The translations under genes were made by a program, and so were the position numbers. A stretch of DNA of 54,294 nt from Bacillota bacterium (GTDB taxonomy: Bacteria > Bacillota > Clostridia > Saccharofermentanales > Fastidiosipilaceae): positions 1 through 54,294 of the forward strand of contig JASGUU010000034.1 in assembly GCA_030057555.1 (NCBI GenBank). The letters are read 5' to 3'. Every line of letters starts with the position of its first letter. Within the stretch, counting starts at the first letter, position 1. The notes beneath the pieces are model-generated. The model saw only the letters and a list, made by a program, of their open reading frames with translations. It had not been told where the DNA came from and did no database searches. This document shows positions 1-54,294 of the stretch, piece by piece.

Positions 1-2356
1 GTCGGGTCGGCCGAGGATGTCGGGGTTTCGGACGAGCTGCTCTGGGTTGGGTTGTCGTTATAGATATACGTGACAGTCCGCGTTGCATCGTTGACAGACG
101 TATCATACTTATCGAGTGCGGGTCCTATTCCAATGGTGTACGTATAGGGAATACCCCACTCGCTGTAGTTCTGCATACCACTCCAGGTATATGTGAACGA
201 GTCCGCCGTCCCGCTTGACGGATTGACGGTATAGTCTGGTATTGGGAACAGGGGGGACCCGTCTCGCTTCAGGGGCAGCTGCAGGGCTGTATGATCCGCC
301 TCCGGACCGCCCGACCAGACCAGCCTGCCAACAACACCGACTGTCAAAGCATCATCTGCAGGCCTGTTAATAACAGTTACCTCATCCTCCTGGTCCAGGA
401 AGCTCAGGGTAACCCTGCCATCAGTCAGGTTGCCGTTGGCAGAATCCGTGTCACTGTAGGTGAATTCAAAGCCTTTGGAATCTGTTTCCTCAACGCTGTA
501 ATCGCCATAGGGCAGATCGCTGAAAACTCTGCTCTCCCCAGCCTTCAGAGTGAAATCTTCAAAACTTCCGTCGGGGTACGTCAGTTTTAGCCCAAATATC
601 GGTGCATCTGCAGGAGGTGTCTCGGTCGGGATGTCGTAAGAACCCGATCCTGTCGGGTCGAAGGCCTTGTATACGGTGATCTTGCCCTTATGCCGCTCTT
701 CGTTCTTGACCTGTATGGACCAGTCGTGACCACCCTGGTCGACCCTGAAGGCATTACTCATCCGGCCATCAACCAGGTAGGTCGTTTTGTAATCGCCCAG
801 ATCTCCCACCTCGCCGTTGATGCCATATTTCTTAACCTCGGTTTCGTTGACAATATAGGTGCCCCCGGCCCAAAAGTCGGTCAAAACGATCTGCTCTGAG
901 CCACCCAGCTTGACAGTCCGGTGGTAGACAGGGGCTCCGTCAGCTCCAAGAATTTGGCTCTTTATTTCTATGGTGAAGAGACGGTTGAGGTGATCATTAT
1001 CTTTTGTGACCGGGTTGCCATCTGAATCGTAGAGAAGCTTCTCGACAGTGATCAGAATCGGATTGACTTTCGGGATCGGGAAGTCCAGGGTATGAGGCAG
1101 ATTATTGATGTCTTCGTACGTCAGTTTGGTTTCGAGGTTGATCGGGTAGAGATTGCCCACTGGCGTCTGGTTCAAAATGTCCTCGTCGATCTTGATGCGA
1201 TAGATCATTTCGGCATACTTGACGCTGCTGCCTGCTTTAATCGGGGTGGTCAGAGTTCCCGGGCTCCAGGTGATTGTTCCTGTAAATGCGTTATATGCTG
1301 CTTTCGGGTACGCAGGAACCGTGCTGATCGAATTTATGTGATCCGCCGGGATATCAAAGCCCTGCTCCAGGATACAGGTGATTTGGGGGTTTTGGGCAGA
1401 CAGTACACCCGGACTGATGAGGCCGGCGGCAATGCTGTTGAGATTGGCAGTAGAAGCTTCGGTGAAGAAGTTGCCAGGTGAAGCGATGCCCTGCATCATG
1501 TTCTTGACATCCTGATCCTCATCCTGTGCTACCGACCATACCTTAATAAACTTTTTCTTGGCGGAACCTGCCGCCGCGATTGCGGAATTTGAGTGGTAGT
1601 AAAAAGCAGTTAGACCATTATATTCTTCTATGTATTCATAAAAACTATCAGCATTGCCAACCCTGGTCTGGTGGTACCAAAGTCACTGAATTCGTAGCTG
1701 CTTCCGGTAAGATATTCAACACCAGTGTCGTTTAATTCATATCCCGCACGACGGACAGCGTCATTGGGAATCTTGTAGCTAAATGTCGGCAGAGTGCCGG
1801 AGAACAGAATGAGATGTGAATTTTCACACTTGCCATGCACCAACATGCCATGGGCCAGATCGATTCCGGCCTGATGAAACGTTCCCTTTGCGCCTGCGGT
1901 AGTCAAGCTGTCGATCGCAGTTTCCAGTAAAGCGGCATCGTTTGTGAGTTCCTGTACGACAGTAGCTTCCGTATTAAAGCTGACGACTCCGATTCTGGCT
2001 ATGTCGGAGGGCAGCAGCTTGTCGATCAGGTGTTTGGCGGCAGTCTTCGCAGCGCCCAGGCGGGTACCCGCGGCCTTAGAGGTGTCGATGACCAGAACGA
2101 TATCGCTGAAGAGCTGGAAGTCTCTGGCTTCGATCCTCAGTGTCACATCCCAGGCGTTCACCAGGCCTGCGGCGGGTTTGGCCTCCTGGAACAGCATGAC
2201 TTCGCCCGGCAGAGTCGGATGGTCAGTACCTATGGCCGGAGAGGTTTCTCCTCCGGCGGCGCTTTCGGCGCTGGCCACTGCCGGCAGCAGACCGGCGATG
2301 ATCAGCAGAGCCAGCGACAGAGCCAGCAGACCACTTTTCAACGCGTACTTTCTCAT
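1..2356 (-). pseudogene. Degenerate VWA/Cna-B surface protein, frameshifted, cut by the window edge
   Basis: This is a decayed paralogue of the surface protein at 2860-7161. It starts with ATG at 2356 behind an AGGAGG site (2367-2372) and has a signal peptide (residues 1-30) followed by a von Willebrand A domain. The first frame stops at 1628. From about 1690 leftward the homology continues in a shifted frame and stays open to base 1, with SpaA/Cna-B-type repeats (for example a VWSGGPEADH block near 270-300 that matches the intact copy). One indel near 1665-1690 therefore breaks the gene. The metal site of the VWA domain is also damaged: the intact copy has DTSGS, while here it reads DTSKA (residues 91-95), and the SDG loop is SGT. 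Two independent kinds of damage argue for real decay rather than only a sequencing error. The C-terminus lies outside the window. Confidence 0.85.
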
Positions 2357-2509
2357 CTTCAGATTACCTCCTGTTTTTGTATGGATTTCAGATAGTTAAG
2401 GATAATGCTGTTCTGGCATGGCAACTGCAGCAAAACCAGTACCGAAAACGTTGGGGTAACCAACTAAATTAGCACTTGACAAATGCGTTATTTCATAAAA
2501 ATGCGTTGT

Positions 2510-2690
2510 TGATTTCCTTCCGCCCCAGATCGCTGTGTGCGGGGAAACGCCAGGAGACAGAGAGCGGCTGCTGCGCTGTATTGACGAAAGCGGCATCCTC
2601 TCCGATTCGCAGACCTGGACCCTTTCGTTCGAGGATGAACTGTGTTTCCGTCGACCTCCGGTAAGCAGCCGGGTATTTCTACGATGACTT
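2510..2690 (+). pseudogene. Remnant of a LytTR response regulator (start of receiver domain)
   Basis: The plus-strand translation from 2526 reads QIAVC-GE-PGD-ERLL-CIDESG. It matches residues 6-28 of the intact LytTR regulator at 7393, with closely similar DNA between 2526 and 2594. After that the match fades and a stop follows at about 2690. No LytTR DNA-binding domain remains. The acidic pair ED of the receiver is GE here. Position and orientation copy the intact cassette, where the regulator also diverges from the surface gene. This is the broken half of a duplicated two-gene unit. The remaining bases to 2859 show no gene. Confidence 0.7.
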
Positions 2691-2859
2691 CGAGGGGCCC
2701 TCGACCGGGGCAGAGTGAAAAGAGCGGCTGTGGCTCCAGTCGAAAAGATTCGTGCAGCCCCCGTGGGAGGAACTGCACGAATCCATCAGGTGAAGAAGAA
2801 GTGAGGAGCAGAGACGACGGCAGCCCGCGGCCCTTCGCCCTGCCCCTCAGTGTAGAGCG

Positions 2860-5800
2860 TCAGGCTTTTCTTCTGCGCACTATGAGCAGGATGCCGGCTG
2901 CCGCGGCCAGCAGGGCCAGACCCAGCCAGGGGTTGATGCCGTCTCTTCCGGTTCTCGGGGTGTCTTTGACGGGCTCATGGCAGTTCGTTACCACAAAGCC
3001 ATTCTGGGCATCACCCGTGATCTTGGCCGTGTATTTGTCGACCGGCAGCTCATCCACCGTGTAGATGAGCTTCTTGCCATCCGCATATTCGGGCAGATTG
3101 TCGAAGGTGGCGCTCCAGCCGTTCTTCTCCGACAGGACCAGGCTCGTGCCCTTGTACACGCCATCGACCAGCAGCCTGATCGTTACGGAGTCGGGTCTGA
3201 CCTTGTCGGCGTTGTTCTCGTCCTCCCAGACCTTTTTGACCGGAACACGTATGCTGCCGGGCACATGCGTGTTGGTCACGTTGTAGCCGGACACCTCGCT
3301 GGTGTACCCGGGCACCGGATCTTCCGAGACGGTATAGGTGATGAGTTCGCCGTCCTTGAACTTGGGCATCTGAGTGAAGTTCCAGGCCCAGCCATCGGCA
3401 GCCGTTACAACTTTGCTGTATTCCAGGCCGCCCCCGCGCACGCGGATGGTGATGCTCTCGGGACGCATCCTGTCCTGATCACCGGCATCGTCCCAGGTCT
3501 TGAAGCCGCTGATATCGACGGTCTGCCAGGTGTTGATGACGGTGAAGTCCTTCCAGAAGTCATATGTCACGACAAAGTTGTCCGGCACGGCAGTCTCCAC
3601 GACCCGGAATTCGTAGGGGATGCCGTCAAGATCGGTCAGGGGGACATTCGTCCACTGGAAGATCCAGTCTTCCGCCTCCCCGCAGCTGTCCGGCGCGAGG
3701 ACCTCCTTCTCGCCATCGAGTTCGCCGGGGATGGGATAGACCTGCCAGTTGGCGTCGGCGGTGGTTTTGTACTCCAGCTGGATGCTGACGGCCGGATGGA
3801 TGTAGTGAGGATCTGTCGGCGTATCCTCCCAGACCTTTATCACAAAGAAGTCATCAACAGGCGGCACGAAGCTGTTGGTGACTGTCAGGCCGTCTTCCGT
3901 CTTTTCGTAGTGCTCCGGCACATAGTCGTCACCCAGCGCGTCGACTTCCTTCACTCTGAAGGTATAGGCGTTGCCGTTGATATCCGTGAGCTCGATATCC
4001 TCCCAGACCACTTCCGTGGTCCCGTCTGGCAGGTGTTTGAGTTCGGCCCCGGGCACTTCCTCAGTCTGTTCATCTTCCAGAGAGCGATACAGCTTGAACC
4101 AGATTTCCGGATGCACCTGAGGTCCATTGATCCAGGTCTTCGTGGCAGTCACGGAATCCCTTGGGATGACATAGCTGTTGATGAGTGTCAGCGGCTGCTC
4201 GTTGTCCAGTTCGTAATTCTCGGGGCTTGCGGGTTCACCGTCCGCGCTCAGCTTTTCCACGACATAGTAGAAATAGGGATTCCCGTTATTGTCTTCCGCC
4301 GGCAGATTCAGCCACTCGACACGGGTCGTGCCATCACGCAGCTCTTTGACCTCAGCGCCCGGAACGGCTTCCGCGACTCCGCCGGCAATGATCCGGAACA
4401 GCTCGAAGTAGATGGTCGGACGGGGTGTCGGCCCGTTGCGCCAGATCTTTTCTGCCTCGATGCGTTCCAGCATGTCGGGCTGGAAGGTGTTGGTGACCGT
4501 CAGTGTCTCATCGTCGACGGTCTTGACGTACTTGTCGGGCGCCGGCCCCTCGTTAATGGTGTAAACGTAGGGAACACCGTTGTCATCGTACTTCTGCAGG
4601 CCCTCCCAGGTATAGGTGAACTCGGTCGCCGTGCCGCTGGACGGACTCACGGTATAGTCCGGCTGTGACACCAGTATTGCACCGTTTCGCCACAGATACA
4701 TCTGCACGGCAACATGATCCGCCTCCGGGCCGCCCGACCAGACTTTTCTGCCGACGATGTCGACCGTCATGTCATCGTCCCGGGGTCTGTTGACGACAGT
4801 AACCTCATCCTCTTTTTCCAGGATGGTCAGGGTGACCCTGCCGTCATAGTAGTCGCCGTTGGTGGGATCTGTATCATAGTATTCGACTTCAAAGCCCTGG
4901 GAATCTGGTTCGGTAACGATGTACTCGCCGTAGGGGAGGTTTTCGAAGAGCTTGTACTCTCCCGCCTTCAGGGTGAATTCTTTCCCCGTTCCGTCCTGAT
5001 ACAGCAGTACAAAATTGAACACCGGTGCAGCTGAGGATGGCGTTCCGCCTGTCCGCGATGCACTCATGAGTAGCAGTTCAAGCGGTTCGAATTTCTTGTA
5101 GACGAGAATCTCGCCGAGCGGCTTTTCGCTGTTGCTGACCAGGACGGGCGAGTCGGGATTGCCCTGGCGGATCTGGAAGGTTGCCTGATCGATGCCGTAG
5201 ACGTTGATGTTCGTCTCATAATCGCCCAGATCTCCCGGGCTGCCGGAATACGTGACCCCGGTTTCCGTGACGGTATAGGTGTCCTCGAGACGGAGGTTGG
5301 TCATGATCTTCTTCTCGCCCGCGCGCAGCTCGAAGATCTGGTGGTAGGGCTCCGGCCAGCTGATGCCCTCCGACAGGCCGTTCACTTCGACGGTGAAGAC
5401 CCGGTCATAGGGATCGTCCGTGACCGGAACGCCGTGTGAATCATAAAGGACCTTCTCGACAACGAGCAGAATCGGATCGACTTTCGGGACCGGGAAGTTT
5501 CGCGTCTCCGTCTGGCCGACCGCGTTGGTGAAGCTCAGCGTGGCCTCGCCGTTGGTCGAGTAGTAGTCTCCCTCCGGCGTCTGGTCCAGAATGTCGTCGT
5601 TGATCTCGATGCGATAGGTCAGCTGGGCGTATTTGATGTTGCTGCCCTCTTCGATGGGGGTGGTCAGCGTGCCCGGGTTCCAGGTGATTTTCTTCGTGTC
5701 CGGATCATAGCTGGCAGCCGGTGTCGCGGGAACCGTGCTGATGTTGGCCACCTCCGCCGCTGGAATGACGAAGCCCATCCCCATGGGATCGCTGATCTGG

Positions 5801-7161
5801 GCGTTTTCACAGGCCCTGGCAATCTGGCCGGCGATGTCGACATAGATGGCCGCCAGATCGTCGGGGGAGGCGGTGTAGTAGCTGTCCGGGGAAGCGATTC
5901 TCTCCAGAATGTCCTGGCCGGTCTCATTGACCTCCAGGGCAATCGACCAGACCCGCTGGCCCGCATTCTTGGCAGAACCTGCCTGGGCGATGGCGGAATT
6001 GCCATTGTGGTAGCGGCAGTCTTTGTTCTGATAAGTCTCACAGAACGACGTCAGGTGGCTACCGGTCCCAACTCTTTCGCTGCCATAGGCCGAGCTGTCG
6101 TAGCCGGTTCCGGTTACCAGGAGTGAACCCTGCTCAACGTATCCGGCTCTGCGGATGTCGTCATTGGGAATCGCGTAGCTGTAGGTCGGTAGGCCGTCCG
6201 AGAGCAGCACCATGTGTTTGTTGTCGGCGCTGGTATTTGCCAGCAGAGCATCGGCCTGCTTGATCCCCGCCTGGGTAAAGGTCCCGCCAATGGCTTTCAG
6301 AGCAGAAATACTGGTTCTCAGCGCATCGGCATCGTTGGTGAGATCCTGGACAACATAGACGGAAGAGGCGAAACCGACCACGCCGATTCTGGTTGTATCG
6401 GAGGGCAGCAGCTGCTCGATAAAGTCAATGGCGGCAGCCTTCGCAGCATCCAGCCTCGTGCCCAACATGCTGCCGGAGGTATCGATGATCAGAATAATGT
6501 CGCTGGTTTTCTGGGTATCCACGCCCTCGATCCGCAGCGTCACATCCCAGGTGTTCACCATGCCGGCGACGGGGCTGCTCTCTTTGAACAGCATGACCTC
6601 GCCCGGCTGCGACGGATGGTCGGTTCCGATAATCGGAGGATCGTTGGCCCTGACGCCGCCGCGCGTTAAACGCCGCGGGGAAGGGAGGGCAAAGTCCGTT
6701 TCCGGATAACTGTGATAGTCGATCTCTCCCCCCTCGGGTGAGCTGTCGAGTTCCTCCAGATGATCCGGATTCTCCTCTCCCTTTTCGGGCGCGGGAGCGG
6801 GTTCTACTGTGTTCGCCGTACCCACCGGCGGCGGGGCCGCCTCGGTCACATCCGGCTCTTCTGACTCCACAGGATCCGGAGCCGCAGTGCTGGCTTCCGG
6901 AGCCTCAGTGTTGGTCTCCGGGGCCTCAGTGCTGGCCTCCGGGGCCTCGAGACTGTCGCCTTCTTCAGCATCCTCCTGGGATGTCTCGAGAGGGAGGGCC
7001 TCGTCGCTGCTCTCCTGCGGCAGGCTCTCATCGGAATACGATGGGCCGCCGTCCGCACCGTCCATGCCTTCTGCGATGATCGCCCCCGGTATGAACCCGG
7101 CGAGGATGAGCAGAGACAGGACAAGCGCCAGCAGACAATTTTTCCGTTTATGCCTCTCCAT
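2860..7161 (-). CDS. Sortase-anchored surface protein: VWA domain plus Cna-B/SpaA repeats
   Basis: Large cell-wall adhesin or pilin-like protein of 1433 residues. ATG at 7161 is preferred over an upstream in-frame ATG at 7224 because an AGGAGG sits at 7171-7176 and a signal peptide (about residues 1-32) starts there. An acidic, Thr/Pro-rich spacer with EAPEAS-like repeats covers about 40-165. A von Willebrand A domain follows (about 220-460) with an intact MIDAS motif D227-x-S229-x-S231 and D322. Next come a linker, two SpaA-like modules and about six Cna-B modules, each opening with a K-x-W (KVW, KTW, KIW) and closing with an N in VTN or INS. These are the usual Lys/Asn partners of isopeptide bonds, with a Glu between. 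The C-terminus has a TPRTG sorting motif, a hydrophobic segment and an RRRKA tail. It is divergent from the LytTR/kinase pair, which may control it. The ligand is unknown. Confidence 0.93.
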   Translation of the reverse strand: MERHKRKNCLLALVLSLLILAGFIPGAIIAEGMDGADGGPSYSDESLPQESSDEALPLETSQEDAEEGDSLEAPEASTEAPETNTEAPEASTAAPDPVESEEPDVTEAAPPPVGTANTVEPAPAPEKGEENPDHLEELDSSPEGGEIDYHSYPETDFALPSPRRLTRGGVRANDPPIIGTDHPSQPGEVMLFKESSPVAGMVNTWDVTLRIEGVDTQKTSDIILIIDTSGSMLGTRLDAAKAAAIDFIEQLLPSDTTRIGVVGFASSVYVVQDLTNDADALRTSISALKAIGGTFTQAGIKQADALLANTSADNKHMVLLSDGLPTYSYAIPNDDIRRAGYVEQGSLLVTGTGYDSSAYGSERVGTGSHLTSFCETYQNKDCRYHNGNSAIAQAGSAKNAGQRVWSIALEVNETGQDILERIASPDSYYTASPDDLAAIYVDIAGQIARACENAQISDPMGMGFVIPAAEVANISTVPATPAASYDPDTKKITWNPGTLTTPIEEGSNIKYAQLTYRIEINDDILDQTPEGDYYSTNGEATLSFTNAVGQTETRNFPVPKVDPILLVVEKVLYDSHGVPVTDDPYDRVFTVEVNGLSEGISWPEPYHQIFELRAGEKKIMTNLRLEDTYTVTETGVTYSGSPGDLGDYETNINVYGIDQATFQIRQGNPDSPVLVSNSEKPLGEILVYKKFEPLELLLMSASRTGGTPSSAAPVFNFVLLYQDGTGKEFTLKAGEYKLFENLPYGEYIVTEPDSQGFEVEYYDTDPTNGDYYDGRVTLTILEKEDEVTVVNRPRDDDMTVDIVGRKVWSGGPEADHVAVQMYLWRNGAILVSQPDYTVSPSSGTATEFTYTWEGLQKYDDNGVPYVYTINEGPAPDKYVKTVDDETLTVTNTFQPDMLERIEAEKIWRNGPTPRPTIYFELFRIIAGGVAEAVPGAEVKELRDGTTRVEWLNLPAEDNNGNPYFYYVVEKLSADGEPASPENYELDNEQPLTLINSYVIPRDSVTATKTWINGPQVHPEIWFKLYRSLEDEQTEEVPGAELKHLPDGTTEVVWEDIELTDINGNAYTFRVKEVDALGDDYVPEHYEKTEDGLTVTNSFVPPVDDFFVIKVWEDTPTDPHYIHPAVSIQLEYKTTADANWQVYPIPGELDGEKEVLAPDSCGEAEDWIFQWTNVPLTDLDGIPYEFRVVETAVPDNFVVTYDFWKDFTVINTWQTVDISGFKTWDDAGDQDRMRPESITIRVRGGGLEYSKVVTAADGWAWNFTQMPKFKDGELITYTVSEDPVPGYTSEVSGYNVTNTHVPGSIRVPVKKVWEDENNADKVRPDSVTIRLLVDGVYKGTSLVLSEKNGWSATFDNLPEYADGKKLIYTVDELPVDKYTAKITGDAQNGFVVTNCHEPVKDTPRTGRDGINPWLGLALLAAAAGILLIVRRRKA

Positions 7162-7178
7162 TACCTTGTACCTCCTGT

Positions 7179-7231
7179 AACTGGATTGAGCGGACAACTG
7201 GATTGAGCGAATAACTATCCACAATCCAGTT
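7179..7231 (-). promoter_or_regulatory. Leader with two competing 10-bp hairpins before the surface gene
   Basis: In the direction of the surface gene the leader reads AACTGGATTG (7231-7222), then CAATCCAGTT twice (7205-7196 and 7188-7179), then the AGGAGG site and the ATG at 7161. The first block can pair perfectly with either of the two identical downstream blocks, giving loops of 16 or 33 bases. The longer hairpin ends only three bases before the ribosome site. CTGGATTGAGCG is also a 12-bp direct repeat with a 17-bp period, so the same bases could instead be a DNA site for the LytTR regulator. The decayed cassette copy lacks this block. Confidence 0.5.
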
Positions 7232-7294
7232 TAAAAATGATGCCTGCTGTAGAACCAGTACCGGAATTGTTCAGCAGGTCAACCAAATCCGCAC

Positions 7295-7323
7295 TTGACA
7301 ATTTGCCTTTAATGAAGTAAATG
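7295..7323 (+). promoter_or_regulatory. Candidate promoter of the LytTR regulator gene
   Basis: TTGACA at 7295-7300, 17 bases, then TAAATG as a weak -10. The same 'CCAGTACCG ... GCACTTGACA' arrangement is kept in front of the regulator remnant at about 2435-2480, so it survived cassette duplication. Inferred from sequence only. Confidence 0.4.
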
Positions 7324-7392
7324 TTCAAAATAGCCTCCGTATTTTTATGACAGCGACAGCCATCGCACCAGACTGGGAGAAGGAGACAGTTT

Positions 7393-8124
7393 GTGGAAAC
7401 TCCGATCCAGATTGCCGTGTGCGAGGATGTGCCGGGAGACGTCGAGCGCCTGCTGCACTGTATTGACGAAAGCGGCCTTCCCGTTGCATGCCGGGTTTTC
7501 ACGGATTGTGCTGCGCTGCTGGCAGATTTTGCCCCCGGGAAATATGATCTGATCTTTCTGGACATCTACATGAACGATGTGCAGCAGGGAGTCAATGCCG
7601 CCGCCAGCATCCGGGAACTGGATGCGCTGGTGACGCTGGCCTTTACTACTGTCAGCCAGGAGCATGCCCTGGAGAGCTACCGCCTGAAGGTTTTTGCCTA
7701 TCTGGAGAAGCCCGTCCAGGCCCGGGATGTGCGGGAGGTGCTGGAACACGCCGGGGACAGGCGGCGGAACGTTCCCACCGTGCAGCTGCTCATCCAGGGT
7801 AAGTATCAGGACATTCCGCTGCAGAGCATTTTGTACTTTGAGTGCAAAAACCATGCTGTTTTCGTGAACACCCTGACAGGTGTTCTGCGCACCAGCCAGA
7901 CGGTGAAGCTGGGAGATATCGAGCCGCTGCTGCCGGACTGCTTTTTCCGCTGTCACAACAGCTATATCGCCAATCTACGTTATGTCAAGGAGCTGGATCG
8001 GGAACTGAAACTGTTCCGGATGCAAAATGACGATCCGGTCTATATCCGCCGTCAGTCCCTTGGCAGGGCGCTCAGGGCCTATGAACAGCAGCTGTTTGCA
8101 CTGGCCAGAGGAGAAGACATGTGA
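7393..8124 (+). CDS. LytTR-family response regulator (AgrA/LytR type)
   Basis: Two-domain regulator of 243 residues. The receiver domain (1-120) has the acidic pair E11/D12, phospho-acceptor D57 in FLDIYM, T85/T86 and the conserved K106 in YLEKP. The LytTR DNA-binding domain (about 130-237) has the typical FECKNHAVFV and FFRCHNSYIANL blocks. The start is GTG at 7393 behind AAGGAG (7379-7384). The stop overlaps the start of the kinase gene by four bases, so the two are translationally coupled and form a two-component pair. It is divergent from the surface gene, the natural candidate target. LytTR proteins bind direct repeats, and repeats are present at 7181-7209. Confidence 0.93.
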   Translation: METPIQIAVCEDVPGDVERLLHCIDESGLPVACRVFTDCAALLADFAPGKYDLIFLDIYMNDVQQGVNAAASIRELDALVTLAFTTVSQEHALESYRLKVFAYLEKPVQARDVREVLEHAGDRRRNVPTVQLLIQGKYQDIPLQSILYFECKNHAVFVNTLTGVLRTSQTVKLGDIEPLLPDCFFRCHNSYIANLRYVKELDRELKLFRMQNDDPVYIRRQSLGRALRAYEQQLFALARGEDM

Positions 8125-9956
8125 CGAAACGCCGTGCGGGGATCGTCCTTCTGTCGGTGCTTCTGCTGCTGGCGCTTTTCTGCCTGATCGGAGCCTATGC
8201 GGCTTCCTTCCCTGTGGAGACGGAGGACGAAAGCTCTTATTTATATATCCACCAGGTAGACTGTGAAATCGACGGCGGCGCTTCCGGCAGGCTGGCGCTG
8301 CCGGCGAGGCTGGGAGGTCTTCCGAAGCGGACCGCCGTTACGCTGACGGCGAGGATCAATGAGCCGCCCGGCAGATATCTCCTCGTGGGCACGGTATCGG
8401 CGCCCATGGAAGTCTTTATGAATGGCAATCCGCTGCTGAGCTACGGACAGGAGGGCAGCTATCCCGCCTTTTTCAATGATCCGCCCATCGCCCTGATCCT
8501 GCTCTCCTTACCGCCGTCCAGCGGGGACATGACGCTCACGATCCGCTATCTGACTCCCGGCCAGCGTGCCGCGCTCGACATACCCGTCATCCGGGTGGGG
8601 ACCGAGCGGGCCCTGGTCAGGTACCAGTTGCAGCAGGACGGCTTCCTCTTCATCTTTTCGCTCGTCCTGATCTGTATCGGCCTGATCATGACGGTGTTCG
8701 CCCTGATCATTATCTGCAAAAAACACCCGGACCTGTCGTTTCTGTGGCTGGGGCTGTTTGCCTTTCTGGCGGGCACCTGGGGCTTTGGCGAATGCGATCT
8801 GAGCTTCCTGCTCTTTCCCTATCCTGCGCTGCTGCATGTCATGGTCTTTCTGAGTATTCTCCTCATCCCCATTCCCTTTCTGCATTTCGGACTCCTGGTG
8901 CTGGATCCGAGAGAGCCGCGCCCCATGCGGCTGGCCCTGTGGATCAACTACCTCTCGCTCGCTGTGGCGCTTTGGCTGCAGCTCACCGGCTGCATGGATT
9001 TCATCAGATTCCTGACGTATTTCCAGTTCGTCCTCATTATGAATCTGGCGGTCTTTCTCTTTTCCCTGCTGCTGGAACGGCTGAAGTACGATAATCCCGC
9101 CGCCCGCCGCTTTGGGCCCGGCATCGTGATTCTGAGCGTTTTTACCATTCTGGAGATCCTTAACTATGACCTGAGACTGGCCGGTTCGTTCACCTTCTTC
9201 TTCCAGCTGGGGGTTCTGGGCTTCGTGTTCTCGCTGGGCATCGTCGGCGGCTACTATGTGCGGGATTCCCTGCGCACCGCTCAGGAGAATGAACGGCTCG
9301 AGTATCAGATCCGGGCGATGAATCTGCAGCAGGCACTCCAGCGGCAGCAGTTTCAGAAGATCGCGGAGAACGAAGCGCAGGTGGAGGCCCAGCGCCACGA
9401 TCTGCGTCACCATCTGGCGGTGCTCTGGGAGCTTTATGAGCAGGATGACCGCGGGAAGCTGCGCAACTATCTCGAAGCCCTGAACCACAGGCTGCCCGCC
9501 GGAGGACGGCCCCGGCTCTGCGAAAACTATGCCGTCAATGCCGTTGCCACCCACTATGCCGGGCTGGCGAAGCAGGCCGGGGCCGAGGTTGCGGTCAACC
9601 TGTCGGTGCCGGCGGATCTGCCCCCGGAACTCGAGAGCGACCTGTGCATCATTATCGGCAATCTCATGGAGAATGCGGTCGAGGCCTGCGCCCGCATGAC
9701 GGGGGAGGAGCGTTTCATCCACGTGAACAGCCGTCTGCAGTATGGCGTGCTGACCATCGCCGTCGACAACCGTTTCGAGGGCGATCTGCGTCGGCAGGAC
9801 GGCGTTTTCCTCTCGTCGAAGCGTGAGGGCGAGGGGATCGGCCTGTCATCCGTCAGCGCCGTGGCGAAGAAGCATGGTGGCAACGCGGAGTTCGAGGTGC
9901 GGGACACTGTGTTCCGGGCCTCGGTCTATGTGCGGCTGGAGCCCGGCGGCAGCTGA
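8121..9956 (+). CDS. Sensor histidine kinase, AgrC-like (HPK10/GHKL), multi-pass membrane
   Basis: Sensor kinase of 611 residues starting at GTG 8121 in an ATGTGA overlap with the regulator gene. An N-terminal membrane segment (about 7-30) precedes an extracellular stretch of about 140 residues, then roughly seven membrane helices (about 175-385) and a short coiled coil. This layout resembles 7TMR-DISM sensors. The phospho-acceptor is H426 in RHDLRHH, the AgrC-type H-box. The GHKL ATPase has its N-box at about N514-N518 (NLMENAVEA) and a G-box GEGIGLSSV near the end. No AgrD-type peptide gene or AgrB is seen nearby, so the signal is unknown. Its stop lies six bases from the convergent DHHW gene, leaving no room for a terminator between them. 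Confidence 0.92.
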   Translation: MTKRRAGIVLLSVLLLLALFCLIGAYAASFPVETEDESSYLYIHQVDCEIDGGASGRLALPARLGGLPKRTAVTLTARINEPPGRYLLVGTVSAPMEVFMNGNPLLSYGQEGSYPAFFNDPPIALILLSLPPSSGDMTLTIRYLTPGQRAALDIPVIRVGTERALVRYQLQQDGFLFIFSLVLICIGLIMTVFALIIICKKHPDLSFLWLGLFAFLAGTWGFGECDLSFLLFPYPALLHVMVFLSILLIPIPFLHFGLLVLDPREPRPMRLALWINYLSLAVALWLQLTGCMDFIRFLTYFQFVLIMNLAVFLFSLLLERLKYDNPAARRFGPGIVILSVFTILEILNYDLRLAGSFTFFFQLGVLGFVFSLGIVGGYYVRDSLRTAQENERLEYQIRAMNLQQALQRQQFQKIAENEAQVEAQRHDLRHHLAVLWELYEQDDRGKLRNYLEALNHRLPAGGRPRLCENYAVNAVATHYAGLAKQAGAEVAVNLSVPADLPPELESDLCIIIGNLMENAVEACARMTGEERFIHVNSRLQYGVLTIAVDNRFEGDLRRQDGVFLSSKREGEGIGLSSVSAVAKKHGGNAEFEVRDTVFRASVYVRLEPGGS

Positions 9957-9962
9957 GCGGAA

Positions 9963-11441
9963 TCAGTTGATGCGAAACCAGCTGCCGTCCGACTCGACCA
10001 GCAGCTCCGCTCCCGCGAGCCCCTCGCCACGCCGTTCGATGAGCCCCTCGAGGGCAGCCGCATCCTCGAGGTAGAGCGAGAAGCCGGGTGTGATGTCACG
10101 GTCATGGGCGTCTTCGTCCTCGCAGAGGGGGAAGGCCTCGTACCAGTCGCCGCCGAGCCCCACGAGCACGCGCGTGACGGAGCGGGTCAAAGCGTCGTCG
10201 CCGCGCCAGCGCACGTTCAGGTGGCCGAGTTCGCCGCGCCTGCCCGTCCCGGCCTCGCAGCCGAGCGCCAGCGCCGGCAGTGCCGCCCGGTCGGAGGGCA
10301 GGACGGTTTCGAGGTCGCGTAACGGAGCCGGCAGCACCGGCGTGCCCTCGAGCCAGGAGGCCAGGCTGCGCTCGGCGATCAGCAGCAGGACGCGGTCGCA
10401 GCCGCTGGCGGCGGCGGTCGTGAGCGCGTGCGGGAAGGCGCGGTCGTAGTCGACGGCGGCGAAGAGGCGGCTCCAGATGTCGACGAGCGCGTTCGAGAAG
10501 GAGTCGCGGATGGTGTAGAGGTGGCCGCTGCCGTCCGGGGCCAGCGTCGCAAAGCGCACATCCTCGAGGCTGCGCACGGCGCGGGTGAACTGGTACGACT
10601 GCGGGAGATCGGAGTAGCACTGCCAGTCGTGGGTCACGCGGTCGGGGTAGTACATGCGCGCGAGGTCGGCGGGCCAGTCATGGCGCCAGACGGTCGGGGC
10701 GAGGGCGTCGAGCGCGTCCCGGTCCACCTCCATGGCCGCACCGAGGACCGTCGCCGCCAGCTGGGCCCCCTCCTGGTTCCAGTGCGAGTCGAGGGCGTGG
10801 TAGAGGCCGTGTTCGCCGGCCGTGGCCCGCGCTGCCGTGAGGGGGGTTTCGAGGTCGATCCAGTCGATTTCGGGTGCCGTGGCCGCGAGCTCGGCTCCGA
10901 GGCGTTCGATATGCCGTGCCGGAGCGGAGGGCTCCAGCCAGCGCTCGAGCCAGGCGGGCAGCTGTCCGGGGTAGATGCTGGCCTTGTTGGGGGCGAGGGC
11001 GACATGGAAGCGGATGCCCTGTGCCGCGAGGTATTCGCGCTCGAGCTCGAGCGTGCGCGCGATGCGCCGCAGGTCGAGATCCGAGAGGCGGCGGCTGCCG
11101 GTATGGTCGGGCAGGGTCTCGGCGAAGAAGAGCCAGCCGTCCCGGCCCACGACCACGCGCTCGCTGCCGGAGCTGTGAAAGAGCGTCTGCTGGGCGCGGT
11201 TCCAGAGCGAGACGAGGGTGCTGCGCCAGGGGAAGCTGCGCTCCCACCAGGCCTCGAAGTCCTGCGGCAGCCCGGTGTTGATCCGGCCGTCGCGCATGAG
11301 TGCGGGCGGCGCGACCTCGTCGCCGTAGGAATGGTCGGCGCTGCGCAGGCCCGTGATCCAGCTGACCGGCACAATGGCGATCGAGAGGCAGAAGGCGGCG
11401 ATCCAGAGGACCGGGAGGAGGGCTTTCGCTTTGTGTTTCAT
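9963..11441 (-). CDS. DHHW/AlgJ-like SGNH acyltransferase-type protein
   Basis: 492-residue protein with an N-terminal membrane anchor (about 8-30) and an SGNH-type domain of the AlgJ/AlgX/DHHW group facing outside. D218-x-H220 in DSHWN and the nucleophile block D313-S314 in RDSFS are visible. These match the catalytic Asp-His and Ser of AlgX/AlgJ, which move acetyl groups onto exopolysaccharide. The start codon overlaps the stop of the MBOAT gene by one base (TGATG), so it is coupled to it. MBOAT plus DHHW is the standard two-step machinery: one carries the acyl group across the membrane and the other places it on a surface glycan. The acceptor polymer is not shown by this locus. Confidence 0.88.
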   Translation of the reverse strand: MKHKAKALLPVLWIAAFCLSIAIVPVSWITGLRSADHSYGDEVAPPALMRDGRINTGLPQDFEAWWERSFPWRSTLVSLWNRAQQTLFHSSGSERVVVGRDGWLFFAETLPDHTGSRRLSDLDLRRIARTLELEREYLAAQGIRFHVALAPNKASIYPGQLPAWLERWLEPSAPARHIERLGAELAATAPEIDWIDLETPLTAARATAGEHGLYHALDSHWNQEGAQLAATVLGAAMEVDRDALDALAPTVWRHDWPADLARMYYPDRVTHDWQCYSDLPQSYQFTRAVRSLEDVRFATLAPDGSGHLYTIRDSFSNALVDIWSRLFAAVDYDRAFPHALTTAAASGCDRVLLLIAERSLASWLEGTPVLPAPLRDLETVLPSDRAALPALALGCEAGTGRRGELGHLNVRWRGDDALTRSVTRVLVGLGGDWYEAFPLCEDEDAHDRDITPGFSLYLEDAAALEGLIERRGEGLAGAELLVESDGSWFRIN

Positions 11442-12787
11442 CAGAAGCGGAAATAGATAAAGGGGTTGTAGGTCGCGGCGGAGAGGTTCAGCAGGCAGAC
11501 GAGCCAGAGTCCGGCCGTCAGGGCATAGCGCGGCAGCGCATGGCGGAGACGCACGGGCGGCAGCAGGGCGATGACGGCGGCGAGGACCAGCAGCAGCAGG
11601 GCCCAGGGGGAGAGCAGGGGGGCCAGCTGAGCGCGCCCCAGGGCGGTGGTGGCATGGGGCCAGAACATGCGCCCGAGGAGGCCGAAGCCCTGGGCCAGGG
11701 TGTCGGCGCGGAAGATCACGAAACCCGTGACCGCGACCAGCAGGGTGTAGACGCGGGCGACCAGGCGCGGCCAGCGGGCGGGTTTGAGCAGATGGTGCTC
11801 GAGCATCAGGAAGAGGCCGTGAAAGAGGCCCCAGACCAGGAAGGTCAGGTTGGCGCCGTGCCAGAGTCCGGTCAGGGTGAAGACGACGAGGCGGTTGCGC
11901 AGGGTGCGGAGAGTGCCGCGGCGGTTGCCGCCGAGGGGGATGTAGACATAGGAGCGGAACCAGGAGGTCAGCGACATGTGCCAGCGCCGCCAGAAGTCCT
12001 GGACGCCGAGGGCGCGGTAGGGCTGCGCGAAGTTTTCCTTGAAATGGAAGCCGAACATGCGTCCCAGCCCGATGGCCATGTCGGAGTAGCCGGCGAAGTC
12101 GAAGAAGATCTGCAGAGCATAGGCGATCGCGATGAGCCAGGCGGTGAGGGTGGAGGGCTCGGGCTGCTCGATCAGGCGGTCGACGATGAGGGCGCAGTTG
12201 TTGGCGAGCAGGAGCTTTCGCGCGAAGCCGACCACGAAGCGTGCCATGCCCTCGGCGACATCCTCCGGGCTGCGGCTGCGCGACGCGATCTCTTCGGCGA
12301 CGTCGGCATAGCGGACGATGGGGCCGGCGATGAGCTGCGGGAAGAGGACGATGTAGAGCAGGACGCGGGCGTATTTGGGCTGCGCCGGAACCTCGTCGCG
12401 GTAGACATCAATGACGTAGGACAGGGCCTGAAAGGTGTAGAAGCTGATGCCGATGGGCAGCGGCAGATGCGGCAGCGGCAGGTTGAGGCCGGTGAGGCTG
12501 TTGATGCCGGCCAGCAGGAAGTCCGTGTACTTGAAGACGACGAGCAGGCCGATGTTGATGATGACGGCGGCCTGGATGACGCCACGGCGTTTGACGCGCA
12601 GGGCGAGCTGCCAGTTGATGAGGCTCGAGGCCAGCATCAGCAGGACATAGACGGGTTCGCCCCAGGCATAGAAGATGAGGCTCATCAGGAGCAGCATGGC
12701 GTTGTGCCAGCGCTTCGGGAGGACGACGCTCAGCAGCAGCGTGAGCGGCAGAAAAAGAAAGACAAAGACGGGCGAGCTGAAAACCAT
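11441..12787 (-). CDS. MBOAT family membrane O-acyltransferase (AlgI-like)
   Basis: 448 residues with about ten to twelve hydrophobic helices. The family hallmarks are present: FWRRWHMSLTSWFR followed by YIPLGG in the central region, and the invariant active-site histidine H310 in LWHGAN. AlgI, DltB and PatA homologues pass an acyl group from a cytoplasmic donor across the membrane to an extracellular partner. Here that partner is the DHHW protein encoded directly downstream with a one-base overlap. The start ATG at 12787 has a poor ribosome site, 24 bases after the lipoprotein gene, so it may rely on coupling. No acyl carrier protein gene is present, which favours a polysaccharide acetylation role over a Dlt-type role. 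Confidence 0.93.
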   Translation of the reverse strand: MVFSSPVFVFLFLPLTLLLSVVLPKRWHNAMLLLMSLIFYAWGEPVYVLLMLASSLINWQLALRVKRRGVIQAAVIINIGLLVVFKYTDFLLAGINSLTGLNLPLPHLPLPIGISFYTFQALSYVIDVYRDEVPAQPKYARVLLYIVLFPQLIAGPIVRYADVAEEIASRSRSPEDVAEGMARFVVGFARKLLLANNCALIVDRLIEQPEPSTLTAWLIAIAYALQIFFDFAGYSDMAIGLGRMFGFHFKENFAQPYRALGVQDFWRRWHMSLTSWFRSYVYIPLGGNRRGTLRTLRNRLVVFTLTGLWHGANLTFLVWGLFHGLFLMLEHHLLKPARWPRLVARVYTLLVAVTGFVIFRADTLAQGFGLLGRMFWPHATTALGRAQLAPLLSPWALLLLVLAAVIALLPPVRLRHALPRYALTAGLWLVCLLNLSAATYNPFIYFRF

Positions 12788-12811
12788 CGGCGCTGGGCGG
12801 GCGGCTTCCCG

Positions 12812-13351
12812 TTAACGTTCGAAGACGCCGTAGTAGGCGATCGAGGTGACGCGGTCCTGGACCGTGACGATGGCGAGCTCGGTGTCGCCCTTTGTGTAGG
12901 TGAAGGCGCCGACGCTCTCGCGGCGCTCTGTGCCATAGATGCGGTCGACCTCGGCAGCCGCGTCCCCAATCGCGAGGCCCTCGGGCGTTTTCGCCGTCTC
13001 ATCGGTCAGGAAGACCGCCGCCACCACGCGTTCGCCGCGGTAGCTGCCGACATAGACCTCGATGCCCGGGAAGGCGTAGACCTCGTCCTCGCCCTCGAAG
13101 AGGCAGGAGGGGGCCTTGAAGACACTGGCCGGTTCGGGCAGCCTGGCCAGAACCTCGTCGGCGCGGGCGGCGAGAGGGATCTGGATGCCTTCATAGGCAA
13201 AGACATAGCTGTCGGCCGCCGGAGGCGCTGTCGTTGTGGCTGTTGTGGAGGAGCAGGCGGTGGCTCCCAGAAGCAGGAGGGCGGCGAGCAGCAGTGCCGT
13301 GAGGCGGCAGACCGGGCGTGTTGTCGGGCGGGCGGTGAATTTTGCGTTCAT
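12812..13351 (-). CDS. Small lipoprotein of unknown function in the acylation operon
   Basis: 179 residues. A basic N-terminus and a long hydrophobic core end in a lipobox LGATAC (Cys at about residue 33), then a short Ser/Thr-rich linker and a compact domain (about 47-179). I do not recognise the domain. It contains repeated short beta-like stretches (AYEGIQIPL, GIEVYVGSY, VVAAVFL, AFTYTKGDTELAIVTVQ) but no clear catalytic motif. It starts at 13351 after a GAGAGAAG site and begins 10 bases after the transglutaminase gene ends. Membership of an MBOAT/DHHW operon suggests an extracellular role in the same surface modification. Confidence 0.8.
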   Translation of the reverse strand: MNAKFTARPTTRPVCRLTALLLAALLLLGATACSSTTATTTAPPAADSYVFAYEGIQIPLAARADEVLARLPEPASVFKAPSCLFEGEDEVYAFPGIEVYVGSYRGERVVAAVFLTDETAKTPEGLAIGDAAAEVDRIYGTERRESVGAFTYTKGDTELAIVTVQDRVTSIAYYGVFER

Positions 13352-13361
13352 GCTTCTTCTC

Positions 13362-14180
13362 TCAGTCCTGATTGGGTAGGGGCTTCGGGTCCTTGTAAAT
13401 CGTGGGATAGCCGCGCGGCGTGGCCCAGTTCGTCGTCATCTCGTAGGAGGCCATGAAGAAGATGTTGACGATATCGCAGACCAGATGCTCGTAGTTCTGG
13501 ATGCTCAGCCAGCAGTGGCGGGCATCGTAGTTGGTCATGATGGTGGAGTTGACGCCGAGGCGACGCAGCAGGGCCTTCATCGCGAAGGTCGCCGTATAGC
13601 AGTCGCCGCTGCGTCGCGAGAGCGCGTCATAGGCGCCCTCGACCCAGCGGGTGCGGTTGTCCTGGACCTTGTACTTGATGTTTTCCTGGCACCACCAGAA
13701 GCAGGCGTCCATGGATTTGTACTCATCCATAGCCGCGACACCGAGCTCGTTCAGGATGGAGTCGGCGAGAGCGTCGAGCTCGGCGCTGCCGGTCGACTGC
13801 CTGCCGGTGAAGGCGGGGATCGGAGCCACAACCGTTGTCGGGGCCTCGGTCGGGGCCTCGGTCGGGGCTTCGGTCGGGGGCGGCTCGGGGGTGGTCGGGG
13901 GCTCCGTGGTGGTCGGCGGCAGGGTGGTCGATTCCGTGGTGGTCGGCGGCAGCGTCGTTTCACTGGTCATCGGGGCCGTTGCCGTCGTTGGAGCGGCCGT
14001 CGTCCGGGGCGCGGTTGTCGTCTCATCGACGGCAGGAAGACTCCGGCCCCGTCCTGCCTGCACCGTGGTCAGTACAATGACGAGCACGAAGACAACGACG
14101 AGTTCCAGCAGCAGGATGCGGTTGAGGCGGCTGCGGCGGAGGCGTTTGATAAACGAACGGAGCAGGGTCGGCTGGTTCAT
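13362..14180 (-). CDS. Membrane-anchored transglutaminase-like protein
   Basis: 272 residues from ATG at 14180. A longer in-frame start upstream is less likely because it lacks a ribosome site and would place about 37 polar residues before the anchor. A basic segment and one membrane helix (about 24-43) precede a Thr/Pro/Glu-rich linker with TEAPTEAPT-type repeats (about 55-125), then a transglutaminase-like domain. The Cys-His-Asp triad is visible as C194 (SGDCYT), H222 (ARHCWL) and D236 (VCDIVN). Such domains act as extracellular cysteine proteases or amidases. It is the first gene of the four-gene minus-strand operon and shares a 95-base divergent promoter region with the oxidoreductase at 14276. 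Confidence 0.87.
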   Translation of the reverse strand: MNQPTLLRSFIKRLRRSRLNRILLLELVVVFVLVIVLTTVQAGRGRSLPAVDETTTAPRTTAAPTTATAPMTSETTLPPTTTESTTLPPTTTEPPTTPEPPPTEAPTEAPTEAPTTVVAPIPAFTGRQSTGSAELDALADSILNELGVAAMDEYKSMDACFWWCQENIKYKVQDNRTRWVEGAYDALSRRSGDCYTATFAMKALLRRLGVNSTIMTNYDARHCWLSIQNYEHLVCDIVNIFFMASYEMTTNWATPRGYPTIYKDPKPLPNQD

Positions 14181-14275
14181 GGTAGTTGCGGCACCTTCTA
14201 CGTAAACTTTCAGGTCAGAGGCTAGTATATAGTATTTGAGAGCTTTTGGAGCGCAGCACTCCGGGAGGGAAGCGC
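14181..14275. promoter_or_regulatory. Divergent promoter region between transglutaminase and oxidoreductase genes
   Basis: This 95-base AT-richer gap must serve both directions. A TATAGT -10-like hexamer lies at 14228-14233 on the plus strand, about 42 bases before the oxidoreductase ATG. A good -35 is not obvious. A GAGGGA ribosome site lies at 14265-14270. Confidence 0.35.
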
Positions 14276-15343
14276 ATGACTTTAAGCACACAACGACCGA
14301 TCCGCTGGGGCATTCTGGGGGCGGGTGTCATCTCCGCCAGGTTCGCCCTCGGCCTCTCCCACCTTCCCGATGCCGAATTGACGGCCGTCGCCGCCCGCGA
14401 CGGAGAGCGGGCCGCCGCCTTTGCCGCCCGCCATGGCGCCCGGCGCCACAATGCCGGCTACGACGGCCTCCTCGCCGACCCGGAGATCGATGTCGTCTAC
14501 ATCGGCGTCATCCATCCGGAGCACTATCCGCTCGCACTGCGGGCGCTCGAGGCCGGGAAGCACCTCCTCGTTGAGAAGCCCTTCACCATGAACCGCGCCC
14601 AGGCGGCCCGCGTCTTTGCGCTCGCCCGGGAGCGGCGGCTCTTCGTGATGGAGGCGATGTGGACGCGCTTCAACCCCGTCAGCCTCCAGGTGCGTGCCTG
14701 GGTGCGGGAGGGGCGCATCGGGACGCTGCGCCTCGTACGGGCGGCCTTCGGCTACAACGCCGGCGACACGGCAGCGGCCCGCGAAGGCCGGGCGCTGAAG
14801 CGCGAGCTCGGCGGCGGCGCACTGCTGGATGTCGGCATCTACACGCTCTCGCTCGCCGGCCTGCTGCTCGGGCATGAGCCGGATCGGGTCGAGGGCATGG
14901 CGGATCTCGACCCGGTGACCGGTGTCGACCGCGTGGCGGTCGTCCAGCTCGGCTATCCTGACGGCGCCGTCTGTGAACTGAGCTCGGCTGTCGCCTGTGA
15001 CCTCGACCACTCCGCCTGGATCTACGGCACGGAGGGCGTTATCGAGATCCCGCGCTTCTGGAATCCCTTCGAGGCCGTGATCCGGCGCACGGATGACGCC
15101 TCCGAGACGACGCCTGCGGACCGTGTCTACGGCCTGCCCTCGGGCGGCGCCGTCGAGCGCTTCCGCCCCGAAATCATCGGGAATGCCTACAACTACGAGG
15201 CCGCCGAGGTCATGCGCTGCCTGCGGGCCGGCCTGCTCGAGAGCCCCGAGATGACGCACTCCGAGACCCTCGCCTGGATGGGCGTGATGGACCGCCTGCG
15301 CGCCGGCTGGGGCCTCGATTACGGTGAGGCAGAGCGGGTGTAG
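14276..15343 (+). CDS. Gfo/Idh/MocA family NAD(P)-dependent oxidoreductase
   Basis: 355 residues from ATG 14276, chosen for its GGGAGGGA site rather than the in-frame start 30 bases upstream. The N-terminal Rossmann fold (1-125) shows the dinucleotide loop GILGAGVISARF and the family EKPFT block carrying the conserved Lys, followed by the alpha/beta C-terminal domain with GGGALLDVGIY. Members oxidise or reduce sugars, inositols or trans-dihydrodiols; the substrate cannot be read from the sequence. It stands alone between divergent and convergent genes, so no operon partner informs the role. Confidence is high for the family and low for the substrate. Confidence 0.93.
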   Translation: MTLSTQRPIRWGILGAGVISARFALGLSHLPDAELTAVAARDGERAAAFAARHGARRHNAGYDGLLADPEIDVVYIGVIHPEHYPLALRALEAGKHLLVEKPFTMNRAQAARVFALARERRLFVMEAMWTRFNPVSLQVRAWVREGRIGTLRLVRAAFGYNAGDTAAAREGRALKRELGGGALLDVGIYTLSLAGLLLGHEPDRVEGMADLDPVTGVDRVAVVQLGYPDGAVCELSSAVACDLDHSAWIYGTEGVIEIPRFWNPFEAVIRRTDDASETTPADRVYGLPSGGAVERFRPEIIGNAYNYEAAEVMRCLRAGLLESPEMTHSETLAWMGVMDRLRAGWGLDYGEAERV

Positions 15344-15374
15344 GGCCTGGTTGAGAATGGGGCATATGCTGGGG

Positions 15375-15538
15375 ATCAGGTGTGTGCAGAAAAGTGATCC
15401 GCACTCGCTTTTGCTCCAGGTGGCTTCTGGGGTGAGCAGAAAAACGACTTATGCGCACTTTTTGGCGCTCGCAGTGCATATTTATTCAAATAGCTGCATA
15501 TAGTGGAAGAATTATTTATTTGACTGCATAAATATGCG
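15375..15538. repeat. Intergenic repeat element with TGAGCAGAAA and GCATAAATATGC blocks
   Basis: The gap between the oxidoreductase and the GH26 gene holds TGAGCAGAAA...TATGCGCA (from 15433), TGCATATTTAT (15475-15485), TGCATA (15495-15500) and TGCATAAATATGCG (15525-15538). A related copy runs in the opposite direction at 17335-17281 upstream of GH26, so the GH26 gene is flanked by inverted copies. A third, weaker TGTGCAGAAAAGTG block lies near 15382. No clear terminator is visible here. Confidence 0.55.
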
Positions 15539-15566
15539 GCCGAGCGTGTACAAGTTCATTTATTGC

Positions 15567-17249
15567 TCAGGTGGGCCCGGAATTCAGCTGCCCGGGCGCA
15601 TCGGTGAATGCCCGGCCGGCCCGCTCCCTCAGTGCCGGAGGATTGCCCCAGCTCGTCTCTCCGCCGGTGGCATCGAGCGTGTTGCCGAGGTTCCAGCCCA
15701 GCTGCAGGTCACAGACCCCGGTATCCTCTGCCTCAACAGCCGCGCCGTAGAGATCGGCCGGGAGGTCGTCCAGCGTGATCACGCGCGGATCGGAGTAGAC
15801 AGCGGCGATGACCTCGTCCCCGGTATACCTGTCCGTCGTGATCCATTCGCCCCACCAGGGACAGAACCAGGCCCACATGGCCCCGGAGCGCTCCATCTCG
15901 TCGAGATCCGGCAGCACCCCTGACTCGGTCAGAGCCACGATCTTCTTTCCCCGCACGGTCTCCCGGGCCTCGTGGAAGCGCTTGGGATGCGCACTGTAGA
16001 TCCGCTCGCCGGGATAGATGTCCTCGCCGATGATGTCACAGTAGTCGTCCCCCACGTACCAGTCCGGATGCTGTCCGTTGTAAACCCAGATCAGGTTATG
16101 AAGGCCATGGTGATCGACCATGCGGTGGTACATCAGCCGCCAGAGCTCGATGAAGGGTTCCGGCCCATGTGCACCCCACCAGAACCAGCCACCCGAGGCC
16201 TCGTGCAGCGGCCGCCAGAGCACGGGGATGCCGCGCTCCTGCAGCTCGAGCAGCTGCTCTGAAATGGTGTCGATATCACGCAGGATCAGCTCCCGCTCCC
16301 GCGTCCCCTCGCGCACGGCCTCCCGGATGTCAAAGCTGGTGTCATCGGTATAGAAGGCATGGCCGCCCAGAGGGGCGAACCAGTGCCAGCAGAGCGTCAG
16401 AATACCGTTTTCGTCCTCCACCCAGCGGATTGCCCGTTCAATCTGGTCATCCCCCGGCGCACCTGCGGTCTGGTTGATGAAGTCGTAGCCCTTGATGGCG
16501 GGTTTCTTCCCGGTCAGTTCCAGCAGGCGGGCGATCTCCTCCTCGGCAGAATCGTAGAGCTGCTGTCCCGCGAGCACCCGCGTCCCGTACTGCGAGACCA
16601 GATACGCGTAGAGCCGCCTGGTTTCACTGGTAGCATCGGGGTCGATAAGTTCGGCATTCACGTCAAACGCGAAGTCTCCCTCCTCCCCGTTCCTTTCCAG
16701 GCAAAAGCTCTCCAGATACATCCAGCCCCAGTCGGCCGGCCCCTTGAAAAAGCGGATCGTGTTCTCTCCGGCAGACAGCGCGAGCGGCCCGATTCGAGCT
16801 TCCTGCAGCCCTGCTCCGGGCGCGAAGCTGTGGGAACCGTAGAGCCTGCCGTTGACGCTGACGGAATTGATCCTGGCCCCATACTCGGTCGGCAGGAAAT
16901 AGCGCAGAGAGAGGCTCCAGACCGAGTCCTCCTCCATCCGTACCAGAACCTCGCAGCTGTCGCCCTCCTCCGCGAAGGGGCCGACGAGGTCGAGCCGCAT
17001 GCCGTCGTCATCCCGCGATTCCGTGCCGGTGCCGGCGATACGGCCATCGACAGCCGGGATACAGATCACGCCCGCCGCGTCCCGGGGCACAGAGGACGAA
17101 GGCTGTTCCGCGGCCGCAGCGCAGGCGACGAGCGGAAAGAGGAGAGCCAGTGCCGCCCCCAGCGCCAGCAGTTGCTTTGCAGGCTTTCTGAGCGTGCAAA
17201 AAAGCGTCTTGTGGCCGATTTTTGCGGCCGGGCATGCATAAAGATTCAT
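15567..17249 (-). CDS. Secreted GH26 endo-mannanase lipoprotein with a truncated GH5 domain at its end
   Basis: 560 residues from ATG 17249 (weak ribosome site; an in-frame extension upstream is rejected because it overlaps the MATE gene). The lipoprotein signal ends in LVACA (about residue 42). A CBM35-like beta-sandwich (about 60-205) precedes a GH26 barrel (about 215-500). The acid/base is E350 in WRPLHEA and the nucleophile E442 in ALTESG. GH26 enzymes mostly cut beta-1,4-mannan. After a short linker, residues 516-534 read GWNLGNTLDA...ETSWGNP, the exact opening of a GH5 catalytic domain. It then loses similarity and stops about 20 residues later. The protein therefore looks like a former GH26-GH5 double enzyme that lost its second catalytic domain. 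The GH26 part should still be active. Confidence 0.88.
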   Translation of the reverse strand: MNLYACPAAKIGHKTLFCTLRKPAKQLLALGAALALLFPLVACAAAAEQPSSSVPRDAAGVICIPAVDGRIAGTGTESRDDDGMRLDLVGPFAEEGDSCEVLVRMEEDSVWSLSLRYFLPTEYGARINSVSVNGRLYGSHSFAPGAGLQEARIGPLALSAGENTIRFFKGPADWGWMYLESFCLERNGEEGDFAFDVNAELIDPDATSETRRLYAYLVSQYGTRVLAGQQLYDSAEEEIARLLELTGKKPAIKGYDFINQTAGAPGDDQIERAIRWVEDENGILTLCWHWFAPLGGHAFYTDDTSFDIREAVREGTRERELILRDIDTISEQLLELQERGIPVLWRPLHEASGGWFWWGAHGPEPFIELWRLMYHRMVDHHGLHNLIWVYNGQHPDWYVGDDYCDIIGEDIYPGERIYSAHPKRFHEARETVRGKKIVALTESGVLPDLDEMERSGAMWAWFCPWWGEWITTDRYTGDEVIAAVYSDPRVITLDDLPADLYGAAVEAEDTGVCDLQLGWNLGNTLDATGGETSWGNPPALRERAGRAFTDAPGQLNSGPT

Positions 17250-17280
17250 AACTCGGAATGTTCCGGCTGTTCTATGTGAA

Positions 17281-17335
17281 ATACCGCATAAATATGCAGG
17301 CAAATGTGCATACGTCCGATTTCTGCTCAAGCGGA
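17281..17335 (-). promoter_or_regulatory. Operator-like palindrome GCATAAATATGC upstream of the GH26 gene
   Basis: GCATAAATATGC (17286-17297) lies about 40 bases before the GH26 start and is part of a block (TGAGCAGAAA...TATGCAC...TGCATATTTATGC in the gene direction) that recurs at 15433-15538. The palindrome resembles an ArgR-type ARG box (TNAATWWWWATTNA) but deviates at two symmetric positions. Which protein binds, if any, is unknown. Confidence 0.45.
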
Positions 17336-17379
17336 TCCACTCCTTCGTGCTCAAGCGTGCTCCCCGCCTGCCGCCTGCT

Positions 17380-18966
17380 TCAGCCGTCGCTGCCCGTCTT
17401 GTCGTTCCCTGCCGCCTGTTCGTCGCTGCCCGTCTTGTCGTCCCCGGGCACCTGCTCACCGTTGCCGGCGCCCGGCAATGGCGACCCCGAGCGTTCGGGC
17501 AGCGGCCGGAAGGCCCCGATGCGTTCGCGCACCCTGCTCGGGAAGCGCCAGGTCAGACGGCTGCGCTTTTGTTTCAGATTGTCCATCAGGCCCTGCGACC
17601 AGTCCGTGCGCATCAGAATGATGTAGAAAATGATGCCGCTCGCATAGTTGGAGAAGAGATTGCCGTAAAACACGGCATAGACGCCCAGCTGCTCCTGGAA
17701 GAGGAGTATGAAGATATAGCGGAAGAGCCAGATGCGCAGCAGGCCGCCGAAGAGCGGCAGCCGCGTCCGGCCGAGACCGATAAAGGCGCCCTGGGCGGCC
17801 ATGAAGAGCGCGAAGCCGATGGTCGAGGCGGTGTAGATGTTGACCGCACCGACGGCGAAGTCGTAGATCTCGGCGCGCAGTGCCGGGTCCATGTCCGGAT
17901 TTTGCAGGTAGAGGCTGACAAAGGGTCCCGCCAGCAGCAGGAAAAGCGCGGTCAGCACCAGTCCCAGAACGACAGCCACACCGAGGGCGATGTGGAAGGA
18001 GCGTTTGGCACGCTCGACCTGCTTCGCCGCCACGTTGATGGAAACGATCGTGGTGATGGTGGTGCCGATGGAGGAGGGGATGGTGAAGGTCAGGGAGTTG
18101 ATGTTGCCGGCGATGGTCTGTGCCGTGAAGACCACCGTTCCATAGGCGACGACCTCCTGGTTGATGAGGAAGAAGCCGACATTGATAAGGGCGGTCGAGA
18201 GCATGACCGGGACGCCGAGCTTCATCAGGCGACCGAGCAGCGCCCAGTCAAAGCGAAAGCCGCGCAGCTCGAGGCGCATCTCGCTGACCTGAACGAAGAG
18301 GTCATAGTACATCCAGACGCTGATCACGAAATAGGAGGCCAGTGTGGCGAGGATGGCGCCGAGGACGCCGAGATTGAGCAGCGAGAGGAAGATGATGTTG
18401 AAGACCAGCTTGGAGACGAGCAGGATCGTCATGCGGTAGAACGTGGCTTCGGGCTGACCGGTCGCGTTCTTGATCGCGTTGAACACCGCTGCCAGAAAGT
18501 GGAAGGGCAGGATGAAGAAGTGGAGTGAGAGATAGAGGAAGACGCCCGAGGCCAGCTCCGGATCCGAGAGGCCGTTCGAGAGAACACGTCCCGCGATGAT
18601 GCAGACCGGACCGACGCCCAGCGCCAGCACGATTGCGAACACGATCACCTGCAGCGACATATGGCGCACGGCGTTCATGTCGCCCTGGCCGTAGGTCTGT
18701 CCCAGCATCGCCGTCACGGCGGTCGCGAGACCCTGGCCCAGCGCTCCGAGCATGTTGATGACCGGGTTGCAGTAGCCGACGGCCGAGGCAACGATGTGGT
18801 TGCCGGCGTTGTTGAGGAAGAGGCCGTCCGTCATCGGGATCAGGGAGGCGACGAAGGCCATCATGACGGTCGGGAGCGACAGCAGCAGGATGACGCGCAG
18901 GGGACTGCCATGCAGGATCAACTCGCGGCGTTCGCGGACACTATGTTTCAGAAAGCCTGTAGCCAT
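17380..18966 (-). CDS. MATE family multidrug/sodium-type exporter
   Basis: 528 residues from ATG 18966 with AGGGAG seven bases upstream; a longer start at 18996 lacks a site. Twelve hydrophobic helices form the two MATE halves. The opening ILHGSPLRVILLLSLPTVMMAF and GYCNPVINMLGALGQGLATAV are typical of the DinF/NorM-like group common in Bacillota. After the last helix the protein carries an unusual tail of about 60 residues, rich in Gly, Asp, Pro and Lys, with two imperfect GDDKTGSDEQ / GNDKTGSDG units. That tail is not part of the MATE fold. The substrate is unknown. It stands 130 bases upstream of GH26 on the same strand and may be co-transcribed with it. Confidence 0.9.
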   Translation of the reverse strand: MATGFLKHSVRERRELILHGSPLRVILLLSLPTVMMAFVASLIPMTDGLFLNNAGNHIVASAVGYCNPVINMLGALGQGLATAVTAMLGQTYGQGDMNAVRHMSLQVIVFAIVLALGVGPVCIIAGRVLSNGLSDPELASGVFLYLSLHFFILPFHFLAAVFNAIKNATGQPEATFYRMTILLVSKLVFNIIFLSLLNLGVLGAILATLASYFVISVWMYYDLFVQVSEMRLELRGFRFDWALLGRLMKLGVPVMLSTALINVGFFLINQEVVAYGTVVFTAQTIAGNINSLTFTIPSSIGTTITTIVSINVAAKQVERAKRSFHIALGVAVVLGLVLTALFLLLAGPFVSLYLQNPDMDPALRAEIYDFAVGAVNIYTASTIGFALFMAAQGAFIGLGRTRLPLFGGLLRIWLFRYIFILLFQEQLGVYAVFYGNLFSNYASGIIFYIILMRTDWSQGLMDNLKQKRSRLTWRFPSRVRERIGAFRPLPERSGSPLPGAGNGEQVPGDDKTGSDEQAAGNDKTGSDG

Positions 18967-19359
18967 GTACACGCTCCCTCTATTTTTGCATGACAATATA
19001 GGTCAACAGACCTGATCCGGGCAAGCCGACGCCCGGCACGGGTGCACGTCATAATTGTCGGGACAGGTCAAACCTTTTTCCGAGCCTTCCTCAAACACCT
19101 GAACACCGGAGTTTTAGCGCAGCCTGTATGCAGAAGCATAGAGAAGATCACTTCTCCCGTGGCCTGCCGCAGCGATCAGCCTCACAAACTGCAGGAATGT
19201 GAATGGAATGCGACAGGATAGCGGGCGGCGAGAATGGCAGGAACGGCCTGGCACTTTCAAGGAGATGGTGAAGCGATCCAGGTTTTGTTGTTATGATGCC
19301 GTGTGATAAAGGCGATTACGACAAGCAGTGCGCCGCGCAGCGGCGTGCGCGCCTTCTCG
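18967..19359. other. Gene-free stretch before the 71-bp tandem array
   Basis: No convincing gene on either strand. GC-rich and AT-rich patches alternate. A GC-rich hairpin (GCGCCGC...GCGGCGTGC) lies near 19332-19346, directly before the first tandem unit. Confidence 0.5.
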
Positions 19360-19632
19360 TGGTCAGGATGGCGAGTAATCCAAATCATTTTTTGAAAACT
19401 CCTCGTTTTGACCAGAAACGACCCCTTTGTGGTCAGGATGGGGACTTTTCCAAATCATTTTTTGGAAAACTCCTCGTTTTGACCAGAAACGACCCCTTTG
19501 TGGTCAGGATGGGGACTTTTCCAAATCATTTTTTGGAAAACTCCTCGTTTTGACCAGAAATGGCCCCTTTGTGGTCAAGATGGCGAGTAATCCAAATATT
19601 TTTTTGGAAAACTCTTCGTTTTGACCACCAGA
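19360..19632. repeat. Tandem array of four 70-71-bp units, each with two hairpins
   Basis: Units begin at TGGTCA at 19360, 19430, 19501 and 19572 (lengths 70, 71, 71 and a partial). Each unit holds TTTTCCAAA...TTTGGAAAA and TTTTGACCA...TGGTCA, so two stems alternate along the array. The middle units are nearly identical; the outer ones share 'GGCGAGTAATCC' instead of 'GGGGACTTTTCC'. Short open frames run through the array in several phases, as expected of any near-multiple-of-three repeat, and are not taken as genes. A diverged single unit recurs at 54153-54195. Confidence 0.85.
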
Positions 19633-19802
19633 AGTCCGCCAGCTGCTTTTCTCCCCTGCCAGCCGCCCTCCTGGCATGCTCACCCGCTTTCCGACATTCT
19701 TGACATGCACCCTCCGCACGGCGCGAACCCTCGCGCAGCCTCCCAGGCTCCCGGGCAGTCACAAATCATGTGCAAAAGCATCCGCCCGCCGCCCGCTTGC
19801 GC
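19633..19802. other. Gene-free spacer between tandem array and isomerase promoter
   Basis: About 170 bases, pyrimidine-rich at the left, with no gene or clear hairpin. Confidence 0.4.
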
Positions 19803-19831
19803 TTGTGCACTTTCTGTCTATCGCCGATAAT
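19803..19831 (+). promoter_or_regulatory. Candidate sigma-70 promoter of the sugar-acid operon
   Basis: TTGTGC (19803-19808), 17 bases, GATAAT (19826-19831, five of six to consensus). It sits about 40 bases upstream of the isomerase ATG, which has a strong AGGAGG at 19855-19860. Confidence 0.5.
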
Positions 19832-19869
19832 AAACAAAGTATCCGATACCATACAGGAGGTTTCCCAAC

Positions 19870-20694
19870 ATGAACAAACTGCCCGTGCTGCTCGCCGTCT
19901 ATTCGGTTCGCGAGGAAGCGGCCGCCGATTTCCGTGCCGCCATGACGAAGGTCAAGGAGCTCGGCTATGAGGGCGTCGAACTCGCCGGCCTCTACGGCCT
20001 CGATGCCGCCGCCATCCGCGCCGTCCTCGACGAACTCGAACTGCCCGCCGTGTCCGCCCACATTCCCCTCGCCGACATGGTGGCCGACATCGATGCGGTC
20101 GTAGCCGATGCGAAGGTCCTCGGCCTCAAATACGCCGCGATCCCCTACCTCCCCGCCGAACAGCGCCCCGGCACCGACGCCTTCCAGGCCGTGCTTGACG
20201 CCATTCCGGAGATTTCCGCCCGCTTCCGGGAGGCCGGCATCCAGCTCCTCTACCACAACCACGACTTCGAGTTCATCCCCATGCCCGACGGCCGCACCGG
20301 CCTCGACACCATCTACGACACCTTTACCCCCGAGCAGCTGGCGGCCGAGCCCGACACCTGCTGGGTCAGGGTCGCGGGCTATGACCCCGCCGAGTGGATC
20401 GACCGCTACGCCGGCCGCGTCCCGGTCGTCCACCTGAAGGACTTCGTGATGACGGGCCGCCCCGCGAACCTCTACCAGCTCATCGGCACCACGGTCGACG
20501 AGGAGGAGGAGGGCGAGGGCAGCTTCGACTTCCGTCCTCTGGGCGAAGGTCAGCAGGACATCCCCGCGATCCTCGCCGCCGCCCTCCGTGTCGGCTCCGA
20601 ATACGTAGTTGTCGAGCAGGACCGCTCGAGCGACCGCAGCCCCTTCGAGGCCGCCGCCGCGAGCCGCCGCTACCTCGCCTCGCTCGGCTGGTAG
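19870..20694 (+). CDS. Sugar phosphate isomerase/epimerase (xylose-isomerase-like TIM barrel)
   Basis: 274 residues, full length for the AP-endonuclease-2/xylose-isomerase-like barrel family. Metal-ligand blocks are visible: GYEGVELAG near the N-terminus, YHNHDFEF in the middle, VVHLKD and VVEQD towards the end. Relatives include inosose dehydratases, hydroxypyruvate isomerase-like enzymes and 3-keto-sugar epimerases or hydratases; the family does not fix the substrate. ATG 19870 has a strong ribosome site. It is the first gene of a plus-strand run ending at 25932 with an aldonate/uronate theme, so a keto-sugar or sugar-acid isomerisation is the best guess. An internal acidic run (EEEEGEG) is unusual. 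Confidence 0.9.
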   Translation: MNKLPVLLAVYSVREEAAADFRAAMTKVKELGYEGVELAGLYGLDAAAIRAVLDELELPAVSAHIPLADMVADIDAVVADAKVLGLKYAAIPYLPAEQRPGTDAFQAVLDAIPEISARFREAGIQLLYHNHDFEFIPMPDGRTGLDTIYDTFTPEQLAAEPDTCWVRVAGYDPAEWIDRYAGRVPVVHLKDFVMTGRPANLYQLIGTTVDEEEEGEGSFDFRPLGEGQQDIPAILAAALRVGSEYVVVEQDRSSDRSPFEAAAASRRYLASLGW

Positions 20695-20831
20695 GCCAGA
20701 CCAGCCCAGACCAGGCCGTCCCGGCCGCCTCCAGCAGGCGGCGGCGACCGGCCCCCATACACCACCCAACCGTTGCGCCGCGACATCCACCCGGGGTCGC
20801 GGCGCAGCCGCCTGTTACCGGAGGAGCTTCC

Positions 20832-21779
20832 ATGCCCGGCATCATCCTGCAGATCTTCACCCAGAACATCCTGCCGCTTTTCATCCTGATCGCGCTGGGC
20901 TTCCTCCTCGGCCGGCTCTTCCCCCTCGACATCCAGACCCTGACGCGCCTCAATCTCGTAGTCTTCGTCCCCGCCTTCACCTTCCGCAATCTCTACCTGA
21001 CCCCGCTCGGTTCCGATACCCTCGCCGCCCTCGCCTTCGCCGCCTGCTATCTCGCCGCCAATCTCCTCGCGAGCGACCTCGTAGCCCGCCTCCTGGGCTA
21101 TCCGCTCGCCCGGCGCAAGGCCTTCCAGAACGCCATCTCCTTCTACAACTCCGGCAACGTCGGCATCCCCCTCATCGCCCTGGTCTTCGCCTCCGCCCCG
21201 CCCGCAGCCGCCGCCATCGCCACCGCCAGCCAGGTCATGGTCCTCTCGCTGCAGAACGTCGCCACCAACACCATCGGCTACTACAACGCCTCCTGCGCCA
21301 GTCTCCCCTGGCGCGCTGCGGTCCGCCAGGCCTTCCGCATGCCCACGGTCTACGCGATTCCCTTTGCCTTTCTATGCAAAGCCATCCCCGCCGACCTCAC
21401 CAGCCTCCCCGGCTGGCCGGCCATCGATATCCTCTCCGGCGGCCTCGTCCCCATCGCCCTGCTGACACTCGGCGTCCAGCTCTCCCGCACCAGCTTCAAC
21501 CTCAGCGACCGCTCGGTCCCGCTGGCCTCCGTCCTGCGCCTCGCCGGCGGTCCCGCCCTCGCCTTCCTCCTGATCCGCCTCCTCGGCCTCAGCGGCGTCG
21601 TCGCCCAGACTCTCTTTGTCTCCTCGAGCGTGCCGACGGGCGTCAACACGGCCCTGATCGCGGTGGACTGCGGAAACGAGCCGGACTTTGCCTCGCAGAC
21701 CGTCCTCGTGACGACCCTGACCTGCTCCGTCAGCCTGCTGCTGGTGATCTATCTCGCACGTCTGCTCTTCCCCATCTGA
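20832..21779 (+). CDS. AEC (auxin efflux carrier) family transporter
   Basis: 315 residues from ATG 20832, preceded by CCGGAGGAG. A longer frame reaching back to 20394 overlaps the isomerase gene and is rejected. About ten hydrophobic helices in two five-helix halves match the AEC/BART layout, with the conserved central NSGNVGIPL block (FYNSGNVGIPLIALVF). Bacterial members carry malate, malonate or other organic acids, or export small metabolites. Next to an isomerase, a polyol/uronate dehydrogenase and a LarA-like epimerase, uptake or release of a hydroxy- or sugar acid is plausible but unproven. The 137-base gap before it is GC-rich with no obvious terminator, so co-transcription is likely. 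Confidence 0.88.
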   Translation: MPGIILQIFTQNILPLFILIALGFLLGRLFPLDIQTLTRLNLVVFVPAFTFRNLYLTPLGSDTLAALAFAACYLAANLLASDLVARLLGYPLARRKAFQNAISFYNSGNVGIPLIALVFASAPPAAAAIATASQVMVLSLQNVATNTIGYYNASCASLPWRAAVRQAFRMPTVYAIPFAFLCKAIPADLTSLPGWPAIDILSGGLVPIALLTLGVQLSRTSFNLSDRSVPLASVLRLAGGPALAFLLIRLLGLSGVVAQTLFVSSSVPTGVNTALIAVDCGNEPDFASQTVLVTTLTCSVSLLLVIYLARLLFPI

Positions 21780-21842
21780 ACATTGGGCTCTTTCCTGCTA
21801 TTATGAGCTAAGCTGATTCTGAGCCAGAGGAGGAAAAGAGCC

Positions 21843-23534
21843 ATGCTTACACTGACGCACGCGGGTCTCGCCGACCGCAGTGCCTGGGAAAAGGCGGGGA
21901 TATGCCTGCCCGCCTTTGACCCCGCGGAACTCGCCCGCCGGACCGACAGCCGGCCTGCCTGGATTCATTTCGGACCCGGCAACCTTTTTCGCGGCTATGT
22001 GGCCGACCTCGCCCAGTCCCTGATCGAGAGCGGAGACCTCGAGACCGGGATCGTCGCGGTGAAGACCACGCCGGGCGAAATCGTCTCGATCTACCGCGCC
22101 CATGACAACCTCGCCCTGCAGGTGAAGATCCATGTCGACGGGACGATGGATCGGAAGGTCATCGGCTCGGTTTCCGAGTGCCTCGGCTCTTACGATCCCG
22201 GGGAATGGGCCCGCCTGATGGAGATGGCGCGGGCGCCGGAGCTCGCCTACATCAGCCTGACCATCACCGAGAAGGGCTATCAGCTGCGCGACCTCGACGG
22301 GGCGTGGAAGGCCACGACCGCGGCCGATTTTGCCAGCGGCCCCGACAGCGCGGTGTCCCTGAAAGAGACGCCGGCGATTCTGGCGGCGATGCTCGTCCAG
22401 CGCAGCCGGGCCTGCGGGGCTCCCGTGACCTTTATCAGCATGGACAACTTCTCACACAACGGCGAGAAGCTGCGCGAGGCCGTGTTTGATGTCGCCCGGG
22501 CCTGGGCGGAGAACGGTCAGATTTCGGCCCGGACGCTGGCACAGATCGAGGATCCCGCCTGGGCGGCCTTCCCGAACGCCGTCATCGACAAGATCACGCC
22601 CGGCCCCGACCAGCGCGTCGCCGACAGTCTCGCCGAGCTGGGACTGCAGGACCTCGGCATTGATGTGAATGCACGGGGCCAGAAGAACGCGGCCTTCGTC
22701 AACACGGAGGTGCCGCAGTACCTCGTGATCGAGGACGATTTCCCGGGCGGGCGGATCGATTTCGGCAAAGTCGGCGTCTACCTGACCGACCGCGAGACGG
22801 CGGACCGCTTCGAGCGCATGAAGGTCTGCACCTGCCTGAACCCGCTGCATACCGCGCTTGCCGTGCTGGGCTGCCTGCTCGATATCCCGACCATCGCCCA
22901 GACGATGCAGAACCCGCACCTCGTCGAGCTCGTGCGCCGCATCGGCTACACCGAGGGCCTGCCGGTGGTCACCGACCCCGGCATCATCGAGCCGCGTGAC
23001 TTCCTCGACACCGTCGTCAACGAACGCTTCCCGAACCCCTATGTGCCCGACGTGCCGCAGCGCATCGCGACCGATACCTCCCAGAAGCTCGGCATCCGCT
23101 TCGGCGAGACGATGAAGGTCTACGCCGCCCAGGGGCGCCTCGACGAGCTCGTTGCCATCCCCTTTGTCATCGCCGCCTGGGTCCGCTATCTGACCGGAAC
23201 CAACGATGCCGGTGAGCCCATGACACCGTCGCCCGACCCGCTGCTCGACGAGCTGGTGCCGCTGGCCAGGGCCGCGGCGGCCAACCCGGTTGACGGCTCG
23301 CTGGACGCGATTCTGTCGAACGAGACGATCTTCCGCCTCGACCTCGTGAAGGAGGGCCTCGCGCCCAGGATTACGGAGCTCTTCCGCCAGATGCTGGCGG
23401 GGCCGGGGGCGGTCTCGCGCACGCTGCAGGCGGTGCTGGCCGCCGGCCGCGCGGCCGACCGCCAGGCGGGGAGAGAGGCGCCGGAGGGTGCCACGCCGGG
23501 CGGCGGCACGCCCGTCGCCGGGGGAGGTGCCTGA
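21843..23534 (+). CDS. Mannitol dehydrogenase family protein (fructuronate/tagaturonate reductase type)
   Basis: 563 residues. The N-terminal Rossmann domain opens with WIHFGPGNLFRGYVA, the NAD-binding stretch of the UxuB/MtlD-like long-chain dehydrogenases, and has ITEKGYQL. The C-terminal domain carries KVCTCLNPLHTALA, which holds the catalytic Asn and His. The Lys-to-Asn spacing is one residue longer than in the classical K-x4-N-x2-H, a subgroup feature or a shifted Lys. UxuB reduces D-fructuronate to D-mannonate and UxaB reduces tagaturonate to altronate. The protein is longer than the usual 480-540, with a Gly/Ala/Pro-rich tail. ATG 21843 follows AGAGGAGG. Its last base overlaps the first base of the LarA-like gene. 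Confidence 0.88.
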   Translation: MLTLTHAGLADRSAWEKAGICLPAFDPAELARRTDSRPAWIHFGPGNLFRGYVADLAQSLIESGDLETGIVAVKTTPGEIVSIYRAHDNLALQVKIHVDGTMDRKVIGSVSECLGSYDPGEWARLMEMARAPELAYISLTITEKGYQLRDLDGAWKATTAADFASGPDSAVSLKETPAILAAMLVQRSRACGAPVTFISMDNFSHNGEKLREAVFDVARAWAENGQISARTLAQIEDPAWAAFPNAVIDKITPGPDQRVADSLAELGLQDLGIDVNARGQKNAAFVNTEVPQYLVIEDDFPGGRIDFGKVGVYLTDRETADRFERMKVCTCLNPLHTALAVLGCLLDIPTIAQTMQNPHLVELVRRIGYTEGLPVVTDPGIIEPRDFLDTVVNERFPNPYVPDVPQRIATDTSQKLGIRFGETMKVYAAQGRLDELVAIPFVIAAWVRYLTGTNDAGEPMTPSPDPLLDELVPLARAAAANPVDGSLDAILSNETIFRLDLVKEGLAPRITELFRQMLAGPGAVSRTLQAVLAAGRAADRQAGREAPEGATPGGGTPVAGGGA

Positions 23535-24859
23535 TGAATACATCGTATTGGCGTCCTGAGGAGCGCTTCCTCACGGCCGCAGCCGGTGCGCCCGCGATCC
23601 CGGATGATGAGATCCGCGAGATGCTGGCGGCTGTGCTGGCCGAACGGGCGGCGGCGCTTGAGGACGGGCAGCTGCGGCGGGTTTTGCTTGTACCACCCGA
23701 CATCACACGTCTCAACGCCTATGCCGGCCCGATCGTCACCATGCTCTGGGAGCTGCTGCCGGAGGCGGAGGTCGACGTCCTGCCGGCCCTCGGCACCCAT
23801 GTCCCGATGACCGACGCCGAGCGCGAATTCATGTACCCGACCGTGCCGGCCGAGCGCATGCTCGTCCATGACTGGCGCACGGGCACGCGGAACCTGGGCA
23901 CCGTGCCGGCCGAGCTGATTCTGGAATGGTCAGAGGGGCGGATGAACTCCTCCGTTGAGGTCGAGCTCTCGAATTATGTCCTCGATCCGAAATACGACCT
24001 CGTCATCTCGATCGGCCAGATTGTGCCGCACGAAGTCGTCGGCATGGCGAATTATTCGAAGAACCTCTTCGTCGGCTGCGGCGGGCGGCAGATGATCAAC
24101 GTTTCGCATTATCTCGGCGCCCTCTACGGCATGGAGCGCATGATGGGCCGCGGCGATACGCCGGTGCGTCGTCTGCTCGACTATGCCGAGGAGAACTGCA
24201 TCGCCGAGCTGCCGCTGGTCTACGTGCTGACCGTGACGACGACCGATCCGGACGAGACCGTGCGCGTGCGCAGCCTGGGCGTCGGGCGCAGCCGGGCGCT
24301 CTTTGATAAGCTGGTAGCGGAGAGCCAGCGCTGGAACCTGGATCTGCTCGAAGAGCCGATCGACACCTGCGTGGTCTATCTGAAGCCCGAGGAATTCCGC
24401 ACGACCTGGGTCGGCAACAAGTCCATCTACCGCACCCGCATGGCCATGGCCGACGACGGCGATCTGATCATCATCGCGCCGGGTGTCGCCCACTTTGGCG
24501 AGGACGAGGGCAACGATGTCCTGATCGGCCGCTACGGCTACGTCGGGGCGGACCGGGTGGCCGAGCTGGTGGCGACTAAGCCGGATCTCGCCGACGCCCT
24601 GGGCGTCGCCGCCCACCTCGTGCACGGTTCCTCCGAGGGGCGCTTCCGGATCACCTATGTGCCCGGCGGCCTGAGCCGCGAACAGGTGGAGGGGGTCGGC
24701 TTCAACTATATGGCGCCGGAGGAGGCCCAGGAGCTCTATCCGATCGATCAGTTCCAGGACGGCTGGAACGACTGGAACGGTCGGCGGATTTTTTATATCA
24801 GCAACCCGGCACTCGGCCTGTGGGCTTTGCGTGCCAAATTTGAGGAGGTATCCGAATGA
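23534..24859 (+). CDS. LarA-like nickel-pincer-nucleotide racemase/epimerase
   Basis: 441 residues of the lactate racemase (LarA, DUF2088) superfamily. The signature residues are all present: PPDITR (D56, R59), GTH with H89, then H166, K176 and H192. The last three have the same 10- and 16-residue spacing as H174, K184 and H200 of Lactiplantibacillus LarA, where Lys holds the nickel-pincer cofactor. The enzyme should therefore carry that cofactor and epimerise an alpha-hydroxy acid. Relatives include malate and phenyllactate racemases and a D-gluconate 2-epimerase. Context (mannonate-type dehydrogenase before, PfkB kinase after, overlaps on both sides) favours an aldonate such as mannonate/gluconate. 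The cofactor genes larB, larC and larE are not in this window and must lie elsewhere. Confidence 0.88.
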   Translation: MNTSYWRPEERFLTAAAGAPAIPDDEIREMLAAVLAERAAALEDGQLRRVLLVPPDITRLNAYAGPIVTMLWELLPEAEVDVLPALGTHVPMTDAEREFMYPTVPAERMLVHDWRTGTRNLGTVPAELILEWSEGRMNSSVEVELSNYVLDPKYDLVISIGQIVPHEVVGMANYSKNLFVGCGGRQMINVSHYLGALYGMERMMGRGDTPVRRLLDYAEENCIAELPLVYVLTVTTTDPDETVRVRSLGVGRSRALFDKLVAESQRWNLDLLEEPIDTCVVYLKPEEFRTTWVGNKSIYRTRMAMADDGDLIIIAPGVAHFGEDEGNDVLIGRYGYVGADRVAELVATKPDLADALGVAAHLVHGSSEGRFRITYVPGGLSREQVEGVGFNYMAPEEAQELYPIDQFQDGWNDWNGRRIFYISNPALGLWALRAKFEEVSE

Positions 24860-25932
24860 AACGCCGCGAGAATGCCAGATATCAGCTGGTGATCCCCACG
24901 TCGATGGGAATCCGCATTACGCCGGTGAACCGGCAGCCGGTTCATGTCAGCCGCGAGTACCGCATGCATGCGACGAGTGCCGAGTCGAATGTCGGCCAGG
25001 TCTCTGCGTCGCTCGGGAAGCGCGTCAAGGTGCTGACGAACTTCGTCGCCGGCAGCCCGATTGCCCAGTTTATCAAGAGCGAGCTCGGCTTCCGCGGCAT
25101 TGAGTTCGAAGGGCCGGAAATCGAGCAGGGCGGACCCTGGGGCTACCGCCATCAGTTCAACATCGCCGATTCCGGTTTCGGCCTGCGCGGGCCGCGTGTG
25201 CACAACGACCGTGCCGGTGAAGTCGGGCGCATGCTGAATGTGAAGGATTTCGATCTGGAGCGGATTTTTGGCGAAGAGGGCGCGGAGATCGTCCACATGT
25301 CCGGCCTGATCGCGGCGCTGAGCCCGGAGGCGGGGCAGTTCTGCCTCGATATCGCCAAGGTGGCGAAAAAGTACGGGACGCTGGTTTCGTTTGACCTCAA
25401 TCATCGTGCCTCGTTCTGGGAGGGCCGGGAGGAGGAGCTCAGGGCGCTCTTCCACGAGATTGCTGACAGCGCCGACATCCTGATCGGGAACGAGGAGGAC
25501 TACCAGCTGGCGCTCGGCATCCAGGGTCCGGAGGCGGAGCTCGTCGAGGGCCTGGCCGAGAAGATGGGCGGCTTCCGGGAGATGGTCGAGCGCGTGCATC
25601 AGGCCTATCCGAATGCCTCCGTCTTCGCGAACACGCTGCGTGAGGTCGTCAACGCGAACACGCACATGTGGGGGGCGCTGGTGCGCGTCGGCGACGACTG
25701 GTTTGTCGAGGAGCCGCGCGAAATCCAGGTGCTCGACCGCATCGGCGGCGGCGACAGCTTCGTGGGCGGGCTGCTCTACTCGATCCTGAGCGACAAGGAC
25801 CCGGCCGACTGGGTCAAGTTCGCCTGGGCGACGGGCGCCATGGCCGTGACGATGGAGAACGACTACGCCTCGCCGGCCGACGAGGAGCAGGTCTGGAGCT
25901 TCTACGAGGGCAACGCGCGCGTCCGCCGCTAG
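24856..25932 (+). CDS. PfkB family sugar kinase (2-keto-3-deoxygluconate kinase-like)
   Basis: 358 residues, starting in an ATGA overlap with the LarA-like gene. The PfkB/ribokinase fold is clear: the second signature DRIGGGDSFVGG (residues 294-305) has catalytic D300 and the anion hole, and SFDLNHR and LIGNEEDY mark the sugar/ATP cleft. The N-terminal GG motif is poorly preserved (SAESNVGQVSASLGKR), as in KDG kinases. In a uronate pathway this step is 2-keto-3-deoxygluconate to KDPG. The dehydratase (UxuA) and KDPG aldolase of such a pathway are not in this operon. A strong terminator follows at 25964. Confidence 0.88.
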   Translation: MKRRENARYQLVIPTSMGIRITPVNRQPVHVSREYRMHATSAESNVGQVSASLGKRVKVLTNFVAGSPIAQFIKSELGFRGIEFEGPEIEQGGPWGYRHQFNIADSGFGLRGPRVHNDRAGEVGRMLNVKDFDLERIFGEEGAEIVHMSGLIAALSPEAGQFCLDIAKVAKKYGTLVSFDLNHRASFWEGREEELRALFHEIADSADILIGNEEDYQLALGIQGPEAELVEGLAEKMGGFREMVERVHQAYPNASVFANTLREVVNANTHMWGALVRVGDDWFVEEPREIQVLDRIGGGDSFVGGLLYSILSDKDPADWVKFAWATGAMAVTMENDYASPADEEQVWSFYEGNARVRR

Positions 25933-25963
25933 GCGCGTCTGAGCTGGCCTGAACTAAGCCGCA

Positions 25964-26009
25964 ACAGCCCGAAATTCCTGCTGACCGCAGGGGTTTCGGG
26001 CTGTTTTTT
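25964..26009 (+). terminator. Rho-independent terminator of the sugar-acid operon
   Basis: ACAGCCCGAAA pairs with TTTCGGGCTGT, with an inner CCTGC/GCAGG stem, followed by a T-run. It lies 31 bases after the kinase stop. Confidence 0.88.
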
Positions 26010-26093
26010 GTATCCGGGCGGGCGTGCTTCCGGGATGGCAGTAGTTATTGATAGTTGTCGGTGTGTCAAAAAATCGAGTTGTGATCAAAGTGA

Positions 26094-26155
26094 TGCATAA
26101 ATATGCAGAAGAATGAATATCATCCGATATATTCATAGTGATGCATAAATATGCA
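26094..26155. repeat. Two identical TGCATAAATATGCA palindromes 48 bp apart
   Basis: AGTGATGCATAAATATGCAG occurs twice (palindrome cores 26094-26107 and 26142-26155), between two copies of the same terminator. The core matches those at 15525 and 17286. The 48-bp spacing is between four and five helical turns. No gene start lies close downstream. Confidence 0.75.
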
Positions 26156-26250
26156 GAGAAAGTGGCAAAACTCGGTTTTTTGACCAGGCTGGAGGAGATG
26201 GCCCGGAGCTGAGCTGGCCTGGTCCAGGCCGCAGCAGCAGTAAACCACAG

Positions 26251-26294
26251 CAGCCCGAAATTCCTGCCGGGAGCAGGGGTTTCGGGCTGTTTTT
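26251..26294 (+). terminator. Second copy of the operon terminator hairpin
   Basis: CAGCCCGAAA...TTTCGGGCTG plus TTTTT, almost the same as the hairpin at 25964, including the flanking GAGCTGGCCTG bases. It has no intact gene directly in front, so it looks like a duplicated segment rather than a working terminator of its own. Confidence 0.7.
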
Positions 26295-26429
26295 CGTGTG
26301 CGGAGTGATCTTGAGCGCAGGGAGGGGCGGTGGGGTGTGCAAAGTTTCAAGCTTTCGCAGTTTATGGGCGTACTTGGTGCACATTTATTTGTGAAGTTAC
26401 ATAAAACGCATAATATTCTTATTCGTATG

Positions 26430-27066
26430 CGCTTAAAGATGCCGAACAGGCAGTTGTGGAGGGATCCCGCTATCTGGCGAGCGTGGAAGATGGGGAGGTG
26501 TTTGACAGAGAAGCTTGCGCAAAGAAGCGCAGCACCTCAGGTGTCACCGTGTTTGAATCGGATCAGGAACTGCCACCGGCTGCCCAGTACCGCTCGTATA
26601 AGGATCGCTGGCTGCTTGAACCTGTTCTCCAGCAGCATACGAACGATCAGGAGCTTACGAAAACGAATGCGAAGGGAGTCTTCTCCATCATCGGCTCCAA
26701 GTTCATCAATTTCACCGCCACGATCGCAAACGGTCGGATTTTGAAGAAAGCCGGCGGGCTGGGTTTTCTGAAAAAGCTCAGTTATGGCGACTTGATGGAC
26801 GATCTCAGCTCTGCCTGGAGACGGTCTGACGTTCCGATAGAAGCCAGAAGTGATGACGATACTGGGTGCATACTGACAATCTTGTGATGAAGGAGCTGGA
26901 GCTTCCTGGACTGTCTGTGCCCGTACTCAGGCCGGAGCCAAAGAAACGGGGCAGACCGGGAAAGAATCCTGACGTAAGCAAACCCAGGCGCCCAAGGGGA
27001 GGCAGCGCAAGGATCCCAAGTCAAACGATGTGCTCTAACAAGGCGATCTGTACAAAACTCCATGTA
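26430..27066 (+). pseudogene. C-terminal remnant of an IS transposase (IS1634/IS4-like DDE)
   Basis: The plus-strand frame from about 26430 holds YRSYKDRWLLEPV, the Y-x-x-RW-x-x-E block of IS4/IS1634-type DDE enzymes, then GSKFINFTATIA and LKKLSYGDLMDDLSSAWR, typical of the C-terminal part. A stop at 26885-26887 is followed, in another frame, by PVLRPEPKKRGRPGKNPD, which belongs to the same tail. The N-terminal two thirds and the first catalytic Asp residues are missing. No terminal inverted repeats or target duplication could be made out. This is a dead fragment. Confidence 0.7.
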
Positions 27067-27137
27067 TAAGCGATGCGATAGATGGTGCCAGCCAGGCCTG
27101 ATGTATTCTGGACGACGCAGAGCAGCGAATGCATTCT

Positions 27138-28460
27138 TTACAGCAGATTGTCGATCTCCTCAAGCAGGAACGGGATGATCCCCACATAGCTGATGCCAAA
27201 CTCATCCGTGTGCATATTTCTGTTGCCGCCTGTTACGACAAGCTTTCTGAAGGAGTCCCCACTTTTCAGGAGAGGAAGGATTTCCTGCTGGCGTTTTTCT
27301 GCGTCCTGGATACTGAAGGCGGACTGAATGTAAACCTTTTGGCTTCCTCGGTTTACTACAAAATCAATCTCATGCCATCGTTCGGAGAGACGTTTACCAT
27401 CCACGGTTTTGGCGAAACGGACAGAGCCTACATCTACCGCAAATCCACGCAGCACCAGTTCGTTATGTAGAATATTTTCCATCAGGCGAGTCTCTTCAAT
27501 TTGTTGAAAATGCAGCCTTGCATTTCGCAGGCCGACATCTTCAGCATAATATTTTGCGGGAGAACCAAAGTATGCTTTCCCTTTCACGTCATAGCGTCTG
27601 GCTTTGGTAAAGAGAAACGCATCCTCCAGGGCATCCAGGTACTTCTTTACAGTTTTGTCTGTTGTCCCTGCATGGCGAACAGAGTTTAACGTGTTGGCAA
27701 GCTTTGAAGGGTTGGTCAGACCACCGATATTGGAAGCCAGCACATCCAGCAGGTCATCCACATAGGACTCCGTTACACGGTATCGTTCCACAATATCGGC
27801 CACGAATACCCGTTCAAACAGACTGGTCAAGTACGCTTCTTTCTCTCTCGGGTCCTTCTCCAGTACTGCAAGCGGCATACCGCCATATATCAGATATTCT
27901 TCCCAGGCATCCGTCTTATCCAGCTCAGAGACGGAATGGAATTCTGCAAAGCTGAAGGGATGCAGGCGTATCTCAATACCTCTGTCCCGGAAGTTGGTGG
28001 CGACATCCCTGGAAAGCAGTCTGGAGTTACTCCCGGTTACATAGATATCCAGATTGCGTCGGGTCATTAAATCACTGAGGACATCATAAAAGGTAGTGTA
28101 TAGAAGCTCCCGATCTTCCTCAGGCACCTGCCTTTCGTCTACATCCGGACGCTTGACCCTGTAAGAGAGCTGGATTTCATCAATGAATAAATAGAATTGC
28201 TGGCTATGACCTTCTATCCTTTCGAGAACATACTGATACAGGGTGTTAGGGTTGCGCATGGCTTCATGCTGTTTCCTGTCCAGAGCGATCTCAATGATTT
28301 GGCTGCCATCTATACCCTGCTGATGCAGATGTTCTTTGAAAAGGCGGAACAGCAAAAACGACTTTCCACAGCGGCGTATTCCGGTAATAATCTTAATTCG
28401 GCCGTTGTGCATCATGCTTATGAGACGATTCAGGGGCCGCTCCCGTTCAATGACTATCAT
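27138..28460 (-). CDS. AAA ATPase with DUF4143-type C-terminal domain
   Basis: 440 residues of the 'ATP-binding protein' family common in anaerobes, usually in many copies per genome. Walker A is GIRRCGKS (27-34) and Walker B is FIDE (D94, E95); VTGSNS is the sensor. A middle winged-helix-like stretch (about 235-290) is followed by the DUF4143 domain, which contains a nuclease-like EIDFVV block. The cellular role of this family is not established. ATG 28460 follows GCGAGGAGC. Two long palindromes (28476-28504 and 28548-28578) lie immediately upstream, where its promoter must be. AT content is higher than in the flanking metabolic operons, in keeping with an accessory gene near transposase debris. 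Confidence 0.88.
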   Translation of the reverse strand: MIVIERERPLNRLISMMHNGRIKIITGIRRCGKSFLLFRLFKEHLHQQGIDGSQIIEIALDRKQHEAMRNPNTLYQYVLERIEGHSQQFYLFIDEIQLSYRVKRPDVDERQVPEEDRELLYTTFYDVLSDLMTRRNLDIYVTGSNSRLLSRDVATNFRDRGIEIRLHPFSFAEFHSVSELDKTDAWEEYLIYGGMPLAVLEKDPREKEAYLTSLFERVFVADIVERYRVTESYVDDLLDVLASNIGGLTNPSKLANTLNSVRHAGTTDKTVKKYLDALEDAFLFTKARRYDVKGKAYFGSPAKYYAEDVGLRNARLHFQQIEETRLMENILHNELVLRGFAVDVGSVRFAKTVDGKRLSERWHEIDFVVNRGSQKVYIQSAFSIQDAEKRQQEILPLLKSGDSFRKLVVTGGNRNMHTDEFGISYVGIIPFLLEEIDNLL

Positions 28461-28475
28461 AAAAGCTCCTCGCGA

Positions 28476-28602
28476 CGGATTTCGTCGACTATCGATGAAA
28501 TCCGTTCTTCAAGCATTGTTTTACACCATTTTCATCGTCTGTGCAAGCCGGATTTCGTCGACTGTCGACGAAATCCGGTTTGATAATAAGATGAAATCCG
28601 GA
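28476..28602. promoter_or_regulatory. Two large palindromes (plus a half) upstream of the AAA ATPase
   Basis: 28548-28578 is a perfect 31-bp palindrome: CCGGATTTCGTCGAC, one base, then its exact complement. 28476-28504 is a 29-bp near-palindrome of the same sequence (12 of 14 arm positions match). A half copy GATGAAATCCGG ends at 28602. The nearer one ends 15 bases before the ATPase ATG. They could be operators for autoregulation, cruciform-forming sites, or transposition-like ends. Confidence 0.8.
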
Positions 28603-29412
28603 AATGGAGATGCCTAAGCAGCTACACTTTGCCAGATTCTGTCCACCATAATGAGTAAACGTCCATCCCTCTGCTGAATGGCACTGAAAGGTATGGTCAT
28701 GTTTCTTTGCTGCCAACTGCCTCTGATATGCTGCAAAATGAAGCTTCACAAAACTTTTTCAGAAAACTAAATGCCTTACTCGTTGACTTGGCAGCCATTG
28801 AAACTCGACTTGATATAGTTCGTACAGGACTGCAAACAGAGGACTTTAGAGATCGGAACGATGGTTTTAGATCACTCAATGGATTTCATCCAATTCACAG
28901 ATTTCAATGGCTTCATATGCTGAAGACTCGTCTTCCCATAGAGCGAACAATCAATTTACGCCTGGCTTTCCGTTACTGCCATGTGAGCGTCGGAAGTCAC
29001 TGCTGCCGCCCGCCCTTCATGTCATATTCCTTTTATATGTGTAAAGAAAGCGATAGATGATGCGCGGCAAAGGCTGCGAAGTAGCTTTGTGCTCGAAAAA
29101 GAGGGTATGCCTAAACCTGGCTACTCAAGTAAATCGTGTGAGCACGCTTGTCGCGGACATAGCCTGTCGCTTGCATGGAGGTACTGGGATTTATCGAGCT
29201 TTCCTTCTGATCCGTAGGCAAAACAGGAGTTGTGCCTGCTTTTGTGGGCATCAATACGCTTTTTTGATCAGGTTATGAGAACTTATCCATTCATGCCGCA
29301 TTTCAGGGCACCGCAGCAGGTGCCGCCCGCACGACTGCATCCTGTCAATTCGTTTGCCGCCGCTTTGCGAGAATGAAGAGAAAACGGCGGTGCAGACCGC
29401 CAGTTGAAGTAA
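28603..29412. other. About 800 bases with no supportable gene
   Basis: Only short, low-quality open frames exist on both strands. The lower GC and broken frames suggest decayed mobile DNA, but I could not match any recognisable motif. A small region near 29285-29345 is GC-rich without a clear hairpin. Confidence 0.45.
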
Positions 29413-29625
29413 ATAGGTGGGACTATTTTTTCGCTCCTGCCCCGATTTCGGGGCACCAGCGCAATTATTGTCCAGCTGTGGTCAATTTTTCCGTTCCTGC
29501 CCCGATTCCGGGGCACCAGCGCAATTTTTGTCCAGCCGTGGCCTATTTTTCCGTTCCTGCCCCGATTCCGGGGCACCAGCGCAATTTTTGTCCAGCCGTG
29601 GCCAGTTTTTTCGCTCCAGCAGCGA
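29413..29625. repeat. 60-bp tandem repeat array (about 3.3 units) with GC hairpins
   Basis: Units of 60 bases run CGCTCCTGCCCCGATTTCGG..., repeated from about 29427, 29492 and 29552. Each contains GCCCCGA-TT-TCGGGGC (first unit, perfect) or GCCCCGATTCCGGGGC, followed by CACCAGCGCAATTTTTGTCC. A period of 60 makes all frames appear open and repetitive; no start or ribosome site supports a protein. Layout (short stem, T-run, GTCCAGC spacer) is similar in style to the array at 19360. Confidence 0.82.
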
Positions 29626-29639
29626 TGGCTTGAGACTTC

Positions 29640-30012
29640 GGATCAAAAGGGAAAGCAGTCAAATCATCCTCGATTGATATACAAACAAAAAAGCAGATGC
29701 GATAACCGTCTCTTCCGGTGTTGAGATTACTATTTCTGACGGTACAGCAGGCAAGAATGAAAAGAATGAAGAATGGATCACGAACCAGCTCGCGGAAGAC
29801 AAGCTTCAGGATCAAATAAGCGAAAATAATATGTTGACCCGTTTACGGGTGATCGCGAGACACAAATGCAAACGACAGGCTGCTTTCGCAGCTGCTGAGA
29901 AGACAGGTGCGCGCGACAGGATTCTAAGAACGCCAGTCCAGCCGGTAACAAGTCCATATAGGGGTTGAGCGAACCGCCGGCTTAGCCGACGGTTCTGATT
30001 CTTCCCCTTCTG
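29640..30012. other. Gene-poor stretch ending in a GC hairpin
   Basis: A plus-strand frame is open from about 29690 to 29967 (VSSGVEITISDG, NEEWITNQLAEDKL) but has no good start and no family I recognise; it may be a remnant. A hairpin AACCGCCGGC-TTA-GCCGACGGTT lies at 29969-29992, facing the end of the esterase gene; only a weak T-run follows. Confidence 0.4.
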
Positions 30013-31539
30013 TCACCTGTCGCCCGTCGCCTGGCGCTTCGTCGTCGCGTTGAAAACCAGGTTTGCCGTGCCCCGGGCCGCCGTGTAGGCCTGTTCGCCA
30101 AAGCCGATGGGGTAGGGCTCCACATCCGCCCGGTCCGTCAGAATCAGGTCGATCAGCTCGATGAGGTCCTGCACCTTTTCGGGGCTGTTCGCAACGTAGT
30201 CCTCGCCGTGGAGCAGGCTCGCGCCCTCCTGATAGCGGTGTCCGCCGAGGAAGACCAGATCCTGATAGCCCGGCTGCTCGAGGAGGCGGGCGAAGCGCTC
30301 GAGATTCGCACGAAACTCCGAGAGCGGCCTGGCATCCGGCACCTGCAGCCAGCCGCCCAGGGCATCACCGGTGAACAGGACGCCGTGCGCCCGGTCGATG
30401 AAGACGACAGAGCCCGGCGTATGGCCGGCGAGCTCCACTACCTCGATCACGACCCCGCCGCCGAGGTCGATCGTGTCGCCGTCGCCGATGTCGCGGCAGT
30501 CCGCGAGCTGCAGCCTGAGATCAGGCAGCATGTCTTCTTCCCGTGACCACTCCAGCACCGGTGCCTCCGCATGCGACATGTAGACGGTATCGAAGCGGTC
30601 TGCATGCCGCAGGTGATCGAGATGGGCGTGGGTCAGCGCCAGTTCCAGCGGCAGCTGCGTCAGCCCGCGGACACAGGCGATGAGGTCGCCGTCACCCATG
30701 CCGGTGTCAATCACGAGGGCCTTGTCCGCGCCCACGACGACATAGCAGGTGTCGCCCCCGGCGTCGTCGATCTGCCACAGGCCCGGCCTGAGCCAGTCCA
30801 CCTCGTAGCGCGCCGCCCGGGACTGGGCGAAGAACCAGTCCAGCGCCTCCGCGTCGGCGTAGGCCGGCACCCAGGACGCATGGGCTCCGATGCCGTATTC
30901 CGCCTCCATGTAGCCGGCGGGATACTCGGTGTAGCGTACCTCACGGTTGCCGGCACCGCGCAGCGCGGTCACCATCGTCCGCGTCCCGGCGACCCGCTCG
31001 CCCGTCAGCCCGAAAAAGCTTCCGGTCACAGGCACCACCGGATCGTCCTCCGCGTGGAAGGCCCAGACCGGCACATGCCGCGCCGCCCGCACCAGCTGCG
31101 GCTCTCCGCCGCCGCAGATCGGCAGCGCCGCCGCGAAGAGCTGCGGATAGCGGCAGATCAGGGACCAGGCGCCCATGCCGCCCATCGACAGGCCCGTCAC
31201 GTAGACACGCGCCGGATCGATCGGCTCTGTCTCGAGCAGACGCCGGATCTCGGCAACCAGCAGACGCTGGAAACGATCGACATTCCAGGACTCACCCTCG
31301 GGGCACAAAGGCGCCAGCACATAGCAGGGCTGCCGCCGCTGCCATTCCGGTGTCGTGAAGATCAGCCACTCGTCATTTTTGAGCAGCTGCCAGACATCGG
31401 AGCCGCGCTCGCCGGCCCCATGCAGGAACAGGACCAGCGGGCGGCGCGCATCACCGGCAGCCTCTGGTTCAAACCAGAGATAGTCGAGGCAGCTGCCGTT
31501 CCTGTGCATCAGACGGGCGGTGAAGGGGGATTGGGACAT
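30013..31539 (-). CDS. Fusion of alpha/beta-hydrolase esterase and metallo-beta-lactamase-fold hydrolase
   Basis: 508 residues with two hydrolase domains. Residues about 1-240 form an esterase of the PHB-depolymerase/dienelactone-hydrolase type: oxyanion FLHGAGERG, nucleophile S118 in GLSMGG, D165/D166 and H220. Residues about 245-470 form a metallo-beta-lactamase fold with the full HAHLDH motif (H304, H306, D308, H309), H373 in GHTPGS, D392 in FTGDA and a final H434. Both active sites look complete. No signal peptide is seen, so it is cytoplasmic. ATG 31539 follows AAAGGAGG. It lies 42 bases after the beta-propeller gene and is probably co-transcribed with it. Removal of ester decorations and a second hydrolysis step on an imported glycan is an inference. 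Confidence 0.88.
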   Translation of the reverse strand: MSQSPFTARLMHRNGSCLDYLWFEPEAAGDARRPLVLFLHGAGERGSDVWQLLKNDEWLIFTTPEWQRRQPCYVLAPLCPEGESWNVDRFQRLLVAEIRRLLETEPIDPARVYVTGLSMGGMGAWSLICRYPQLFAAALPICGGGEPQLVRAARHVPVWAFHAEDDPVVPVTGSFFGLTGERVAGTRTMVTALRGAGNREVRYTEYPAGYMEAEYGIGAHASWVPAYADAEALDWFFAQSRAARYEVDWLRPGLWQIDDAGGDTCYVVVGADKALVIDTGMGDGDLIACVRGLTQLPLELALTHAHLDHLRHADRFDTVYMSHAEAPVLEWSREEDMLPDLRLQLADCRDIGDGDTIDLGGGVVIEVVELAGHTPGSVVFIDRAHGVLFTGDALGGWLQVPDARPLSEFRANLERFARLLEQPGYQDLVFLGGHRYQEGASLLHGEDYVANSPEKVQDLIELIDLILTDRADVEPYPIGFGEQAYTAARGTANLVFNATTKRQATGDR

Positions 31540-31581
31540 GGTTGGCCTCCTTTGCTGTGGACCTGAAAACGGGTGTCTCTG

Positions 31582-32943
31582 TTAACTGCTGAACTGAAAG
31601 GCGTAGAGATCGGCGAGTTCGAGTTCGAACTGCAGCGCCACGGGCCGGCCGGCGAGCGCCGCGAGGCAGCCGCCGCCAAAGTCGACGGCGCGTCCGGTCG
31701 CATCGCCGCGCCAGACTGCCGAGTCCTCAGGCGCGAAGCCCGGCACGAAACGGCCGGTCGCGGCGTCGCGGATGCCGACCCGGATCCGGCCGTTCGCCGC
31801 TGTCCGGGCGTTCAGGAGCAGGCGGCTGCCCGTGAAGCGGAGAGGCAGACTTTGCACGCATCCGCCCTGAATTCCGGCATGGAGCGAGGCAAAGCCATGG
31901 CGGCGCAGTTCATAGCGCACGATCCGGGCATCCGGCCAGCAGTAGTGCTCCAGTACGTAGACGCTGAAGTGCTCGGGATCCGTCGCCAGAATGCCGCGCG
32001 CCGGCATCATCGAGCGCTGCGTCCAGTTCCGCTCATCGAGGCCGCCGCCGATCCAGCTGTCCATGAAGCGCCGGTCCCAGAGCACGCCGTCGCGGCTGGA
32101 CATGAAGACGGCGTCGGAGATGCCAGGACTGCGGCGCGGCTCCACGACATCGACATCGGGAACAAAGCGCATCGGGAAGGCCACGAGCTGATGCTCCGCC
32201 CCGGGACAGGTCACCGTGGCGTTGGTGTAGAGCTCGTCCGGCTGCGGTCCCTGCACGTAGCGGTTTGGCACGGGCTGGCTCCAGTGCTCGAGATCGGTCG
32301 ACTCCGCGTTCAGGATGCTACGCAGCCTGGGGCCGTCAGGAACGGCCGGCTGGTAGATGCGCGAATAGATGCGGTAGCGGCCGGCTGTGGGGTCGTAGAG
32401 CAGGACATTCTGGGAATCGAGCAGGCCGACCGTGACCGCCGGCGTGTCAAAGAGGCGGCGGAACTCAAGCCCGTCCGCCGAGGCATAAATGAAAAGACCC
32501 CCGGGCTGGTAGCCGGCCGTGGCCTTGATGCGCTCGGAGGGCGGACAGGCGGGATTCAGATCGACCACGGGCGTGAAGTTGTGGCACTCATGCCCGCGCA
32601 TGAGAATGTTGTTCGCCCGGCTGCCGCGAAACAGAACACGCCCGAGATCGGGCTTCTCCCAGTGCACCCCGTCGCTGCTGACGGCGTAGCAGAGGCACTG
32701 CCCCTCGTCCTGATCGTCGCCGCTCGTGTTGACTCCGGCGCGGTAATAGAGGTGGAAGCGCCCGTCAAATGCCAGCACGCTCGCATAGGCCCCGGCTCCT
32801 TCGCCCTCCCAGGGGCGGTCCAGCACGATGGCGCTTTCGCAGCGGACGGGCGATGTCAGGCGAAAGTCCAGTCCCCGGCTCTCCGCCAGCAGGCTGTCGT
32901 CGACCAGCATCTCCACCCGCGATCCGATGTCCGTTACTGTCAT
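31582..32943 (-). CDS. Five-bladed beta-propeller glycosidase-like protein (GH32/43/130-type superfamily)
   Basis: 453 residues from ATG 32943, which has GGGAGG nine bases upstream; an in-frame extension to 33075 has no site. Repeated blade motifs are visible: EMLVDDSLL, DGRFHLYYRAG, CYAVSSDGVHWEKPDLG, NNIL, YRIYSRIY and MSSRDGVLWDRRF. They match a large, poorly studied group annotated as GH32-like propellers. The usual acidic triad cannot be assigned with certainty from sequence. A GH130 phosphorylase is less likely because of length and motif order. Its divergent position from the ROK regulator and its closeness to mannosidase genes suggest a role in the same glycan pathway. Confidence 0.78.
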   Translation of the reverse strand: MTVTDIGSRVEMLVDDSLLAESRGLDFRLTSPVRCESAIVLDRPWEGEGAGAYASVLAFDGRFHLYYRAGVNTSGDDQDEGQCLCYAVSSDGVHWEKPDLGRVLFRGSRANNILMRGHECHNFTPVVDLNPACPPSERIKATAGYQPGGLFIYASADGLEFRRLFDTPAVTVGLLDSQNVLLYDPTAGRYRIYSRIYQPAVPDGPRLRSILNAESTDLEHWSQPVPNRYVQGPQPDELYTNATVTCPGAEHQLVAFPMRFVPDVDVVEPRRSPGISDAVFMSSRDGVLWDRRFMDSWIGGGLDERNWTQRSMMPARGILATDPEHFSVYVLEHYCWPDARIVRYELRRHGFASLHAGIQGGCVQSLPLRFTGSRLLLNARTAANGRIRVGIRDAATGRFVPGFAPEDSAVWRGDATGRAVDFGGGCLAALAGRPVALQFELELADLYAFQFSS

Positions 32944-33269
32944 AGCCTGCCTCCCGCCGCGAATCCGGGCTCTGCCGGATTCTGTTGTCCGGCATAAATC
33001 TTCGCATAAGTAGATGCCGTCTGCATGATGGTTTATGACCCGATTTGCACTCTCCGCGCTGTTCCGGTGATTCATCTCAATGCACGGACGTGCTGCTTCA
33101 CGAACTCCATCCCGGTATGCCTGTCCGTCCCAATGCCTGGCAGCAGCCGGAGCACTGCTCGCCCTTCGATATAGTAAAAACAGTTGACAAAGTTGGCTCC
33201 TCTGCTACGCTCGCGGTAGATGGGTCATCGCAGGCAAAGGGCATAACGAGGCGAAGGGGAAGAGAATTC
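32944..33269. promoter_or_regulatory. Divergent regulatory region, with candidate ROK-operon promoter
   Basis: This 326-base gap separates the minus-strand hydrolase genes from the ROK gene. TTGACA at 33184-33189 followed after 16 bases by TACGCT is a weak plus-strand promoter candidate. The block GTTGACA-AAG...TCCTC resembles GTTGACA-TAG...TCCTC at the other promoter of the locus (37350), so both may share a regulator. No convincing gene lies in the gap. Confidence 0.4.
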
Positions 33270-34127
33270 ATGGCGCTTCAGATGACTGCAGGAAAGAATC
33301 CGAGCGACATACGCGCGCAGAATCTCCGTCTGCTGCTGGCTCTGCTCGTACGACACAGGCAGGTAACCCGTGTGCAGCTGGCACGTGCTACGGGCCTTTC
33401 AAAGACCAGCATCACCAATCTCGTTAATGAATGCCTACAGCTGGGCCTCATTGTGGAGACGGCCGAATCACGGCGCGCCCATGGCCGACCGGCCAAATAT
33501 ATCTGTCTCAGCAGCCATGCCCCTCAGGTCATTGGCGTCTCCGTCAGCCGCCTGTACATGACCTTTACGCTCGCCCGCCTCGACGGTGAGATCCTCAGCC
33601 TGCACCGCCATGCGATTGATGCCCGGCTCAGCTATGAGACCATGCTCGAGCACATCCGCACCGGCATCGCCGCCCTGATGGAAGCAACGACGGAAGCCGT
33701 GGTCGGCATCGGCATCTCGATGCTCGGTCCCGTCGAACCCTTCGAGGGCGTCCTCCTCGCCCCCCAGAACTTCATGCTGCGCCCCACCGTCTATCCCATT
33801 GCCGCCCCGCTGCGCGCCTGGGCCGGCATGCCGGTCCAGGTCATGCATGATGTGACAGCCGCCGTCCTGGCCGAACGCCTCTTTAATCCCGGCCGCAGCG
33901 AGGCCAACTTCGGCTTTCTCTCTCTGCATGCGGGGGTTGGTCTCGGACTTTGCCTGAACCATGCTCTCTACCAGGGCTCGGGCGGCTTCAGCGGCGAGCT
34001 CGGACACCTCTCGATCCATGCCGACGGCATCCCCTGCGCCTGTGGCCAGCGCGGCTGCCTCGAGCGCTATGCCAACCTCGACACCATGCGTGAACGCCAG
34101 CATGCCCTTGAACCCCTTTTCCGATGA
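33270..34127 (+). CDS. ROK family transcriptional regulator, N-terminal part (split gene)
   Basis: 285 residues from ATG 33270, after AAGGGGAAG. A MarR-like winged helix (about 15-75; VTRVQLARATGLSKTSITNLVNECLQLGLI) is followed by the first part of a ROK sugar-kinase-like domain, with the zinc motif GH-x6-G-x2-CxCGxxGCLE (GHLSIHADGIPCACGQRGCLE spans it) near the end. The frame stops at 34127, and the rest of the ROK domain continues one frame away at 34124. The usual NDAN of the kinase site reads HDVT, as expected for a repressor rather than a kinase. It is adjacent to, and divergent from, the glycan genes and is the likely local regulator responding to a sugar. Confidence 0.85.
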   Translation: MALQMTAGKNPSDIRAQNLRLLLALLVRHRQVTRVQLARATGLSKTSITNLVNECLQLGLIVETAESRRAHGRPAKYICLSSHAPQVIGVSVSRLYMTFTLARLDGEILSLHRHAIDARLSYETMLEHIRTGIAALMEATTEAVVGIGISMLGPVEPFEGVLLAPQNFMLRPTVYPIAAPLRAWAGMPVQVMHDVTAAVLAERLFNPGRSEANFGFLSLHAGVGLGLCLNHALYQGSGGFSGELGHLSIHADGIPCACGQRGCLERYANLDTMRERQHALEPLFR

Positions 34128-34507
34128 GTCCGCTCGCGGGACAGACAGGTGTCTCCTTTGCCGCCTTTATCCAGACAGCCGCCGCCGGCGATCCCCTCGC
34201 CACCATTGTCGTCAGTGACTACCTGGACCTCATCGCCACGGCCCTGGTCAGCGTGATGAATGTTCTCGCCCTCGACCTTATTCTGGTCGATTACGCGGGC
34301 ATGGAGGAAACGGATTATCTCGAGCGCCAGCTCGAGACCAAGATCGCCGCCCGCCACCGCCACCACAGCGGCCGTCAGGTTGCCGTTCGGCCTTCGCATT
34401 TTGGTCACCGCATCGCCGCCATGAGCTCGGTCGCCATCGTCGTCGACCAGGTGCTCAGCGGAGAGTTGCCGCTCATCGCCAATGCGACAGCCAGCAGGGG
34501 AGGATAA
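34124..34507 (+). CDS. ROK regulator, C-terminal part in a -1 frame
   Basis: 127 residues starting at ATG 34124, overlapping the stop of the N-terminal part (ATGA). It reads FAAFIQTAAAGDPLATIVVSDYLDLIATALVSVMNVLALDLILVDY, the normal C-terminal helices and strand of a ROK domain. Together the two parts give about 412 residues, a normal ROK length. Either a frameshift mutation or sequencing error split one gene, or the two halves are made separately by coupled translation. The run CCCCTTTT just before the junction is a plausible slippage site for any of these. No ribosome site precedes this ATG. Confidence 0.75.
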   Translation: MSPLAGQTGVSFAAFIQTAAAGDPLATIVVSDYLDLIATALVSVMNVLALDLILVDYAGMEETDYLERQLETKIAARHRHHSGRQVAVRPSHFGHRIAAMSSVAIVVDQVLSGELPLIANATASRGG

Positions 34508-34511
34508 GCCC

Positions 34512-35519
34512 ATGTCGGTCTACCGTGCGCCGCGCCTTGATCTCACGAAGACCCGCTGCTTCGATGTCGCGGGGCGCCACAACCTCGTCCGCATCGACAA
34601 TCTCCTGCGCCCGGCCGAGATTCTCGCTCCCGACTACGTTCCCACCCCCGCCGCCGCCGCCCTCGGCCGCGACCGGGCACTGCGCGAACTCGCCCGCGCC
34701 ATCCATGTGGCCCGCTCCGCCTCGCGCCCGGTCCTTCTCTTCTTCGGCGCCCATGTCATCAAGCGCGGCCTCTCGCCGCTGGTCATTGCCCTTCTCGAGG
34801 AGGGCCATGTCACCGCCGTCGCCTCGAACGGTGCCGGCAGCATCCACGACTTCGAGCTCGCCTGTCTGGGCGGCACCTCCGAGCACGTTCCCAGCGCAAT
34901 TGAGGACGGCAGCTTCGGCATGTGGGAGCAGACGGGCCGCGGCATGTGGGACGCCCTCCGTGCGGGCTCGGCCCGGGGCCTGGGCTACGGCGAGTCGCTC
35001 GCCGCCTGGGTCGAAGCCCATCCGCAGAATTTTCCCCACGTCTCCGACTGTGTCTTCGCCGCCGCCAGCCGCCTTGGCTGCCCTGCCACCTACCACGTGA
35101 CGGTGGGCACGGACATCATCCACCAGCATCCGACGGCCGACTTTGCCCTCCTCGGCGAGACGAGCGGACGCGATTTCGCGATCTTCTGCCATGTCGTCTC
35201 GGAGCTCTCGGGCGGCGTCTTCATCAATGCCGGCTCAGCCGTCACCGGTCCCGAGGTCTTTCTGAAGGCCCTCTCCATCGCCCGCAACCAGGGTCACGGG
35301 GTGCATCCCATCACAACAGCCAATCTCGACCTGCGCCCGCTGGCCCGGCCCACGGAAGAGCGTCTGTCCGACAGCGAGCCCGACTACTACTACCGTCCGC
35401 TCAAAAACATCCTCCAGCGTCCCACCAGCCTCGGCGGCCGCGGCCTCCGGATCACGGGCGACCACCGTGACAGCTTCGTGGCCCTCTACCGGCTCCTGCA
35501 TACGAAGGAGGCAGACTGA
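34512..35519 (+). CDS. Deoxyhypusine-synthase-like protein of unknown function
   Basis: 335 residues from ATG 34512 after GGGGAGG; an in-frame start 30 bases earlier is rejected. The core resembles the NAD-binding fold of deoxyhypusine synthase: GAHVIKRGLSPLVI, ASNGAGSIHDFE, VTVGTDIIHQHP, GSAVTGPEVFLKAL. The length and insertions differ from true DHS and no eIF5A exists in bacteria, so it does not make deoxyhypusine. I know of no assigned reaction for this subfamily. It overlaps the HldE-like kinase gene by one base (TGATG) and is followed by a HAD phosphatase. That order argues for a sugar or sugar-phosphate substrate, perhaps an NAD-dependent step. Function is left open. Confidence 0.75.
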   Translation: MSVYRAPRLDLTKTRCFDVAGRHNLVRIDNLLRPAEILAPDYVPTPAAAALGRDRALRELARAIHVARSASRPVLLFFGAHVIKRGLSPLVIALLEEGHVTAVASNGAGSIHDFELACLGGTSEHVPSAIEDGSFGMWEQTGRGMWDALRAGSARGLGYGESLAAWVEAHPQNFPHVSDCVFAAASRLGCPATYHVTVGTDIIHQHPTADFALLGETSGRDFAIFCHVVSELSGGVFINAGSAVTGPEVFLKALSIARNQGHGVHPITTANLDLRPLARPTEERLSDSEPDYYYRPLKNILQRPTSLGGRGLRITGDHRDSFVALYRLLHTKEAD

Positions 35520-36556
35520 TGCTTCGGGAATATAACTGTCCGGATTACGTCGATCGCGCCTGGCTGCAGGGCTTTGCCAGGCAAAGCCGGTCACTCGCGG
35601 CCGCCGTCATCGGCGACGGGGCCCTCGATGCCTGGTGGTTCTGCGACATGCGCCGTAGCGAGCTCTCCCTCGAGACACCCTTCCCCACCTGGCCGGTCGT
35701 CTCCGAACGCTATGGCTGCGGGGCGGCCGCGAATGTCGCCGTCCAGCTGCGCACCCTCGGTGTCGGCCGCGTCTGTCTGCTCAGCGTTATCGGGCGCGAC
35801 TGGCGTGCCGATCTCCTTGAGTCACTGCTTACAGCCGAAGGCATCTCAACAGAAGCGCTCATCCGCACACCTGAGCGCCAGACCCCGGCCTATCTGAAGC
35901 CCGTCCTTGAGGGGTACCCGGATGCCCCGGCAACTGAGGTCAGCCGCCTTGATTTCCTGAGCGCAGTCCCGCTCGCGGACGATCTGGAGGCCGAAATGCT
36001 GACCCGGATCCGCCGGCTCGCGGCCGAGGTCGACTTCATCATCGTCAGCGACCAGTACCTTCAGGGCTGTCTGACGCCCGCCCTGCGTGCTGAGATTTCC
36101 GCCATCGGCAGAGGTGGCGCCCTGCCTGTTGTTGTCGACAGCCGCCATCATCTCGGTGCCTACTCCCATGTCTTTGCCACCCCCAACCGCCACGAGGCCC
36201 GGGAGGTCAGCGGCTGTTTCGATCTTCATGAAGCCGGCCGCGAGCTCGCCCGCCGGCTCAGCCACGACCTCGCCGTCACCTGCGGCGGAGAGGGCGCCCT
36301 CGCGGTGATGGGCGGGGAGGTGCACCATCTGCACCCGCCCCGTCTGGACCGGATTGTCGATACGGTCGGCGCCGGTGACTGTTTCAGCGCGGCCCTCGCG
36401 GCCAGCTGGGCTGTCGGCCGGAAGAACGGGCAGGTGCCAGCAGGCCTCCGTGATGTCGCCTTTGCCACGGCCGTCGCCACCGTAAGCACCAGACAGCGCG
36501 GTACCGGACGCATCCGTCTCCATGAGGTGGAGGCGGTTCTTTTCGGGGAGACCTGA
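35519..36556 (+). CDS. PfkB kinase resembling the kinase domain of HldE/RfaE
   Basis: 345 residues. Residues about 30-125 follow the heptose-kinase pattern: VIGDGALDAWWF, then YGCGAAANVAVQLRTLGV and SVIGRDWRADLL. VDSRHH and TPNRHEAREVSG appear in the middle, and the second PfkB signature DTVGAGDCFSAAL (281-293) has catalytic D287. HldE phosphorylates D-glycero-D-manno-heptose 7-phosphate. The second, nucleotidyltransferase half of HldE is absent, and no GmhA isomerase is nearby, so the substrate is probably different. It is tightly packed between the DHS-like gene (one-base overlap) and the HAD gene (1-base gap). Confidence 0.85.
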   Translation: MLREYNCPDYVDRAWLQGFARQSRSLAAAVIGDGALDAWWFCDMRRSELSLETPFPTWPVVSERYGCGAAANVAVQLRTLGVGRVCLLSVIGRDWRADLLESLLTAEGISTEALIRTPERQTPAYLKPVLEGYPDAPATEVSRLDFLSAVPLADDLEAEMLTRIRRLAAEVDFIIVSDQYLQGCLTPALRAEISAIGRGGALPVVVDSRHHLGAYSHVFATPNRHEAREVSGCFDLHEAGRELARRLSHDLAVTCGGEGALAVMGGEVHHLHPPRLDRIVDTVGAGDCFSAALAASWAVGRKNGQVPAGLRDVAFATAVATVSTRQRGTGRIRLHEVEAVLFGET

Positions 36557-36557
36557 G

Positions 36558-37316
36558 ATGGATCTGTTGCAGATTCTGAAGCATCGTGCCATTCTCTTCG
36601 ACTTTGACGGCACACTTTCCCTGCTGCGCAGCGGCTGGGAAGCCGTCATGCGCGGCTTCATGCTCGACTGTCTCGACCCCACCGGCGCCGCCCATGCCGG
36701 ACTCGCCCCTCTGGTCGACGGCTACATTGCGGAGTCGACCGGCATCGAGACCGCCCGCCAGATGATCTGGCTCGCCGCCCGGGTGGAGGAGCGCCACGGC
36801 CCCTGGCCCGATCGTGATCTCTGGTGGTATAAGGCTGGTTATCTCGACCGCCTGATGACCATTGTAGAAGAGCGCATCGCCCTGGTGACGCAAAATCCGG
36901 CATTGATTCCCGCCTTTTCGGTCCCCGGCTCCCATGCCTTCGTGCAGCGCCTCGCCGCCGCCGGCTGTGAGCTCGCGATCGCCAGCGGCACCGACGATCC
37001 CGATGTCCGTCGTGAGGCCGCCCTCCTCGGCTTCGCCCCGCATTTCAACCTAATCGTCGGCTCGCCGCCCACCCGTCTCGCCTCGGGGAAGGAATACCTC
37101 CTCGGCCTGCTCCTCGAGCGCTGGGAGCCCGCCGAGATTCTGGTCATCGGCGACGGCCCCGTCGAGCTCCGGCTGGGCCGGGAGGCGGGCTGCCGGACCC
37201 TTGCCATTGCCAGCCGTGAGGGCGACAGCACGGCTGCCTGGTGCCGGAAGCGCGACCGCCTCGCCGCTGTCACGCCGGACGCCCTGCTGGAGGACTTTGC
37301 GACACTGGTAACTTGA
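36558..37316 (+). CDS. HAD superfamily sugar phosphatase
   Basis: 252 residues from ATG 36558, with GGGGAG eleven bases upstream. All HAD blocks are present: motif I LFDFDGTL (nucleophile D15, acid D17), motif II ASGTDD, the Lys in SGKEYLLGLL and motif III GDGPVELRLG. An alpha-helical cap between about 30 and 130 makes it a C1-type phosphatase like phosphoglycolate phosphatase or beta-phosphoglucomutase. As the third gene of the DHS-like/kinase/HAD trio it may remove a phosphate from the product of that route. The substrate is not identifiable. Confidence 0.85.
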   Translation: MDLLQILKHRAILFDFDGTLSLLRSGWEAVMRGFMLDCLDPTGAAHAGLAPLVDGYIAESTGIETARQMIWLAARVEERHGPWPDRDLWWYKAGYLDRLMTIVEERIALVTQNPALIPAFSVPGSHAFVQRLAAAGCELAIASGTDDPDVRREAALLGFAPHFNLIVGSPPTRLASGKEYLLGLLLERWEPAEILVIGDGPVELRLGREAGCRTLAIASREGDSTAAWCRKRDRLAAVTPDALLEDFATLVT

Positions 37317-37350
37317 GTTTTCAAATCCAAAACGGACTTAGTAAAGATGG

Positions 37351-37379
37351 TTGACATAGTATCCTCAGCGTGAAAGAAT
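37351..37379 (+). promoter_or_regulatory. Candidate promoter of the aldolase-transporter-mannosidase operon
   Basis: TTGACA (37351-37356), 17 bases, AAGAAT (37374-37379). It lies in the 124-base gap after the HAD gene, about 60 bases before the aldolase ATG, and shares the GTTGACA...TCCTC pattern with the region before the ROK gene. Confidence 0.5.
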
Positions 37380-37440
37380 AAGACCAGGCCGTTCTGCATT
37401 TCTGTTCTATCTGCTGCTTGTTGATGAAGAGGGAACAAGG

Positions 37441-38325
37441 ATGAACTGTACTTTTTGTGGAACTGTTGTACCTCTGGTCACCCCCTACAAACCCGATCTC
37501 GCTCTGGATCTCGACGGCTTTGCGGCTCTGCTGCAGCACTTTGATACCCGGGATGCGGTGGATGGTCTCTTTGTCATGGGAGCTACAGGCGAATATGACC
37601 GTCTGAATTTCGCAGAACGCTGTCAAATACTGGACCTGCTGCTTGAATTGCAACTCAAAACCGCCTGGATACCGAACATCTCGAGCCTCGAGTGGGAGCC
37701 TTCGCTGGCTCTCGCACGCTATGCAGGTGAGCGCGGAATTGAAACAGTAGGTTTTATTCTCCCGGCAGGCTGTCGCTCTTTCGCCGATGTGCGCCGCTGT
37801 CTCAGCGAACTGCGCGACATGGGACTTAAGGTCTTTGTCTATCAGACAGGGAATTCGCCCTATCCGCTCACAGCGGAAGAGCTGGGAGAGCTGGTGGACG
37901 CAGATCTCCTGACAGGCATCAAAGACAGCTGCAGCAATACCAACATGTTTCGTCATCTGCGCTACGTGGCGGAACAGGGAGAGCGGATCACTGTCATTCA
38001 GGGTGTCGAGATGCTCTATCTCTCGTCGCTTTGCCTTGGTGGTGCCGGGGTTATCGGCGGTGGCTGCAATGTCTATCCCGAGCAGCTTACAGCGATCCGC
38101 CGGGCCTGGGAAAGCCGCGACCTTGAACGTGCCCGGCAGATCCAGCGTGATGTCAATATCTGGATAGAAGGTATTTATAACGAGGGCAGTGGTCTGGAGA
38201 GCATGAAGTACTATCTGGCGCTTTCCGGAGTGCCGATCGGGACCGCTTCGCGCTCTTCCTCCGGTGAGCTGAGCGCCACGAAGCGTGGCTGGGTGGAGGC
38301 ACTGCATCGACGGCTTCCAGGTTGA
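37441..38325 (+). CDS. DapA-family class I aldolase/synthase (KDG aldolase or N-acetylneuraminate lyase type)
   Basis: 294 residues, full length for the dihydrodipicolinate synthase/NAL superfamily. Visible residues: pyruvate-binding G-x-TGE block GATGEYDRL (48-55), Tyr134 in FVYQTG and the Schiff-base Lys161 in GIKDS. These enzymes split or join a 2-keto acid and an aldehyde. Placement in a transporter/mannosidase operon argues for a catabolic 2-keto-3-deoxy sugar acid aldolase rather than lysine synthesis. The ATG 37441 has only a weak AACAAGG site. Codon use is less GC-biased than in the gene before it. Confidence 0.86.
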   Translation: MNCTFCGTVVPLVTPYKPDLALDLDGFAALLQHFDTRDAVDGLFVMGATGEYDRLNFAERCQILDLLLELQLKTAWIPNISSLEWEPSLALARYAGERGIETVGFILPAGCRSFADVRRCLSELRDMGLKVFVYQTGNSPYPLTAEELGELVDADLLTGIKDSCSNTNMFRHLRYVAEQGERITVIQGVEMLYLSSLCLGGAGVIGGGCNVYPEQLTAIRRAWESRDLERARQIQRDVNIWIEGIYNEGSGLESMKYYLALSGVPIGTASRSSSGELSATKRGWVEALHRRLPG

Positions 38326-38396
38326 CGGTGCTGCATGGACGGAAGGTAGGGGAACGGATTTCCGCAGGGAAACACAAGGAAAAGAGGTGTGAAGAC

Positions 38397-40262
38397 ATGC
38401 TGAAAAGGAAGAGAGGATTGAAGTGGCTGAGCGCTTTCGCGGCGCTGGGTCTGCTGCTTGGCATAATGGCCGGTTGTCAGGGTGGAACGGAGCAGCCCAC
38501 CACGGCCGGCCCGACTACCAGGCAGGAGGCTGCTGCGGATACGACAGCAGAAGCTCCGAAAAAGACCGAAGCCCCCGAAGAGACGGAGGCTCCCGAAACG
38601 GAAGCCCCTGAAGAAACGGAGGCTCCAGAGACTGAAGCTCCCGAGACAGAGACGGCGGGTGAACCTACACCGGTTACGATCTGGTATACCATCGGCCGCT
38701 TTACCATCGACGAGCGGACGGATCAGATTCCGCGTGAGGAAGATCTCGGCTTTCTCGAGGAAAAGTTCAACATCAAACTCGATTTCGTCACATCTCCGGG
38801 CGATCAGGCACGCGACCAGCTCGGAATACTGCTGTCCACCAATTCCATGCCGGACATCGTGGCTACGCCGGGAGCTTACGACACGTTTCTGATCCGCCCC
38901 GACCAGTTGTTTACCGATGGCCAGATCATTGACCTCGGCACGGTGATCGATCAGATTCCGACCTACAAGAGCATCATCGATGAGAACCCGGTGCTGATGA
39001 AAAACGTGATGGATGATGAGGGTCATATCCTGTATTTTGGCATGCCCATCTTTGAAGCCGAGATCGGCATGTCCGGCGGTCTGATGCTGCGCCGTGACTG
39101 GGTCGAAAAACTGGACATGGAGATGCCGCAGTCGATTGACGATTTCCTCAACATCCTGCGCGCCTTCCGTGACAAGGATCCCAATGGCAATGGCGAAGCG
39201 GATGAGATTCCTTTCTGCGGCACTCAGGGTTCACTGCAGGTTATTGGCAACCTCCTCGGTGTTCAGGAGACCTTCTCCATGGTCGGCGGTTCCGGCGGCC
39301 AGGTCGTCTTTGGTCCCTTCGAGGAGGAAATCTACCGCGAGCGCCTGAAGCTGATCCGTACCATGGTCGAAGAGAAACTGATCAACGAGAACTACTACAA
39401 CTTCGATATGCAGATGCGCGATACCTGGATTTCGGAGGATCGTATCGGTGCGGCGCTGACGGGTCTTGGCAACCTTGACAAGTGGAACAATCTGATGGCC
39501 GATCACGAGAGCTTTCTGATGTGGCCCTTTGATAACCCTGCCCAGGAGGACGGCAACCGCTACTTTGACCGTACCGATCTGTCGAAGGCCATGCGCCATG
39601 ACATCACCATGATCTCATCCAATGCTCTGGATCCGGGCGTCTGTGCCGCTCTTCTGGACTATTTCTACACCGATGAAGGTCACATGCTTCAGACCTTTGG
39701 CGTGGAAGGTCTGACCTACGAGATGGACGGCGACTTCCCCCACTATACGGACCTGATTCTGCATAATCCCGACGGCCTCGGTGTTGGTGATGCTCAGGTG
39801 AAATATATCGGCATTCCGGGTGCCCGCACCTATGAGGATCTGCGTGTCTGGGCCCAGCTTTCACTGACAACACCTGCTTCACGCCAGGCTGCCATGAAGA
39901 CCTGGACCGACACGTTTACCGAAGAGACCAATACTCCGATTCCACCGGCCATGATGACCGTCGATGATGCGGACGAGTATGCGACGATCATGGCCGACCT
40001 GCAGACCTACCTGCTGGAAAGCGTCGCGAAGTTCACGACCGGCGAGTGGGACATCGATACGCAGTACGACGCCTTTGTCGAAGAGTGCCGTGTGCTGGGT
40101 GCCGAGCGTGCGCTCGAATTGCAGGATATCGCGATCAAGGCCTGGCAGGAACGCGGCGGAGTTCCCTACGAATTCACGCTGCAGCGGGCTGAAATCGACT
40201 GGTCGAAGATCCCGTTCCTGAGCGAACGCGGCATCGAATACATGGATCCCAGCCTCCGCTGA
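38397..40262 (+). CDS. ABC importer solute-binding lipoprotein (LplA/YtcQ-like, large)
   Basis: 621 residues from ATG 38397, after AAGAGGTG. The lipoprotein signal ends in LGIMAGC (Cys at about residue 25). A repetitive acidic linker with EAPEETEAPETEAPE units (about 45-90) tethers the binding domain to the membrane. The rest is the two-lobed family 1-type solute-binding fold; large versions like this go with the LplB/LplC permease type that imports complex oligosaccharides such as those from pectin, xylan or N-glycan. The two permease genes follow at once. The repeat linker is similar in composition to that of the surface protein at 2860-7161 and the transglutaminase-like protein. Confidence 0.92.
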   Translation: MLKRKRGLKWLSAFAALGLLLGIMAGCQGGTEQPTTAGPTTRQEAAADTTAEAPKKTEAPEETEAPETEAPEETEAPETEAPETETAGEPTPVTIWYTIGRFTIDERTDQIPREEDLGFLEEKFNIKLDFVTSPGDQARDQLGILLSTNSMPDIVATPGAYDTFLIRPDQLFTDGQIIDLGTVIDQIPTYKSIIDENPVLMKNVMDDEGHILYFGMPIFEAEIGMSGGLMLRRDWVEKLDMEMPQSIDDFLNILRAFRDKDPNGNGEADEIPFCGTQGSLQVIGNLLGVQETFSMVGGSGGQVVFGPFEEEIYRERLKLIRTMVEEKLINENYYNFDMQMRDTWISEDRIGAALTGLGNLDKWNNLMADHESFLMWPFDNPAQEDGNRYFDRTDLSKAMRHDITMISSNALDPGVCAALLDYFYTDEGHMLQTFGVEGLTYEMDGDFPHYTDLILHNPDGLGVGDAQVKYIGIPGARTYEDLRVWAQLSLTTPASRQAAMKTWTDTFTEETNTPIPPAMMTVDDADEYATIMADLQTYLLESVAKFTTGEWDIDTQYDAFVEECRVLGAERALELQDIAIKAWQERGGVPYEFTLQRAEIDWSKIPFLSERGIEYMDPSLR

Positions 40263-40275
40263 CATAACCCTGGGA

Positions 40276-40302
40276 CGCGCCCGTGTCACAAACACGGGCG
40301 CG
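40276..40302 (+). terminator. Strong intercistronic hairpin after the binding-protein gene
   Basis: A perfect 11-bp stem (CGCGCCCGTGT / ACACGGGCGCG) with loop CACAA, 14 bases after the stop, without a T-run. Such hairpins are common between binding-protein and permease genes, where they protect the upstream mRNA or reduce read-through so that more binding protein is made. Confidence 0.7.
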
Positions 40303-40340
40303 CTTCCGCAGGCCGCCTGTGACTGCAGAACGGGAGGAAG

Positions 40341-41318
40341 ATGGCTTTCATGCGCAACAGAAAAAGAGACGTAAGCGATGCGCCCACAGCATCGCCTGCC
40401 AGGCGACGGGACTGGCGCGCCTACTTCGCCCGCACCTGGTTTATCTATCTGATTTTTCTTATTGTGCTGATATGGTACGGCATCTTTCGCTATGCGCCGA
40501 TGTATGGTGTCCAGATTGCCTTCCGCCGCTACACGCCCTCAGCCGGTATCTGGAACAGTCGCTGGGTGGGACTCAAAAACTTCGAACGCTTTTTTACCAG
40601 TGCCTATTTCACGCGGGTGTTTCGCAACACGATTGTGATGAATCTGCTGAATCTGATCTTTGCCTTTCCCGCCCCGATTGTCTTTGCCCTGATGCTGAAC
40701 GAGATCCGGCACAGTGCCGTCAAGCGAAGCATTCAAACGATCAGCTACCTGCCTCACTTTATTTCGATGGTGGTTCTGACCGGCATCATGCATGACTTCC
40801 TGAATGATACGGGGACGATTACCACGCTGCTGAACAGGGTCTTTGGTCTGCCGCGGAAGGTCTGGCTGAACGATGTCAACGCCTATCGCACCATCTATAT
40901 CCTCTCCGATATCTGGAAGGACCTCGGCTGGAGCGCCATCATCTATCTCGCAGCGCTGTCCAATGTCGATACCGATCTCTATGACGCCGCCGAGATCGAC
41001 GGCTGCGGCTCCATCCGCAAAATAATCTATGTGACCCTGCCCGGCATCGCGCCGACCATCATCATTCTGCTCATTCTGCGCATAGGGAGCATGCTGAGTC
41101 TGGGGGTCGAGAAAACGCTGCTGCTCTATAATCCCAATACCTGGGAAGTTTCCGACATCATTTCGTCGTTTGTCTACCGCCGCGGCTTCGGCATCGACGG
41201 ACGTGCTGATTATTCCTTCAGCACTGCCGTTGACCTGTTTAACGCGGTCGTCAACCTCTGTCTGCTGACGCTGGCGAACATTGTCGCCCGCCGTTTCAGT
41301 GAAACGAGTCTATGGTGA
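40341..41318 (+). CDS. ABC sugar permease, LplB/YteP type
   Basis: 325 residues with six membrane helices and a cytoplasmic basic N-terminus. The EAA loop reads DAAEIDGCGSIRKIIYVTLPGI, which contacts the ATPase. GVQIAFRRYTP and WVGLKNFERFF near the N-terminus are typical of LplB/YteP permeases. ATG 40341 has GGGAGGAAG directly upstream. It pairs with the next permease. No ATPase gene is found in the locus, so a shared MsmK/MsmX-like ATPase coded elsewhere probably powers it. Confidence 0.93.
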   Translation: MAFMRNRKRDVSDAPTASPARRRDWRAYFARTWFIYLIFLIVLIWYGIFRYAPMYGVQIAFRRYTPSAGIWNSRWVGLKNFERFFTSAYFTRVFRNTIVMNLLNLIFAFPAPIVFALMLNEIRHSAVKRSIQTISYLPHFISMVVLTGIMHDFLNDTGTITTLLNRVFGLPRKVWLNDVNAYRTIYILSDIWKDLGWSAIIYLAALSNVDTDLYDAAEIDGCGSIRKIIYVTLPGIAPTIIILLILRIGSMLSLGVEKTLLLYNPNTWEVSDIISSFVYRRGFGIDGRADYSFSTAVDLFNAVVNLCLLTLANIVARRFSETSLW

Positions 41319-41325
41319 GGTGCGT

Positions 41326-42207
41326 ATGCTGAGTCGTTCATGGCGCCGGTCGCCGGGGGATGTTGTTCTCAAGGCTGTCATCGCCGTTGTGATGCTGGTG
41401 ATCGTCATCGTGACGCTCTATCCGTTCTGGTATATCTTTGTCGCCTCCTTCAGCGATCCCCGCGAGGTGGTCAGGACCAGTGGCATCATGATCTGGTTCA
41501 AAGGCTTCGACCTTTATGCCTACCGGGAGGTGCTGAATTATCGCCTGATCTGGATTGCCTATCGCAACACCCTTGTCTATCTCTTCTTCGGACTGATTGT
41601 AAACATGACCATGACGGTTCTCGCCGCCTATGCCTTTTCACGGAAAAATGTCATAGGGAGCGGAGTCATGATGAAACTTGTCGTCTTTACGATGTTTTTC
41701 AGCGGCGGCATGATTCCCAACTACATTATTGTGGATTCTCTGGGTCTGACCAATACCATGTGGTCGCAGTTTGTTCCCTATGCGATCAACACCTACAACC
41801 TCATCATCCTGCGCACCGCCTTTCAGGCGATTCCCGATTCGATCGAAGAGGCGGCCATCATCGACGGTGCATCCCCGGCCCAGCTTATGGTGCGCATCGT
41901 CCTTCCCCTGGCTCTGCCCAGCATCATGGTCATCGGCCTCTACTACACCGAGGAAATCTGGAATTCCTATTTCCGCGGCCTGCTCTATCTGCGTTCGGAC
42001 CAGAAGTACTCGCTGCAGATGGTGCTGCGCATGATTCTGGATACGAGCCACACGGGTCAGTCCGATCAGGCCTTTGTCAATACAAATATCGACCGTACCG
42101 TGAAATATGCCTCGATCATTGTGTCGACGCTGCCGGTGCTGATGGTCTATCCGTTTATTCAGCGCTATTTTGTCCAGGGTGTCATGATCGGTTCAATCAA
42201 GGGCTGA
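41326..42207 (+). CDS. ABC sugar permease, LplC/YtcP type
   Basis: 293 residues, six helices. ATG 41326 is chosen for GTGAGGTG seven bases upstream; an in-frame start at 41281 would overlap the previous gene. The EAA motif reads EEAAIIDGASPAQLMVRIVLPLALP. The family opening (TLYPFWYIFVASFSDP) and FSGGMIPNYI are present. It forms the heterodimeric channel with the permease at 40341, in the same order as in Lpl/Yte systems. It is followed by a 210-base gap and the long GH38 gene. Confidence 0.93.
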   Translation: MLSRSWRRSPGDVVLKAVIAVVMLVIVIVTLYPFWYIFVASFSDPREVVRTSGIMIWFKGFDLYAYREVLNYRLIWIAYRNTLVYLFFGLIVNMTMTVLAAYAFSRKNVIGSGVMMKLVVFTMFFSGGMIPNYIIVDSLGLTNTMWSQFVPYAINTYNLIILRTAFQAIPDSIEEAAIIDGASPAQLMVRIVLPLALPSIMVIGLYYTEEIWNSYFRGLLYLRSDQKYSLQMVLRMILDTSHTGQSDQAFVNTNIDRTVKYASIIVSTLPVLMVYPFIQRYFVQGVMIGSIKG

Positions 42208-42417
42208 TGCAGCCGGCTCTGACAATGGCCTGCGGTGCAGGGGGTCAGCAATGACCAGACGGGAACGATGGTATCAGCTTCAGCCGCTTCGGCACCACCA
42301 GTTGCCCGGTCGACTGCTCCGCCTGTGCTGCCATGTTGCCCGTGTTGGCCTCGGAAGCGAAGCAATGATATACGCGGTTTTTCCGTCCGGCCGGGTGTTT
42401 TCCGGAGGATCGCTGAC

Positions 42418-45400
42418 TTGAGTTTATATCGTGACGAGCACATCAGAGGCCCCATTGTCGAGGTCGACTTCGACAGGCATGTCCGCTCCGTGCGCGAGGA
42501 TATCCACGCCCTCGAGCTGAAGGACTTCATGGTGCTGGGTCCCTTTGTCATGGAGACGCCGGGTCTCTTTGAGACAGAGTACTTCCATCAGCGAAACCTC
42601 GTACTCGAAGAGGACTATCTCAGCGCCGCAGGCGGTGAGAGGGAGCATGTTCCCTGGCTGCATCGGCCCGTTCCAAACCGTCATGAGGGTCCCGCGCTGC
42701 TCCGCTGGTCTCCCGGCTGCCAGCGCTGGGGCATGCTTCGCTTCGATGCGGAGGGATCGGACTTTCACACGGCGCTTTACAAGACCCGGCAGCGAAACTG
42801 CGTCTACTACGCCGCTGTCTACATCCACTGTTCCGGGGCCCGGCGCGCGATTCTGGTCTTTGAGAACTCCGGTGGCTACCTCTATCTCAATGGCTCGCTG
42901 CTGCATCGCCATCCGTACGGGCGCGTGAACGCTCTGCCGACTCTGGGGCATGCCATTCCGGTTTACTTTCGTGAGGGCAGGAACCTGCTGCTGTTCAAGC
43001 TGCGCCCGGGTTTCATTGCCGATACGATTGATCTGTCGCTGACGGTCTGCTCGCTGCATCCGATCACGGTGGAAACCCGCGGGGTGGCGCTGTCGCAGTT
43101 TTTGCCGACCGCTGCCTATGCGGGATCCCCGGATCGTCCACTGCAGGTTTTTCAGGGCTTCGCCGTCCCCCTGCCGGGGGCGGGTGACGCTGTCGCGGAG
43201 CTGACGGCGACTCTGGAAGGCGCAGGAAGGGTCCTCTGCCGTCAGGTGCTGGATCCTCTGCCGCCGGGCTCGTATCAGACCGTGCGGCTGGAAGTACCAA
43301 GCGACAGGGAGCGATGCGAACTGCGGCTTGAGCTCGCAAGCGGCAGTGAACGGGCCGGGACCTTGCTTTCGCTGGTCACGACACCGCACAGTGGTTTTCG
43401 CGGGCAGTCACATCTCATCTCGGGCTTTCATTTCGACACGACCTACCATCAGGAACAGCATGTCTATGCCCTCGGCGCATTCTGGATCACGCGTCAGCTG
43501 CTGCAGCGCCTTGAGGAAGAGAAGGCGTTTCGTACCGTCCTTTCGGAGCTGGACTATCTGCATCCCTACTATTCGCTCTACGCAGGGCATCGTTCCGTTC
43601 TGCGGCAGGGCTTCGCAGAGGGACGCATCGAGGCGGACTCCTTCTACAATCAGCCCAATGAGCTTACATCGGGTGCTGAGGCACTGGTACGGAATGCGAT
43701 CTGCGGTCAGCTCTATCATCGTGATGTCTTCGGCCGGGCCGTAAGTGTCTATTCTCCCCACGACGTCTTTGGACATCCGAATCAGATGTCCCAGCTCTGC
43801 CGGCTCGCAGGCTGCCGCTTTGCGCGCTGGAGCAAGCTGGTCTGGGGGCTGGATCAGATATTCCGGCACATATCGCCAGATGGCACCGTGCTCATCCATG
43901 AGAAGGGGCTCGGAGAGCGGGATGCCATGCGTCTCGGACTCTCCACCTGTCTGGCTGACACGGCGGTGCTGCGAAACGTCCCCTCATGGCCGGCGGATGA
44001 GGCACTCGACTGGATGGAGGAGACGCTGACCAGGACCCGGTATTCTACCCCCTCCGAGATCGCCAACGCCATCGTTCATGAAGTGGAGATGCAGGCGGAT
44101 ACCACCCGTGTCGTTCTCAGTTCACAGGATCTGACGCAGCATCATCTCGGTGTCATGTTGACGCGCACGGACTTCAAGCAGGCCAATCGCCTGGCGGAGA
44201 ACCTGCTGATCTCGGCGGAGAAGCTGGCTACGATCGCGGCTCTGCAGGGGGCGAAATATCCGGACAGGGCACTCGACAAGGCCTGGCGGCAGCTGCTCTG
44301 CGCTCAGCACCACGACTCCATCACCGGCACCAACAACGAGGTTTCCCATGTCGACCTTCTGATCCAGTACCGCGAGGCCTGCGAGCTGGGTGCGGAACTC
44401 GTCAGGCGCAGCATGGCGTTTCTGGCCGCGCAGATCCGCCCTGCCGCCGCGGCCGGCGAGTCGCTGCTGGAGGCAAGCGTTTTCAACACGCATGGCTGGG
44501 CCCGCCGCGATGTGGCCGAGATTGTACTGCCGGACGTGCTCGCGGACAGCAGCTTCGCCCTTCTCGACAGCTGCGGTGATGTTGTGCCGCTGCAGCGGAC
44601 CGCGTCAGGCGGGAGGCTGGTCTTTGTCGCCGAGCTGCCCTCCTTCGGCTATCGGCAGTATCGTCTCTGTGCCCGGCCGGACCTGCGGGAAGACCCGCTT
44701 TCGGCGCCCGTTTCGGAGACGGAGCTCCGGGATACCTGCACCATCAGCAACGAGTACTGGACGATTACGGTGGATCCGCAGCGCGGAGGAGGCATCGTCT
44801 CGCTCTGGGACCGGCTCCAACAGCGCGAACTGATCGATCAGGAGAGCGCCTTCGGACCGGCCCACTGCATTGCCGTCCTGCGCGAGGTCCCCGGGCGCAT
44901 GGAGCCGCAGCACGAGCTGTACACGAGCGGGCATAAACTCTTTTCGTCCGACTATCGCGCCACCGTCAGCTGTGAAACGGGTCCGGTCTATTCCCGCCTG
45001 CTGATCCGTGTCCCGGCTGGTACCGTGGCGCGCATCCGCCAGAGCATCACCCTGTATCAGGGTCTGAAACGGATTGAGCTGCAGACGATCATCGAAGACT
45101 ATCAGGATCGCGACGACCTCTTCTGCGTGACCTTCCCCATGGCTCTGTCCTGCTCACAGCCACTCTATGACGACCGTTTCTCCTCACATGTAGCCAGCCG
45201 CAGCCCGCGTCCCCTGTCCTTTCAGACGCATCAGTTCGCCTCGCCCTCCCACAGCCGCATTCTGCCCGTCAACCAGTGGCTGAATCTGGGTCCGACAAGC
45301 CGGATTGTCTTCCCGCACCCCGTCCTGTCAGCCCGGGCTGAGGACGACACGACGGCGGCCCTGAATCTGGGCCCTGTGGCCCTCATCCGCGTGGAGGAGC

Positions 45401-47301
45401 CGGCTCAGCAGCAGGCGGCCGATATGCTTCTCGGCGCTCTGACACGCCGTGCGATTCCTGTCATCCAGTTCCCGGATCGCGGGCAGAGCGGACCCCACAG
45501 GTATATCCATTTCAACGAGGCTCTCGATCACACGGACACGCGCCTGGTTCTCGGCATTGCCGGGGACGGCAATCACTATGTGGAGGACCTGCTGGGGCGC
45601 TGCGCTGAACAGACGCTGGAATGCTGCCGCGCTGCCCTTGCCGGGCGGGATCTCGCTGTCCTGTATTTCACAGATATGGAAAATGCCTACCAAAAGGAGA
45701 TTGCGGTCGTTCTGCTGCTGGCGGCCGATGCGGCAGCGCTGCGGAAAGCCATAGTGGACTTCTGCCGGCAGCTGCATGAGGCCGGCCGGGTCGTGATCGA
45801 GAACGCCATCCTCGTCGACCCTGTAGCGCCGCCGGATGACTACGGTGTCGCTCTGCTCAATCGCGGCAACATCAGCTGCTCGGTTGAGGGCAGGTCCATG
45901 CTCAACCTGATGCTTTTCCATACGGCCGACTTCTACGGCAATGCCGGGAGAGTGACCGGCCGCGGGCAGCTGATTCCCGAGCGGAAGACGCACAGCTTCT
46001 CCTATGCTCTCCTGCCGCACGCGGGCGACATGCGCCCCGCTGATCTCTACCGCGAGGCGTATGGCTTCAACGATCCTCCGCTCGTCCACCAGGAACTGTC
46101 AGCGGATCACGAGAGCACGGAACGGATAGAGGAACGCAGTCTGCCGGCCGCCATGAGCTGGCTCGAGACGAGCCCTGACTGGATCCTGACCTCGCTGCAC
46201 CTCTCCGGGTGGCCCCTGGCCTCCCTGCGCGGCCGGATGGGGACTGTGTGCGAACGCGGAATAACGTTACGGGGCTTCGAGCCGAACGGAGACGACGCCA
46301 GCGTGACACTTGGCACAGCTCTGCCGCTCCGGGATCCCGTAGCCATAAACTTCCTGGGTGACTCTGTCGATGCGGATGCCGGAATGGCCCGGCTTTCTGC
46401 CAAGCCCGGCGACATGCCGACCGTGTACCGCTTCACAGCCGGCCCGCAGCAGATTCAGACCTGGCAGTTTGCCCTTGGGGCCGTACTGCAGCAGCAGGCG
46501 GCGGAGATTCGCCTCGGTCCGGAACGGGAGCTCCACGAGCCGACCTATGTGCGCAGCTGGGAGTACAACCTCGGCTCCATGCCCATGGGCATGCTCCCGC
46601 TCTGCGGTTCGATCGAGCGCGAAGTGCTGGACCTCACGGCCGGCCGGACGGAACTCGCGATCAACATCGCCAATAACTACACCGACCGTGCCGTCTCGGG
46701 TGTCATGAAGCTGGAGCTGCCCGGGGGCTTCCGCACTGCCTGCGATGAGATAAGCTACGACCTCGCCCCGCAGTCGGAGACGGTGCGGCTGGTCCCCGTT
46801 GAACGGACGGGGGAGCCGCCTGCCGGAGCTTTCCGCCTCTGCTATGAGCACGACGGCCAGTCCTTCGAGGACATCATGGCACTAACGCCCACCCTGCCCG
46901 TGTGCAGCGTTCGTCTGGCTGCGGACGGGCTGGTCATCTACCTGAACAACCCCTCCGATATCCGGCAGTCGGGCGAACTCGCCATCGCCAGCCCCTTTGA
47001 AAGCTGGGCTCTGACGGGCTTTAACCGCGATTCCTGGTGTGACCTGCCGTGCCGCAGCCTCAGCTTCTCGCTCCGTCCGGGCGAGAGTCGGAGCTGGACG
47101 ATTCCGCTTGTCCTGCGCCGGGAACCGTGGCTGGACGGTCTGATACCGTCCATCTGGGTCGCCGTGAAAGTGATGGTCAACGGCCTGCTCGCCTACGCCT
47201 ATGACGAGATTCGAGGAGAACCCCATACCGTCTGGATGCATGAATATTACGATACGATCCGGAAGGAGCACGGTTCCCTGCGCGGGCTGCTGGAAATGTA
47301 G
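42418..47301 (+). CDS. Very large GH38-like alpha-mannosidase (1627 residues)
   Basis: The start is TTG 42418, which has CCGGAGG at the right distance; the frame upstream to 42235 looks non-coding. Residues about 1-325 form an N-terminal part with beta-sandwich-like stretches (VYIHCSGARRAILVFENSGGYLYLNG), likely sugar-binding. The GH38 catalytic barrel follows: H338-F-D340, nucleophile candidate D449 in PHDVFGH, and QHHDSITGT (630-638), the GH38 helical-domain signature. Large beta domains make up the rest. Ordinary GH38 enzymes have 850-1050 residues, so about 600 extra residues are present. The DEA block of the family is replaced by a divergent FYNQPNELTSGAE. No signal peptide: it acts on imported mannosides. 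The next gene is a second GH38. Confidence 0.85.
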   Translation: MSLYRDEHIRGPIVEVDFDRHVRSVREDIHALELKDFMVLGPFVMETPGLFETEYFHQRNLVLEEDYLSAAGGEREHVPWLHRPVPNRHEGPALLRWSPGCQRWGMLRFDAEGSDFHTALYKTRQRNCVYYAAVYIHCSGARRAILVFENSGGYLYLNGSLLHRHPYGRVNALPTLGHAIPVYFREGRNLLLFKLRPGFIADTIDLSLTVCSLHPITVETRGVALSQFLPTAAYAGSPDRPLQVFQGFAVPLPGAGDAVAELTATLEGAGRVLCRQVLDPLPPGSYQTVRLEVPSDRERCELRLELASGSERAGTLLSLVTTPHSGFRGQSHLISGFHFDTTYHQEQHVYALGAFWITRQLLQRLEEEKAFRTVLSELDYLHPYYSLYAGHRSVLRQGFAEGRIEADSFYNQPNELTSGAEALVRNAICGQLYHRDVFGRAVSVYSPHDVFGHPNQMSQLCRLAGCRFARWSKLVWGLDQIFRHISPDGTVLIHEKGLGERDAMRLGLSTCLADTAVLRNVPSWPADEALDWMEETLTRTRYSTPSEIANAIVHEVEMQADTTRVVLSSQDLTQHHLGVMLTRTDFKQANRLAENLLISAEKLATIAALQGAKYPDRALDKAWRQLLCAQHHDSITGTNNEVSHVDLLIQYREACELGAELVRRSMAFLAAQIRPAAAAGESLLEASVFNTHGWARRDVAEIVLPDVLADSSFALLDSCGDVVPLQRTASGGRLVFVAELPSFGYRQYRLCARPDLREDPLSAPVSETELRDTCTISNEYWTITVDPQRGGGIVSLWDRLQQRELIDQESAFGPAHCIAVLREVPGRMEPQHELYTSGHKLFSSDYRATVSCETGPVYSRLLIRVPAGTVARIRQSITLYQGLKRIELQTIIEDYQDRDDLFCVTFPMALSCSQPLYDDRFSSHVASRSPRPLSFQTHQFASPSHSRILPVNQWLNLGPTSRIVFPHPVLSARAEDDTTAALNLGPVALIRVEEPAQQQAADMLLGALTRRAIPVIQFPDRGQSGPHRYIHFNEALDHTDTRLVLGIAGDGNHYVEDLLGRCAEQTLECCRAALAGRDLAVLYFTDMENAYQKEIAVVLLLAADAAALRKAIVDFCRQLHEAGRVVIENAILVDPVAPPDDYGVALLNRGNISCSVEGRSMLNLMLFHTADFYGNAGRVTGRGQLIPERKTHSFSYALLPHAGDMRPADLYREAYGFNDPPLVHQELSADHESTERIEERSLPAAMSWLETSPDWILTSLHLSGWPLASLRGRMGTVCERGITLRGFEPNGDDASVTLGTALPLRDPVAINFLGDSVDADAGMARLSAKPGDMPTVYRFTAGPQQIQTWQFALGAVLQQQAAEIRLGPERELHEPTYVRSWEYNLGSMPMGMLPLCGSIEREVLDLTAGRTELAINIANNYTDRAVSGVMKLELPGGFRTACDEISYDLAPQSETVRLVPVERTGEPPAGAFRLCYEHDGQSFEDIMALTPTLPVCSVRLAADGLVIYLNNPSDIRQSGELAIASPFESWALTGFNRDSWCDLPCRSLSFSLRPGESRSWTIPLVLRREPWLDGLIPSIWVAVKVMVNGLLAYAYDEIRGEPHTVWMHEYYDTIRKEHGSLRGLLEM

Positions 47302-47363
47302 CGGGCACGCTGTGGATATCGGATATGACGCCTGAGGCAGCTGTGGAAGGAGACAGAAATACC

Positions 47364-49901
47364 ATGCAGAAGACACTCACCATGATCGGCAACGCCCACA
47401 TCGATCCCGTCTGGCTCTGGGACTGGCGCGACGGCCATCGCACCACGCTCGCGACCTGCCACGCCGCGGTGGAGATCCTGGACGAGTTTCCGGAAACCGT
47501 TTTCACCGCCAGCTCGCTGCAGCTGCACCTCTGGGTCGAGGAGGCGGACCCCGCACTCTTCGCCCGCATCGCGGGCCATGTCGCCGCCGGCCGCTGGGTC
47601 ATCTGCGGGGGCATGTGGATCGAGCCCGACTGCAATCTGCCGGGAGCCGAGTCCTTTGCCCGCCATATCCATCTCTCGCAGCGCTACATGCTCTCGCGCT
47701 TTGGCCGCCTGATCACGACCGGCTACAATGTCGACAGCTTCGGCCACACAGCCACGCTGCCGAAAATTCTCGCGGCCGGCCGGATCGAAAACTATTGTTT
47801 CTCGCGCCCCGGGACGCATGAGAAGGAGCTGCCCGACGGGACCTTCCTGTGGGAGGCCGATGACGGCTCGCAGGTGCTGGCCTACCGCATTCCCTTCAGC
47901 TATGGCACGTTTGGCCATCTCGGCGCACACATCGACCGCGTCCGCGACCTGCTCGACGAGCGGCATCCCGACCTGATGTGCTTCTATGGCGTCGGCAACC
48001 ATGGCGGCGGCCCGACGCGTGAAAACATCCTCGAGATCCGGGCGCGCATGGCCGACTCCGGCGACCCCGTCCAATATCGCTTTGGCGACCCCGAAAGCTG
48101 GTTCGCTGCCGAGCGCCGCCGCCGGGACGACTGGCCGGTCGTGCGCGGGGACCTGCAGTTTCACGCCATCGGCTGCTACTCGGTGCACCGCGGGATCAAG
48201 CGCGACGTCCGCCGCGCCGAGGCCGCCCTGCTCGATGCCGAAGCCCTCGCCGTCATGGCCCAGTGGCTCTGCCCCGACTATAAGGTGCCGCAGCTCGACC
48301 AGGCCTGGCAGCGGCTGCTCTTCAACCAGTTCCATGACACGCTCGCCGGCACCAGCATCGCCACGGCTTATCGCGACGCCCGCGACCAGCTCGGCGCCGC
48401 CATCACGGCGGCGGACGAGGCGGCGACTCTCGCCCTCGCCCGCATCGCCGCGGCCATTGATACCACTGCCACGCAAAGCCCTTCTCCCGACCCCGACGCC
48501 CCCGTCCATGTCAGCGGCCAGAGCGCCGTGCCGCTGCTGGTCTGCAACCCGACGGGCGCGGAGCGCAGGGAACTCGTGCGCTGCGAAATTGCCCCGCGCG
48601 AGCATGTCGACCGGCCCGGCGCTTGGGAGGCCCTGGGCCCCGACGGCATGCGCCTTCCGGTGCAGCTCGAGCCGCCGGCGGCCCATGTCGACGGCCGCGT
48701 GACGCTCTGCTTCCCGGCGCAGCTGCCGGCCCTCGGCTATGCCCTCTATCAGCTGTACCCGGTGGCCGGCGCCGCGGAGCCCCGGCGCCCCGCCGTGCCG
48801 GCGGCCGCGAGCTACCCGCTCGGAGACGGCTGCCTGCTGACGCTGGACCCGGAGGCCCCGGAGCGCTCGGAGCTGACGCATGAGGGGGAGCTGCTGCTGC
48901 GGCTGCCGCCGCAGCTCTACGCGCTGCCGGACTCGAGCGACACCTGGAGCCACGGCATCGACCGCTTCGCGGCGGACTTCGCGGCGGAGGCGAAGCGCTT
49001 CCGCCTGCTCGGTCTGCGGCCGTGCAGCGCCGGGATTCACTGTGAGACCTGGTGCTGGACATATGAGCTCGGGGCGAGCCGCGCCTGGATCTATCTCGAC
49101 ATCGACCGCGTTCACGGGCGGCTCGACTGGCGTTTCGTCGTCAACTGGCAGGAGCGGAGCGCGATTCTGAAGCTGGGCTTCGAGGGGCGGGAGACGCCGC
49201 GGCTGCGGGTTGCCGTGCCCTTCGGCAGCCGCGAAGTCGCCTGCGACGGCCGCGAGTTCCCGTTCGGGCCCTGGTGCACGCTCGAGACGGGCGGGCGGCA
49301 TGGACGGCATACGCTCGTGCTCGCGAACCGTGCCATCGGCGGCGCCAGCCACGACGGCCGCCGCCTGCTGCTGACGCTGCTGCGCTCGCCGGCCTACGCC
49401 CATCATGACCCCCATGTGATCACGGAAGAGATTGACGACCAGGCCTGTATCGATCTCGGCGTCCACAGCTTCCACCTCGCCATGCGGGCGCTACCGGGGC
49501 CGGCCCGGGCGCAGGACGGCGCCCGTCTGGCCACCGCGCTCGCGCAGCCGCTGCGGGCCGGGCTGGCGACGGTGCATCGGGGCCGCCAGACGGAGGCGTC
49601 GGCCGGCCGGCTCACGGTCGAGCCCGGGAACATCCAGATCACGGCGGTCAAGCCCAATACCGAGGGCTGTGCGGCAGTCGTGCGCTTCTATGAGAGCGAG
49701 GGGCGGGCGACCGTGGCGCGCCTCCGCTGGGGCGACGCGAAGCCGCAGGAACTCGAGGTCGGAGCGCATGCCCTCGTCACCTGTCTGGTCATGGAGGAAG
49801 GCAGCTTCGTCCCCGTCGACCTGCTCGAGGAGCCCCTGCCCGCGCTGCCTCTGGAGATCGGGCCGCCCGCCGGCGCGGAAGACATTCAGGAACAGGGCTG
49901 A
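47364..49901 (+). CDS. GH38 alpha-mannosidase
   Basis: 845 residues, standard for bacterial GH38. ATG 47364 follows GAAGGAG; an in-frame start at 47325 lacks a site. Family blocks: NAHIDPVWLWDW (H12, D14), CGGMWIEPDCN, nucleophile D124 in YNVDSFGH, GNHGGGPT and FHDTLAGTS (323-331). The H12/D14/D124 zinc site and nucleophile are intact. The enzyme releases alpha-linked mannose from the non-reducing end of oligosaccharides in the cytoplasm. It follows the large GH38 by 62 bases, and the two probably differ in linkage or position preference. GC content is markedly higher than in the preceding gene, suggesting that the two GH38 genes have different histories. Confidence 0.93.
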   Translation: MQKTLTMIGNAHIDPVWLWDWRDGHRTTLATCHAAVEILDEFPETVFTASSLQLHLWVEEADPALFARIAGHVAAGRWVICGGMWIEPDCNLPGAESFARHIHLSQRYMLSRFGRLITTGYNVDSFGHTATLPKILAAGRIENYCFSRPGTHEKELPDGTFLWEADDGSQVLAYRIPFSYGTFGHLGAHIDRVRDLLDERHPDLMCFYGVGNHGGGPTRENILEIRARMADSGDPVQYRFGDPESWFAAERRRRDDWPVVRGDLQFHAIGCYSVHRGIKRDVRRAEAALLDAEALAVMAQWLCPDYKVPQLDQAWQRLLFNQFHDTLAGTSIATAYRDARDQLGAAITAADEAATLALARIAAAIDTTATQSPSPDPDAPVHVSGQSAVPLLVCNPTGAERRELVRCEIAPREHVDRPGAWEALGPDGMRLPVQLEPPAAHVDGRVTLCFPAQLPALGYALYQLYPVAGAAEPRRPAVPAAASYPLGDGCLLTLDPEAPERSELTHEGELLLRLPPQLYALPDSSDTWSHGIDRFAADFAAEAKRFRLLGLRPCSAGIHCETWCWTYELGASRAWIYLDIDRVHGRLDWRFVVNWQERSAILKLGFEGRETPRLRVAVPFGSREVACDGREFPFGPWCTLETGGRHGRHTLVLANRAIGGASHDGRRLLLTLLRSPAYAHHDPHVITEEIDDQACIDLGVHSFHLAMRALPGPARAQDGARLATALAQPLRAGLATVHRGRQTEASAGRLTVEPGNIQITAVKPNTEGCAAVVRFYESEGRATVARLRWGDAKPQELEVGAHALVTCLVMEEGSFVPVDLLEEPLPALPLEIGPPAGAEDIQEQG

Positions 49902-49993
49902 AAAGAGGCGCGTCGACAAAAACTGTGTCCTGTGCAGTGATGGAGAGGCCGCTGCTTTGTTATCCTGTCAAAAACCGTTGTGAGGTGAAGAAC

Positions 49994-51019
49994 ATGACAG
50001 ACAGTCAGCCGGCGCCCGTTGCGGCGCCCTCGAACACCCTGGTCCGGAATGAGCGGCGACAGAAACGTTCTTCTGTTCTCGCCCTGCTGCTGATCGCCAT
50101 TGCCATCGTGCTGGTACCGGTCGGCCTGGTGGTGCGAAACAGGGAGAGCAGCCAGAAGGTGCCCTTTGGTGGCAGGCTCGCGGATCAGAAGGGCGAGCAG
50201 GTGGAGGCAGAGCTGGTCTGGTACGACGCCGCTCTGGGCTCGATCGGGGACCAGTACTATCACTTTGCCCAGGATAAGGACTACAACCTCTTCGTGGTTG
50301 TTGTGAACAAGGAGGACAGCCAGACCTTCGAGGCCAATCTCAAGGCCGATCCGCGTCTCGCCGCACTGAACGCCGAGCCGCTGTCCCTGGTCGGGAAGAT
50401 CAAGCCGCTCGCGACCGACTCGCTCAGTGCCGTGATCGAGCGCTTTGGCTACTACAAAATTCCCGGCGACGAGACGCTCACGGCGACGGATCCCCGCGCC
50501 ATCTACGGCATCTTCAAGTTCTATAAGTCCGAGACAGCCGAGAGGATCTGGATCGCGGCAGTGATGGCCGGCTTCTTCGGGTTGATCTCCCTGCTAGTCG
50601 CCTTTGGCATACGGAGCGGGCAGAAGAAGGCTGTCGCCCTGCTCGATGCCAGACGACCCGGCTGGGCCGAGCGCGGCCTGCTCGATGCCGAGCCGGACTT
50701 TGCCATCAAGGATCTCGAACTGCGCGTGGTCGACGATCTCCTGATCGCGGAGAGCGGCGGCCTCAAGGTCGCTGATCTGCGTGAGGTCAGCTGGATCTAT
50801 CTGAACAGCACGCGTGTGCGTAATTCGACGAACTACTCGCTGCTGGTGCATGACGAGGCGGGGAAGAAGTCGGTTCTCAGTCTGCCGTCGAAGAAGCGCG
50901 TCATTGAGAGCGAGATGCCGGGGTTCTGGGCCTATATCAACCAGACCTACCCGGAGATGCGCATCGGCTATACGATGGACAACCGCCAGGCTGACAGCGG
51001 GAAGCGTCAGAGCAAATAG
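49994..51019 (+). CDS. Two-pass membrane protein of unknown function, long paralogue
   Basis: 341 residues from ATG 49994, after GTGAGGTG. Residues 27-47 and 185-206 are membrane helices; the loop between them (about 135 residues) lies outside, and residues 207-341 form a cytoplasmic domain with alternating beta stretches (LELRVVDDLLIAESGGLKVADLREVSWIYL), perhaps PH-like. I do not recognise a family with certainty. A shorter paralogue at 51256 shares the N-terminal 205 residues (APSNT...RNERRQ, KEDSQ..EA.L..DP.LAAL..EPLSL) and even the leader bases CTTTGTTAT, but lacks the cytoplasmic domain. Function unknown. Confidence 0.83.
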   Translation: MTDSQPAPVAAPSNTLVRNERRQKRSSVLALLLIAIAIVLVPVGLVVRNRESSQKVPFGGRLADQKGEQVEAELVWYDAALGSIGDQYYHFAQDKDYNLFVVVVNKEDSQTFEANLKADPRLAALNAEPLSLVGKIKPLATDSLSAVIERFGYYKIPGDETLTATDPRAIYGIFKFYKSETAERIWIAAVMAGFFGLISLLVAFGIRSGQKKAVALLDARRPGWAERGLLDAEPDFAIKDLELRVVDDLLIAESGGLKVADLREVSWIYLNSTRVRNSTNYSLLVHDEAGKKSVLSLPSKKRVIESEMPGFWAYINQTYPEMRIGYTMDNRQADSGKRQSK

Positions 51020-51084
51020 GGAGGGACCAGTCCGGGGCCGACATGCGGGCCCCTGGAGACTCGACCTGAACAATGTAAGTCAAG

Positions 51085-51125
51085 AACAGCCCGCCAGCCG
51101 GCATGCTTCCGGAAGACGGGCTGTT
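51085..51125 (+). terminator. Terminator-like hairpin after the long paralogue
   Basis: AACAGCCCG pairs with CGGGCTGTT around an inner CCGG/CCGG stem. The following T content is low. The stem shares ACAGCCCG...CGGGCTGT with the terminators at 25964 and 26251. Confidence 0.6.
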
Positions 51126-51255
51126 CTGCTGTTCCAGAAAGCTGTTTCCGGCCAGGGTGTGGAATCCAGGTGTGCCGGCGGAGCGTGTGCCCTGTACGGA
51201 GACAGGGTGGCGGCCGCTTTGTTATGCTGAGACAAAGCGCTGTGAGGTGGAAATC

Positions 51256-51912
51256 ATGTCAGTCAGCCAGCCGGCGTCCGTTGCGACGCCGTCGAACACC
51301 ATCGCCCGGAACAGGAGGCGCCAGAGGCTCTATTCTGTCATCGCTCTGCTGCTGATTGTCCTTGCCATCGTGCTGGTGCCGTTCGCACTGCTGGAGAGGA
51401 AGGGGGAGAGCAGTCAGATGAAGCCCCCATTTCGTGGCAATCTCAGCATGCAGGAAAACGAGCAGGTCGAGGTCCGGCTGGTCTGGTTCGATAACGCTGT
51501 GAGTTCGGTCGGCGACCAGTACTGCCATCTGGCCAGGGACGAGAGGCACAACTACTTTGCGATCGTGGTGAACAGGGAGGACAGCCAGGCCCTCGAGGCC
51601 CGGCTCGAGTCAGATCCCGAGCTCGCAGCGCTCAAAAGCGAGCCCCTGTCCCTGATCGGGGAGATCAGGGAGCTCGATCCCGATACCGGCGGCGATGTGA
51701 TGGTGCGCTTCACCCGCTATGGCATTGGCGACGGCGAACCGATGTCGCCGCTGGATGTCCGCGCCAACTACGGCATCTTCAAAAGCTATGCATCTGAAAC
51801 GGCCGGGAAGGCCTGGATGTTCTGGATCGGGGCAGCGGCGGCCGGCTTCTGCGGGCTGATCTTCCTGCTCGCCGCCTGGAACGTGCGGCGCAGGCAACAA
51901 AGCAGAGTGTGA
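51256..51912 (+). CDS. Two-pass membrane protein, short paralogue without the cytoplasmic domain
   Basis: 218 residues from ATG 51256, again after GTGAGGTGG. It is a tandem duplicate of the protein at 49994: same opening (SQPASVATPSNTIARN), a membrane helix at about 28-48, an extracellular part with DNAVSSVGDQYCHLARDE and NREDSQALEARL, and a final helix at about 188-208 followed by a short basic tail RRRQQSRV. The cytoplasmic 135 residues of the long form are missing. The gene ends cleanly in its own stop, so this may be a stable form rather than decay. Function unknown. Confidence 0.8.
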   Translation: MSVSQPASVATPSNTIARNRRRQRLYSVIALLLIVLAIVLVPFALLERKGESSQMKPPFRGNLSMQENEQVEVRLVWFDNAVSSVGDQYCHLARDERHNYFAIVVNREDSQALEARLESDPELAALKSEPLSLIGEIRELDPDTGGDVMVRFTRYGIGDGEPMSPLDVRANYGIFKSYASETAGKAWMFWIGAAAAGFCGLIFLLAAWNVRRRQQSRV

Positions 51913-52137
51913 CCCGGCTGCCGAGGAAGCTCGCATCTCACACGACGATTCGGCATTTCAGCAGATATAGAGCATGCTGACTGAGGTCACCCGGGTTCAA
52001 CGGGAGGTCCCTGCGATGTTAAAAATCCCAGGCTGAGCCAGCTACCCATCATCCATGGCTGCCAGGCAGGCGGGAGTTTGGGCTAAAGAGCTTACTTTCC
52101 TGGTATCAGATCTGCGCCTCGCCGGATCGGATTTGCA
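51913..52137. other. Intergenic gap between convergent gene pairs
   Basis: 225 bases with no gene. The last part (GCGCC...TTTGCATCA.CGTATGCTCAGG) is similar to the region 3' of the related gene at 52930-52990, so the duplication included the downstream flank. Confidence 0.45.
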
Positions 52138-52794
52138 TCAACGTATGCTCAGGCCGGAGGTGTCACAGGTCTGCTCCCCCCAGGAGATGAAGTGGGGCTC
52201 ATTCTTCTCCACGTTCTCCAGCGCCTTGATCTGTGCGTCGAGGTCAGTATCGATCCCTTTGTTGATTCTCCTGACGACGATCCAGGTGAGCAGAAAGCCG
52301 AGAGCCAGCACGCCAAGCAAGACAAACAGTCTTATTTCCTCAGCGGGAACCAGCAGCTTATCCACCAGAACCATCAGCACAATGCCGACCCACATGCCGA
52401 CGAAGAACGTCAGGCTGCCTACAGACAGCTTACCCACTTTTCCGCTTTGTTGATTGTTGCGTGCGGCGATCTGACTTCGGATTGCCGGTGCCCAGTGCTG
52501 GTACTGCCTGCAGTGAGGGCACTTTCCCTCCTCGTCCTGGGGTATCTCAAAACCTCCGCTCCTGATCTTCTCATCCATCTGCGCCACATTGGCGGCCAGC
52601 TGCATTCTGGCCTGATCTTTCATTACCTCTGCACCGGCGCTACTGGTATAGGCCCAGGTAGTAGACTTGAGCATGCTGCCGTTGCGCGCTCTGAGGCTGC
52701 TGCGCTTCTCGACCGGCCTGCCACAGAGCTCACAGGTGTAGCCCCAGCTGTAATACTGGGTTGCCGTCGCGCCGACAAATTGCCGGTTTGCCAT
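52138..52794 (-). CDS. Membrane protein with split CxxC zinc site, copy 1
   Basis: 218 residues. Two CxxC pairs (C21/C24 in TCELCGRP and C92/C95 in KCPHCRQY) flank an alpha-helical, Gln/Met-rich stretch and would form one zinc ribbon in the cytoplasm. Two membrane helices (about 126-147 and 155-175) and a charged C-terminal tail ending in ENVEKNEPHFISWGEQTCDTSGL follow. No known family comes to mind. It starts at 52794 after a run of eight G. The copy at 52991-53647 is nearly the same length and sequence, so the pair arose by tandem duplication. Function unknown. Confidence 0.83.
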   Translation of the reverse strand: MANRQFVGATATQYYSWGYTCELCGRPVEKRSSLRARNGSMLKSTTWAYTSSAGAEVMKDQARMQLAANVAQMDEKIRSGGFEIPQDEEGKCPHCRQYQHWAPAIRSQIAARNNQQSGKVGKLSVGSLTFFVGMWVGIVLMVLVDKLLVPAEEIRLFVLLGVLALGFLLTWIVVRRINKGIDTDLDAQIKALENVEKNEPHFISWGEQTCDTSGLSIR

Positions 52795-52897
52795 AAAAAC
52801 CCCCCCCTTTATGTCGTTTGCTCCGGCCGCCTAGTCTTTTTGCGGTTGTTCTTATGAGTACATATATGTATGGGCAGAACGCCTTCGTTCCCTGCCC

Positions 52898-52903
52898 ATT
52901 ATA
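52898..52903 (-). promoter_or_regulatory. -10 box of copy 1 (TATAAT)
   Basis: In the gene direction GAACTGCTCGTATAATG, perfect -10; the -35 is poor. The same block precedes copy 2. A palindrome ACATATATGT lies between this box and the gene. Confidence 0.55.
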
Positions 52904-52990
52904 CGAGCAGTTCTTTCATTTTTGCCTGATTCTTGAATGCTTCTACATATCCTTTCATCGTATCTGCGCCCTCGCCTGAGCGGATTTGCA

Positions 52991-53647
52991 TCAGTGTATG
53001 CTCAGGCCATAGGTGTCACAGGACTGCTCCGCCCAGGCGATGAAGCGGGGCTCATTTTTCTCCACGTTCTCCAGCACCTTGACCTGTGCGTCGAGGTTTG
53101 CTTTGGACCTCTTGTAAACGTTCCAGACGACGATCCAGGTGACCAGGAAGCCGAAAAGCAGCGAGCCGCCCAGGACAAACATCCATGTATCCTTGCCGGG
53201 AGCCAGCAGTTTGTCCAGCAGCAGCAGGAGCCCCAGACTGACCCACATACCGACAAAGAATGTTAGCCAGCCAATGGCCAGTTTATCCCCTCTTCTGCTC
53301 TTCGGGTTGTTATGCGCGGCGATCTGACTTTGAATCTCCGGCGCCCAGTGCTGGTACTGTTTGCAGTGGGGGCACTTCCCCTCCTCGCCCTGGGGTATCT
53401 CAAAGCCTTCGTTCCTGATCTTTTCATCCATTTGCGCCACGCCGACGGCCAGCTGCATTCTCGCCTGATCCTTCATTGCCTCCGCGCCTGCGCGGTCGAT
53501 AGAGGCCCAGGTGGTGGACTTGTGCATGCTGCCGTTGCGTGCACTGACGCCGCTGCGCTTCTCAACCGGCATGCCGCAGAGTTCGCAGGTATAGCCCCAG
53601 CTGTAATACTGGGTTGCTATCGCGCCGACAAATTTCTGGTTTGCCAT
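52991..53647 (-). CDS. Membrane protein with split CxxC zinc site, copy 2
   Basis: 218 residues from ATG 53647, after AGGGGGG; an in-frame start at 53716 has no site. Same layout as copy 1: TCELCGMP (C21, C24), KCPHCKQY (C92, C95), two membrane helices (about 126-147 and 155-176) and an identical ENVEKNEP tail. Differences are scattered substitutions, mostly conservative, with no frameshift in either copy, so both seem to be under selection. The tandem pairing next to another duplicated pair of membrane proteins is unusual. Function unknown. Confidence 0.83.
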   Translation of the reverse strand: MANQKFVGAIATQYYSWGYTCELCGMPVEKRSGVSARNGSMHKSTTWASIDRAGAEAMKDQARMQLAVGVAQMDEKIRNEGFEIPQGEEGKCPHCKQYQHWAPEIQSQIAAHNNPKSRRGDKLAIGWLTFFVGMWVSLGLLLLLDKLLAPGKDTWMFVLGGSLLFGFLVTWIVVWNVYKRSKANLDAQVKVLENVEKNEPRFIAWAEQSCDTYGLSIH

Positions 53648-53709
53648 CTGTATCCCCCCTTTTGTGCCGTTTGTTGCGGCCGCTTTGTCTATTTGCGTTT
53701 TTTGAAATG

Positions 53710-53757
53710 CATACATTAAATGTATGGACAGGACGCATTTGTTCCGTGCATATTATA
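53710..53757 (-). promoter_or_regulatory. Promoter and palindrome upstream of copy 2
   Basis: TATAAT on the minus strand at 53757-53752, in the same GAACTGCTCGTATAATATG context as copy 1. Between it and the gene lies CATACAT-TAA-ATGTATG (53710-53726), a perfect 7-bp inverted repeat; copy 1 has a shorter form at the same place. This may be an operator. Confidence 0.55.
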
Positions 53758-53759
53758 CG

Positions 53760-54152
53760 AGCAGTTCTTCCATTTTTTCTAAATTTCTGAATACTTCTGC
53801 ATGTCATCCATCGCGACGACAGCATTGCTGTCCCTGCTATCCGGATCGGCTCCTGCCTTTGTAAAAGCTCCGCTTCAGCTGTCCGATAAGTGCTCCGTGT
53901 GCATGAGTGAGACAAAGTGTTGTGTCTGGAGCTTCAGGAACGAGCTGTTGTAGAAGAACACGCGGAAGCCTGCGGGTGCCTTCGCAGCGCAAAGGACACA
54001 TCCGGACGGGACAGGCAGATTCTGCTCTTCATCGAGTCTGTCTCGATGATCCTTCCCGCAGCGATACGAAGACACAAGCGCGAGACAGAAATCGCAGCAA
54101 AGTACCTTGTGACTCAGATGCTGTGGGAGGCGGGCTGTTTTTTATGTTCGGG
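53760..54152. other. No supportable gene
   Basis: Short open frames exist on both strands but none has a good start and recognisable motif. Probably decayed mobile DNA, given the repeat and intron at its right. Confidence 0.4.
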
Positions 54153-54197
54153 TCCAGCTTTGGTCAGGATCGCGAGAAATCCAAAAAAAGATTTGGC
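54153..54197. repeat. Single diverged unit of the 71-bp repeat family
   Basis: CTTTGGTCAGGATCGCGAG followed by AAATCCAAA matches the outer units of the 19360 array. A CCAAA...TTTGG hairpin (54180-54196) follows, ending just before the intron boundary. Confidence 0.6.
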
Positions 54198-54294
54198 GTG
54201 CGCCAGTTCGGTGCAAGGGAGATAGTGAGGTGAGATTCCTCACCCGGTAAAGGGGTAGCGCCCAGCCGGTACATAGCCTTGGAGCCTTAGTCCG
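54198..54294 (+). ncRNA. Likely 5' end of a group II intron, running off the window
   Basis: The sequence begins GTGCGCC (54198), matching the conserved 5' GUGYG of group II introns. It continues with a stem GGTGAG-ATT-CCTCACC, then CGGTAAAGGGGTAGCGCCC and AGCCGGTACATAGCC, which look like the conserved first part of domain I. The reverse-transcriptase gene and domains V/VI would lie beyond the right edge. It sits directly after a short hairpin of the repeat unit. Confidence 0.6.

Follow-up and report, generated by a model that had tools for sequence, protein, structure and literature searches.

A deoxyhypusine synthase-like protein, an HldE-like kinase and a HAD hydrolase form a conserved bacterial gene module, possibly of an uncharacterised sugar-phosphate pathway

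Organization of the locus

The window analysed is a 54,294-nt stretch of DNA from a Bacillota bacterium. It contains three consecutive genes encoding a deoxyhypusine synthase (DHS)-like protein (P0001), a PfkB-family kinase and a HAD hydrolase (P0003), respectively (Table 1). The open reading frames bear out the original prediction of a three-gene unit at these coordinates. The DHS-like and kinase genes overlap by one base in the sequence TGATG (stop codon at 35517-35519, ATG at 35519-35521), and the kinase and HAD genes are separated by the single base 36557. All three starts are preceded by AG-rich stretches resembling ribosome sites; alternative in-frame ATGs lie upstream at 34482 for the DHS-like gene and at 36522 for the HAD gene.

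The ROK-family regulator upstream of the trio is probably a frameshifted gene. Its first ORF matches PF00480 with 108.5 bits as well as MarR_2, and its second ORF has no domain match in the Pfam scan. The relative in locus L009 aligns first with frame 1 and further on with frame 3, and two other relatives match frame 1 only. This protein may regulate the trio. Downstream, the lyase-like gene is possibly a separate transcription unit, with a GC3 of 0.59 versus 0.76-0.85 for the trio; relatives of its product lie near the module in L009 and L083 (363 and 373 bits, respectively).

Table 1. Features of the trio locus in the window
Feature	Coordinates	Strand	Details
ROK-family regulator upstream of the trio, split over two frames (33045-34127, 34124-34507)	33045..34507	+	PF00480, MarR_2
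DHS-like protein (P0001)	34512..35519	+	335 aa; NCBIfam NF052581 (GSU2086 family)
PfkB-family kinase, nearest to the HldE kinase domain, without nucleotidyltransferase half	35519..36556	+	345 aa
HAD hydrolase (P0003), C1-cap type (phosphatase / beta-phosphoglucomutase-like fold)	36558..37316	+	252 aa
DHDPS / N-acetylneuraminate-lyase-like protein	37441..38325	+	PF00701, 86.9 bits
Lipoprotein-like ORF ahead of two ABC permeases	38322-40262		no Pfam match
Two ABC-transporter permeases (40341-41318, 41281-42207)	40341..42207	+	PF00528 in both

Family and predicted fold of the DHS-like protein

P0001 scores 359.8 bits against the NCBIfam model NF052581 (cut-off 250), which carries no assigned reaction. 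It is a member of this GSU2086 family by model score rather than by comparison with the GSU2086 sequence. The AlphaFold2 model of P0001 has a pLDDT of 91.9. A Foldseek search with this model retrieved the DHS structure 7cmc_C (E 1e-6), and structural comparison gave a Z-score of 19.2 over 274 residues with DHS 8put_A (rmsd 4.1), up to 17.6 with the human DHS entries, and 19.7 over 221 residues with the AgrE structure 6lrf_B (rmsd 3.3). The predicted fold is that shared by DHS and the AgrE ornithine-cyclodeaminase domain (DHS/OCD fold).

The proposed resemblance of the first gene to DHS holds by predicted fold and not by the Pfam family DS (PF01916), which matches neither P0001 nor any other protein of the genome and exceeds its cut-off in two of 33 other module genomes. 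On these grounds, a genuine DHS, with eIF5A or polyamines as its substrates, was rejected as the main reading. The original prediction had considered eIF5A as the only relevant DHS substrate, which is incomplete: the accounts consulted (PMC8437039, PMC8594446) assign a homospermidine synthase function to DHS homologues of bacteria, and the P0001 family differs from these as well. Profile alignment of P0001 with DHS reached a probability of 8.5% in a narrower first comparison and, with broader alignments, 89% in a full-length colinear match. The modelled fold and this alignment link the two proteins, whereas the identity is only ~11%, the gene neighbours are different and the SWGK motif is missing. 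The latter is present in three of three bacterial DHS homologues, and its place is taken by R295-x-x-K298 in 100/100 aligned proteins. Ten residues are invariant among the 100 aligned proteins, P0001 included, namely R22, H81, H112, D113, E115, H195, D201, K252, R295, and K298. K298 falls in the segment bearing DHS Lys329, the profile alignments leaving the register of the two lysines unfixed.

Likeness to AgrE/ArgZ extends to the predicted fold of their C-terminal domain, but the sequence match is confined to one segment. This is the HDxE segment, which gave sequence-profile matches to that domain and to LOR/SDH proteins (the latter label is our own reading rather than the outcome of a family scan). 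P0001 has no dihydrolase domain, and its score of 13.9 bits against the ArgZ/AgrE C-terminal family PF21570 lies below the cut-off of 27.

Kinase, HAD hydrolase and their isomerase partner

The kinase belongs to the PfkB family (PF00294, 90.3 bits, above cut-off), and the GAGD motif of this family is intact in 19/19 kinases. It scores 135.6 bits against TIGR02198, the HldE kinase domain, under the equivalog cut-off of 345. As predicted, it resembles the kinase half of HldE and has no nucleotidyltransferase half; the genome yields only a partial match to TIGR02199 (19.9 bits, positions 10-47), a model whose strict cut-off is reached in 3 of 14 control genomes. Nucleotidyltransferase-kinase fusions were found in relatives at L126 and L092, where no module-type HAD was seen nearby. 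P0003 is a HAD protein, as proposed, with 54.1 bits against PF00702 (cut-off 26.4). Its score against the HAD-IIIA model, which we take to represent the subclass of GmhB, is 13.8 bits (cut-off 44.6). In a fold search with its predicted model (pLDDT 93.3), phosphatases and beta-phosphomutases appeared to fit equally well and were not separated.

The trio was originally described as lacking GmhA. This is correct for the neighbourhood and incorrect for the genome, as another contig encodes a ROK kinase joined to a GmhA-like SIS domain. The SIS domain was recognised in two tests, by Pfam SIS_2 (50.9 bits) and by alignment A9. Among 32 genomes chosen for lacking a nearby SIS, this one included, a GmhA-like SIS was located elsewhere in 30 and no partner was found in two. 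This finding contradicts the view of the DHS-like protein as a substitute for the isomerase. In Thermosediminibacter litoriperuensis (L030), the three trio genes form a single cluster with those for the SIS and the ROK kinase. Its partner SIS scores 153.2 bits against TIGR00441 (cut-off 209.45) and 165.1 against PRK13936 (cut-off 276), and that of L002 scores 120.4 and 123 bits, respectively, also below the gmhA equivalog cut-offs. Judged by sequence, the partner SIS appears nearest to GmhA and the module kinase nearest to HldE, all of them under equivalog cut-offs.

Co-occurrence, linkage and fusion of the module genes

Six of 299 sampled genomes of the phylum exceed the NF052581 cut-off and are referred to as carriers. 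Their kinases are the top six of all 299 genomes (481 to 241 bits; the next scores 218). The HAD is found in 5/6 carriers and 0/293 non-carriers, and the long-type SIS (>200 bits) in 5/6 carriers and 13 of the 293 others. In the sixth carrier, G337, the HAD is fused to a short SIS (L140). Three of the six carriers contributed rows to the kinase alignment, two to the HAD alignment and one to the SIS alignment, the remaining carriers being independent. In genomes of one family, an HldE-like kinase and a long-type SIS occur without the DHS-like gene.

Linkage was assessed in 79 loci, after removal of L082, which duplicates L009. Within 5 kb and on the same strand, 57 loci have the kinase, 53 the HAD, 48 both, and 17 neither. 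For the 22 loci without a linked kinase, 18 genomes were searched; the kinase is present elsewhere in 14, and no partner was found in four. Unlinked kinases adjoin a HAD in 6 of 15 regions read. Eight of 12 regions from the Verrucomicrobiota sample have no kinase or HAD nearby, and four of the seven such genomes searched show only kinases of 144-168 bits. The DHS-like protein is fused to HAD in 9/79 loci and to SIS in 1/79; SIS-HAD fusions occur in L008 and L140, and a HAD-kinase fusion in L171. Co-occurrence and fusions rule out chance adjacency of the trio, and the linkage together with co-occurrence across the 299 genomes supports the proposal that the three genes work as a unit. Judged by their record titles, which include Clostridia, Verrucomicrobia, Kiritimatiellae, Chloroflexota, and Solidesulfovibrio, loci with the module occur in several phyla. 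One scan found at least 555 loci of the family.

Gene neighbours and the Geobacter phenotype

Of 163 flanking proteins chosen from 394 non-core ORFs, 107 were scanned, nearly all from kinase-bearing loci. The neighbour clusters include spurious antisense ORFs and were used solely to pick neighbours for inspection. Twenty-three of these 107 are ROK proteins. Clostridia copies often occur together with ROK proteins, GH38 alpha-mannosidases, and sugar ABC transporters, and some loci have N-acetylneuraminate-lyase-like and GlcNAc-2-epimerase neighbours. At L165, a HAD-kinase pair is surrounded by genes with envelope and housekeeping roles (WecG/TagA, ThyX, thymidylate kinase, YceG); at L063, the DHS-like gene is beside GT2 and YfhO. 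According to a table in PMC5585712, the Geobacter gene GSU2086, which gave the family its name, lies by locus number between an hldE and a gmhA gene. The same source reports that insertions in GSU2085-2087 impair growth on electrodes, with Tn-seq log2 ratios of -3.1, -3.2 and -3.7 for GSU2085, GSU2086 and GSU2087, respectively. The locus in the window differs from that of Geobacter in that its kinase has no nucleotidyltransferase and its isomerase is on another contig.

A putative heptose-like route to a sugar-1-phosphate

The trio possibly belongs to a conserved, uncharacterised bacterial sugar-phosphate pathway, perhaps with a new enzyme reaction. The families, their fusions and co-occurrence, and the DHS/OCD fold come from sequence and predicted fold; from these we infer NAD use, substrate, step order, epimerisation, and anabolic direction. 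Our tentative reading, which we hold at somewhat less than even chances, is that the trio forms the centre of a five-activity phosphosugar route resembling the heptose pathway and leading to a sugar-1-phosphate, with an NAD-dependent, redox-neutral step by the DHS-like protein. The other two activities would reside in the ROK sugar kinase-SIS fusion protein. ROK would phosphorylate the far end of a free hexose or heptose, probably manno-configured, and SIS would then isomerise the phosphosugar. The HldE-like kinase would add a phosphate at C1, and the HAD would strip the distal phosphate. The DHS-like protein would bind NAD and oxidise and then re-reduce a single phosphorylated intermediate, leaving the overall redox state unchanged, most likely epimerising it with the invariant Lys, His and Asp residues as catalysts. 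As kinase and phosphatase together move a phosphate to C1, the route makes sense as biosynthesis.

The likeness to the heptose pathway that was predicted is supported, and the literature searched describes no function for the family or the pathway. The module shares with the ADP-heptose pathway (GmhA, HldE, GmhB, HldD) the families of its isomerase and kinase and the pairing of a kinase with a HAD, but adds the DHS-like enzyme and the ROK kinase, and its HAD fits the HAD-IIIA model poorly. For this genome, an ADP-heptose product is not supported, the TIGR02199 match being only partial. Several observations count against the proposed route: no nucleotidyltransferase is evident in the genome to account for the fate of a sugar-1-phosphate, the neighbours of Clostridia copies suggest catabolism, the HAD fold suits a beta-phosphomutase equally well, HldE-like kinase and long-type SIS also occur without the DHS-like gene, and some of the genomes searched showed no partner. 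A more specific version, which we consider doubtful, is that a DHS-fold enzyme was co-opted to found a class of NAD-dependent, redox-neutral sugar-phosphate enzymes not seen before (an epimerase or lyase, perhaps using a K298 lysine imine) and defines a heptose-like pathway to an undescribed sugar-1-phosphate. To our knowledge, all characterised DHS-fold members act on amines; a DHS-fold enzyme in a phosphosugar pathway, if true, would be new chemistry for the fold. Since the module set (DHS-like, kinase, HAD, SIS, ROK) is well defined, co-occurs tightly in the sampled phylum, is present in several phyla and has a Geobacter fitness phenotype, the reaction is directly testable. Solving the pathway would assign a function to hundreds of family genes, to which the family model gives no function.

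Alternative explanations

The same enzymes might run catabolically, which we regard as unlikely. A manno-configured sugar, released by GH38 alpha-mannosidase and imported by ABC transporters, would then pass through ROK, SIS, the PfkB kinase, HAD (as mutase or phosphatase), and the DHS-like protein into central metabolism. The GH38, ROK and sugar ABC neighbours in relatives, the ROK-type regulator and ABC permeases flanking the window copy, the downstream lyase-like gene and the ROK-SIS fusion are consistent with scavenging. However, such a route would seem to waste effort on another kinase and a phosphatase, the settings of L165 and L063 do not suit it, and the Geobacter copy affects surface-dependent growth in the reported screen (PMC5585712).

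Still less likely is that C-N chemistry is retained, the DHS-like protein oxidising, deaminating or transferring the amine of an amino sugar or sugar-amine conjugate while kinase, HAD and SIS handle the sugar part. The AgrE cyclodeaminase domain, one of the two nearest folds, acts on C-N bonds. So does DHS, the other one (PMC7226451), whose imine-forming Lys329 lies in the segment of the invariant K298, and the N-acetylneuraminate-lyase-like and GlcNAc-2-epimerase neighbours of some loci point the same way. Against this, the K298-to-Lys329 register is not established, SIS and kinase are nearest to heptose enzymes, whose substrates contain no nitrogen, and the conserved bases R22, K252, R295, and K298 would suit a negatively charged substrate. 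It is very improbable that the protein is a homospermidine synthase or DHS that acts on polyamines and simply lies beside sugar genes: this would accord with the function described for bacterial DHS homologues, but P0001 has no DS match, R295-x-x-K298 stands in place of SWGK, and the family is fused to HAD and SIS and co-occurs tightly with kinase and HAD.

Linkage of the DHS-like gene with kinase and HAD

The ORFs of the trio lie where the original prediction had put them, joined by a TGATG junction and a 1-base gap. Each has a ribosome-site-like stretch ahead of its start, and the GC3 of the trio is 0.76-0.85 versus 0.59 for the next gene downstream. The family calls for the second and third genes held as well. 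P0002 belongs to the PfkB kinases and comes nearest to the HldE kinase domain, yet scores under the equivalog cut-off, and both family match and predicted fold assign P0003 to the C1-cap HADs.

Coordinates of the trio, its neighbours, and related features
Feature	Location	Remark
P0001, DHS-like protein	window 34512-35519 (+)	
P0002, PfkB kinase	window 35519-36556 (+)	
P0003, HAD	window 36558-37316 (+)	
Upstream ROK regulator	window 33045-34507	split over two reading frames
TTGACA box	window 37351	read by eye
DHDPS/N-acetylneuraminate-lyase-like genes near module	window 37441-38325; L009:7948-8880; L083:13532-14512	
ABC permease genes	window 40341-42207	
DHDPS-family gene	L038:6856-7782	adjoins BNR (sialidase-like) protein
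ORF	window 30013-31539	metallo-beta-lactamase domain in C-terminal half
Own-genome SIS	contig C56, 4674-5246	221.6 bits; within 551-residue ROK kinase-SIS fusion

A scan of genome contigs gave at least 555 relatives among at least 590 pattern matches. The best 80 were retained, and 79 loci were counted after removal of L082, a duplicate of L009. The proposed linkage was kept among these best 79 of at least 555: in 57 the DHS-like gene has a kinase on its own strand no more than 5 kb away, in 53 a HAD, in 48 both, and in 20 a GmhA-like SIS isomerase, as counted with profiles derived from the same loci. At 17 of the 79 loci, some on short contigs, neither kinase nor HAD turned up on that strand at this distance; one of the 17, L081, has both on the opposite strand. 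Fusions occur between HAD and DHS-like protein (9 of the best 79), DHS-like protein and SIS (1 of 79), SIS and HAD (L008, L140), and HAD and kinase (L171). Genome-wide searches for 18 of the 22 loci that lack a linked same-strand kinase gave a kinase elsewhere in 14, including two fragments and two matches with stops, and none in four. Among the 15 kinase regions examined in genomes with an unlinked kinase, six have the kinase beside a HAD. Among 12 regions of the Verrucomicrobiota sample, a kinase is nearby in four, a HAD in three, and neither in eight.

Co-occurrence and the isomerase

P0001 clearly belongs to NCBIfam NF052581, the GSU2086 family (359.8 bits, cut-off 250). This family exceeds the cut-off in 5/58 genomes of the relatives set and 6/299 genomes of the phylum, both counts including the own genome, and in 13/145 genomes from the phylum of L047, including that of L047. 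The six carriers in the phylum are the top six kinase matches among the 299 genomes (481 to 241 bits; next 218), with a Fisher p of 1e-12 at a cut set after the scores were seen. A HAD match (E 1e-20) occurs in five of the six versus 0/293 others; in the sixth, G135, the module sits on a contig of 3.8 kb that breaks off within the kinase. The long-type SIS occurs in 5/6 carriers versus 13/293 others (Fisher p 2.6e-6), and is by itself not module-exclusive. At most 7-10 candidates were scored per genome, and some carriers had rows in the kinase (G000, G294, G337), HAD (G000, G294), and SIS (G294) alignments; the G294 stretch appears identical to L030. In five genomes of one family (G084, G193, G245, G269, G314), the long-type SIS occurs together with HldE-like kinases whose best scores are 195-217 bits, with two such kinases about 3-5 kb apart, and there is no match to NF052581: a related set minus the DHS-like step.

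The original prediction also put the DHS-like protein in place of an isomerase. This part did not hold, as 30 of 32 module genomes picked for absence of a neighbouring SIS, the own genome included, have a module-type SIS elsewhere, that of G358 at 101 bits only. The own-genome SIS is fused to a ROK kinase, and a ROK gene directly precedes SIS in L193 and L195 as well. An isomerase is therefore present, and a ROK sugar kinase is probably a fifth activity of the pathway.

Fold and conserved residues of the DHS-like protein

P0001 gave nothing above cut-off in Pfam. Its AlphaFold2 model (pLDDT 91.9) bears out the predicted resemblance to DHS (8put_A; Z 19.2, 274 residues, rmsd 4.1), and also matches the ornithine-cyclodeaminase domain of AgrE/ArgZ (AgrE 6lrf_B; Z 19.7, 221 residues, rmsd 3.3). 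In a first profile comparison, the family matched three bacterial DHS homologues at 8.5% probability and over the N-terminal part only; broader profile alignments are colinear with DHS over the full length at 89% probability, which does not fix the K298/Lys329 register. Across 100 aligned proteins, P0001 included and domains below 270 residues excluded, the invariant polar residues include R22, H81, N106, H112, D113, E115, E124, H195, D201, K252, D273, Y293, R295, and K298. The HDxE motif is common to the P0001 family and the cyclodeaminase group, and K298 lies within the segment holding Lys329 in DHS, the residue that forms the substrate imine according to PMC7226451. A longer DHS-like form of about 366-402 aa occurs in the Verrucomicrobiota sample (L127-L131, L134, L135), with no module kinase or HAD near these seven; the two compared at this position, L127 and L129, have M for E248.

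Proposed pathway and genomic context

Shifting a phosphate to C1 by a kinase and a HAD is the logic of ADP-heptose synthesis. In the module, the GmhA-like isomerase would act before the kinase and HAD move the phosphate to C1. This logic, together with the kinase-nucleotidyltransferase fusions of L092 and L126, favours biosynthesis of a sugar-1-phosphate as the direction. To our knowledge, the known members of the fold of the DHS-like protein use NAD without net redox change, and we therefore propose that it acts on a phosphorylated sugar, by epimerising it or eliminating from it. A sugar reaction at the DHS-fold step would make this a new enzyme class. NF052581 has a name with no reaction attached, no published description of the module pathway was found in the open literature, and the module would be an undescribed form of the heptose-type phosphosugar pathway.

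The module neighbours are mixed, catabolic as well as envelope/housekeeping. Among the catabolic ones, ROK proteins make up 23 of the 107 flanking proteins scanned, next to GH38 alpha-mannosidase, sugar ABC genes, Gfo/Idh, and glycerate kinase. Envelope/housekeeping neighbours include GT2 and YfhO in L063, a PMT_2 mannosyltransferase-like protein in L126, and pseudaminic/nonulosonate genes in L092 (Solidesulfovibrio plasmid), where three radical SAM genes also adjoin the module copy. A catabolic reading of the module and an amino-sugar reading, with C-N chemistry, are each less likely than the biosynthetic one. The HAD-kinase pair of L165 likewise neighbours WecG/TagA, ThyX, thymidylate kinase, YceG, and U32 genes, L166 resembles it in ORF layout (layout only, no family scan), and a type III pantothenate kinase precedes the module kinase in L161 and L163. 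In these four loci the pathway could belong to core metabolism.

Within the window, the ROK regulator looks frameshifted or misassembled because the L009 ROK protein aligns to frame 1 and then frame 3. The lyase-like protein has close relatives in L009 and L083, and no match to the L038 DHDPS-family gene at E 1e-5. With the TTGACA box at 37351, transcription of the lyase-like and ABC genes may start independently of the trio. The N-terminal half of the metallo-beta-lactamase-domain ORF is alpha/beta-hydrolase-like by eye, without a Pfam match.

In Geobacter sulfurreducens, PMC5585712 places GSU2085 (hldE), GSU2086, and GSU2087 (gmhA) among the genes whose insertion mutants fall by log2 of at least 2 on electrodes, the values being -3.1, -3.2, and -3.7, respectively.
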